A stretch of 35,313 nucleotides of DNA from an uncultured SAR116 cluster alpha proteobacterium (GTDB lineage: Bacteria > Pseudomonadota > Alphaproteobacteria > Puniceispirillales > Marisalimonadaceae). Where the stretch lies: positions 1-35,313 of the forward strand of contig CACMTN010000015.1 in the NCBI GenBank assembly GCA_902616615.1. Reading direction: 5' to 3'. How positions within the stretch are numbered: position 1 is the first letter of the stretch; each line of letters starts with the position of its first letter. Shown here piece by piece: positions 1-35,313 of the stretch. Below the pieces are notes generated by a model that did no database searches, was not told the origin of the DNA, and saw only the letters and a list, made by a program, of their open reading frames with translations. The position numbers and the translations under genes are program-made.

Positions 1-738
1 ATTACCCATGGATTTTTTACTAGAAAAGGTGGTTACTCAAAATCACCATACAATTCACTTAATTGTAGTTTTAATGTTGAAGATAATGAGAATGATGTTA
101 AGAATAATTTAATATTAGTTTGTAATGAATTAAAATTAGATAAATTAATAAAATTAAATCAAATACATTCAGCTAAAGTTTTGGTCGTAAATAGTAAAGA
201 TGATCAAATCGATGATATTAAAGCAGACGGATTAGTAACAAAATTAAAAGGTATTGGCTTATCAATCTTAGGTGCTGATTGTGCGCCAATTTTATTTTAT
301 GATAAAATCTCAAAAGTAATCGGCGCCTGTCATGCAGGCTGGAGAGGAGCGATAAATGGAATTATAGAAACCACGATTACTAGTATGGAAAATTTAGGAG
401 CAAATAGAAATAACATTATTTCCATCATAGGTCCTACTATACATAAAGAATCTTACGAAATTAAAGAAGATGTAGCGCTAATAGTAAAAGAAACTGAGTT
501 TTACAAAAATAACCATTCTATATTGTTTCAATTAAAACAAGATAAATACCAATTTGATCTGCCTTTACTAATAAAAGAAAGTTTAAAATTTTCTCGAATT
601 AATAATTTTGGTGATATTCATATCAATACTTACGAAAAATCTAATTTGTTTTTTAGTCATAGAAAATCCAGTCAAAAGAATTTTCCTAAACAAGGTAAAA
701 CTGGAAGACACATATCAGTAATAGGGTTGATTGGTTAA
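1..738 (+). CDS. pgeF: PgeF/YfiH family multicopper-type protein (purine nucleoside phosphorylase/polyphenol oxidase family), 5' partial
   Basis: The reading frame is open from base 1, so the gene starts before the window; the TTG at 181 is internal. The first visible residues read HGFFTRKGGYS, the N-terminal signature of this family. Further family motifs follow in order: ADCAPILFYD, then CHAGWRGA, a GPTIHKESYEI segment, and the C-terminal GRHISVIGLI. The conserved His and Cys residues of these motifs form the zinc/active site in characterised members. Reported activities include purine nucleoside phosphorylase and a role in peptidoglycan editing (PgeF in E. coli), so the exact substrate here is uncertain. 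The protein is cytosolic with no signal peptide. It lies upstream of prs in the same direction, an arrangement common in alphaproteobacteria. Confidence 0.9.
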   Translation: MTHGFFTRKGGYSKSPYNSLNCSFNVEDNENDVKNNLILVCNELKLDKLIKLNQIHSAKVLVVNSKDDQIDDIKADGLVTKLKGIGLSILGADCAPILFYDKISKVIGACHAGWRGAINGIIETTITSMENLGANRNNIISIIGPTIHKESYEIKEDVALIVKETEFYKNNHSILFQLKQDKYQFDLPLLIKESLKFSRINNFGDIHINTYEKSNLFFSHRKSSQKNFPKQGKTGRHISVIGLIG

Positions 739-742
739 TTAA

Positions 743-808
743 ATGCCACATTTAATAATTTTTTCGATTGTAATGTTTTTAGGTTTATGCGTCTTAATAT
801 TTATATAA
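743..808 (+). CDS. Possible 21-residue hydrophobic small protein
   Basis: An ATG four bases after the pgeF stop opens a 21-codon frame ending in TAA. The product is almost entirely hydrophobic (MPHLIIFSIVMFLGLCVLIF plus Ile), enough for one membrane span. No Shine-Dalgarno sequence is visible, but translation could couple to pgeF termination. AT-rich DNA throws up hydrophobic short frames by chance, so this is only a candidate. Confidence 0.2.
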   Translation: MPHLIIFSIVMFLGLCVLIFI

Positions 809-847
809 ATAAAGATAATTTTTTCTTGCTATAAGTTTAAGTAGACT

Positions 848-860
848 GCTATTAAATAGC
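848..860. promoter_or_regulatory. 13-base dyad upstream of prs
   Basis: GCTATT and AATAGC are perfect 6-base inverted arms around a single central A, 24 bases before the prs start. It could be an operator, or part of the promoter with TTGCTA at 826-831 as a weak -35. No known binding box is recognised. Confidence 0.25.
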
Positions 861-884
861 TAATATTATCTTGGGAAATATTTT

Positions 885-1817
885 ATGAAAATACTGTCTT
901 GCAACTCAAACATTAATTTAGCAGAAAGTATTTCTAAAACACTTAATTCTAGACTTGTTAAAGCAGACGTAAAACGGTTTTCTGATATGGAAGTATTTGT
1001 TGAAGTTCAAGAAAATGTCAGAGGTGAAGACATGTTTGTTATTCAATCTACTTCTTACCCCGCAAATGATAATTTAATGGAGTTACTAGTATCATTAGAT
1101 GCTCTAAGAAGAGCAAGTGCAAGAAGAATTACCGCAGTAATTCCTTATTATGGGTATGCTAGACAAGACAGGAAATCTGGTCCCAGAACTCCTATTTCTG
1201 CAAAATTAGTTGCAAATTTAATAACTAAAGCAGGTGCTGATAGAATTCTTACAATGGATCTTCATGCAGGACAAATACAGGGTTTTTTTGATATACCTAC
1301 TGATAATTTATTTGCAGCTCCAGTATTTGTAAAAGATATAGAAGAAAAATATAAGAACAAACCAGTTGTTATAGTTTCACCAGATGTAGGTGGTGTTATT
1401 AGAGCAAGGGCTATTGCTAGACGAATTAATGCAAATTTAGCCATAATTGATAAAAGAAGAGAAAAACCTGGATCATCAGAGGTTATGAATATTATTGGTG
1501 ACGTCTCTAATCATCACTGTATAATAGTTGACGACATCATCGACTCAGGAGGAACAATATGTAATGCCGCACAAGCACTAATGGATGTTGGTGCAACAAG
1601 TGTAGATGCATATGTTACTCATGGTGTACTCTCTGGTTCTGCAGTAAGGAACATAACTAATTCCCCATTGAGTTCTCTAGTAACTACAAATTCAATTAAA
1701 GCGACAGAAGCCGTAAATATGTCTAACAATATAAGGCAGATATCTATTGCTCCTATTATTGGTGAAGCAATTCGTAGAGTTCATATGGAACAATCCGTTT
1801 CCAGTCTTTTTGAATAG
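885..1817 (+). CDS. prs: Ribose-phosphate pyrophosphokinase
   Basis: Makes PRPP from ribose 5-phosphate and ATP, the precursor for purine, pyrimidine, histidine, tryptophan and NAD synthesis; a cytosolic class I enzyme. The product is 310 residues, normal for the family. It shows the flexible-loop sequence [10 protein letters not shown] (residues 88-97), [18 protein letters not shown] (125-142), the catalytic KRR at 190-192, and the PRPP-binding signature DDIIDSGGT (216-224). The ATG at 885 fits the family N-terminus; upstream GGGAA gives only a weak ribosome-binding site. The gap to pgeF (146 bases) is long for this DNA and holds a 13-base dyad, so prs probably has its own promoter. It precedes rplY and pth as in many alphaproteobacteria. 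Confidence 0.97.
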
Positions 1818-1869
1818 ATTTTACATTATTTACTTTAATTTTTTTAATTTAAGGGTTATGTATGCTTTA

Positions 1870-1897
1870 TTCTTTTGCACCCCTGGAGGCATAAGAG
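1870..1897 (+). promoter_or_regulatory. Leader hairpin upstream of rplY
   Basis: Bases 1870-1878 (TTCTTTTGC) pair with 1889-1897 (GCATAAGAG): seven Watson-Crick pairs, one terminal T-G pair and one T-T mismatch. The 10-base loop, ACCCCTGGAG, is GC-rich and stands out in an otherwise AT-rich leader. A GGAGG at 1885-1889 lies in the loop and stem base, distinct from the true Shine-Dalgarno AAGGAG at 1904-1909. Placement just before a ribosomal-protein gene suggests an autoregulatory leader; this is inference. Confidence 0.4.
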
Positions 1898-1916
1898 ACT
1901 TTTAAGGAGAAAATTA

Positions 1917-2564
1917 ATGCAAACTATTGATATTAAAGCTGAAGCTCGTAGTCAGGTTGGTAAGGGGTCTGCCAGAGCAGCAAGGCGCGCAGGTTTAGTT
2001 CCTGCAGTTATTTATGGAAATAAACAATCACCAATCCCTATTACATTAGATGCCAATAAATGGCGTCAACTAATGCATAAACCTGGTATATTTAGTCAAT
2101 TAATGAATATTGAAGTTAATAATGAGACACATTTCGTATTGCCTCGTGATATTCAACAACACCCAGTTTCAGAAGAGGCTGAGCATGTTGACTTTCTAAG
2201 AGTTACAAAAAATGCCACAGTTGCTGTTGGTATTAATGTTGAATTTTTGAATGAAGAAAAATGTACTGGATTAAAATTAGGTGGTGTACTGAACGTTGTA
2301 AGACCCCAAGTAGAGTTGAATTGTCCTGCTATTTCTATTCCTGAAAAAATAACAGTGGATTTAGAAGGTCTTAATGTTGGACATACTATTCATATTAGTG
2401 CAATTGAACTTCCTGATGGTTGCACACCAACTATAACAGATAGAGATTTTACTGTTGCTACTATTGCTGCACCAAGAGGTGGTTTAGGCGATTCTGAAGA
2501 AGAAGAAACTGAAACAACCGATGAATCTTCTGAAGATACAGATGAAGATAAAAATGATAGTTGA
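1917..2564 (+). CDS. rplY: 50S ribosomal protein L25/general stress protein Ctc
   Basis: Binds 5S rRNA in the large ribosomal subunit. The chosen ATG at 1917 follows AAGGAG (1904-1909) with seven bases between and gives the family N-terminus MQTIDIKAEARSQVGKGSAR; an in-frame TTG at 1875 lies inside the leader hairpin and is rejected. The 215-residue product has the N-terminal L25 5S-binding domain (about residues 1-95, with ARRAGLVPAVIYG) followed by the TL5/Ctc C-terminal beta domain, so it is the long Ctc form and not the short enterobacterial one. The last 25 or so residues are a strongly acidic, probably disordered tail of Glu, Asp, Ser and Thr. It lies between prs and pth. Confidence 0.96.
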   Translation: MQTIDIKAEARSQVGKGSARAARRAGLVPAVIYGNKQSPIPITLDANKWRQLMHKPGIFSQLMNIEVNNETHFVLPRDIQQHPVSEEAEHVDFLRVTKNATVAVGINVEFLNEEKCTGLKLGGVLNVVRPQVELNCPAISIPEKITVDLEGLNVGHTIHISAIELPDGCTPTITDRDFTVATIAAPRGGLGDSEEEETETTDESSEDTDEDKNDS

Positions 2565-2600
2565 AAACATTTTTAAAAAAATTGAGTTTTAACTTTTGAG

Positions 2601-3173
2601 ATGTTTTTAATAGTTGGCTTAGGTAATCCTGGAAAATCTTACAGAAATAATAGGCATAATATTGGTTATAAAATTATTGACAATATCAGAGAAGTATATG
2701 ATTTTCCTGAATTCTCAAAAAAATTTAAGTCTGAATTTTCTAAATCTGAGTTAAATAAAAATATACTGATTTTACTTAAACCAATTACATTCATGAATAA
2801 TTCAGGTATAGCTCTAAAAGAAATTAAAAGCTTTTACAATATTGATATAAATAACATCTATGTAATACATGATGAAATAGATCTGGATCAAGGGCGTGTT
2901 AAAGTAAAAAATGGTGGCGGTCATAATGGACACAATGGCCTGAAAAGTATAGATAAAATGATTGGTAAAAACTACAATAGAGTTAGGGTTGGAGTATCTC
3001 GACCATCACAAATATATGAAGAAGATATTGATGAAAACATATCAAATTGGGTGCTTTCTGACTTCACATCTAGTGAAAAAGATAAATGGCTAGATAACAC
3101 AATTAATTACGTTTCTGAAATGATTATATCTTTAATTAATAGTCAAAATGGTTTTTGTGGTAAAAATGTGTAG
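2601..3173 (+). CDS. pth: Peptidyl-tRNA hydrolase
   Basis: Releases tRNA from peptidyl-tRNA that drops off the ribosome; a cytosolic monomer. At 190 residues it matches the bacterial Pth family. The N-terminus MFLIVGLGNPGKSYRNNRHN carries the catalytic His (H19, E. coli His20). The second signature has N67 (FMNNSG) and D91 (HDEIDL), and GGGHNGHNGLKSI (105-117) follows as expected. The ribosome-binding site is weak (TTGAG). It follows rplY by 36 bases and precedes ychF by 8, a conserved translation-related run. Confidence 0.97.
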   Translation: MFLIVGLGNPGKSYRNNRHNIGYKIIDNIREVYDFPEFSKKFKSEFSKSELNKNILILLKPITFMNNSGIALKEIKSFYNIDINNIYVIHDEIDLDQGRVKVKNGGGHNGHNGLKSIDKMIGKNYNRVRVGVSRPSQIYEEDIDENISNWVLSDFTSSEKDKWLDNTINYVSEMIISLINSQNGFCGKNV

Positions 3174-3181
3174 GTGCATAA

Positions 3182-4279
3182 ATGGGTTTTAAATGTGGAA
3201 TTGTAGGATTACCAAATGTAGGGAAATCTACCTTATTTAATGCTCTTACAGAAACCTCATCAGCAGAAGCTGCAAATTATCCTTTTTGTACAATAGAGCC
3301 TAATTCTGGCATTGTATCTGTTCCTGATAAAAGATTAAATTTACTCTCTAATTTAGCTAAATCTCAAAAAACTATTCCTGCACAGATGCAATTTGTAGAT
3401 ATTGCTGGACTTGTAAGTGGTGCTAGTAAAGGGGAAGGATTAGGGAATAAATTTTTATCTCATATAAGAGAGGTTGATGCAATTATACATGTGGTTAGAT
3501 GCTTTGAAAATACCGACATAACACATGTAGATAATACTATAAACCCTCTAAGAGACACTGAAACCATAGACACTGAATTGATGTTAGCTGATTTAGAAAG
3601 TTTAGAAAGACAAACTCAAAACTTGTCAAAAAAAGCAAAATCCAATGATATAGACGCTAAAAATGATTTAGTACTAATGAGAAAATTAACTGAATTTTTA
3701 TCTGATGGTGTTCAACTTCGTTTAGCAAATTTAACTGATGAAGAAAAGACAAAACTAAAAACTTTTAATCTACTCACATCAAAGCCAGTTCTTTACGCAT
3801 GCAACGTTGGTGAAGATGATGCCTCCAATGGAAATAACTTTACTAAGAATATATTTGACAAAGCTAAAACTGAAAACTGTGATGCCATAATAATTTCAGG
3901 TTCTATAGAATCTGAAATCGCAATTTTAGAAGAACCTGAAAAGAAAGAATTTCTCAAAGATTTAAATTTGGAAGAGTCTGGACTGAACAGATTAATAAGA
4001 ACAGGATTTAGCCTGCTTGATCTAATTACATTTTTTACAGTTGGTCCAAAAGAAACAAGAGCATGGACAATAAAAAACAACTCAACTGCACCAGAAGCTG
4101 CTGGTATAATTCATACAGATTTTCAAAAAGGATTTATTCGCGCCGAAACAATATCTTATGATGATTATTTAAATTTCAAAAGTGAGCAGGCAGCAAAAGA
4201 TGCTGGACGTATGAGAGTCGAGGGTGCAGATTATATAGTTAAAGATGGAGATGTATTTCATTTTAGATTTAATGTTTGA
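3182..4279 (+). CDS. ychF: Redox-regulated ATPase/GTPase YchF (OLA1 family)
   Basis: An Obg-related P-loop NTPase that prefers ATP and associates with ribosomes; linked to translation and oxidative stress. The 365-residue product has the P-loop GLPNVGKST at residues 9-17, the switch motif DIAGLVSGASKGEGLGNKFL, an ACNVGEDD segment in place of the GTPase NKxD motif (the usual YchF difference), and a C-terminal TGS domain ending in KDGDVFHFRFNV. The start is eight bases after the pth stop, consistent with co-transcription and perhaps coupling. Confidence 0.97.
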   Translation: MGFKCGIVGLPNVGKSTLFNALTETSSAEAANYPFCTIEPNSGIVSVPDKRLNLLSNLAKSQKTIPAQMQFVDIAGLVSGASKGEGLGNKFLSHIREVDAIIHVVRCFENTDITHVDNTINPLRDTETIDTELMLADLESLERQTQNLSKKAKSNDIDAKNDLVLMRKLTEFLSDGVQLRLANLTDEEKTKLKTFNLLTSKPVLYACNVGEDDASNGNNFTKNIFDKAKTENCDAIIISGSIESEIAILEEPEKKEFLKDLNLEESGLNRLIRTGFSLLDLITFFTVGPKETRAWTIKNNSTAPEAAGIIHTDFQKGFIRAETISYDDYLNFKSEQAAKDAGRMRVEGADYIVKDGDVFHFRFNV

Positions 4280-4292
4280 TTCGAGCTAAATT

Positions 4293-4958
4293 ATGAATGA
4301 GATTATAGAAATTACAGCAAAAGATAATCATCAATTCTCAGCTTATGTTTCTCAACCTTCGGGAAAACCAAAAGGAGGAATTGTAATTATACAAGAAATT
4401 TTTGGTGTAAACAAACATATTAAAGAAGTAACAGACTTATACGCTAGCAAAGGTTATTTATGTATTGCACCTTCATTGTTTGACAGAATTGAAAAAAATA
4501 TAATCTTAAATTATGACGAAAAAGGTGTATCTAAAGGAAGAGAGTTAAAATCGTTATGTGATCATAACGCCCTAAAAGATATAAAGGCTAGTATTTCTGT
4601 AGTATCCTCAGCTGGGAAAGTAGGTATAATAGGATATTGCTGGGGTGGATCATTATCTTGGAGAATTGGATGTGAGGCTTCCAATCTCTCAGCTTCTGTC
4701 TGCTACTATGGTGGAGATATTCCAAAACTTAGAGATTTGAAACCAAAATGCAATATTTTGACGCATTTTGGTGAACTTGATAAAGGAATTCCAATGAAAT
4801 ATGTAAAAATTTTTAAGAAAAAAAGACCTGAAGTTCATACATACACTTATCCTGCTGACCATGGTTTTAATTGTGACCATAGAAGGCAATATAATAAGAC
4901 GTGTACAAGAATTGCACTTAATAGAACATTAAAATTTTTAGAAGAAAATTTAACTTAG
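4293..4958 (+). CDS. Dienelactone hydrolase family protein
   Basis: An alpha/beta hydrolase with a cysteine nucleophile. The 221-residue length fits the dienelactone hydrolase family. Visible active-site residues are E35 (IQEIFGVN), nucleophile C116 in GYCWGGS, D163 (FGELDKGIP) and H190 (ADHGFNCD), the complete Cys-Asp-His triad plus the characteristic Glu. Classical members open dienelactone in chloroaromatic breakdown; many marine homologues have unknown ester or lactone substrates, and no aromatic-degradation genes adjoin it. It begins 13 bases after ychF and its stop lies one base from the stop of petC on the other strand. Confidence 0.85.
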   Translation: MNEIIEITAKDNHQFSAYVSQPSGKPKGGIVIIQEIFGVNKHIKEVTDLYASKGYLCIAPSLFDRIEKNIILNYDEKGVSKGRELKSLCDHNALKDIKASISVVSSAGKVGIIGYCWGGSLSWRIGCEASNLSASVCYYGGDIPKLRDLKPKCNILTHFGELDKGIPMKYVKIFKKKRPEVHTYTYPADHGFNCDHRRQYNKTCTRIALNRTLKFLEENLT

Positions 4959-4959
4959 A

Positions 4960-5751
4960 TTATTGATTTTTTATAGGAGCCCAAATCTGCTTCATGGCAA
5001 AATATGATAAAGCACTCAATAATAGCAAAAATAGCATGACTGATATTCCCAATCTCTTCCTATCTTCCATTTCAGGCTCAGAAGCCCATGCAAGAAAAGC
5101 TGTTACGTCTTTTGCCATTTGATCAGGTGTAGCTTTAGTACCGTCGGCATACTCAACCCCATCGTCATAAAGAGGTTGTGGCATACCAATTAAGTTTCCA
5201 GAATAATACTTATTATAGTACATACCATCAGGGACTTTTTTTTCAGCAGGCGCGTCTACATAACCTGTTAAAAGTGCATGTAAATAATTCGCGCCATCAG
5301 GTCTAGCTTTTACAATTAACGATAAATCTGGTGGATATGCACCACCATTTGCAGCTCTCGCAGCTTTATCATTTGGGTAAGGTGATACGAATTTGTCACT
5401 TGGCCTAGCTGGTCTCTCAACAACTTCACCATCATCGTTAATAGTGTTCACATTATTTTCAGCTGCAAATGCTTTAATTTCGTCATCATTGTAACCAATA
5501 GACTTTAAATTTCTATACGCTAAAAGTCTCATTCCATGACACCCTGAGCACACCTCTTTGTAAACTTGTAGACCTCTTTGTTGAGATGCGCGATCAAAAG
5601 TTCCTAAAATACCTGAAAAAGACCAATTTAATTGTGGGTAATTTATTTTTTCACTCGCACCAAAAGACGTACTAGATAAACAAATTATTATCAAACTTAA
5701 GAATAATTTTAAAATATCGTTAGAAAAAAGTTTTGATGAGTATTTAATCAT
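4960..5751 (-). CDS. petC: Cytochrome c1 of the bc1 complex
   Basis: The haem c subunit of ubiquinol:cytochrome c reductase; passes electrons from the Rieske protein to soluble or membrane cytochrome c in the periplasm. The 263-residue precursor has an N-terminal secretion signal (hydrophobic core about residues 14-28, then SFGASE), haem-binding CSGCH (C68, C71, H72), the axial methionine M190 in GNLIGMPQPL, and one C-terminal membrane anchor (about 236-254) ending in WAPIKNQ. The ATG abuts the petB stop with no spacer; its ribosome-binding site GGGAG lies inside petB, so translation is probably coupled. Confidence 0.97.
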   Translation of the reverse strand: MIKYSSKLFSNDILKLFLSLIIICLSSTSFGASEKINYPQLNWSFSGILGTFDRASQQRGLQVYKEVCSGCHGMRLLAYRNLKSIGYNDDEIKAFAAENNVNTINDDGEVVERPARPSDKFVSPYPNDKAARAANGGAYPPDLSLIVKARPDGANYLHALLTGYVDAPAEKKVPDGMYYNKYYSGNLIGMPQPLYDDGVEYADGTKATPDQMAKDVTAFLAWASEPEMEDRKRLGISVMLFLLLLSALSYFAMKQIWAPIKNQ

Positions 5752-7002
5752 CTATTTTTTCTCCCGTGTCGCCATTGCAGCAGCGGTGGCGGCACCTCCT
5801 AATATCGGTTCCGAAATTGAGAGTGGAAGGGGTTTAGTTTTTTCTATGTAAGGTAACAAAGGAAACAGTATTAAAAAGTGGAAGAAATAGTAAGCTGTAG
5901 CTATTCTTGATAATATAACATATAAACCTTCGGCTGGCATTGCTCCTAAATAACCTAACAAAATGCAATCTAATAAAAGTATCCAAAAGAAAATTTTATA
6001 TATCGGTCTGAACTGAGATGATCTTACTGAAGATCTATCTAACCAAGGTAAAATAAATAAAACTGCAATTGCACCAAACATGAAAAGCACACCACCAAGC
6101 TTGTCTGGAATTGCTCTAAGAATTGCATAAAAAGGAAGAAAATACCATTCAGGAACGATATGAGCTGGTGTAACCATCGGGTTTGCTTCAATGTAATTAT
6201 CTGGATGACCCATAAAATTTGGAAAGAAAAACACTGCAGCTGCGAAAAATGATAGAAACACACTTAAACCAAACAAATCTTTAATTGTGTAATAAGGACT
6301 AAAAGGAACGGTGTCTTGTGTACCTTTTATATCAATACCAATTGGATTATTAGAACCAAAACGATGTAATGCAACTAAATGCAGTATTACAACCCCTACT
6401 ATTACAAATGGCAAAACAAAATGAAGAGAAAAGAATCTATTTAAAGTAGAATTATCAACTGAAAAACCTCCCCACAACCAAGTAACAATATTTTCACCAA
6501 CAAATGGTATAGCAGAAAATAAATTAGTAATCACTGTAGCTCCCCAAAAACTCATCTGACCCCATGGTAATACGTATCCCATGAAAGCTGTAGCCATCAT
6601 AAGCAAGAGTATTAAAACACCTAAGATCCATAAAAGTTCTCTCGGAGCTTTGTATGATCCATAATACAAACCTCGAAAAATATGAATGTAAACTACAATG
6701 AAGAAAAAACTCGCTCCATTCATATGAATATACCTTATTAGCCATCCATGATTAACGTCTCTCATAATTCTTTCAACAGAATCAAAAGCGTAATCAACAT
6801 GAGCTGTATAATTCATAGACAAAACAATTCCCGTAATTATCATTGTTACTAAAGCAAAACCTGCTAAGGAACCAAAATTCCAAAAATAATTTAAGTTTTT
6901 TGGCGTTGGATAATGATTTAACTCATGATCCATAAATGAAAATACTGGTAATCTGTGATCTATCCATTTAACAACTGGATTTTTAAACTTAGACTTTGAC
7001 AA
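5752..7002 (-). CDS. petB: Cytochrome b of the bc1 complex
   Basis: The membrane core of ubiquinol:cytochrome c reductase. The 416-residue product carries both b-haem ligand pairs at the required spacing of 14: H93/H107 on helix B and H194/H208 on helix D. The quinol-site PEWY motif is at 284-287 ([18 protein letters not shown]), followed by the C-terminal helices. The start is TTG, with a strong Shine-Dalgarno AGGAG seven bases upstream (bases 7009-7013 of the other strand). A short C-terminal extension rich in Ala and ending in Lys follows the last membrane segment. It is the middle gene of petABC. Confidence 0.97.
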
Positions 7003-7028
7003 TTATAACTCCTAAATAAAATATTGAA

Positions 7029-7571
7029 TTATCCAATTTTAATGACGTTGTCTGACAAAAACTTATATGAAGGAACCTCTAAATTTGTAGGGGCTGGGCC
7101 TTTTCTAATTCTTCCCGAATGATCATAGTGAGATCCATGACAAGGACAAAACCATCCACCGTACTGACCTTTGACATCACCAGATTTTTGACCAAGTGGA
7201 ACACAACCTAAATGTGTACAAACACCAACTAGAACGATAAACTTTTCATTAGGCACTCTTTCCTCGTCTGTTTCAGGGTGTCTCATATCATCTAAAGAAA
7301 CTTCTTTAGCTAGCTTGATTTCTTCAGGTGTTCTATGACGTACAAAAACAGGCTTGCCTCTCCAAGTTACAGTTATGGCTTGACCTTCTTCTAGAGAAGA
7401 CAAATCTACCTCAGTAGATGCTAAGGCTAAAGTATCTGCAGCAGGATTCATTTGGTCAATTAAAGGCCAAGCAACAGATGCAGCACCAATGCCTGCCATA
7501 GCATAAGTTGAGATTATTAAGAAATCTCTTTTACCTTCGTTATTATTTTTTGACTTAGAATTTTTAGGCAT
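7029..7571 (-). CDS. petA: Ubiquinol-cytochrome c reductase iron-sulfur (Rieske) subunit
   Basis: Carries the 2Fe-2S cluster that takes the first electron from ubiquinol. The 180-residue product has a short N-terminal anchor (about 17-37) and the two Rieske boxes: CTHLGC (ligands C118, H120) and CPCHGS (ligands C142, H145), with C123 and C144 positioned for the disulfide. The Tat-type motif just before the anchor reads KRDFL instead of RRDFL, so the first arginine of the usual pair is lysine. First gene of petABC; the promoter must lie in the 100-base gap to hemF, where a 19-base AT dyad sits at 7583-7601. Confidence 0.97.
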
Positions 7572-7582
7572 TTATCTCACTT

Positions 7583-7601
7583 TATAAATATAATATTTAT
7601 A
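7583..7601. promoter_or_regulatory. AT palindrome upstream of petA
   Basis: TATAAATAT and ATATTTATA are perfect 9-base inverted arms around a single base, 11 bases before the petA ATG (which lies on the minus strand). It could be an operator or a weak leader hairpin at the ribosome-binding site. It consists only of A and T, so chance is a real alternative. Confidence 0.25.
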
Positions 7602-7671
7602 TAACATTGTAGAAAAATAATTCCAGTGTTTTTTATAATGATTCTAAAAAAGAATTAAAATTTTTTTGGAT

Positions 7672-8580
7672 TTAATACCAACTTACTTTCGGAGGCAAAC
7701 TCATCAATACAGCTTCTGTGTTTCCACCAGTTTTCAATCCAAAAATTGTCCCTCTATCATATAGTAAATTAAACTCAACATATCGACCTCTTTTAATAAG
7801 CTGAGTTTCTCTATCTTTATCATTAAATTTTCTACTCAATCTCCTTTTAATAATAGACAGATATGACGATAAGAATGTTGAACCAATGCTTTGAATAAAT
7901 GAGAAATCTTTTTCCCAGTCTTCATTGCACAAATAATCAAAAAAAATTCCACCTACTCCTCGAGGTTCTTCTCTATGTGGTAAATAAAAATAATCATCAC
8001 ACCATCGCTTAAAAGTAGGATAATATGACTTATCATATTTATCACATATACTTTTTAAATCTTTGTGAAATATATTTGATGACTCTATGTCGTTAAAAGT
8101 TGGAGTAAGGTCACCCCCTCCACCAAACCATAGTTTTTTTTTACTCCCTTTACCTGTAATTAACATCCTAGTGTTCATATGTGCAGCTGGAACATGTGGG
8201 TTGCACATATGTGAAACAACAGAAATACCAGATGCCCAAAACAAACCATTTTCTTCGGCGCCAGGTATTTGTTGCCTGAACTCTTTAGAAAATTTGCCGT
8301 GCACAGTAGATATATTTACTCCAACTTTTTCAAAAACATCGCCATGCATAATTGATATGGTGCCCCCTCCTCCACCATCTCTCTCCCATGACTTTTGATT
8401 AAAAGTAATTTGTTTATTTAGTATTTTCTTATTTTCAATTTCTTCAAAGGATTTGCATATTTTATCACGAAGCTCTCTAAACCACATACTTGCAAATTGT
8501 TTTTTATTTTTTAATGTTTTGATATCATCTAAACACTCTTTTGCTTTTAAAGTTTTAAGCATTTTAACTTTTGCAGACAT
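7672..8580 (-). CDS. hemF: Oxygen-dependent coproporphyrinogen-III oxidase
   Basis: Converts coproporphyrinogen III to protoporphyrinogen IX with O2, a late step of haem synthesis; cytosolic. The 302-residue product matches the family length. It shows SWERDGGGGG followed by GDVFEKVGVN, then NPHVPAAHMNTR, WFGGGGDLTP (151-160), the signature YLPHREEPRGVGGIFFDYL, and the C-terminal RGRYVEFNLLYDRGTIFGL region. Choosing the O2-dependent enzyme suits an aerobic organism, and its place just upstream of petABC puts haem supply beside two haem proteins. The CCA-adding enzyme gene lies 12 bases upstream in the same direction. Confidence 0.97.
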   Translation of the reverse strand: MSAKVKMLKTLKAKECLDDIKTLKNKKQFASMWFRELRDKICKSFEEIENKKILNKQITFNQKSWERDGGGGGTISIMHGDVFEKVGVNISTVHGKFSKEFRQQIPGAEENGLFWASGISVVSHMCNPHVPAAHMNTRMLITGKGSKKKLWFGGGGDLTPTFNDIESSNIFHKDLKSICDKYDKSYYPTFKRWCDDYFYLPHREEPRGVGGIFFDYLCNEDWEKDFSFIQSIGSTFLSSYLSIIKRRLSRKFNDKDRETQLIKRGRYVEFNLLYDRGTIFGLKTGGNTEAVLMSLPPKVSWY

Positions 8581-8592
8581 ATTTTTATTTTA

Positions 8593-9918
8593 TTATCTAT
8601 TTTTTAAAAAATGTAAAATTTCTTTTGGTGAACTTTTAAAATTGTTATTTACCCAAAAATCCTCGGCTTGGAAAAATAATTTTTCAACTTCATCATAAGC
8701 AGTTATTTTTTTTGATTTTAATATATCCTCTCTTACTAATGGGAATTTAGGCCAATTTAATTCCCAAAAATCAACGTTTTTTATTTTTTCAAAGGATAAA
8801 ACATGTAACAACCCTAATTTATACCAATTAAATGGAATCTGATCTTTCTTAAACAATCCTTGTTTTTTAAAATTAATACAAGACCTAAGTTTCCAGATTA
8901 ATTGAAGAAGTTTTATCTTTTTTTCACGAACTTCAATTGTGCCCAAAAAAATTTTTTTAATATTTATTTTTAAATTTATTAATTGTCTAACAAAATATAA
9001 AAATTTGGTTTTTCTTTTATTTAAATCAAATCTATTAACAATCATTTCAACATTACTTTCTCCATACAAATGGATCATTACTACTGAAATTAAATCTAAT
9101 TTTTCATTTTGGATGAGAGTTTTTGCATTAGATTTTATAAAGTCAATTATTTTAAAATTATTGAGTAAAAACCCATTATGAATAGCAAATTTATGATTAT
9201 TGTTTTTATTAATTAAAAGATATCTATCTATGGATAATTTTTTCATCATTGACATACATTTCTGACAATTCTTGATTGAAAGTATTTTGTCAATCTCGTG
9301 TCTAATTCTCTTGTTTGATAAATTAATGATAATTGGTACTCTTTCTATAATTTCTTTTTTAATATTTTTAGAAATATTATTATTAAAATTTCCTGAGAAA
9401 CGGCAAAATCTTATAATTCTTAAATAATCTTCTTCTATTCTTTCTATTGGATTGCCTATAAAGACAAGCTTTCTTTTATTAATGTCATGTTTACCATTAA
9501 GGAGATCAATTAAATTTCCTTTTGAGTCTAAATATAAGCTATTTATAGTAAAATCTCTTCTTTTTACGTCCTCATTTAAACTATAAACATTATCTACAAT
9601 TGCAGATCTACCAAAAGAAACCAAGTCCTTCCTAAAGCTTGTTATATGATACTCTTTTTGGTGAATAATTAATGTGATAGTTTTATATTTGATATATATG
9701 TCATTAACTTTTAAATTATTTGCAATTAGTTTTTCTTTAAATATATTTACATCTTCATTTATTACAAAATCAATGTCAGTTACTTCTTGGTTAATAAGGT
9801 AATCTCTTAGAGCTCCTCCAACAATCCAAATTTTAATATCAACGCTCTCAGCAAGATTGAAAATAACTTTGATATTTTTATCTATTTCAAATAATTTTTT
9901 AAATTCATTTTTAATTAT
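8593..9918 (-). CDS. cca: CCA-adding enzyme (tRNA nucleotidyltransferase, class II), non-canonical start
   Basis: Adds or repairs the 3' CCA end of tRNAs. A TTG at 9624 would give only 343 residues and would remove the catalytic head domain. Reading upstream, the frame stays open to 9930 and encodes the nucleotidyltransferase signature IWIVGGALRDYLINQEVTDID: GG at about 34-35, RD at 38-39 and the catalytic pair D48/D50. RRDFTINSLYLD and YLRIIRFCRF, typical of class II enzymes, follow. No ATG, GTG or TTG exists between the in-frame stop at 9931-9933 and this domain. AAAAAGG at 9926-9932 leaves seven bases before ATA (9918-9916) and ten before ATT (9915-9913), so one of these is the likely start; 9918 is my choice. 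The product is about 441 residues. Confidence 0.85.
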   Translation of the reverse strand: MIKNEFKKLFEIDKNIKVIFNLAESVDIKIWIVGGALRDYLINQEVTDIDFVINEDVNIFKEKLIANNLKVNDIYIKYKTITLIIHQKEYHITSFRKDLVSFGRSAIVDNVYSLNEDVKRRDFTINSLYLDSKGNLIDLLNGKHDINKRKLVFIGNPIERIEEDYLRIIRFCRFSGNFNNNISKNIKKEIIERVPIIINLSNKRIRHEIDKILSIKNCQKCMSMMKKLSIDRYLLINKNNNHKFAIHNGFLLNNFKIIDFIKSNAKTLIQNEKLDLISVVMIHLYGESNVEMIVNRFDLNKRKTKFLYFVRQLINLKINIKKIFLGTIEVREKKIKLLQLIWKLRSCINFKKQGLFKKDQIPFNWYKLGLLHVLSFEKIKNVDFWELNWPKFPLVREDILKSKKITAYDEVEKLFFQAEDFWVNNNFKSSPKEILHFLKNR

Positions 9919-9930
9919 TCTAATACCTTT

Positions 9931-10185
9931 TTACTTTGAAAAGTTTCCATCTTTGACTTTTCCATCAATTAACAATGGAGGTTGATAAGAGTAACTAGGA
10001 TCGTAGGAATCTACTTCTAAGTATAAAAAAGCAAATAAAATAAAGACACAAAACCCAATAACACTTACTAATGTTGAATAAAAAATTTGATTATTTTTTG
10101 TTAGTTTATTCAAAACATATTTTGTTAAGAAAAAAAGGCCTATAGAAAATATAACTGCTAAAAAAATAATTAAATATCGTCGCAT
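9931..10185 (-). CDS. Small membrane protein, DUF6111-like
   Basis: An 84-residue protein with two hydrophobic segments (about residues 4-24 and 35-57) and a short C-terminal tail reading YQPPLLIDGKVKDGNFSK. This resembles the small alphaproteobacterial DUF6111 family, whose members end in a similar PP-x-DG-x-V-x-G tail; the assignment is from memory of the family. The ATG at 10185 overlaps the NUDIX stop by 16 bases; an upstream in-frame start would run much deeper into that gene. Its stop is followed directly, in the same frame, by the CCA-adding enzyme. Function unknown. Confidence 0.65.
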   Translation of the reverse strand: MRRYLIIFLAVIFSIGLFFLTKYVLNKLTKNNQIFYSTLVSVIGFCVFILFAFLYLEVDSYDPSYSYQPPLLIDGKVKDGNFSK

Positions 10186-10793
10186 GGTGGAAACTCCCTC
10201 AAACCTAATCCTGCAGATATAGTCACTAACACTCTTGCTGTTAACCCCCAAATATTTTTATCATTATAATCAATTGCCCATGTCATGGTCATACTTGAGT
10301 TGACAGGTGGTTTTTCTCTCAAATGATTCTCTGGTGATAACAGATAATCAGTTGGTGGAAAAAAAATTTGTTCTACTTCGTTTAAATTTGGTTTTAATAC
10401 CTTTTGCCAATTAGAATTAGATTTAATAATTCCAAGAAATGGTGTTACAACGTAACCTGTGCCGGTAAAAAATTTAGGGAATTTGCCTACAATACTAAAA
10501 AACTCTCTAGAGAGATTTATTTCTTCTTCAGTTTCCCTTTTAGCTGTCTCTTCTAAATTTAAATCACCCTTTTCTTTTTTTCCTCCTGGGAAAGCTATTT
10601 GGCCTGCATGTTGTCTTAAGTTATCTCTTCTCTTAATCATTAAAATTGAACTGTTTTTTTTGATTTCATCATTAATGAATAATACTAAAACACTTGCTTG
10701 CTTATATTTATCATTTGAACGCCCTTTATCACCTGCATTTCTAACTTTATTGATACATTTTACAAGATCAGTTTTGGATACAACTTTTATCAT
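10170..10793 (-). CDS. NUDIX hydrolase, CoA pyrophosphatase (NudL-like)
   Basis: Likely cleaves CoA or oxidised CoA to 3',5'-ADP and phosphopantetheine. The 207-residue product has the CoA-pyrophosphatase-specific motif LRQHAGQIAFPGG (59-71) running into the NUDIX box, with metal-binding RETEEE at 86-91. The Gly usually found after the box (EEIGL) is Asn here (EEINL). The C-terminal segment contains IWGLTARVL, also typical of this group. It starts the leftward NUDIX, DUF6111-like, CCA chain, with its 3' end overlapping the next gene by 16 bases. It is divergent from the TSUP gene. Confidence 0.9.
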   Translation of the reverse strand: MIKVVSKTDLVKCINKVRNAGDKGRSNDKYKQASVLVLFINDEIKKNSSILMIKRRDNLRQHAGQIAFPGGKKEKGDLNLEETAKRETEEEINLSREFFSIVGKFPKFFTGTGYVVTPFLGIIKSNSNWQKVLKPNLNEVEQIFFPPTDYLLSPENHLREKPPVNSSMTMTWAIDYNDKNIWGLTARVLVTISAGLGLREFPPCDDI

Positions 10794-10869
10794 ATTTTAA
10801 GTTCAAATAATTATTTTTTAAATTTTAATAATGTATTATCATAATTTGAGAAACAATATTGAAAATTTT

Positions 10870-11784
10870 ATGTATATATATTTACCTATAGCAGAACAAC
10901 CAATACATTCTCTAGCAATTTTAGGTATTGGAGCTTTTCTTGGTCTTATAATGGGACTGGTTGGGGTAGGTGGTGGATTTCTTTTAACACCACTAATGAT
11001 GTTTTTAGGTATACCACCTCCTGTGGCAGTAGCTTCTGTTGCGAACCAGTTGGTTGCGCCTTCGGTTTCAGGTGTTTTGTCTCATTGGAAAAGAAGTAAT
11101 GTTGATTTTAAAATGGGCACAGTTTTACTGCTTGGAGGTGTTGTAGGTTCTTCAATAGGTGTCATATTATTCAATTTTTTAGGTAAAATTGGACAATTAG
11201 ACTTTGTTATCAAATCATCCTACGTAATTTTTTTAACTCTTATTGGAACCTTGATGTTTTCAGAGTCACTTAGATTAATCTTAAGATCAAGAAAAGGTAA
11301 AATTACTAGGGGTAAGCTTCATCAACATAATTGGCTTCACGGTTTACCTTTTAAGATTAGGTTCAGGAAATCAAAATTATATATTTCAATTTTATTACCT
11401 ATTTTAATCGGGGTTATAGTTGGTATTCTTGCTGCTTTGATGGGTATTGGTGGTGGTTTTATTATAGTACCAGCAATGATATATCTTTTAGGTATGCCAA
11501 CATCTTTAGTAGTAGGCACATCTTTATTTCAAATTATTTTTGTTGCTGCAAACACAACTATTTTACAAGCATCTCAAAATCAAACTGTTGATATAGTACT
11601 TGCAACAATATTATTGTTGGGTTCTGTAATAGGTGTCCAATTAGGTTCTAGGTTTACAAATATTTTAAGAGGCGAATATTTAAGGTTGATATTATCTTCT
11701 ATAATTATTTTAGTAAGCTTAAAGCTTTTAATTGATTTAGTTACTGTTCCTTCTGATCTTTTTTCAGTTATAATTAGTAGGTAA
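10870..11784 (+). CDS. TauE/SafE (TSUP) family sulfite/organosulfonate exporter
   Basis: An inner-membrane transporter with about eight membrane segments. The start at 10870 gives MYIYLPIAEQ, matching the conserved alphaproteobacterial N-terminus of this subfamily; an in-frame ATG at 10831 adds 13 residues that do not. The fold is an internal repeat: GLVGVGGGFLLTPLMMFLGI in the first half and LMGIGGGFIIVPAMIYLLGM in the second, each followed by a short conserved helix. Members export sulfite, sulfoacetate or related anions, or take up sulfur compounds, so the direction and substrate are unknown. It is followed after six bases by the TIGR02186 gene and then a Usp gene, a frequent alphaproteobacterial trio. 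Confidence 0.88.
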   Translation: MYIYLPIAEQPIHSLAILGIGAFLGLIMGLVGVGGGFLLTPLMMFLGIPPPVAVASVANQLVAPSVSGVLSHWKRSNVDFKMGTVLLLGGVVGSSIGVILFNFLGKIGQLDFVIKSSYVIFLTLIGTLMFSESLRLILRSRKGKITRGKLHQHNWLHGLPFKIRFRKSKLYISILLPILIGVIVGILAALMGIGGGFIIVPAMIYLLGMPTSLVVGTSLFQIIFVAANTTILQASQNQTVDIVLATILLLGSVIGVQLGSRFTNILRGEYLRLILSSIIILVSLKLLIDLVTVPSDLFSVIISR

Positions 11785-11790
11785 TCTTAA

Positions 11791-12540
11791 ATGAAAGTTT
11801 TTTTTCATATTAATCTCATTTTTTTAGTATCTATTCTGTCATCTAATACATTTGCACAAAACCAAATAGTTGCAGATTTATCACAGGAAAATGTTAAAAT
11901 TTCAACAGATTTTCAAGGTGCTAAGATACTTTTATTTGGTGCCTATGATGGTAAAAAAGGCGATGATATAATTGTAATTGTCACAGGACCTAAAGGATTA
12001 GTCACTGTTCAAAAAAAAGAAAAAATACTTGGTGTCTGGGTGAACACAAGAAAAGTAAACTATATAAATACACCTAAATATTTAAGTATTTCATCTAATA
12101 GAAGAATTGATGACATACTTAATAAAAAAACTCAAAAGATATCTGAAATTGGTTTAAACAATTTAAAAATTAGGATTCAACCAGGGATTAAAGTTGAAAA
12201 AGAAGGAAACTGGAGACAAGCACTTACTAGAAATATGTTGAAATCAAATTTATGGAGCATAAATGAAAACTCTGTAACTTTAAATAAAGATTCTCTTTTT
12301 AGATCTTATCTAAAATTACCATCAAATGTTATTACTGGTCAGTTTGAAGTTAAGATTTTACATTATCGTAATAGTAAACTTGTGTCACAACAAGTTAATT
12401 CAATCAATGTTTCAAAATCAGGTATTAGTGCAGAAATTTATGATATAGCTCAAAATTATTCTACATTATATGGTATTTTTGCAGTTTTGTTGGCAGTTTT
12501 AGTTGGTTGGGGATCTAATCTAATTTTTAGAAAAGTTTGA
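11791..12540 (+). CDS. TIGR02186/Alph_Pro_TM family membrane-anchored periplasmic protein
   Basis: A 249-residue protein with a signal peptide (hydrophobic core about 7-18, cleavage near TFAQ), a periplasmic domain beginning IVADLSQENVKISTDFQGAK and containing LLFGAYDG, and one C-terminal membrane span (about 225-243, GIFAVLLAVLVGWGSNLIF). This architecture defines a family known mainly from alphaproteobacteria and of unknown function. It is nearly always beside a TSUP exporter, as here, so it probably assists that transporter or senses its substrate from the periplasm. The next gene begins ten bases downstream with a GAGG ribosome-binding site. Confidence 0.85.
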   Translation: MKVFFHINLIFLVSILSSNTFAQNQIVADLSQENVKISTDFQGAKILLFGAYDGKKGDDIIVIVTGPKGLVTVQKKEKILGVWVNTRKVNYINTPKYLSISSNRRIDDILNKKTQKISEIGLNNLKIRIQPGIKVEKEGNWRQALTRNMLKSNLWSINENSVTLNKDSLFRSYLKLPSNVITGQFEVKILHYRNSKLVSQQVNSINVSKSGISAEIYDIAQNYSTLYGIFAVLLAVLVGWGSNLIFRKV

Positions 12541-12550
12541 TGAGGAGTTT

Positions 12551-13057
12551 ATGACTGATAAAAATTTAAGGAATAAGCCAAAAGTTTCAAAACCAAGGAA
12601 CAGACTATTCCTAGTTGTAGCAGATGATAGTAAGGAATTACATCAAGCTCTTTATTATGCTGCGAGAAGAGCCGCGACTGCTAATGGAGAGGTTGCATTA
12701 TTTAGATGCATAGAACCAATTGAAGGACAGCTTTGGGGTGGCGTTACTGAAATTATGGAAGCAGAGGCTGAACAAGCTAGTAAAAAATTACTTCTTGAAT
12801 TAAGTGAATATTGTGAAAATCTGGGGGCACCCAAACCTAGAACATTTGTACGAAAAGGAATTCTTCATGAAGAACTCTTTAATTTAATCGATAAAGAAAA
12901 AGCTATAAGAGTCTTAGTTTTAGGAGTTTCAACAGAACACGGAAATCCTGGCCCTTTGATCAACTATGTAATTAATAAGGGTAGCACTGAATGCAGAGTA
13001 CCAATTACTATTGTACCTGGAAATCTTACCGATGAACAAATTGATGCACTTGTTTAA
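12551..13057 (+). CDS. Universal stress protein (UspA family)
   Basis: A 168-residue single Usp domain. It begins with a basic leader (about 1-17) followed by RLFLVVADDSKE, the usual first strand and loop. The ATP-binding pattern G-x2-G-x9-G-S is intact at residues 131-145 (GNPGPLINYVINKGS), so this belongs to the nucleotide-binding Usp class. Cytosolic. It is the third gene of the TSUP operon, spaced ten bases from its neighbour; the association suggests a role tied to sulfur-compound transport or stress rather than general growth arrest, which is inference. Confidence 0.9.
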   Translation: MTDKNLRNKPKVSKPRNRLFLVVADDSKELHQALYYAARRAATANGEVALFRCIEPIEGQLWGGVTEIMEAEAEQASKKLLLELSEYCENLGAPKPRTFVRKGILHEELFNLIDKEKAIRVLVLGVSTEHGNPGPLINYVINKGSTECRVPITIVPGNLTDEQIDALV

Positions 13058-13119
13058 AATAATAGTTGATTTTAAATTAACTAACTTTATACGTATATAA
13101 AAAATTATAAGAGTGGTTT

Positions 13120-13650
13120 ATGTTAAAAAAATTATTTATTATTATTTTAGGGATAATGTGTGTAGTCATGGTAAAACCAATAAAAAAAGCAACTGCAAGT
13201 TCAAGTAAATTTATAACGATTGAGACATCTAGGGGAAAAGTTGTTATTGAAACTTTGCCAAAAATTGCACCTAATCATGTAAAAAGAATTAAAGAATTAG
13301 TTAAGCAAGGATTTTATGATGGTATTATTTTTCATAGAGTTATTGAAGGCTTTATGGCTCAAACAGGTGACCCTGATGGTAATGGCACTGGTGGATCTGG
13401 AAAGAATTTAAAAGCTGAGTTCTCAGATTACGAATATAAATATGGAACTGTTGGGATGGCAAGATCCATGAACCCAGATAGTGGGGACAGTCAATTTTTC
13501 ATATGTTTTGATGGATGTAGTCATCTAACAGGTCAGTATACAGTATGGGGTCAGGTGGTTTCAGGCATGGAAGCAGTTGAAAACCTAGCAGTAGGTGAAC
13601 CACCAAGAAATCCGGATAAAATGATATCAGTTAGACTTGGTAAAAAGTAA
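13120..13650 (+). CDS. Exported cyclophilin-type peptidyl-prolyl isomerase
   Basis: Catalyses cis-trans isomerisation of Xaa-Pro bonds, here probably in the periplasm. The 176-residue precursor has an N-terminal hydrophobic segment (about 5-18) ending near ATASS, then a compact bacterial cyclophilin domain: FHRVIEGFMAQTGDPDGNGTGG (71-92, with catalytic R73), followed by SQFFICF and HLTGQYTVWGQV. Two cysteines (C129, C133) sit close together near the active site. Its gap to the Usp gene is 62 bases, so it may be independently transcribed. Its stop lies two bases from the stop of pyk on the other strand. Confidence 0.93.
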   Translation: MLKKLFIIILGIMCVVMVKPIKKATASSSKFITIETSRGKVVIETLPKIAPNHVKRIKELVKQGFYDGIIFHRVIEGFMAQTGDPDGNGTGGSGKNLKAEFSDYEYKYGTVGMARSMNPDSGDSQFFICFDGCSHLTGQYTVWGQVVSGMEAVENLAVGEPPRNPDKMISVRLGKK

Positions 13651-13652
13651 AA

Positions 13653-15068
13653 TTAAATCTCAACCACTCTAATTGAATTTGTTGAACCAGATATACCAAA
13701 AGGCATACCTGCAACCACGACTATTGTATCACCTTCTTTAGCAAAGTTTTTAATTTTTATAATTTCTCTTGCCTCTTGTATTGCTGCTTCATAACCTTGA
13801 ACTTTACTAAAAAAAGGACAAGCTCCCCATAATAATGATAGCTTTCTTTTTACATTAATTTCAGGTGTCATAACTACTAACAATAGATTTGAGCGTTCTC
13901 TCGACATTCTATAAGCAGTATTTCCAGATGCTGTAAAAGCAACAACAGCCTTTGCATTTACTGACTCAGCTAAACTAACAGCAGAACGTGATACAGCATT
14001 GTAAATAAAGTTTTCTCTTTTTAAATTTTGAGGGCCATCGCCTGGATGTATTTTAATATGATTTTCAGCTGATGTTATTATTCTGTCCATAATGTTTACT
14101 GTTTCAAGAGGATAAGAGCCAACAGCAGTTTCTGCAGAAAGCATGACTGCATCAGCACCATCAAAAACAGCAGTAGCAACATCAGAAGCTTCTGCCCGTG
14201 TTGGTGATGGTGTTTCGATCATAGATTCAAGCATTTGTGTAGCAACAATAACTGGCTTACCTGCTTGTCTACATTTAAGAATAATTTCTTTTTGTATCCC
14301 TGGCACTTCTTCAGGTGCTAATTCAACTCCCAAATCACCTCTTGCGACCATAATACCTTCACAAGCTTGTATAATTTCATCTAATTCTTCTAAAGCAGAG
14401 GGCTTTTCAATTTTTGCAATTATACCAGCTTTATCACCAATATATTTTTTTACTTCTTCTACATCTTTTAATTTTTGAACAAAGGAAAGAGCTATCCAAT
14501 CAATTTCTTGATTTAAGATAAATTTGAGATCTTCAATATCTTTTGAGGTCAATGGGCTTGTATTCAACACAACATCAGGAAGGTTAACACCTTTATTACT
14601 TTTAACAAGACCTCCCACAACAACTTCTGTTTTTATTTCATCTTTAGATTTATCTACGACTCTGAATTGTAACTTTCCATCATCCATAAGTATGTTCGAA
14701 CCTATTGACAAACTCTTAAAAATTTCATCGTGTGGTAAATTAACCCTTTTAAAATTACCAATTTCTGGAATTTTATCAAAAATGTAATTACTCCCCTTTA
14801 TCACTTTTGTTTCATTTTTTACTGCTCCAATTCTAAATTTTGGACCTTGAAGATCAGCAAGAATTGCAACATTAGCATTCATTTCTTTTTCTGCTGACCT
14901 AATGTATGTAATTCTTTTTAAATGGTCTCCCTGGTTTCCATGACTAAAATTTAAACGAAAAACATTAACACCTGTTTTTATTAATTTTTTGATAATATTT
15001 TGATCATCTGTTGCTGTACCAATTGTAGCAACTATTTTAGTCGATCGAGGAAACTTTAAGTCTGTCAT
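13653..15068 (-). CDS. pyk: Pyruvate kinase
   Basis: Converts phosphoenolpyruvate and ADP to pyruvate and ATP, the last step of glycolysis. The 471-residue product begins with RSTKIVATIGTA and carries the first active-site block FRLNFSHG, ADLQGPKFRIG, the signature IIAKIEKPSALEEL with its catalytic Lys, and the second block KPVIVATQMLESMI running into TPTRAE-type sequence (here TPSPTRAEASDVATAVFDG) and MLSAETAVG. The C-terminal domain is complete. It stands alone on its strand, facing the cyclophilin gene and divergent from a 69-residue unknown. No regulator adjoins it. Confidence 0.98.
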   Translation of the reverse strand: MTDLKFPRSTKIVATIGTATDDQNIIKKLIKTGVNVFRLNFSHGNQGDHLKRITYIRSAEKEMNANVAILADLQGPKFRIGAVKNETKVIKGSNYIFDKIPEIGNFKRVNLPHDEIFKSLSIGSNILMDDGKLQFRVVDKSKDEIKTEVVVGGLVKSNKGVNLPDVVLNTSPLTSKDIEDLKFILNQEIDWIALSFVQKLKDVEEVKKYIGDKAGIIAKIEKPSALEELDEIIQACEGIMVARGDLGVELAPEEVPGIQKEIILKCRQAGKPVIVATQMLESMIETPSPTRAEASDVATAVFDGADAVMLSAETAVGSYPLETVNIMDRIITSAENHIKIHPGDGPQNLKRENFIYNAVSRSAVSLAESVNAKAVVAFTASGNTAYRMSRERSNLLLVVMTPEINVKRKLSLLWGACPFFSKVQGYEAAIQEAREIIKIKNFAKEGDTIVVVAGMPFGISGSTNSIRVVEI

Positions 15069-15153
15069 TATTTGTCCTTTACTTTTAACCTTTATACATT
15101 AATTTTAAAAAAAATATTAAATTTATTTATTTAAAAATTAAAATCGGCAAGCT

Positions 15154-15186
15154 ATTTGCAAACTCCTAATGTACTACAGGAGAAAT
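15154..15186 (+). promoter_or_regulatory. Hairpin sequestering the ribosome-binding site of the 69-residue gene
   Basis: CTCCT (15163-15167) is perfectly complementary to the Shine-Dalgarno AGGAG (15178-15182), with a 10-base loop. ATTT (15154-15157) can extend the stem by pairing with AAAT (15183-15186), across a five-base bulge. Folding would hide the ribosome-binding site, so this could be a translational or temperature-sensitive switch. No known riboswitch class is recognised. Confidence 0.35.
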
Positions 15187-15190
15187 ATAG

Positions 15191-15400
15191 ATGGCTCAGA
15201 TTGTTCCCTTTCCACTTGATAAAGTAAGAAAGTCAAAAAAAGAAAATATTTTTGAAAAAAAGCATATTTTACATATGATTAAAAATATTAGACAAAATTA
15301 CCCTCCATCACTTTGGAACACTATTTATCAACTAACAAAACATGGTCATATTGATAATAATGAGATGTACAACTCTGCAGATACAAACCCAAAAAAATAA
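15191..15400 (+). CDS. Hypothetical small protein, 69 residues
   Basis: Not recognised. The start is well supported by AGGAG eight bases upstream. The protein begins MAQIVPFPL, an opening seen in many small alphaproteobacterial proteins, has a Lys-rich region (about 12-25), and a central segment HMIKNIRQNYPPSLWNTIYQLT that may be helical and amphipathic. There is no signal peptide, membrane span or cysteine. It is divergent from pyk and followed after 71 bases by the GST gene. The ribosome-binding site can fold into a hairpin, which hints at translational control. Confidence 0.65.
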   Translation: MAQIVPFPLDKVRKSKKENIFEKKHILHMIKNIRQNYPPSLWNTIYQLTKHGHIDNNEMYNSADTNPKK

Positions 15401-15471
15401 ATTTTTTATTAAATTTTTATAAAAAACAAAAGTATTTCATAATATACAAATGTTGTTTAAAGTTACTTATA

Positions 15472-16134
15472 ATGGAAGCAAACTTTGAATATCCTATTTT
15501 ATATACTTTTAGGAGATGTCCTTATGCAATGAGGGCTAGATTTGCTATCAGGTCATCGAAGATAAAAATTGAAGTAAGAGAGATTAAATTACAAGATAAA
15601 CCATCTGAATTTTTAAAATCATCTCCCAAAGGAACTGTCCCAGTATTAATTACAAAATCAGGTCAAGTTTTAGAAGAAAGTTTGGACATAATTAATTGGG
15701 CCTTAAATATAAATGACCCTGATAAATGGCTCGGCAAGGGGAAATTACAAGACAGAGAGATTAAAAACCTATTAGATGAACTTGAAATTAAATTTAAAAC
15801 TAATTTAGATAAGTATAAATATCCAAGTAGATTTTCTGAAATTGATCCACATTTTCATAGAGATAAAAATTTATGCTTTCTTGAAAAATTGAATTCTTAC
15901 CTCAAAAATAACAAATCTCTAAATTGCGAACATCTTACTTTTTTGGATTATGCTGTATTTCCATTTATTAGACAATTTAGAAACGTTGATCAAAAATGGT
16001 TTGATAAATTAAATTTTAAACATTTAAATAATTGGCTTAATCAAATCATTGATAGTGAAGACTTTTCAGCTATAATGAAAAAATTCAAAAAATGGGAACC
16101 AAATGATTTACCAATTTATACAAATTTTGAATAA
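15472..16134 (+). CDS. Glutathione S-transferase family protein
   Basis: A 220-residue soluble protein with an N-terminal thioredoxin-like GST domain and an alpha-helical C-terminal domain. FRRCPYAMRARFAI places a cysteine (C16) at the catalytic position, as in beta/omega-type or glutaredoxin-like GSTs. The cis-proline P57 in GTVPVL and the glutathione-contacting ES (69-70) in LEESLDIINWAL are present. Likely roles are deglutathionylation or thiol exchange; the substrate is unknown. No clear Shine-Dalgarno precedes the ATG. The thiolase gene follows after 23 bases. Confidence 0.87.
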   Translation: MEANFEYPILYTFRRCPYAMRARFAIRSSKIKIEVREIKLQDKPSEFLKSSPKGTVPVLITKSGQVLEESLDIINWALNINDPDKWLGKGKLQDREIKNLLDELEIKFKTNLDKYKYPSRFSEIDPHFHRDKNLCFLEKLNSYLKNNKSLNCEHLTFLDYAVFPFIRQFRNVDQKWFDKLNFKHLNNWLNQIIDSEDFSAIMKKFKKWEPNDLPIYTNFE

Positions 16135-16157
16135 TTAATTTGCATAGGAGATGTTTT

Positions 16158-17360
16158 ATGTCAGAAGCATATATTTGTGAAGGAACAAGAACACCAATTG
16201 GGAAATTTGGGGGAAGTTTATCTTCTATTAGAACAGACGATCTTGCAGCTTTGCCTCTTATATCAATGAAAAAAAACTTACAAAAAACTGACTGGGAAAA
16301 TTTAGAAGAAGTTTTTTTTGGCAATGCTAATCAGGCGGGTGAAGACAATCGTAATATAGCAAGAATGGCTTTACTTTTAGCAGATCTTCCACATACCGTC
16401 CCAGGTATAACACTAAACAGGTTATGTGCTTCAGGAATGGAAGCAATATCAAGCGCGTCAAGAATGATAAAATCAAATGAAGCAGATATGACTATTGCAG
16501 GAGGCGCAGAAAGCATGAGCAGAGCCCCTTTTGTAATGCCAAAAGCTAGTTCGGCTTTTTCTAGGAATGCAGAAATTTATGATACAACAATAGGTTGGAG
16601 ATTTGTAAACCCTAAAATGAAGGCTACTTACGGTATAGATTCAATGCCTGAAACCGCAGAAAATGTCGCAGAAAAATATCAAGTTAGCAGGGATGATCAA
16701 GATAAAATGGCCTTTTTTAGTCAAATAAAGGCCTCTACTGCAATTCAAAGTGGAAGATTAGCCAAAGAGATTACTCCAGTAGAAATTCCTCAAAGAAAGG
16801 GAGAAACCTTAATATTTGATAAGGATGAACATCCCAGAGGCACATCAATTGAAAAACTTTCCTCTCTCCCAACACCATTTCGAAATAACGGTACTGTTAC
16901 TGCCGGGAATGCCAGTGGTGTAAATGACGGTGCTGCCGCAATGATAATTGCGAGTGAAGAAGGGGTAAAACGAAATCATTTAACTGCCAAAGCAAGAATA
17001 GTTGCTGCTGCAAGTTCTGGGGTTGAGCCAGCATTCATGGGGATTGGACCTGTTCCTGCTTCCTTAAAAGCACTCAAGATAGCTGGGATTAAAATAAAAG
17101 ATATTGATGTTATTGAAATAAATGAGGCATTTGCCGCACAAGGTTTAGCTAGTTTAAGATCTCTTGGCATTGAAGACGACGACGAAAGAGTTAATCCAAA
17201 TGGTGGAGCAATTGCACTCGGGCATCCACTTGGCATGTCCGGTACAAGATTAGTTCTTACAGCAACTCAAGAATTAATTGAAAAAAAATTAAAATATGCT
17301 TTATGTACAATGTGTGTTGGTGTTGGTCAAGGAAGTGCTATAATAATAGAAAGAGTTTAA
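16158..17360 (+). CDS. Acetyl-CoA acyltransferase, PcaF/PaaJ-like thiolase
   Basis: A 400-residue thiolase. The ATG at 16158 is preceded by AGGAG with seven bases between and gives the family start MSEAYICEGTRTPIG; an upstream in-frame codon at 16140 is rejected. Catalytic residues are C90 (NRLCASG), H356 (GGAIALGHPLGMSG) and C386 (CTMCVGVGQG). The stretch GNANQAGEDNRNIARMALLL and the 400-residue length resemble beta-ketoadipyl-CoA thiolases (PcaF, PaaJ) more than fatty-acid FadA or PhaA, but no other ring-cleavage or phenylacetate genes are nearby, so substrate choice is open. The usual CGSG of the nucleophile loop is CASG here. Confidence 0.92.
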   Translation: MSEAYICEGTRTPIGKFGGSLSSIRTDDLAALPLISMKKNLQKTDWENLEEVFFGNANQAGEDNRNIARMALLLADLPHTVPGITLNRLCASGMEAISSASRMIKSNEADMTIAGGAESMSRAPFVMPKASSAFSRNAEIYDTTIGWRFVNPKMKATYGIDSMPETAENVAEKYQVSRDDQDKMAFFSQIKASTAIQSGRLAKEITPVEIPQRKGETLIFDKDEHPRGTSIEKLSSLPTPFRNNGTVTAGNASGVNDGAAAMIIASEEGVKRNHLTAKARIVAAASSGVEPAFMGIGPVPASLKALKIAGIKIKDIDVIEINEAFAAQGLASLRSLGIEDDDERVNPNGGAIALGHPLGMSGTRLVLTATQELIEKKLKYALCTMCVGVGQGSAIIIERV

Positions 17361-17365
17361 ATAAT

Positions 17366-18487
17366 CTATTTAGATTGATATGCTTGTCTATCTATAGATA
17401 CTGAGCTTATATAAATGAAGACTGTATCATTTCTTGATAACTTCATTTTTTTTAAATTATAAGTTGTTATCCTTGCTCTAAGTTTTTGAATATTTTTGTT
17501 GTTTTTTAAATTTTTTAATAAAATTACCAACTCAGAAAATGCTGAATTTTTTTCAACTTCAATAGTAGAAATAAAACCTTCCAATTCATTTTCGGTAATT
17601 TTTGATTTTAGACGAGATGACGAAAGTAGTATATCTCTAGATCTTATTCTAACTCTTACCTCATTGTTAAATTTACCCGGATAACCAGGAACAATCAATT
17701 TTTGTCCATCCACATCTAGAGTTGTTATATGCAAATTATGATCATTACTAACAACTTTTCCATCTAAGACGGAGCTTAACTCAAACTTTCCTGTCAGATC
17801 TCCAAATAAATTTGTATTTAGGATATCTGAAACAGCTCCATTATCAATTTTTTTACCATCTTTGATTAATACAATTTGATCTCCAATTTGTGATATTTCT
17901 TCAATAGAGTGAGTAATATATAATATTGGTATTTTAAATTTTTTATTAAAATTTTTTAGAAAGACTAAAAGTTTAGCTTTATATTTTATATCTAAATCTG
18001 ACATAGGTTCGTCTAAGAGCAAATATTTAGATTGTTTTAAAATTGTTCTTGCTAAAACAACCCTTAATTTCTCACCTCCAGATAAATTCTCCGGTGATCT
18101 CTTTAAAAGGGAATTCAATTCAAGGTGCTCAATCAGATATTCTTTAGAAATTGAACTTTTATTTTGGTTTTTTTTTTGATTTCTTTTTATAACAAAATCA
18201 AGATTTTCTTCTACATTTAAGTGTTCAAATAATATTGGATTTTGAAACATTATTCCAAATGGCCTATTATTTAGAGGATATTTATCTAAGTTATGAAGCT
18301 CATTACCATTAAAAATAATTCTAGTTTCTATACTATTAATAAATCCACCTAATGCAGAAATTATTGTAGATTTTCCTGATCCATTTGGGCCATATAATAT
18401 AGTTATCCCATTGTTTTTAAAATGATGCTCAAAATTTAAAAATAAATTCCCAATTTTACCTTTTAAAAAAACTGATAAATTTGACAT
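17366..18487 (-). CDS. modC: Molybdate-type ABC transporter ATP-binding protein
   Basis: Powers import through ModB. The 373-residue product has an N-terminal ABC domain: Walker A YGPNGSGKST (32-41), Q-loop FQNP, signature LSGGEK (135-140), Walker B LLLDEP with D159/E160, and switch H193 (THS). Residues about 290-370 form a C-terminal TOBE/Mop domain with RVRIRSRDILLS, the molybdate-binding regulatory module of ModC proteins. The ATG overlaps the modB stop by one base. The modA binding-protein gene is not next to it. Its stop is five bases from the thiolase stop on the other strand. Confidence 0.9.
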   Translation of the reverse strand: MSNLSVFLKGKIGNLFLNFEHHFKNNGITILYGPNGSGKSTIISALGGFINSIETRIIFNGNELHNLDKYPLNNRPFGIMFQNPILFEHLNVEENLDFVIKRNQKKNQNKSSISKEYLIEHLELNSLLKRSPENLSGGEKLRVVLARTILKQSKYLLLDEPMSDLDIKYKAKLLVFLKNFNKKFKIPILYITHSIEEISQIGDQIVLIKDGKKIDNGAVSDILNTNLFGDLTGKFELSSVLDGKVVSNDHNLHITTLDVDGQKLIVPGYPGKFNNEVRVRIRSRDILLSSSRLKSKITENELEGFISTIEVEKNSAFSELVILLKNLKNNKNIQKLRARITTYNLKKMKLSRNDTVFIYISSVSIDRQAYQSK

Positions 18488-19179
18488 TATTTAATTCTTA
18501 CAACTGTTCTTTTATTAAAATAAAATAGAGTTAATAATATAAAAAATGATAAAATCAACATCCCACCTGCTAAAATATGTGCTTTTCCAAATGATAATTG
18601 TTCTACGTGATCATAAATCGAGATAGCAATCACTTTTGTTTTACCATGAATACCACCTCCAACCATTAAAACGATTCCAAATTCACCTAAGGTGTGTGCA
18701 AAGGATATTATAAAAGACGTAAAAAATCCTTTTTTACATAAAGGCATTATTACATGTAAAAAAGTTTCTAATGAACTAGCTCCTAAACTTTGAGAAGTTC
18801 TAACAGTGTCTCTTCCAATTTTTTCAAATGATGCTTGAAGAGGTTGAACCCAAAAAGGTATAGAATAAATGATAGAAGCCAGAACTAAACCGTAGAATGA
18901 AAAAATTAATTGTTCTCCAGTTAGAAGTATGAAAATTTTACCTAATACTGTTTCAGGATTAAAAAATATAATTAGATAAAAGCCAATAACCGTAGGTGGT
19001 AATACAAGTGGTAGTGTCACAATTGTTTCAATTAATGGTTTTGTCTTTCTTGACTTAAATGCTAAAAAATAAGCTATAGGAGTACCTATTAAGGCGAGAA
19101 AAAAACAAGTAATAATAGCTAATTTTAATGTAATTAAAATTGATATAAAATCTGAATTTAAATGGTGATAAATATCCAT
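18487..19179 (-). CDS. modB: Molybdate-type ABC transporter permease
   Basis: The inner-membrane channel of a molybdate importer. The 230-residue product has about five membrane spans, PIAYFLAF and PLVLPPTVIGFYL in the N-terminal half, and the permease EAA-like loop SLGASSLETFLHVIMPLCKKG, followed by FAHTLGEFGIVLMVGGG, diagnostic of ModB. Tungstate permeases (TupB/WtpB) share much of this, so metal choice is not certain. The gene is first in its operon; the 73-base gap to the divergent hydrolase gene contains no modA and no recognisable ModE box. Confidence 0.9.
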   Translation of the reverse strand: MDIYHHLNSDFISILITLKLAIITCFFLALIGTPIAYFLAFKSRKTKPLIETIVTLPLVLPPTVIGFYLIIFFNPETVLGKIFILLTGEQLIFSFYGLVLASIIYSIPFWVQPLQASFEKIGRDTVRTSQSLGASSLETFLHVIMPLCKKGFFTSFIISFAHTLGEFGIVLMVGGGIHGKTKVIAISIYDHVEQLSFGKAHILAGGMLILSFFILLTLFYFNKRTVVRIK

Positions 19180-19252
19180 ATTAAAAGACCAACTAAATTT
19201 GGAATTGATTTAGAGTACTATATCCTAACTAGATTATAATGGGGAATTATAA

Positions 19253-20140
19253 ATGTCATTTATAAAAACTGATGATAATGTAAAATTATTTTATGAGTCT
19301 ATTGGTAAAGGTGAACCGATAATTTTTGTTCACGAATTTGCTGGTGATTATAGAAGTTGGGAACCTCAAATTAATTATTTATCTAGATATTATCAATGCA
19401 TATCATTTTGCGCTAGAGGTTACCCACCATCTGAAGTTCCAGAAAACGAAAGCAGTTATAGCCAGGAGAGAGCATGGCGTGATATTTTAAGCGTGATGAA
19501 TAATCTGAAAATTGAGAAAGCACATATTGTTGGTTTATCCATGGGAGGATTTGCAACGCTTCATTTAGGAATAAATGCTCAAAATAGAGTGTTAAGTCTA
19601 GTAATAGCTGGTTGTGGGTATGGTGCTATACCTCTTGATAAAACAAGTTTCAATAAAGAAGCAGACTTTTCTAATATTTCGTTGGATAGTGCAAAAATTA
19701 TTTTAAATGAGGGAATGGATAAATTTGGATCAGAATATGCTCTAGGTCCTTCCAGAGTTCAATTTCAAAATAAAGATCCAAAAGGTTGGCAATTATTTAA
19801 TGACCAACTAATAAAACATGATCCTGTCGGTTCAGCCAATACTTTATTGGGAGTTCAGAATAAAAGGCCTAACTTATATTCTTTAGAAGAGAAAATAAGA
19901 GGTATTACTTGTCCAACACTAATTATAAACGGTGATGAGGATGATATGTGTCTAGAAGTAGGTTTGTATTTGAAAAGAATTATTAAGACAGCCGGTTTGT
20001 TAATAGTTCCAAAAACAGGGCATACAATCAATTTAGAAGAACCAGATTTATTTAATAATCATTTACTTAAATTTTTCACTGCAGTGAATTCATCTTCATG
20101 GGGAAGTAGAGATAAAAGAGCAAAAATAATAAAATTCTAG
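19253..20140 (+). CDS. Alpha/beta hydrolase
   Basis: A 295-residue alpha/beta-fold hydrolase. The serine nucleophile S96 sits in GLSMGG, the acid is probably D228 or D230 (INGDEDD), and the base H257 is in KTGHTINLEEP. The oxyanion-side motif reads HEFAGDY instead of the usual HG-x. It resembles carboxylesterases and lactonases of the 3-oxoadipate enol-lactonase type, but the substrate cannot be called. GGGGA (19241-19245) precedes the ATG by seven bases. A perfect TATAAT occurs at 19235-19240; if it is the -10 element, the transcript would begin close to the ATG. Its last four bases overlap the yajQ 3' end. Confidence 0.88.
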   Translation: MSFIKTDDNVKLFYESIGKGEPIIFVHEFAGDYRSWEPQINYLSRYYQCISFCARGYPPSEVPENESSYSQERAWRDILSVMNNLKIEKAHIVGLSMGGFATLHLGINAQNRVLSLVIAGCGYGAIPLDKTSFNKEADFSNISLDSAKIILNEGMDKFGSEYALGPSRVQFQNKDPKGWQLFNDQLIKHDPVGSANTLLGVQNKRPNLYSLEEKIRGITCPTLIINGDEDDMCLEVGLYLKRIIKTAGLLIVPKTGHTINLEEPDLFNNHLLKFFTAVNSSSWGSRDKRAKIIKF

Positions 20141-20622
20141 TCTCTAAAATTTTCATACTGTAATGGGTGCCTAATATTTAATTCTTTTATTAATTTAATT
20201 GCCGCTTGAAGATCGTCTCTTTTTTTTCCAGAAACTCTAACTTCATCTCCTTGTATAGATGTTTGTACTTTACTTTTTAAAGATTTAATTGCCTTTACTA
20301 TCTTTTGAGCTACTTCTCTATCAATACCTTGTTTGATTAATACAATTTGTCTGATGGAATTACCTGATGCAGCTTCTGGTTTTTCGAATTCCAACGCGCC
20401 TGTATCCACCTTTTTTCTAGTAAGGTGAGTAATAATAAGATCTTCAACTTGCTTTCTTTTTAAATCGTCATCAGCTCTAATAATAATCTTATCTTCTTGT
20501 TGTTCTACTTCGCACATACTTCCTTTAAAATCGTACCTGGTGCTAATTTCTTTTTTAACACCATCTAAACCATTTTGAACTGAAGGCATATCTATTTTAC
20601 TTACTATATCAAAGCTAGGCAT
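20137..20622 (-). CDS. yajQ: YajQ family nucleotide-binding protein
   Basis: A 161-residue soluble protein of two ferredoxin-like (RRM-like) domains. The N-terminus MPSFDIVSKIDMPSVQNGLD and the following STRYDFKGS are family signatures, and the C-terminus DLQAAIKLIKELNIRHPLQYENFRD matches closely. Members bind tRNA, GTP or, in Xanthomonas, cyclic di-GMP as a regulator; which applies here is unknown, and no cyclic-di-GMP enzymes occur in the window. It is a single-gene unit converging on the hydrolase gene with a four-base overlap. Confidence 0.95.
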   Translation of the reverse strand: MPSFDIVSKIDMPSVQNGLDGVKKEISTRYDFKGSMCEVEQQEDKIIIRADDDLKRKQVEDLIITHLTRKKVDTGALEFEKPEAASGNSIRQIVLIKQGIDREVAQKIVKAIKSLKSKVQTSIQGDEVRVSGKKRDDLQAAIKLIKELNIRHPLQYENFRD

Positions 20623-20751
20623 TTTTTAATCCCCCTTATAGTTTTATAATTACAATATTAAATTTTTATTTTTCAAACAATCTAAATATAAGTTGATAGA
20701 TATTTCTTAAAATTATAAGTTATGTATATATTATTTTAGTTATAGTTTGTG

Positions 20752-21549
20752 ATGGATATCGTATTTAAATTAATTTTACTTATACCTTTAATTCTAAGTA
20801 CAATTTTCCTTTTTATAAATATTGGAATATGGGCAATATTTCCATTCTGGTTTTTATGTGGATTAGTTGACGTCTCTAGACACAAAACCATGGATCTGAA
20901 ATTAATTAAAGAATATTTCATAGGTAAAGGTTTTTTAACTTTTTTACTATCACCATTAAATCTTTTATCTGATCTTTTATCCCATAGAAATCTTCATACT
21001 TATAAAATTGAAGATCTGCCCCAAGGTCATCAAAATGAAATCAATGATGTTATTTCGCTATTTGATAAAAACTCCAAAGAAATCGTAAAGAAATTTAAAA
21101 AAAATCCAAATGATAATAGAACAATGTTGTTTTATAAATGGTATGGATATGAACTGGATGATTCGATTAAAGAATTTAATAATGAATACAAATATATAAA
21201 AACTATTGGTGTCTCACTTTTTAGAGAGAAGACCTCTACGTCTAGACATTTTGGTCCTCTAAGAATGACTTATCGAGTTTTGTATAATTTTAATAAAGTA
21301 AAAAAGGAAGGTTCTTTTATTGAAGCTGATGGTAGAATTCATAAGTGGAAGTCTGATCCATTATTTATTTTTGATGATACACTAATACATCAAAGCTTTA
21401 ACGAAGAAGATGATTTAAGATTTTGTGCTTTTATTGATATTATTAGGCCTTCTCATTTAGACAATATAATAAAACTTATTTTAAAATCCGTCGGTTTTTT
21501 ATTAAAAAATACTAGGAGTATATTTTATAAAAATTGGAAAATGATATAA
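20752..21549 (+). CDS. Membrane-anchored aspartyl/asparaginyl beta-hydroxylase family enzyme (LpxO-like)
   Basis: An Fe(II)/2-oxoglutarate dioxygenase of about 265 residues. Residues about 5-37 are strongly hydrophobic, giving one or two membrane spans. The catalytic domain retains the family's active site: H166 in SRHFGP, R175 (2-oxoglutarate side), H213 in FDDTLIHQSF and R223 in DLRFCAFID. Membrane anchoring plus this domain is the architecture of LpxO, which hydroxylates the secondary acyl chain of lipid A, so a lipid A or ornithine-lipid hydroxylase is the best guess; a protein substrate cannot be excluded. A GTG one codon upstream (20749) is an alternative start. No ribosome-binding site is evident. 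Confidence 0.82.
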   Translation: MDIVFKLILLIPLILSTIFLFINIGIWAIFPFWFLCGLVDVSRHKTMDLKLIKEYFIGKGFLTFLLSPLNLLSDLLSHRNLHTYKIEDLPQGHQNEINDVISLFDKNSKEIVKKFKKNPNDNRTMLFYKWYGYELDDSIKEFNNEYKYIKTIGVSLFREKTSTSRHFGPLRMTYRVLYNFNKVKKEGSFIEADGRIHKWKSDPLFIFDDTLIHQSFNEEDDLRFCAFIDIIRPSHLDNIIKLILKSVGFLLKNTRSIFYKNWKMI

Positions 21550-21552
21550 AAG

Positions 21553-22692
21553 CTATGCATTAGGCACTAGTATTTGTCTAACAACTTCACCCTTTGCCAA
21601 TTTATCAAAACCTTCATTCAAGTTATCAAATGTAATTTTCCCATCTATTAGCTTATCTACTGGTAAACGTCCTTGTTTATATAAGTTTAAAAATCTAGGT
21701 ACATCTCTTACAGGAACACATGAACCCATATAGCTTCCCAATATTGATTTTTCCTGTGCAACTAAATCACTATGATTAAAACTAAACTGAGTGTTTATGG
21801 GCGATAAACCAGCAGTAACAACAGATCCTCCATATCTAATAATTTGGTAAGCTGTATCCATTGCTTGTATTACACCCGCTAGATCAATAGCATAGTCAAC
21901 ACCGCCATTTGTTAAATCTCTTATTTCTTCAACAATATTATTGTTTTTACTATCAAAACAATGTGTTGCACCAAGTTCTTCTGCTCTACTAAATTTTGAT
22001 GGATCAATATCAATTGCAATTATAGTTTCAGCTCCCGCTAGTTTTGCCCCAATTATGCCATTTAGTCCTACACCTCCTAATCCAATAATGGCAACTGAGT
22101 CTCCTGGTCTTATTCTGGCAGTATTGATTACAGCCCCTACACCAGTCATTACAGCACAACCAAAAAGAGCCGCATCTTCTATATTAAATGCTTTGTCAAT
22201 AACAACTACAGAACCCCTGTCAACTACATTATATTGAGACATGCATGAGATACCTGTATGATGATTAAGCCTGTTTCCTTCCATGTCGGTCAATCTGCTT
22301 CCACCTGACATTAAATCACCTTTTCCTTTTGTAGCAGCTGCAAGTTCACATACTTGGGGTCTTCCTTCAAGACATCTTCTACATCTTCCACAAGAAGGTG
22401 AAAATTGAAAAGCAACGTGATCTCCAACTTTTATATCTTTAACTGCACTTCCTAACTCAACTACTTCACCCGAACCTTCATGACCAATAACTAATGGTAA
22501 GGGCATTACTCTGGATCCATTAATAACTGACAAATCAGAATGACAAAGACCAGCACCCATAACCTTCACAAGAACTTCATTTTCAAGAGGAGGTGATATT
22601 TTGATTTCCTCAATAGATAATGGCTTAGAATCCTTATATGGCTCAGATAATTTATTATTTCTAATAACTGCAGCTTTACATGTAATTGACAT
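21553..22692 (-). CDS. Zinc-dependent alcohol dehydrogenase (last gene of nitrile hydratase operon)
   Basis: A 379-residue medium-chain dehydrogenase. Catalytic zinc ligands are C50 (GLCHSD), H71/E72 (GHEGSGEV) and C179 (GCAVMTGVG); the structural zinc loop C101, C104, C107, C115 is complete. The NAD-binding motif GLGGVGLNG is near 204-212. The insert before the coenzyme domain and the VMTGVGAV pattern resemble class III/long-chain type MDR enzymes rather than simple ethanol dehydrogenases. Its ATG abuts the stop of the nitrile hydratase accessory gene, with AGGAG inside that gene, so translation is coupled. This ties the dehydrogenase functionally to nitrile metabolism, perhaps on an alcohol or aldehyde derived from the same substrate. 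Confidence 0.9.
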   Translation of the reverse strand: MSITCKAAVIRNNKLSEPYKDSKPLSIEEIKISPPLENEVLVKVMGAGLCHSDLSVINGSRVMPLPLVIGHEGSGEVVELGSAVKDIKVGDHVAFQFSPSCGRCRRCLEGRPQVCELAAATKGKGDLMSGGSRLTDMEGNRLNHHTGISCMSQYNVVDRGSVVVIDKAFNIEDAALFGCAVMTGVGAVINTARIRPGDSVAIIGLGGVGLNGIIGAKLAGAETIIAIDIDPSKFSRAEELGATHCFDSKNNNIVEEIRDLTNGGVDYAIDLAGVIQAMDTAYQIIRYGGSVVTAGLSPINTQFSFNHSDLVAQEKSILGSYMGSCVPVRDVPRFLNLYKQGRLPVDKLIDGKITFDNLNEGFDKLAKGEVVRQILVPNA

Positions 22693-23052
22693 TTAAACAC
22701 TCCTACTTTTAATATGTACTGGTTTACCATGAGGTGTAGACAAATAAGCTTGTGTCCATTCTTCTTTTATTAACACCAAATTATCTTGATTACTGATCTT
22801 CTTTATAATGAGAATTTCTTCAAGTGCATTTAACCAACAAGAAAAATAATCATTACTGCCATCTAAGTTTTTTGAGAGTGATCTTTGTTTTTTTAGGGAC
22901 TCTCCAAAAATTTCTACAAACTCTTTCCAGCTAAAATTTCCTTTTTCTGACATTTGAATTGTAATCGCAAATAATTGACTATGCCAAGGATTTTGGAAAA
23001 CAATTTGATCTTCAGTTTCATTCGTGAATGGTAAAATATAATCAGATTTCAT
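22693..23052 (-). CDS. Nitrile hydratase accessory protein (metallochaperone/activator)
   Basis: A 119-residue protein related to the N-terminal part of the nitrile hydratase beta subunit. It shows FQNPWHSQLFAITIQMSEKG, then FSWKEFVEIFGESL, a DYFSCWLNALEEIL segment and the C-terminal TPHGKPV, all hallmarks of the P14K/NhlE-type activators needed to load metal and oxidise the active-site cysteines. It lies 16 bases after the beta gene, where such activators are normally encoded, and directly abuts the dehydrogenase gene. The presence of a dedicated activator argues that the hydratase is functional. Confidence 0.9.
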   Translation of the reverse strand: MKSDYILPFTNETEDQIVFQNPWHSQLFAITIQMSEKGNFSWKEFVEIFGESLKKQRSLSKNLDGSNDYFSCWLNALEEILIIKKISNQDNLVLIKEEWTQAYLSTPHGKPVHIKSRSV

Positions 23053-23068
23053 TTTTATCTTTTTAAAA

Positions 23069-23809
23069 TTAATGTGGAAAAAGTTTTAGGTATGGTTCCC
23101 ACAAGTCTAGAAGTATACTGTCATTTTGACTTTCAGCTAATTCTCCCCATAACTCTGAAGATTTAAACTCCACAGTATATAATGGTAGAGGGTTCTCACC
23201 AAAACCATGAGCATTTTTATCAGGGAAAACATGGTTATTGTGATAAGAATGAATTACTCCAACTCTTCCCATGGCATATTTTGGTAATCGTGTATGACCG
23301 CCACTAACATCTTTATTTGGACTGTAATTTTGTGTAATAACCTTATCGCCTATATCAAAAACAGAATTTACATTTGTGTCTCTAATAGAAGGACCTCCCC
23401 AACCTAGTGTTTTTTGAACATCCTTAGCTAACCAAGTTCTGTGATCAAGTTTGATGTCTTTATCAGAAAACTTTGTTAAAGTTCCGTTTTTTGCTGCAGA
23501 AACATATTCTTTTAACTCATCTAACGAAACAAGTTTTTTATCAATTAAAAGGTTAGTAAGAGCTGCTAACCATTTTTCGTAATAAGAAAAATTTATATAA
23601 TCTTTTGGTGGCAAACACTCTCTATAATGACGACTAATATCTAGATTCCATTCACCTAGAGCTCCAGCAGCAAGAGTAATTGCCCATGCCTTAGCATGCC
23701 ACTCATACTTGAAAGTTGGTTCAGAGTTAGTTATTTCATTATCATTATCTCTTGGAACAGGAATTGATCCATCACCAAAACGACCACCCATGTCGTGCAA
23801 TCTACTCAT
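23069..23809 (-). CDS. nthB: Nitrile hydratase subunit beta
   Basis: The structural partner of the catalytic alpha subunit. The 246-residue product begins with the conserved [10 protein letters not shown], continues with an alpha-helical region ([20 protein letters not shown]), and ends with the beta-barrel domain: [15 protein letters not shown], then [15 protein letters not shown] and [13 protein letters not shown]. These Arg and Tyr-bearing segments contact the alpha-subunit active site in known structures. Its ATG overlaps the alpha-subunit stop by four bases (ATGA), so the two chains are made in fixed ratio. Slightly longer than typical beta subunits. Confidence 0.95.
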
Positions 23810-24447
23810 TTTATTTCCTTTGGTAATCCAGTACCTATCATTGAATTTCTTGTTACCAATTCTGCAAGTTCACTTTGATCCATATTTTCAGTACCTTGTG
23901 GTCTCATTGGTAATACCAAATATCTTATTTCAGCAGTTGAATCCCATACTTTTATCTGAACTTTTGGATCTAAAGATAATCCAAATTCTAAAAGAACTTT
24001 TCTAGGTTCTCTTACTGTTCTTGATCTATATTCATCACTTTTATACCAAGTTGGGGGAATGCCAAGGACTGGCCATGGATAACAACTACATAATGTACAA
24101 ACTATTACATTGTGAGTTTCAGGTGTGTTTTCAACAACAACCATATTTTCACCCTGTCTTCCTTGGTAACTCAATTCTCTAATTGCAGATGTAGCATCAT
24201 TCAAAAGTCTTTTTTTATATTCTGAATCTACCCAGGCTTTAGCTACTACTTTTGCACCATTTTTAGGGCCTATTCGATTTTCATAAGTGTCAATCAATTC
24301 ATCTAAAGTTTGAGAATCAATTAAACCTTTGTTTAAAAGCAAAGTCTCTACCGCTTTTACTCTTAATTCAGGATCTGATGGTAAATGTGAATGCGCATGA
24401 TCATGTGGATGATGATGGTCATCAGTAATATTTTTCTTTTCACTCAT
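23806..24447 (-). CDS. nthA: Nitrile hydratase subunit alpha, cobalt type
   Basis: The catalytic subunit, hydrating nitriles to amides; soluble heterodimer or heterotetramer. The 213-residue product has the metal-binding claw [11 protein letters not shown] with C117, C120, S121 and C122; Thr at the second position and Tyr after the third Cys mark the cobalt class, whereas iron enzymes read CSLCSCT. Two of the cysteines are oxidised in mature enzymes. The N-terminus is unusually His-rich: seven histidines between residues 11 and 21. First of the alpha-beta-accessory set, preceded after 31 bases by a Zn alcohol dehydrogenase. No amidase, the usual partner for the amide product, lies nearby. Confidence 0.96.
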
Positions 24448-24478
24448 AATCCATTCCTTTTTTTATCATTAAATATTT

Positions 24479-25525
24479 CTAATCTGGAATTAGAACTATT
24501 CTTCCATTAACTTTGCCCAATCTTAAATCAGACATTGCTTGATTTGCAGTTTCTAAACCTTGTTTTTTTACAGGTATTAATTTTATTTTGCCGGATTTGA
24601 TGATATTAACAAGTTCTTTTAATTCTCTTAACTCTCCTACGTAAGAACCTCTAAGCGTCATAGATCTCATTGGTACCAATGGCAATGATAGTTTTAGCGA
24701 ACCACCGTACAAACCTACCACAATTACCATTCCACCTTTTTTTACTAATGATAGACCAAAGTCAGTGGTTTCTGGTCTTCCAACAAAGTCTATTGCTGCT
24801 GCTGAACCAATACCAATTTTATTTCTAATTTCAGTCTCTGCATCTGGTGGAAAAGCTTCATTTGCACCAGCTTCAATAGCTTTTTTCCTCTTTTCTGGAT
24901 CATTATCTATTACTAAAATTTTTGCTTTGTGCACTGCAGGAGATAATAAAATACCATTTATACCAACGCCACCTGCACCAATAATAATAATCCAATCATC
25001 TTTTGAAGTTGTAGGAATTTTTTTTAGAGCACTAAATGCAGTTAGACCTGAACATGCGTATGGTGCTGCTTGTGCAGGATCCATATCACCGTAAGAAACT
25101 ATATATTTACTATGAGGTACAATTATGTGATCAGAATAACCTCCATCAAGACGAGCGCCTAAATATTTAGGAGCCTCGCATAATGTTTCATTATTTTCTA
25201 AACAAGCTGCACATTTTCCACAACCTATCCATGGGAATACTATTCCAGAATCACCTATTTTAATATCTTTTACATTCTCACCTAAAGCTACTACAGTTCC
25301 CGTAATCTCATGTCCTGGCGTAAATGGTAATTTTGTTCCTCTATCAGCTAATGTTATTTTTTTTCCACCTCCTAAATCAAAATACCCATCTGCCAAATGA
25401 AGATCACTGTGACAAACACCACAAGCTGTAATCTTTACAAGAACTTCATCTCCTCTAGGTTGTGGGTTTTCATATTCTCTTAATTCTAAAGGTTCACCAA
25501 ACTCAACAACCTGATAACTCTTCAT
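24479..25525 (-). CDS. Zinc-dependent alcohol dehydrogenase upstream of nitrile hydratase
   Basis: A 348-residue MDR enzyme, clearly distinct from the second dehydrogenase of the operon. Catalytic zinc: C38 (GVCHSD), H72/E73 (GHEITG) and C158. Structural zinc: C102, C105, C108, C116. NAD-binding motif IGAGGVGINGILL (182-194). Residues 50-70 contain a GGGKK insertion before the GHE motif. It resembles the group annotated as alcohol dehydrogenases active on longer or substituted alcohols, but the substrate is unknown. It follows the isocitrate-lyase-family gene by 27 bases. Having two dehydrogenases flank the nitrile hydratase is unusual. Confidence 0.9.
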   Translation of the reverse strand: MKSYQVVEFGEPLELREYENPQPRGDEVLVKITACGVCHSDLHLADGYFDLGGGKKITLADRGTKLPFTPGHEITGTVVALGENVKDIKIGDSGIVFPWIGCGKCAACLENNETLCEAPKYLGARLDGGYSDHIIVPHSKYIVSYGDMDPAQAAPYACSGLTAFSALKKIPTTSKDDWIIIIGAGGVGINGILLSPAVHKAKILVIDNDPEKRKKAIEAGANEAFPPDAETEIRNKIGIGSAAAIDFVGRPETTDFGLSLVKKGGMVIVVGLYGGSLKLSLPLVPMRSMTLRGSYVGELRELKELVNIIKSGKIKLIPVKKQGLETANQAMSDLRLGKVNGRIVLIPD

Positions 25526-25552
25526 TAAACAATTCTCCCCATCTAAAAATTA

Positions 25553-26425
25553 TCAACTTCTTTTTGAAGTTTCGTACTTGCTTGATATTTCATAATAATC
25601 ATCAAATCCAATTTTCTGTCTTAAATCACTAAAATCTAGTAATAACCCAGATCTATCTTCATCTTTCATTAGCAAATTTAACGAGTTTGTCATTGCTTTC
25701 ATTGCTGAACTCATAACTGTAAGTGGGTACACAGCAAGTTTATAACCAATTTCTGATAATTCTTTCATGGATAAATTTGGTGTAATACCTCCCTCAACAA
25801 TGTTAGCTATTTTAACACCAGGAATTTCTTTACATATTGTTCTCATTTCTTCTTTGTTTTTTGGAGCCTCAACAAACATGATATCTGCCCCAAGTTCATA
25901 AAATTTTTGTGATCTTAATATTGCCTCACTCAGACCATGAGTGTGATTGGCATCTGTTCTGGCCATAATTAAAATATCATAACCTTCATTTCTCATATCA
26001 GTAGCTGCTCTTATTCTATCAAATGCCTCCTCACGATTTACAACATCCTTTCCTGGAGTGTGACCACAACGCTTTGGCGCTAGTTGATCTTCAATCAATA
26101 TGCCAGCACAACCTGCCTTAGCACATTCTTTCAATGTTCTACGAACGTTCATGGCATTTCCATAACCAGTGTCTCCATCTACTATCATTGGTATGTCAAT
26201 TGCGTTACAAATATTGTTTGCTTGGTCAAAAACTTCTGAGAAGGTCATAAGCCCAAGATCTGGAGATCCTATCCTAGAGGCAGACGCAGCAAAACCTGAC
26301 ATAAAGGTTACATCAAAATTTGCTTGTTGTATTAATTTTGCAGATAAAGCATCAAAACAAGACGGTATTGGAATAAAAGGTTTTTCTTTTAAAATCTTTC
26401 TTAAATTATCAGGCTTACTTATCAT
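25553..26425 (-). CDS. Isocitrate lyase/PEP mutase superfamily enzyme (2-methylisocitrate lyase- or oxaloacetate decarboxylase-like)
   Basis: A 290-residue TIM-barrel enzyme. It carries the Mg-binding DGDTGYG (83-89), E112/D113, and the active-site loop KRCGHTPGK with C120, which marks the C-C lyase branch (methylisocitrate, dimethylmalate lyases) rather than PEP phosphonomutase. IVEGG follows near the C-terminal part of the barrel. The expected chemistry is retro-aldol cleavage or decarboxylation of a 2-substituted dicarboxylate to a 2-oxo acid such as pyruvate; the true substrate cannot be read. Upstream, after 48 bases, is the AceE-like gene, which would use a 2-oxo acid, so the two may act in sequence. 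Confidence 0.88.
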   Translation of the reverse strand: MISKPDNLRKILKEKPFIPIPSCFDALSAKLIQQANFDVTFMSGFAASASRIGSPDLGLMTFSEVFDQANNICNAIDIPMIVDGDTGYGNAMNVRRTLKECAKAGCAGILIEDQLAPKRCGHTPGKDVVNREEAFDRIRAATDMRNEGYDILIMARTDANHTHGLSEAILRSQKFYELGADIMFVEAPKNKEEMRTICKEIPGVKIANIVEGGITPNLSMKELSEIGYKLAVYPLTVMSSAMKAMTNSLNLLMKDEDRSGLLLDFSDLRQKIGFDDYYEISSKYETSKRS

Positions 26426-26473
26426 TTTATTTCTTTATATATAAGTCCTATAAATCTTAATATTAAGAATTAC

Positions 26474-28771
26474 TTAAGCTAAGTCAAAGCCTAGTTTACT
26501 TATGTTACCAGAGTCAATTGTAAACTCTGTCAAAAGTTCTTTTATGTTGCCAGTTTGTCCAAAACGATCAACACCGAGTGGTATTACTTTATGACCAAGT
26601 ACAGAGCCTAACCAAGATAATGTTAGTTGATGACCGTCAATTACCGTCAAAATTTTAGTGTCTCTTGGAATTTCTTTTAATAAAATTTCAACATGAGATT
26701 CAATTGTATTTTGATTTGAAGATAATTGTTTATTTTTCCAATCATCTAACATTCTATCCGAACTCGTAATAGCTAAAACTCCAATATCTCTAAATTTTTC
26801 TCCTAAAATTGTTGTTGCTTCTATTATCTCTGTGGCAATGACACCTTGATAAGCTAGTATAATTTCTGGATTTGATCCAGGTTCCTTCAACCAATATCCT
26901 CCTTTTAAAACTTGATCTTTAAAATCGTTTGTTAATTCTCTATAAGGTTGTTCTATAGATCTTGTACTTAGCCTTATATAAACAGAACCACCATTTTCAT
27001 CCTGCAAATAATTAAAGCTATAATTCAAGATTATTGACAATTCATCTGCAAACGCTGGCTCAAAACTTAAAAGGCCTGGCTGACTAATCCCAGTTAATGG
27101 GGTTCCTATAGATTGATGTGCCCCGCCCTCTGGCGCTAGGGAAACACCAGAGGGAGTTCCTACAATTATAAATCTTGCATCTTGATAACATGCATAATTC
27201 AAAGCATCTAATCCTCTAGCAATGAATGAGTCATATACAGTCCCTATTGGGAACAATCTTTCATTAAATAATTCATGAGAAAGACCAGCAGATCCAAGCA
27301 TTATAAATAAATTCATTTCAGCAATACCAAGCTCTATATGCTGTCCATCTGGAGAAAAAATCCACTTTTGAGCTGATGGTATTTTGCGATCTTTAAATAT
27401 ATCAGAAGTATCTTTTCTACTGAATAATCCTTTTCTATTTATCCAAGATCCAAGATTAGTAGAAACCGATACATCAGGTGATGTGGTTAAAATTCTTTGG
27501 GTAAATTCAGTATTGTTTTTTGCATAAGAGTTTATAATTTTTCCAAACGCACTTTGAGTAGATATTTTATTATCATTTATGAATACAGGTTCATCAATTA
27601 CTACTTTATTTCCACTAAATTTTCTATGACCTGCTTTTTGAAAAGGAAGTTTTTTGATATATTCATGAATGTTTAATTCGCTTTTTTCATCAGAAAAATT
27701 ATTCCATTCCTCACCATCATTAATTTCTAATTTAGATTTAAAATCGTTCATTTGAGCTTTTGTCATAAGACCAGCATGATTATCTTTATGGCCCGCTAAT
27801 GGAGTGCCCCACCCTTTAATTGTGTATGCAATAAATGCAGTAGGTTTATCATCTTTTATATTGTTAAATGCTTCACATAACGTTGAAATACAGTGACCAC
27901 CTAAATTTGACATTAATTCTAAAAAATCAGAATCAGATCTTTTGTTAATTAATTTTGAAACCTCACATTGATCGCCAATATCATCTAAGATTCTTTTTTT
28001 AAAGACTTCACCACCTTCAAATATCAAAGCTGAATATAATTGATTAGGACAATAATCAATCCATTTTTTTAATTTATTTCCACCAGGCTCTTTAAATGCT
28101 TCCTCTTGTAATTTTCCATATTTTAATACCACAAGGTTCCAATCAAATGCTGAAAAAACTGAGCTTAGTCGCTCTGAAAGTCCTTCATGAACAACACCAT
28201 CAAGTGACTGCCGATTATAATCAATTATCCACCAAACATTTCTTAAATCATGTTTCCAACCTTCTTGAAGACACTCATAAACATTACCCTCATCAAGCTC
28301 TGCATCACCAACTAATGCAATCATTCTCCCTAGAGGTTTATTTTTATAAAATTTTTTTCTTGCAACGTAATCCTGAATTAGAGAAATAAAACTTGTCATT
28401 GCGACACCCAAACCTACTGATCCAGTTGAAATGTCAACATCGTCTATATCTTTTGTTCTAGAAGGGTATGATTGTGCGCCACCAAAACCTCTAAAATTTT
28501 GAATTTTTTCTTTAGTTTGCAATCCAGATAAATACTGAATAGCATGAAATACTGGGCTTGCATGAGGTTTAACTGCAACTCTGTCTTCAGGTCTTAAAAT
28601 ACTAAAATACAAAGCTGTCATTATTGAAACTATTGAAGCAGAACTAGCTTGATGACCACCAACTTTAAGTCCATCTTGATTTTCTCTAATGTGATTTGCA
28701 TTATGAATCATCCAACAAGCAAGCCACAACACTTTCTTTTCAATTTTTTTTAAAATATCAACATCATTCAT
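26474..28771 (-). CDS. AceE-like (homodimeric E1) 2-oxo acid dehydrogenase/transketolase-family protein
   Basis: A thiamine diphosphate enzyme of 765 residues. It has GGHQASSASIVSIM (38-51), KPHASPVFHA (68-77), TGSVGLG (116-122) and the ThDP motif GDAELDEG (155-162) through N186, all as in AceE. The C-terminal half contains the transketolase pyrimidine and C-terminal domains (QHIELGIAEMNLF). E. coli AceE is 887 residues and its extra N-terminal part includes the E2-binding segment; that part is missing here. The closest precedent is MdeB-type E1 proteins for 2-oxobutyrate, encoded beside an Lrp-family regulator. No E2 or E3 gene adjoins. It begins the leftward seven-gene run. Confidence 0.85.
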   Translation of the reverse strand: MNDVDILKKIEKKVLWLACWMIHNANHIRENQDGLKVGGHQASSASIVSIMTALYFSILRPEDRVAVKPHASPVFHAIQYLSGLQTKEKIQNFRGFGGAQSYPSRTKDIDDVDISTGSVGLGVAMTSFISLIQDYVARKKFYKNKPLGRMIALVGDAELDEGNVYECLQEGWKHDLRNVWWIIDYNRQSLDGVVHEGLSERLSSVFSAFDWNLVVLKYGKLQEEAFKEPGGNKLKKWIDYCPNQLYSALIFEGGEVFKKRILDDIGDQCEVSKLINKRSDSDFLELMSNLGGHCISTLCEAFNNIKDDKPTAFIAYTIKGWGTPLAGHKDNHAGLMTKAQMNDFKSKLEINDGEEWNNFSDEKSELNIHEYIKKLPFQKAGHRKFSGNKVVIDEPVFINDNKISTQSAFGKIINSYAKNNTEFTQRILTTSPDVSVSTNLGSWINRKGLFSRKDTSDIFKDRKIPSAQKWIFSPDGQHIELGIAEMNLFIMLGSAGLSHELFNERLFPIGTVYDSFIARGLDALNYACYQDARFIIVGTPSGVSLAPEGGAHQSIGTPLTGISQPGLLSFEPAFADELSIILNYSFNYLQDENGGSVYIRLSTRSIEQPYRELTNDFKDQVLKGGYWLKEPGSNPEIILAYQGVIATEIIEATTILGEKFRDIGVLAITSSDRMLDDWKNKQLSSNQNTIESHVEILLKEIPRDTKILTVIDGHQLTLSWLGSVLGHKVIPLGVDRFGQTGNIKELLTEFTIDSGNISKLGFDLA

Positions 28772-28848
28772 TTTTTTACTGTAGCATCTTTCAAATGGAA
28801 TGAATCACTAAATATTATAAAAATACTTCCTGAATTAATATTATCTGC

Positions 28849-28880
28849 TAATATAAATTTATTATTAAAATATTATATTA
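28849..28880. promoter_or_regulatory. Inverted repeat between the AceE-like and Lrp genes
   Basis: TAATATAA (28849-28856) and TTATATTA (28873-28880) are perfect inverted arms 16 bases apart. The element AATATTAT occurs three times in this gap, at 28811, 28837 and 28869. Lrp/AsnC proteins bind AT-rich imperfect dyads, so this is a candidate operator for the divergent genes; AT bias is the alternative explanation. Confidence 0.35.
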
Positions 28881-28893
28881 AAATAGGATTTTT

Positions 28894-29361
28894 TTGAGCA
28901 ATATTGATAAAATAGATCAAAAAATTATTTTTTATCTTCAGCAAAATGGAAAATTAACAAATTTTGAGTTAGCTGAAAAAGTTGGCCTGTCACCCTCTCC
29001 TTGCTTAAGAAGAGTAAAAACCTTAGAGCAAAAAGGTTTAATAGCTGGTTATACAGCTATAATTGATGAAATTGCTTATGGTTATCCGGTAACTGCTTTT
29101 GTATCTGTTAGATTAGAGAATCAAACTGATCAAATTTTAAAGTCATTTGAAAAAGAAGTAATATCTTTAGATGCTGTTATGGATTGTTGGTTAGTAACTG
29201 GAAATAGAGATTATTTATTAAGAGTTGTTGCGACTGACTTAAAAAACTATGAAATATTTATGAGAGAAGAACTCACAAAGGTTAAAGGTATTGCATCAAT
29301 AGAAACAAATTTTGCGCTAGGAAGAGTTAAAACAATAAATACCTTACCTATAAATTATTAA
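28894..29361 (+). CDS. Lrp/AsnC family transcriptional regulator
   Basis: A 155-residue feast/famine regulator with an N-terminal winged helix-turn-helix (about 5-60; recognition region LSPSPCLRRVKTLEQKGLI) and a C-terminal RAM/ligand domain (about 65-150) containing the usual MDCWLVTGNRDYLLRV. The start is TTG at 28894 with AGGA five bases upstream; no ATG lies in frame near it. Such proteins form octamers and sense amino acids or 2-oxo acids. It is divergent from the AceE-like gene across 122 bases, the arrangement of a local regulator controlling that operon; the likely effector is an amino acid or amino-acid-derived metabolite, by inference. Confidence 0.93.
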   Translation: MSNIDKIDQKIIFYLQQNGKLTNFELAEKVGLSPSPCLRRVKTLEQKGLIAGYTAIIDEIAYGYPVTAFVSVRLENQTDQILKSFEKEVISLDAVMDCWLVTGNRDYLLRVVATDLKNYEIFMREELTKVKGIASIETNFALGRVKTINTLPINY

Positions 29362-29381
29362 TAATTTATGTTGTTTGAAAA

Positions 29382-30287
29382 TTGATAAAGAATTTAAAAA
29401 ATATAAATGCTGGAGATTTAAATGTAAGCTACTTTGAGGCAGGTTCAAGAAAAGGTTTACCTGTAATATTTCTGCATGGCTTCCCATACGATATTCACGC
29501 TTACAAAGAAGTAGCCCCGTTATTAATGTCAAGCTGCAGAATAATTATTCCTTACTTAAGAGGGTATGGACACACAATTTTTTTACATAATGATACCTTA
29601 CGTTCAGGTCAACAAGCAGCTCTTGGATTTGACTTGTTAAAACTTATGGACGCACTCAAAATAGATAAAGCAATTTTAGGAGGATATGATTGGGGCGGCA
29701 GGGCAGCTTGCATAGTTGCTGCACTATATCCAAATAGGTGTTTAGGTATAGTTTCCTGCAACGGCTACAATATTCAAGACATAAAAAAGTCGTCAATACC
29801 AGTTAAACCAGAAACTGAACAAAAATTGTGGTATCAATATTTTTTCCATAGTGAAAGGGGACGAAATGGTCTTTTAAATCAACGTCATGATTTTATAAAA
29901 TTTATTTGGAAAACATGGTCACCAACCTGGAATGTTAATAATAATTTATATAATTTAAGTGCTAATGCTTTTGAGAATCCTGATTTTGTAGAAGTAGTCA
30001 TTCATAGTTACCGGCATCGATTTGGGCTAGTATGTGGAGACAAAAGGTTTGAAAAATTGGAAAAGAAATTATCTAACCAGCCTGTTATTTCTGCTCCTGC
30101 CATAACAATTGACGGTGATAATGACGGCGTGACCGCATTATCTGATATTGCAAAAATTAAACAAAAATTTTCAAATCATCTCAAACATGAAATTCTTCCA
30201 AATATTGGCCATAATGTACCTCAGGAGGACCCTAAAAATTTTTCCAAAGCCATTTTACACATAATAAAAATTCACAAAAATTTATAA
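29382..30287 (+). CDS. Alpha/beta hydrolase with aspartate nucleophile (epoxide hydrolase/haloalkane dehalogenase-like)
   Basis: A 301-residue alpha/beta hydrolase. The nucleophile elbow reads GGYDWGG, so D103 replaces serine, as in epoxide hydrolases, haloalkane dehalogenases and fluoroacetate dehalogenases. The oxyanion motif HGFPYD and the base in NIGHNVPQEDP are present, and a Trp-rich cap (KTWSPTWN) occupies the middle. The only usable start is TTG at 29382, because an in-frame TGA sits at 29376-29378; a weak GAAA precedes it. It is 20 bases downstream of the Lrp gene and probably co-transcribed. Whether it opens epoxides or removes halogens cannot be told. Confidence 0.85.
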   Translation: MIKNLKNINAGDLNVSYFEAGSRKGLPVIFLHGFPYDIHAYKEVAPLLMSSCRIIIPYLRGYGHTIFLHNDTLRSGQQAALGFDLLKLMDALKIDKAILGGYDWGGRAACIVAALYPNRCLGIVSCNGYNIQDIKKSSIPVKPETEQKLWYQYFFHSERGRNGLLNQRHDFIKFIWKTWSPTWNVNNNLYNLSANAFENPDFVEVVIHSYRHRFGLVCGDKRFEKLEKKLSNQPVISAPAITIDGDNDGVTALSDIAKIKQKFSNHLKHEILPNIGHNVPQEDPKNFSKAILHIIKIHKNL

Positions 30288-31490
30288 ATTTGCAATCTTT
30301 GTGGGTATTCCAAATTCTTTTCTACATATTATAGCCAAACGTTTAATGCCCTCATCAATTTCTTTAATTGAAGGATTACCAAAGCAAAGTCTCATTTTAT
30401 GTCTACCACTTTTGTTAATTGACCATTCATTTCCTGGATTTATAGCCACACCATCTTTTAATGCCAATTCGTAAAGACGAGATGTATCTACTTTTTTATG
30501 CATATCAACCCAAACAAAAATTCCACCATCAGGTTTTTTATATTCAGCAGAAGAACCAAAATATTTGTCCAAAGCATTGCAAATAGCTTCTGATTTTTTT
30601 TGCAATTTATTTTTTATTGTTTTGACATGTGAATTAAAATTTTCTTTACAAAACTCTGCCAGTGCCATTTGTTCTAATGATCCGCTACCTGCATCAGTTT
30701 TATAAGGTAATATTCTTGATAAAACTTCCCAATTGGCAATTAAATAACCTACTCTAAGTGCAGGTGCAATTGATTTAGAAAAAGATCCACAATAAGTTAC
30801 ATATCCTTCTTTATCAAATGACTTTATCGCAGGGGGTCTTTCTTTTTCAAAAAGAAGATCTGCGTAACAATCATCTTCAAAAATTGGTATTTGATATTTT
30901 TTTGATAATTTTATTAGTTGCTTCCTTTTAGCAACAGACATTACTGTTCCAGTAGGGTTTTGAATTGTTGGGATCGTGTAAATATATCTTGGGATTATTT
31001 CTTTTTTCTGAAGATCATTTAACTCTTGCTCTAGGATTTTTAAATTCATTCCGTCTTTTTCTAGAGGTATTCCGACCATATTTACACCAAGTCTTCTCAA
31101 CCTTGAAATAGTTCCTCCATAATTTTCCTCTTCAATTATTACTGTATCTCCTTTTCTAAGAAATGTCTGGTTTACAAGATCTAAAGCTTGCAATGAACCA
31201 GAAAGAACTAATATCTCTCTTTCGGAACAATTAATTTTTGAACTAATTTTTAATTGATTTGATATAAATTTTCTTAATGGTAAAAAGCCCTGAGGACCAC
31301 TTTCTAGTCCATATTTCGCTAATGTTTTTCCCTCTTTTAATATTATTTTATTGAGAGAGTCCTGTATGGGTTGCACAGGGATACTATCACTATCAATATG
31401 CCCTCCTACAAAATTGTATTTTGGAAAACCTTTCCATTCCACTGCTGGTTTTAGAGCGTCTAAATGTAAAAAATTATTAATGTTAAACAT
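30282..31490 (-). CDS. PLP-dependent aminotransferase, MocR/LysN type (fold type I)
   Basis: A 402-residue class I/II aminotransferase with no fused DNA-binding domain. The PLP lysine is K239 in GSFSKSIAPALRVGY; N178 (NPTG), D207 and Y209 (EDDCYADL) and R367 (MRLCFGNP) complete the cofactor and substrate-carboxylate sites. The sequence type is that of 2-aminoadipate aminotransferases and the catalytic halves of MocR regulators, which act on aromatic, branched or longer-chain amino acids. Divergent from the 122-residue unknown; the gap carries a 10-base inverted repeat. Its 3' end overlaps the preceding hydrolase gene by six bases. Confidence 0.9.
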   Translation of the reverse strand: MFNINNFLHLDALKPAVEWKGFPKYNFVGGHIDSDSIPVQPIQDSLNKIILKEGKTLAKYGLESGPQGFLPLRKFISNQLKISSKINCSEREILVLSGSLQALDLVNQTFLRKGDTVIIEEENYGGTISRLRRLGVNMVGIPLEKDGMNLKILEQELNDLQKKEIIPRYIYTIPTIQNPTGTVMSVAKRKQLIKLSKKYQIPIFEDDCYADLLFEKERPPAIKSFDKEGYVTYCGSFSKSIAPALRVGYLIANWEVLSRILPYKTDAGSGSLEQMALAEFCKENFNSHVKTIKNKLQKKSEAICNALDKYFGSSAEYKKPDGGIFVWVDMHKKVDTSRLYELALKDGVAINPGNEWSINKSGRHKMRLCFGNPSIKEIDEGIKRLAIICRKEFGIPTKIANL

Positions 31491-31530
31491 TTCTCTTCCT
31501 ATATTATAAACTTATACCAAAGATTCCTTT

Positions 31531-31562
31531 TGTAAAATATTTATAAAGATTTATATTTTACA
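31531..31562. promoter_or_regulatory. 10-base inverted repeat between aminotransferase and unknown gene
   Basis: TGTAAAATAT (31531-31540) and ATATTTTACA (31553-31562) are perfectly complementary, with a 12-base spacer. The dyad lies in the middle of the 91-base divergent gap, 19 bases before the rightward ATG. The length and the matched G/C positions make it the strongest inverted repeat I found. It fits an operator controlling both genes, or a leader hairpin in the rightward transcript. Confidence 0.4.
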
Positions 31563-31581
31563 TAATGGAAAGAATATAGTT

Positions 31582-31950
31582 ATGCTATCAATCGAAAATT
31601 GGATAAACAACATAAATTCCAATAAAAGATTAATTGAAAATGGTCGTTGGTTAAATATCACTTTCACATTTGGTATTGGAGAAAAAGATTATTTATTTGA
31701 GATCCTAAGTGGAAATGTGTTGTCTATAAATGAAAGAGAAATTTTAACACAAAGTGGAACTTTTAAAATTTATGGTCAAAAGGATAGTTGGAATAAACAT
31801 TGGTTAAAAGTACCTCCTAGAGATTATCATGATATCTTTGCTATGCTTGCAAAAAAAATTATATATATAGATGGAGATCTAACCCCATTTATACAAAACC
31901 TTCAATATTTTAAAGATCTAATAGCTTCTAATAGGGATATGCATGACTGA
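31582..31950 (+). CDS. Conserved-looking small protein, possibly SCP2-like
   Basis: Not firmly recognised. A 122-residue soluble protein with no signal or membrane segment. The C-terminal part, WLKVPPRDYHDIFAMLAK followed by IDGDLTPFIQNLQYFKDLI, recalls the sterol carrier protein 2-like fold of small ligand-binding proteins, but the match is weak. A ribosome-binding site GGAAAG lies nine bases before the ATG. The 3' end overlaps the next gene, an alpha/beta hydrolase, by eight bases, so the two are probably translated together and act on the same ligand. Confidence 0.6.
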   Translation: MLSIENWINNINSNKRLIENGRWLNITFTFGIGEKDYLFEILSGNVLSINEREILTQSGTFKIYGQKDSWNKHWLKVPPRDYHDIFAMLAKKIIYIDGDLTPFIQNLQYFKDLIASNRDMHD

Positions 31951-32791
31951 TTTGTACTTTGAGGATATTATTGGCAGATATTTTAATTTAAATTTAAAAA
32001 AGGACAATTATAGAATTTATGTTGAGGAAGCAGGACAGGGGACACCTCTATTATGTCTGCATACAGCCGGGTCTGATGGAAGACAATTTCGACATATTTT
32101 AAATGATAAAAGAATTACAAATAATTATAGAGTAATTGTTTTTGATTTGCCTTGGCATGGGAAATCCAACCCACCAGAAGGTTATGAATTGAAAGACTAT
32201 AAACTAACTACAAATCTTTACAAAGAAATAATAATGTCTTTTTGTAAGCAATATAAATTAATTGATCCAGTTATAATGGGTTGCTCCATGGGTGGAAGAG
32301 TAGTCTTACATCTTGCCCTAGAACATTGTGATTACTTTAGAGCTGTGATTGCACTTGAAGGTTCTGACAAACTTGAACCTTATTATGATCTAGATTGGCT
32401 GCACAGACCAGATGTTCATGGTGGTTTAGTTCAAGCGGCATTTGTTTCCTCACAAATAGCACCTCAGAGTCCAAATAATTTTAAACATGAAACTTTATGG
32501 CATTATATGCAAGGAGGGCCCGGCGTTTTCAAAGGAGATCTCTATTTTTATTGGCATGACGGAGACTTTGATGACCGTTCAAATTTAATTGATACTTCAA
32601 AATGTCCAGTATATCTTTTATCAGGTGAATATGATTGTTCTTGTACACCTGAGCGGACACTAGAAACAGCAAAAAGAATTAAGGGATCTAAAGCAATTAT
32701 AATACCAGGAATAGGTCATTTTCCTATGTCAGAAAATCCAGATTTATTTAAAACTTATATATATCCAATATTAGATGAAATTATAAAATAA
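31943..32791 (+). CDS. Alpha/beta hydrolase
   Basis: A 282-residue alpha/beta hydrolase with intact serine triad: S115 in GCSMGG, D231 in SGEYDCSC, and H259 in GIGHFPMSENP. The oxyanion segment is LHTAGSDGRQFRH and strand 3 ends in FDLPWHGKSNPP, typical of the C-C and ester hydrolase group. The central cap includes HYMQGGPGVFKGDLYFYWHDGDF. AGGGAT stands five bases before the ATG. Translation overlaps the preceding small gene by eight bases. The substrate is unknown. Its stop is two bases from the SDR stop on the other strand. Confidence 0.88.
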   Translation: MTDLYFEDIIGRYFNLNLKKDNYRIYVEEAGQGTPLLCLHTAGSDGRQFRHILNDKRITNNYRVIVFDLPWHGKSNPPEGYELKDYKLTTNLYKEIIMSFCKQYKLIDPVIMGCSMGGRVVLHLALEHCDYFRAVIALEGSDKLEPYYDLDWLHRPDVHGGLVQAAFVSSQIAPQSPNNFKHETLWHYMQGGPGVFKGDLYFYWHDGDFDDRSNLIDTSKCPVYLLSGEYDCSCTPERTLETAKRIKGSKAIIIPGIGHFPMSENPDLFKTYIYPILDEIIK

Positions 32792-32793
32792 AC

Positions 32794-33570
32794 TTATCCA
32801 GCCTTTTCTATATTCCCACAAACACTTACAGCTTGACCAGAAATATTTTTTCCAAGAGGACTACACAAGAAATGAGCTTGCTCTGCTAAATCTTCGTGAG
32901 TTACAAATCTATTCAATGACGCACCAGATAAAATTTCGTCTCTCATTACTTCGAAAGATACTTTTTTAACTTTAGCCTTTGAATCAATAACTCGGTTTTG
33001 TCTCTCGCCTTCAACAATACCTGGTAATAGTGCGTTTGCTCTTATACCCCGGGGACCTAATTCAATTGCTAAACTCTTAACCATGCCTATAACCGCCCAT
33101 TTTGTAGCTGCGTACGGAATTCTGTAAGCAAAGCCAACTCTACCAGCAACAGAAGATACCGACAGAATTGATCCATCGTTATTCATACGTGGAACAACTA
33201 GTCTCATTGTTTCAAAATGACTTGTAATATTAACTTGTAAACACTCTTGCCAACCTCCTAGCGTTTGCTCACCAACACCAGCAGTCTCTCCTGCAATCCC
33301 AGCATTATTCACTATAATGTCAATTTCTTTTAGGTAATCAAACCCGGCTTCAACCATAGATGAGATCAATTGGGTTTGCCTAAGGTCACATACAACTGCT
33401 CTAATATTATCATCAACAACATTGACTTTGTTCACAGCTTCAGGATTAATATCACATACAAAGACTTTGGCTCCTGCTTTGTCAAATCTTTTAGCTATTG
33501 CATAACCAATCCCATCAGCTCCAGCTGTTATAAGAGCTTTTTTACCTTCAAGAAGTTTTTCGTAGTTCAT
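32794..33570 (-). CDS. Short-chain dehydrogenase/reductase (SDR)
   Basis: A 258-residue classical SDR. The nucleotide-binding motif reads TAGADGIG, so the first Gly of TGxxxGIG is Ala. NNAGIAG, catalytic S140, Y153 and K157 (YAATK) and the PG segment after LLPG are present. D40 at the end of strand 2 predicts NAD preference. It lies ten bases downstream of the BKACE gene, in a run whose enzymes all fit oxidation of beta-hydroxy acids and cleavage of the keto acid, so it may oxidise a related hydroxy compound. Confidence 0.9.
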   Translation of the reverse strand: MNYEKLLEGKKALITAGADGIGYAIAKRFDKAGAKVFVCDINPEAVNKVNVVDDNIRAVVCDLRQTQLISSMVEAGFDYLKEIDIIVNNAGIAGETAGVGEQTLGGWQECLQVNITSHFETMRLVVPRMNNDGSILSVSSVAGRVGFAYRIPYAATKWAVIGMVKSLAIELGPRGIRANALLPGIVEGERQNRVIDSKAKVKKVSFEVMRDEILSGASLNRFVTHEDLAEQAHFLCSPLGKNISGQAVSVCGNIEKAG

Positions 33571-33580
33571 TTTTAACTTT

Positions 33581-34513
33581 CTAATTTATGTTAGTATTAT
33601 TTTTTCCTTTTAGCCCTAACATTTGTCTTGCTTCATTAGGTGTGGCAATCTCCAGTGAAAGTCCCTCTAAGATTTCTCTTACCCTTTTTACTTGATCAGC
33701 ATTTGTCTTAGCTAAATTACCAGGGCCGTCCCATAGAGAATCTTCAAGACCAACACGCACATGAGAACCTAAAGAAGCACCAGTTGCATTCATCCTCATT
33801 TGAGTTGCTCCAGCACCGACAACTGACCACTCATAACCTACTTCACCGAATAATTTATCAGCTGTTTTTTTCATATGTAATAAATTGTCAGCATCAGCGC
33901 CAATACCACCCATTATTCCCATAACAAATTGAATAAAGTAAGGACCTTTTAACATACCTTCTCTATGAAAATAATAAAGATTATATAAGTGACCAACATC
34001 ATAACATTCAAACTCAAATTTTGTTCCATTTTCATAACCAAATGTCATTATGTTTTCAATATCCTCAAAAGTATTTTTAAAAAGAGAATACTTACTTTTT
34101 TCAAGCATTTCTTTTTCCCAAGGATATTTTAACTGATTATGTCTTTTGAGCATTGGGAAAAGTCCAAAATTCATTGATCCCATATTCAAAGAAGCAAGTT
34201 CTGGTTTAAAATGCATTGCAGGCTTCATTCTCTCTTCCACTGTCATTTGTGGACCACCTCCAGTTGTTATATTTATCACTGCATCACAAGAATTGTGAAT
34301 GGTTGGCAGAAATTTTTGAAATTCTTCTGGATCTTGAGTTGGGTGGCCATCATCCTCATCTCGTGCATGCAAATGCAGAACAGCTGCACCAGCTTCATGT
34401 GCTGCTAATGAATGTTCAATAACTTCTTCTGCTGTCACCGGTAAAAACTCCGACATTGAAGGTGTATGTATCGCTCCAGTTACTGCACAGCTGATAATTA
34501 CTTTTTTAGCCAT
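33581..34513 (-). CDS. Beta-keto acid cleavage enzyme (BKACE, DUF849 family)
   Basis: Members condense a beta-keto acid with acetyl-CoA and release acetoacetate plus a new CoA ester. The 310-residue TIM-barrel protein begins KKVIISCAVTGAIHTPSMSE and carries the zinc site H47/H49 in HLHARDEDDGHPTQ. NITTGGG and LNMGSMNFG follow, and a GAGATQMRMN segment lies in the C-terminal half. Characterised relatives act on 3-keto-5-aminohexanoate or 3-dehydrocarnitine. Here the gene abuts a 3-hydroxyacyl-CoA dehydrogenase that would make the beta-keto substrate; the carnitine-type pathway is possible but not proved. Confidence 0.92.
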   Translation of the reverse strand: MAKKVIISCAVTGAIHTPSMSEFLPVTAEEVIEHSLAAHEAGAAVLHLHARDEDDGHPTQDPEEFQKFLPTIHNSCDAVINITTGGGPQMTVEERMKPAMHFKPELASLNMGSMNFGLFPMLKRHNQLKYPWEKEMLEKSKYSLFKNTFEDIENIMTFGYENGTKFEFECYDVGHLYNLYYFHREGMLKGPYFIQFVMGIMGGIGADADNLLHMKKTADKLFGEVGYEWSVVGAGATQMRMNATGASLGSHVRVGLEDSLWDGPGNLAKTNADQVKRVREILEGLSLEIATPNEARQMLGLKGKNNTNIN

Positions 34514-35313
34514 TTAAATATCCTCTCCTAATTCAAATTTAAGCTTTCTAATTAATGCAATCATTTTATTTCTTTTTTCTACCCTATTATCCCTTTGATC
34601 ATAAGATAATCTTTTTCTTTGATCCATTTCTAATTTATTTAAATATTCTTCTGAATATTCAGGAACACTATTTTGCTCCTTAGCTAAATTTTGAATACCC
34701 TTTCTATATCGAGTAAAAGAATCTTTGATACCCTCTGGTGCATTTAAGTCCATAATCTCAAAGGGACCCATGAATGCCCACCTTATACCTAATGCATGTT
34801 TTAAAGCTATATCGATATCTTCCATAGAAGCAAATCCTCCTTCATGAAGTCTAACTGCTTCGTTAAGAAGAGCACCCTGCAATCTATTTAAAATAAAACC
34901 TTCTGCCTCTCTATTAACAGTAATTGCAGCATATTTAGCTTTTTTGTATATTGAAATAGCTTGTTTAATAATTTTTGAAGCGGTTTTCGCCCCGCCAGCA
35001 ACTTCAACAAATGGAACAATATGAGGTGGCAAAGCGGGATGGGCATTGATACATCTATACTTATGTTTTACAAGCTCGGAAATTCTAGAAATCAAAAGAT
35101 AAGATGAAGATGAGGCAATTATAGTATTTTCTGATGAAAGTTTATCTAATTGTACAAAAACTTTTTTTTTTATCTCTAAATCTTCTATAACACTTTCCTG
35201 AATTAAGATAGAATCATTGCAAATTTCTTCAATATTACAGTTAAGTTTAATATTAGAATTTATCTTTAATTCATCTATATCGGGATTAATGATACGCAAA
35301 TCTTGGATTAATT
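34514..35313 (-). CDS. 3-hydroxyacyl-CoA dehydrogenase family protein (lambda-crystallin/carnitine dehydrogenase type), 5' partial
   Basis: The frame runs off the window end: codons upstream of the TTG at 35299 stay open to 35313, so the N-terminal Rossmann part is missing. The visible part has the substrate-site INAHPALPPHIVPFVEVAGG with catalytic His, then EGFILNRLQGALLNEA and GPFEIMDLNAPEGI, close to L-gulonate/lambda-crystallin type and carnitine dehydrogenases rather than fatty-acid FadB. It should oxidise a beta-hydroxy acid with NAD. Its stop abuts the BKACE start with no spacer. No thioesterase domain is fused at the C-terminus, unlike some carnitine dehydrogenases. Confidence 0.88.
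   Translation of the reverse strand, partial: LIQDLRIINPDIDELKINSNIKLNCNIEEICNDSILIQESVIEDLEIKKKVFVQLDKLSSENTIIASSSSYLLISRISELVKHKYRCINAHPALPPHIVPFVEVAGGAKTASKIIKQAISIYKKAKYAAITVNREAEGFILNRLQGALLNEAVRLHEGGFASMEDIDIALKHALGIRWAFMGPFEIMDLNAPEGIKDSFTRYRKGIQNLAKEQNSVPEYSEEYLNKLEMDQRKRLSYDQRDNRVEKRNKMIALIRKLKFELGEDI

Follow-up and report, generated by a model that had tools for sequence, protein, structure and literature searches.

What does a nitrile hydratase do in a marine alphaproteobacterium, and how does it relate to the AceE-like E1 enzyme, lyase, and alcohol dehydrogenases (ADHs) encoded beside it? Nitrile hydratases (NHases) are used in industry, but what most of them do in nature is unclear. 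We analyzed a 35,313-nt stretch of SAR116 DNA (contig CACMTN010000015.1; here called the window), in which seven genes occupy positions 21553 to 28771, on the minus strand throughout (Table 1). A sequence-only reading of the window had described seven genes on one strand, divergent from an Lrp-type gene and separated, from E1 to ADH2, by gaps of 48, 27, 31, −4, 16, and 0 bases. On recount, all of these gaps were exact, and the seven-gene operon is confirmed as a genuine feature. Chance open reading frames were ruled out, since all seven genes have family matches and conserved orders. No terminator-like site was found on the minus strand between positions 21400 and 29000 (one site was found, on the plus strand, versus 3.4 expected), which lends weak support to a single transcript. 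Promoter-like sites showed no excess over shuffled sequences.

Table 1. Coordinates of the operon, its divergent regulator, and the junctions discussed in the text
Feature	Position	Strand	Basis or remark
Lrp/AsnC-family regulator	28894..29361	+	TTG start; divergent from operon; family matches
Lrp gene-E1 divergent intergenic region, 122 bases	28772..28893	.	Presumed control region; sequence and 17-region alignment
E1, homodimeric AceE-like ThDP enzyme, 765 aa	26474..28771	-	Family matches and 1l8a alignment
E1-lyase junction, 48 bases	26426..26473	-	Possible deletion scar; TRAP site in many relatives
C-C lyase, PEP mutase/isocitrate lyase superfamily, 290 aa	25553..26425	-	Family matches; nearest solved relative 1zlp
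ADH1, zinc-type NAD-dependent alcohol dehydrogenase family	24479..25525	-	Best solved matches 2eer, 1jvb
Nitrile hydratase alpha subunit, CTLCSC metal motif (Co type)	23806..24447	-	Family match and motif
Nitrile hydratase beta subunit	23069..23809	-	Family match and solved-structure alignment
Nitrile hydratase accessory (activator) protein, 119 aa	22693..23052	-	Family match
ADH2, zinc-type alcohol dehydrogenase, class I/III (liver ADH) group	21553..22692	-	Family and structure matches

All three NHase proteins scored above their NCBIfam equivalog cutoffs (alpha, 311.5 versus 249.85 bits; beta, 210.2 versus 152.2 bits; accessory protein, 75.2 versus 46 bits). The alpha subunit contains the sequence CTLCSC, the metal-claw motif of the Co type. 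Co-type NHase sets (e.g., 3qxe) share this motif and the alpha, beta, and activator genes with the SAR116 operon, and solved Co-type NHases gave nearly full-length alignments with its subunits. Family scores and motif together point to a Co-type NHase, with predicted conversion of nitrile to amide. Unlike Co-type sets, the SAR116 operon has no amidase, has two zinc ADHs flanking the NHase genes, and is joined to an AceE-like E1. Its order is alpha-beta-activator, whereas beta-alpha-activator is the order of most Co-type sets according to a review (PMC7193024).

The sequence-only reading had held that an amidase is missing and that NHases usually sit beside one. The first statement is correct for the operon and for the identified genes of the window, where no amidase was found. 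It does not extend to the genome, in which a whole-genome search located seven amidase-signature genes elsewhere (from eight matches, of which two share a reading frame). No amidase-like match was detected in the 38 SAR116-family E1 loci at an E value of 1e-10. The second statement did not hold in our survey: an amidase-like match lay within ~2 kb of the NHase in 4 of 40 loci of the class, hand-picked from NHase matches, and in 8 of the 17 loci that came from the same order. The queries for this survey were the seven amidases of the window genome and three nitrilase-superfamily proteins (E value of 1e-8), a search that remote amidases may escape.

Among 58 genomes of the SAR116 family, 42 had an NHase, a share close to their mean completeness (about 73%), and so did all 9 family genomes that are at least 88% complete. 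It was not seen in the other 16 of the 58, an absence that incompleteness probably explains. The family NHases form a clade of their own (support, 100/98, with a bootstrap that had not settled), apart from the f4 clade; these trees leave out the window sequences and use L031 (98% identical E1) and L033 as stand-ins. A vertical link between the family NHase and that of the sister family was not recovered in the tree.

We then compared the E1 protein with pyruvate dehydrogenase E1. It is AceE-like but scored far below the aceE cutoff (167.8 versus 859.9), and public records label its family as transketolase or DXP synthase N-terminal domain proteins. Residues 9 to 756 align with residues 80 to 847 of E. 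coli pyruvate dehydrogenase E1 (1l8a), and the homology includes the GGH, SYP, and GI.E stretches, which have catalytic meaning. In contrast to E. coli AceE, the SAR116 protein lacks the N-terminal ~75 residues, the E2-binding region. A dedicated E2 was considered and rejected, with one E2 gene in the window genome and one or two in the nine near-complete family genomes. The Lrp gene adjoins E1 in 34 of 38 SAR116-family loci; the contigs of the other 4 start within or just before E1. Seventeen of the divergent Lrp-E1 regions were aligned; they are A+T-rich, with a mean column identity of 59%, and no convincing Lrp operator site was found in the alignment.

To place this E1 family in a broader context, we looked at the 42 named E1 loci left after SAR116 loci were removed from the best 80 of 314, some of them on short contigs; the Lrp, methionine gamma-lyase, and ACC deaminase queries were taken in part from these same loci. 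Pairs of this E1 and a divergent Lrp gene, with no NHase alongside, are common across Alphaproteobacteria: an Lrp-type match was found at most 5 kb from E1 in 27 of these 42 loci. A gene for methionine gamma-lyase (4 loci) or ACC deaminase (7 loci) precedes E1 in 11 of the 42, with NCBIfam equivalogs supplying the enzyme names for L116, L142, and L109. Of 29 short loci of the class, 7 have a methionine gamma-lyase match next to E1. The Sulfitobacter mediterraneus locus, for example, encodes Lrp, methionine gamma-lyase, an aminotransferase, OsmC, and E1. In Mesorhizobium, the Lrp-E1 pair is 3.4 kb from genes for acyl-CoA carboxylase and methylmalonyl-CoA mutase, with other genes intervening. 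Since methionine gamma-lyase and ACC deaminase both produce 2-oxobutyrate, the E1 family can be tied to 2-oxobutyrate metabolism through these neighbors. Weak TRAP transporter matches occurred near E1 in 5 of the 42 loci. None of the 42 had an NHase or ADH match near E1, and none had a lyase match within 5 kb of it; hence, both of these links rest on SAR116.

The P. putida mde operon reportedly contains an Lrp-type regulator, methionine gamma-lyase, and an E1-like protein for 2-oxobutyrate. The SAR116 operon resembles this arrangement in having an AceE-like E1 and, divergent from it, a gene of the Lrp family. E1 of the same family adjoins methionine gamma-lyase in Maritalea, Stappia, and Sulfitobacter. 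The SAR116 operon differs in containing NHase and ADH genes and no methionine gamma-lyase. Indeed, none of 61 genomes of the order had a methionine gamma-lyase match over the cutoff (weaker family matches occurred in 58, and the window genome itself is 75% complete). A methionine-driven mde operon in SAR116 was thus ruled out, and 2-oxobutyrate would need another source.

We next determined how widely the gene set is conserved. Genes for ADH1, NHase alpha, NHase beta, the accessory protein, and ADH2 lie downstream of E1 at every one of the 35 family loci (of 38 named) whose contigs reach that far, and the gene order is the same in all 35 if the presence of TRAP and lyase is set aside. The sequence-only reading had asked whether related genomes keep this order, and they do; no close relative showed an ordinary order. 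In the 23 loci for which they were measured, the junctions from ADH1 to ADH2 are short, ranging from −22 to 80 bases. We concluded that the operon is characteristic of a single SAR116 family, beyond chance, and that the gene set is modular, with a variable TRAP transporter and lyase and a constant NHase block. One explanation is shared transcription with separate jobs, in which a compact genome would join the ADH1-NHase-ADH2 block to an Lrp-E1 oxo-acid gene, sometimes with TRAP and lyase, for unrelated substrates. Adjacency by itself is weak evidence here, because the family shares synteny over the whole surrounding block of ~20 kb, from a thiolase gene through a 3-hydroxyacyl-CoA dehydrogenase-like gene. 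Many Alphaproteobacteria have E1-Lrp without NHase, and the TRAP-lyase unit is found without E1 or the NHase block. However, the short junctions argue against separate jobs, as does the fact that E1, ADH1, NHase, and ADH2 have remained linked at each of the 35 informative loci, 10 of which lack the lyase, despite the variation in TRAP and lyase. We regard separate jobs as possible but rather unlikely.

The lyase was assigned by its closest solved relative. It scored below the prpB cutoff (254.6 versus 354.4), and a methylcitrate cycle involving PrpB (methylisocitrate lyase) was ruled out because this score is too low. Its best solved match is petal death protein (1zlp; E value of 5e-59), a 2-alkylmalate lyase. 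The stretches VDGDTG, FVEAP, and EGG.TP are common to the SAR116 lyase and 1zlp and differ in methylisocitrate lyase 1mum, whereas the CGH loop is common to all three. The SAR116 enzyme differs from petal death protein in being bacterial, operon borne, and, in relatives, encoded beside a TRAP transporter. The match to 1zlp and the CGH loop suggest a petal-death-protein type with putative 2-alkylmalate cleavage. It has 290 amino acids in the window and 292 to 299 in TRAP-bearing relatives.

Many relatives encode a TRAP transporter (DctP-Q-M) between E1 and the lyase; the window copy of the operon has none. The nearest solved binding proteins to DctP are of sialic-acid and generic DctP types, and the ligand is not decided by sequence. 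TRAP is absent at 23 of 38 family E1 loci, which counts against a single pathway requiring it. L038 retains a broken DctP piece between E1 and lyase, indicating that TRAP was lost at least once. Over its full length, the 48-base junction of the window can be aligned with the E1-DctP junction of L033, with 36 identities. Since 32 of 1,000 shuffles reach the same junction-only score, loss of TRAP in the window's own lineage is stated as likely, not proven. The junction of L060, as read from the sequence, is 17 bases long. In the sister-family genome G069 (locus L285), TRAP and lyase are encoded ~1.3 kb away on the far side of the E1-divergent Lrp gene, and no NHase or ADH match was found at that locus; this gives some independent support for the lyase-E1 link.

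These data bear on the proposal of the sequence-only reading that the operon is a linear pathway dedicated to a single nitrile: the lyase would make a 2-oxo acid, E1 would oxidize it, and both ADHs would act on the same skeleton. The set is conserved and unusual, all its genes stand in one run in the window genome, and G069 also has the lyase near E1. The lyase did not hold up as a fixed step: it is absent beside E1 at 10 of 38 family loci that retain NHase and ADHs, with a trace of it left in L084 and L108, and six g2 genomes carry it with its own TRAP transporter at a separate four-gene locus. We therefore consider a dedicated one-nitrile route improbable.

Both ADHs are zinc-type enzymes by family matches; ADH2 scored below the cutoff for NDMA-dependent alcohol dehydrogenase (317.5 versus 440). 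At 18 ADH2 loci elsewhere, taken from 60 genomes with a match, no NHase or E1 match was found; 3 of the 18 had weak lyase-family matches (30 to 33%).

The explanation that we favor, tentatively and as somewhat short of an even chance, is an Lrp-controlled E1 of the 2-oxobutyrate type that is supplied in two ways, by a removable TRAP/alkylmalate-lyase cassette and by a conserved nitrile/alcohol block. It builds on the gene content and its conservation, on TRAP in relatives with at least one loss, on the TRAP-lyase unit, and on the 2-oxobutyrate-making neighbors of E1 elsewhere. Against it stand the lack of a methionine gamma-lyase over the cutoff in the order, the one or two E2 genes of near-complete genomes, the 16 family genomes in which no NHase was seen, the 23 loci without TRAP, the synteny of the surrounding block, and the confinement of the NHase/ADH and lyase links to SAR116. 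We infer a single Lrp-controlled transcription unit whose three modules would converge on a short 2-oxo acid, most likely 2-oxobutyrate. In the first module (Lrp gene and E1), this acid would be decarboxylated, giving a propionyl unit if the E2 of PDH or OGDH is borrowed and an aldehyde if E1 acts alone. The second (TRAP importer and petal-death-protein-like lyase) would import an external 2-alkylmalate-type acid and cleave it to the 2-oxo acid; it would be a removable cassette, of which the window retains the lyase only. In the third (Co-type NHase, activator, and two zinc ADHs), a small membrane-permeable nitrile bearing a hydroxy or alcohol group would be hydrated to the amide and its hydroxyl oxidized. 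An unlinked amidase would complete the hydrolysis, and the carbon may enter the same oxo-acid pool and so feed the first module.

Cyanide buffering, in which cyanide would combine with aldehydes or 2-oxo acids to form cyanohydrins for hydration by NHase while pools of aldehydes and oxo acids would be kept in check by the ADHs and E1, is just as doubtful as the one-nitrile route: the gene-family names cover oxo acids, aldehydes, and nitriles, and oxo acids of a cyanide-tolerant pseudomonad trap cyanide as cyanohydrin, but that study (PMC12294151) proposes a nitrilase, not NHase, with its authors doubting assimilation that way, and no known cyanide gene was found among the scanned neighboring genes.

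The literature searched contained no description of an E1-lyase-ADH-NHase gene set and no paper with both “nitrile hydratase” and “SAR116.” A bolder reading is an undescribed pathway throughout this family of open-ocean SAR116 bacteria that would hydrate, hydrolyze, and oxidize a small natural hydroxynitrile to a 2-oxo acid. An Lrp-controlled, E2-less AceE-like enzyme would decarboxylate this acid, and a swappable TRAP/alkylmalate-lyase cassette would supply the same step; we consider this reading unlikely. The transporter and lyase come and go while the NHase block stays, which reveals the dispensable parts. With an NHase in a fixed operon with defined partners in a marine family, the question of its natural substrate becomes testable.

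The seven minus-strand genes of the window and the divergently oriented Lrp-family gene (see table) agree with the sequence-only reading, whose gene gaps were all exact. Family searches identified, in gene order, an AceE-like E1, a lyase of the PEP mutase/isocitrate lyase superfamily, a zinc alcohol dehydrogenase (ADH1), nitrile hydratase (NHase) alpha, beta and accessory proteins, and a second zinc alcohol dehydrogenase (ADH2). NHase alpha contains CTLCSC, and alpha and beta have near full-length matches to solved cobalt enzymes. The window's genome is 1.73 Mb and 75% complete; the named relatives found in the E1 search were mostly SAR116-cluster genomes. The SAR116 family of the window (f1) comprises genera g1 to g4. 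Against g2 and g4, identity is 79-81% for ADH2 but 50-53% for NHase beta and 42-48% for the accessory protein, so that these two have diverged far more than ADH2 of the same operon.

Features of the window and of one relative
Feature	Sequence	Positions	Strand
Seven-gene operon	window	21553-28771	minus
NHase accessory gene	window	22693-23052	minus
NHase beta gene	window	23069-23809	minus
E1-lyase junction	window	26426-26473	
Lrp-family gene	window	start at 28894	opposite to operon
Alpha/beta hydrolase gene	window	29382-30287	
BKACE-family gene	window	33581-34513	
3-Hydroxyacyl-CoA dehydrogenase-like gene	window	34514-35299	
TRAP genes	L033 (g1 locus)	12103-14908	

Gene order proved to be conserved in relatives. 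ADH1, NHase alpha, beta and accessory genes, and ADH2 lie downstream of E1 in 35 of 38 named f1 loci, and the contigs of the remaining three (L085, L088, and L096) stop before reaching the block. An Lrp gene is present in 34 of the 38; the contigs of the other four (L099, L102, L106, and L107) start within or just before E1. NHase alpha was found in 42 of 58 f1 genomes, a share close to their mean completeness (about 73%), and in all 9 that are at least 88% complete (tallied from the table of genomes). Synteny in f1 spans the whole neighborhood, from a thiolase gene to the 3-hydroxyacyl-CoA dehydrogenase-like gene; hence, adjacency alone is a weak sign of shared function. The latter gene adjoins, together with an SDR gene, a BKACE-family gene that scores above the NCBIfam cutoff for 3,5-dioxohexanoate:acetyl-CoA acetone transferase (509.5 versus 430 bits).

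The absence of an amidase, claimed previously, holds for the operon and the scanned neighbor genes but not genome-wide: seven amidase-signature genes (eight rows, two sharing one frame) lie elsewhere in the genome, which also has three nitrilase-superfamily genes. Nor did the expectation that NHases usually sit beside an amidase apply here. An amidase-like match lay within ~2 kb of NHase in 4 of 40 chosen loci from the class (one match partial) and in 8 of 17 loci from the same order. Thus, within the sensitivity of the amidase search, NHase without an adjoining amidase is common in the class. In a sister family, locus L055 (genome G088) has an amidase-like gene flanked by two divergent NHase-alpha-like genes. 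Directly behind the window's Lrp gene is an alpha/beta hydrolase gene whose product could serve the pathway as an amidase or esterase. Most g1 loci and a single g3 locus have this gene; L087 and the g2 and g4 loci inspected gave no match.

Of 385 alphaproteobacterial genomes, 132 had a match to the E1 alignment and 142 had NHase. Among the best 80 of 314 E1 loci, 42 named loci lie outside SAR116. Near E1 in these 42, there was no NHase or ADH match and no lyase match, and 5 had a weak match to a TRAP transporter. An Lrp-type match lay within 5 kb of E1 in 27. In 11, a gene for methionine gamma-lyase (4 loci) or ACC deaminase (7 loci) lay upstream at a center-to-center distance of about 1.8 to 2 kb. 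Both enzymes release 2-oxobutyrate, and three representatives scored above equivalog cutoffs. A further 29 short loci from the class included methionine gamma-lyase in 7 and an Lrp-type match in 17. A Sulfitobacter plasmid carries consecutive genes for Lrp, methionine gamma-lyase, an aminotransferase, OsmC, and E1. On a Mesorhizobium plasmid, acyl-CoA carboxylase and methylmalonyl-CoA mutase genes lie 3.4 kb from Lrp-E1, and the intervening genes include a regulator and a transposase; a Pseudosulfitobacter record has Lrp-E1 with no neighbor of this kind. In seven rhizobial genomes (L109 to L113, L120, and L125), an ACC deaminase gene is just ahead of E1, with a divergent Lrp gene, a pairing that suggests a route for 2-oxobutyrate from ACC deaminase. 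No methionine gamma-lyase scored above the cutoff in 61 genomes of the window's order, which counts against simple transfer of the E1 role to SAR116. E1 differs from AceE in missing the first ~75 AceE residues, the E2-binding region, and nine near-complete f1 genomes have one or two E2 genes each; a dedicated E2 is therefore unlikely.

The nearest solved relative of the lyase is petal death protein, a 2-alkylmalate lyase. The CGH loop is present, and the lyase shares with petal death protein stretches that differ in methylisocitrate lyase. Our best guess is a 2-alkylmalate lyase yielding a 2-oxo acid. PrpB was rejected as an identity, the score being under its cutoff.

In many relatives, E1 and the lyase are about 2.9 kb apart, and the interval encodes DctP, DctQ, and DctM of a TRAP transporter (DctP and DctM identities are backed by family models). 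TRAP is present in 15 of 38 f1 loci (including L088, whose contig ends before the lyase), the lyase without TRAP in 13, the class of the window, and neither in 10. Genus g2 has no TRAP or lyase within the operon; six g2 genomes (G040, G043, G049, G050, G051, and G052) have a separate four-gene DctP-DctQ-DctM-lyase locus. DctM of these genomes shares 94-96% identity with DctM of one g1 subgroup, whereas window and g2 E1 are only 70% identical, and the TRAP tree (DctM/DctP) groups this subgroup with g2 (100/100), contrary to the E1 and lyase trees. These results point to a transfer of the transporter from one SAR116 genus to another; the loci concerned are L319 to L324 and L033. In G069, from a sister family, E1 is divergent from the Lrp gene, and DctP, DctQ, DctM, and lyase are encoded on the same strand as Lrp, some 1.3 kb past it, across an interval with possible plus-strand open reading frames; no NHase or ADH match was found in this stretch. 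We conclude from the g2 and G069 loci that TRAP-lyase is a unit, located near E1-Lrp in two families.

TRAP loss is certain in L038, from a genus other than the window's, since what lies between its E1 and lyase genes is a 5′ fragment of DctP with a broken frame (against intact L039, 151 identities and 9 mismatches). Lyase loss is seen in L084 and L108, which retain a trace of the lyase 3′ end between E1 and ADH1 (matched by 1 and 0 of 500 shuffles). The window's junction (48 bases) gives an end-to-end alignment to the E1-DctP junction of relatives, but 32 of 1,000 shuffles equal it, making a weaker case for loss than these traces. A search at an E value of 1e-60 revealed no close DctP in the rest of the window's genome; 15 of the 58 genomes searched had one. 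The lyase is 290 residues long in the window and in L031, L065, and L070, its neighbors without TRAP, 299 in the nearest TRAP-bearing g1 relatives, and 292 to 299 across all TRAP-bearing loci measured. Because TRAP appears to have moved between genera, the window may have lost it or may descend from TRAP-less ancestry, its neighbors having regained it.

In our reading, the operon centers on an E1 of the 2-oxobutyrate type that is under Lrp control and has two upstream feeds. The first would be a removable TRAP/alkylmalate-lyase cassette, of which only the lyase is left in the window's genome. The second would be the conserved NHase and two-ADH block, acting on a small nitrile. The analysis establishes the genes present, their order and conservation, the loss of TRAP or lyase in some relatives, TRAP-lyase as a unit, and neighbors of E1 that make 2-oxobutyrate; we infer the single transcript, all substrates, and the feeding of E1 by the NHase block. 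The weakened junction scar leaves the odds of this mechanism unchanged, as it does not bear on it. The chief alternative is that the blocks share nothing but a transcript. A cyanide-buffering role is possible: in one pseudomonad, oxo acids serve as a trap for cyanide (PMC12294151). In the literature searched, we found no paper joining "nitrile hydratase" with "SAR116" and none describing this gene set. The enzymes are individually of known families; what is apparently new is their combination, the fixation of this set in one family, and its modular history.
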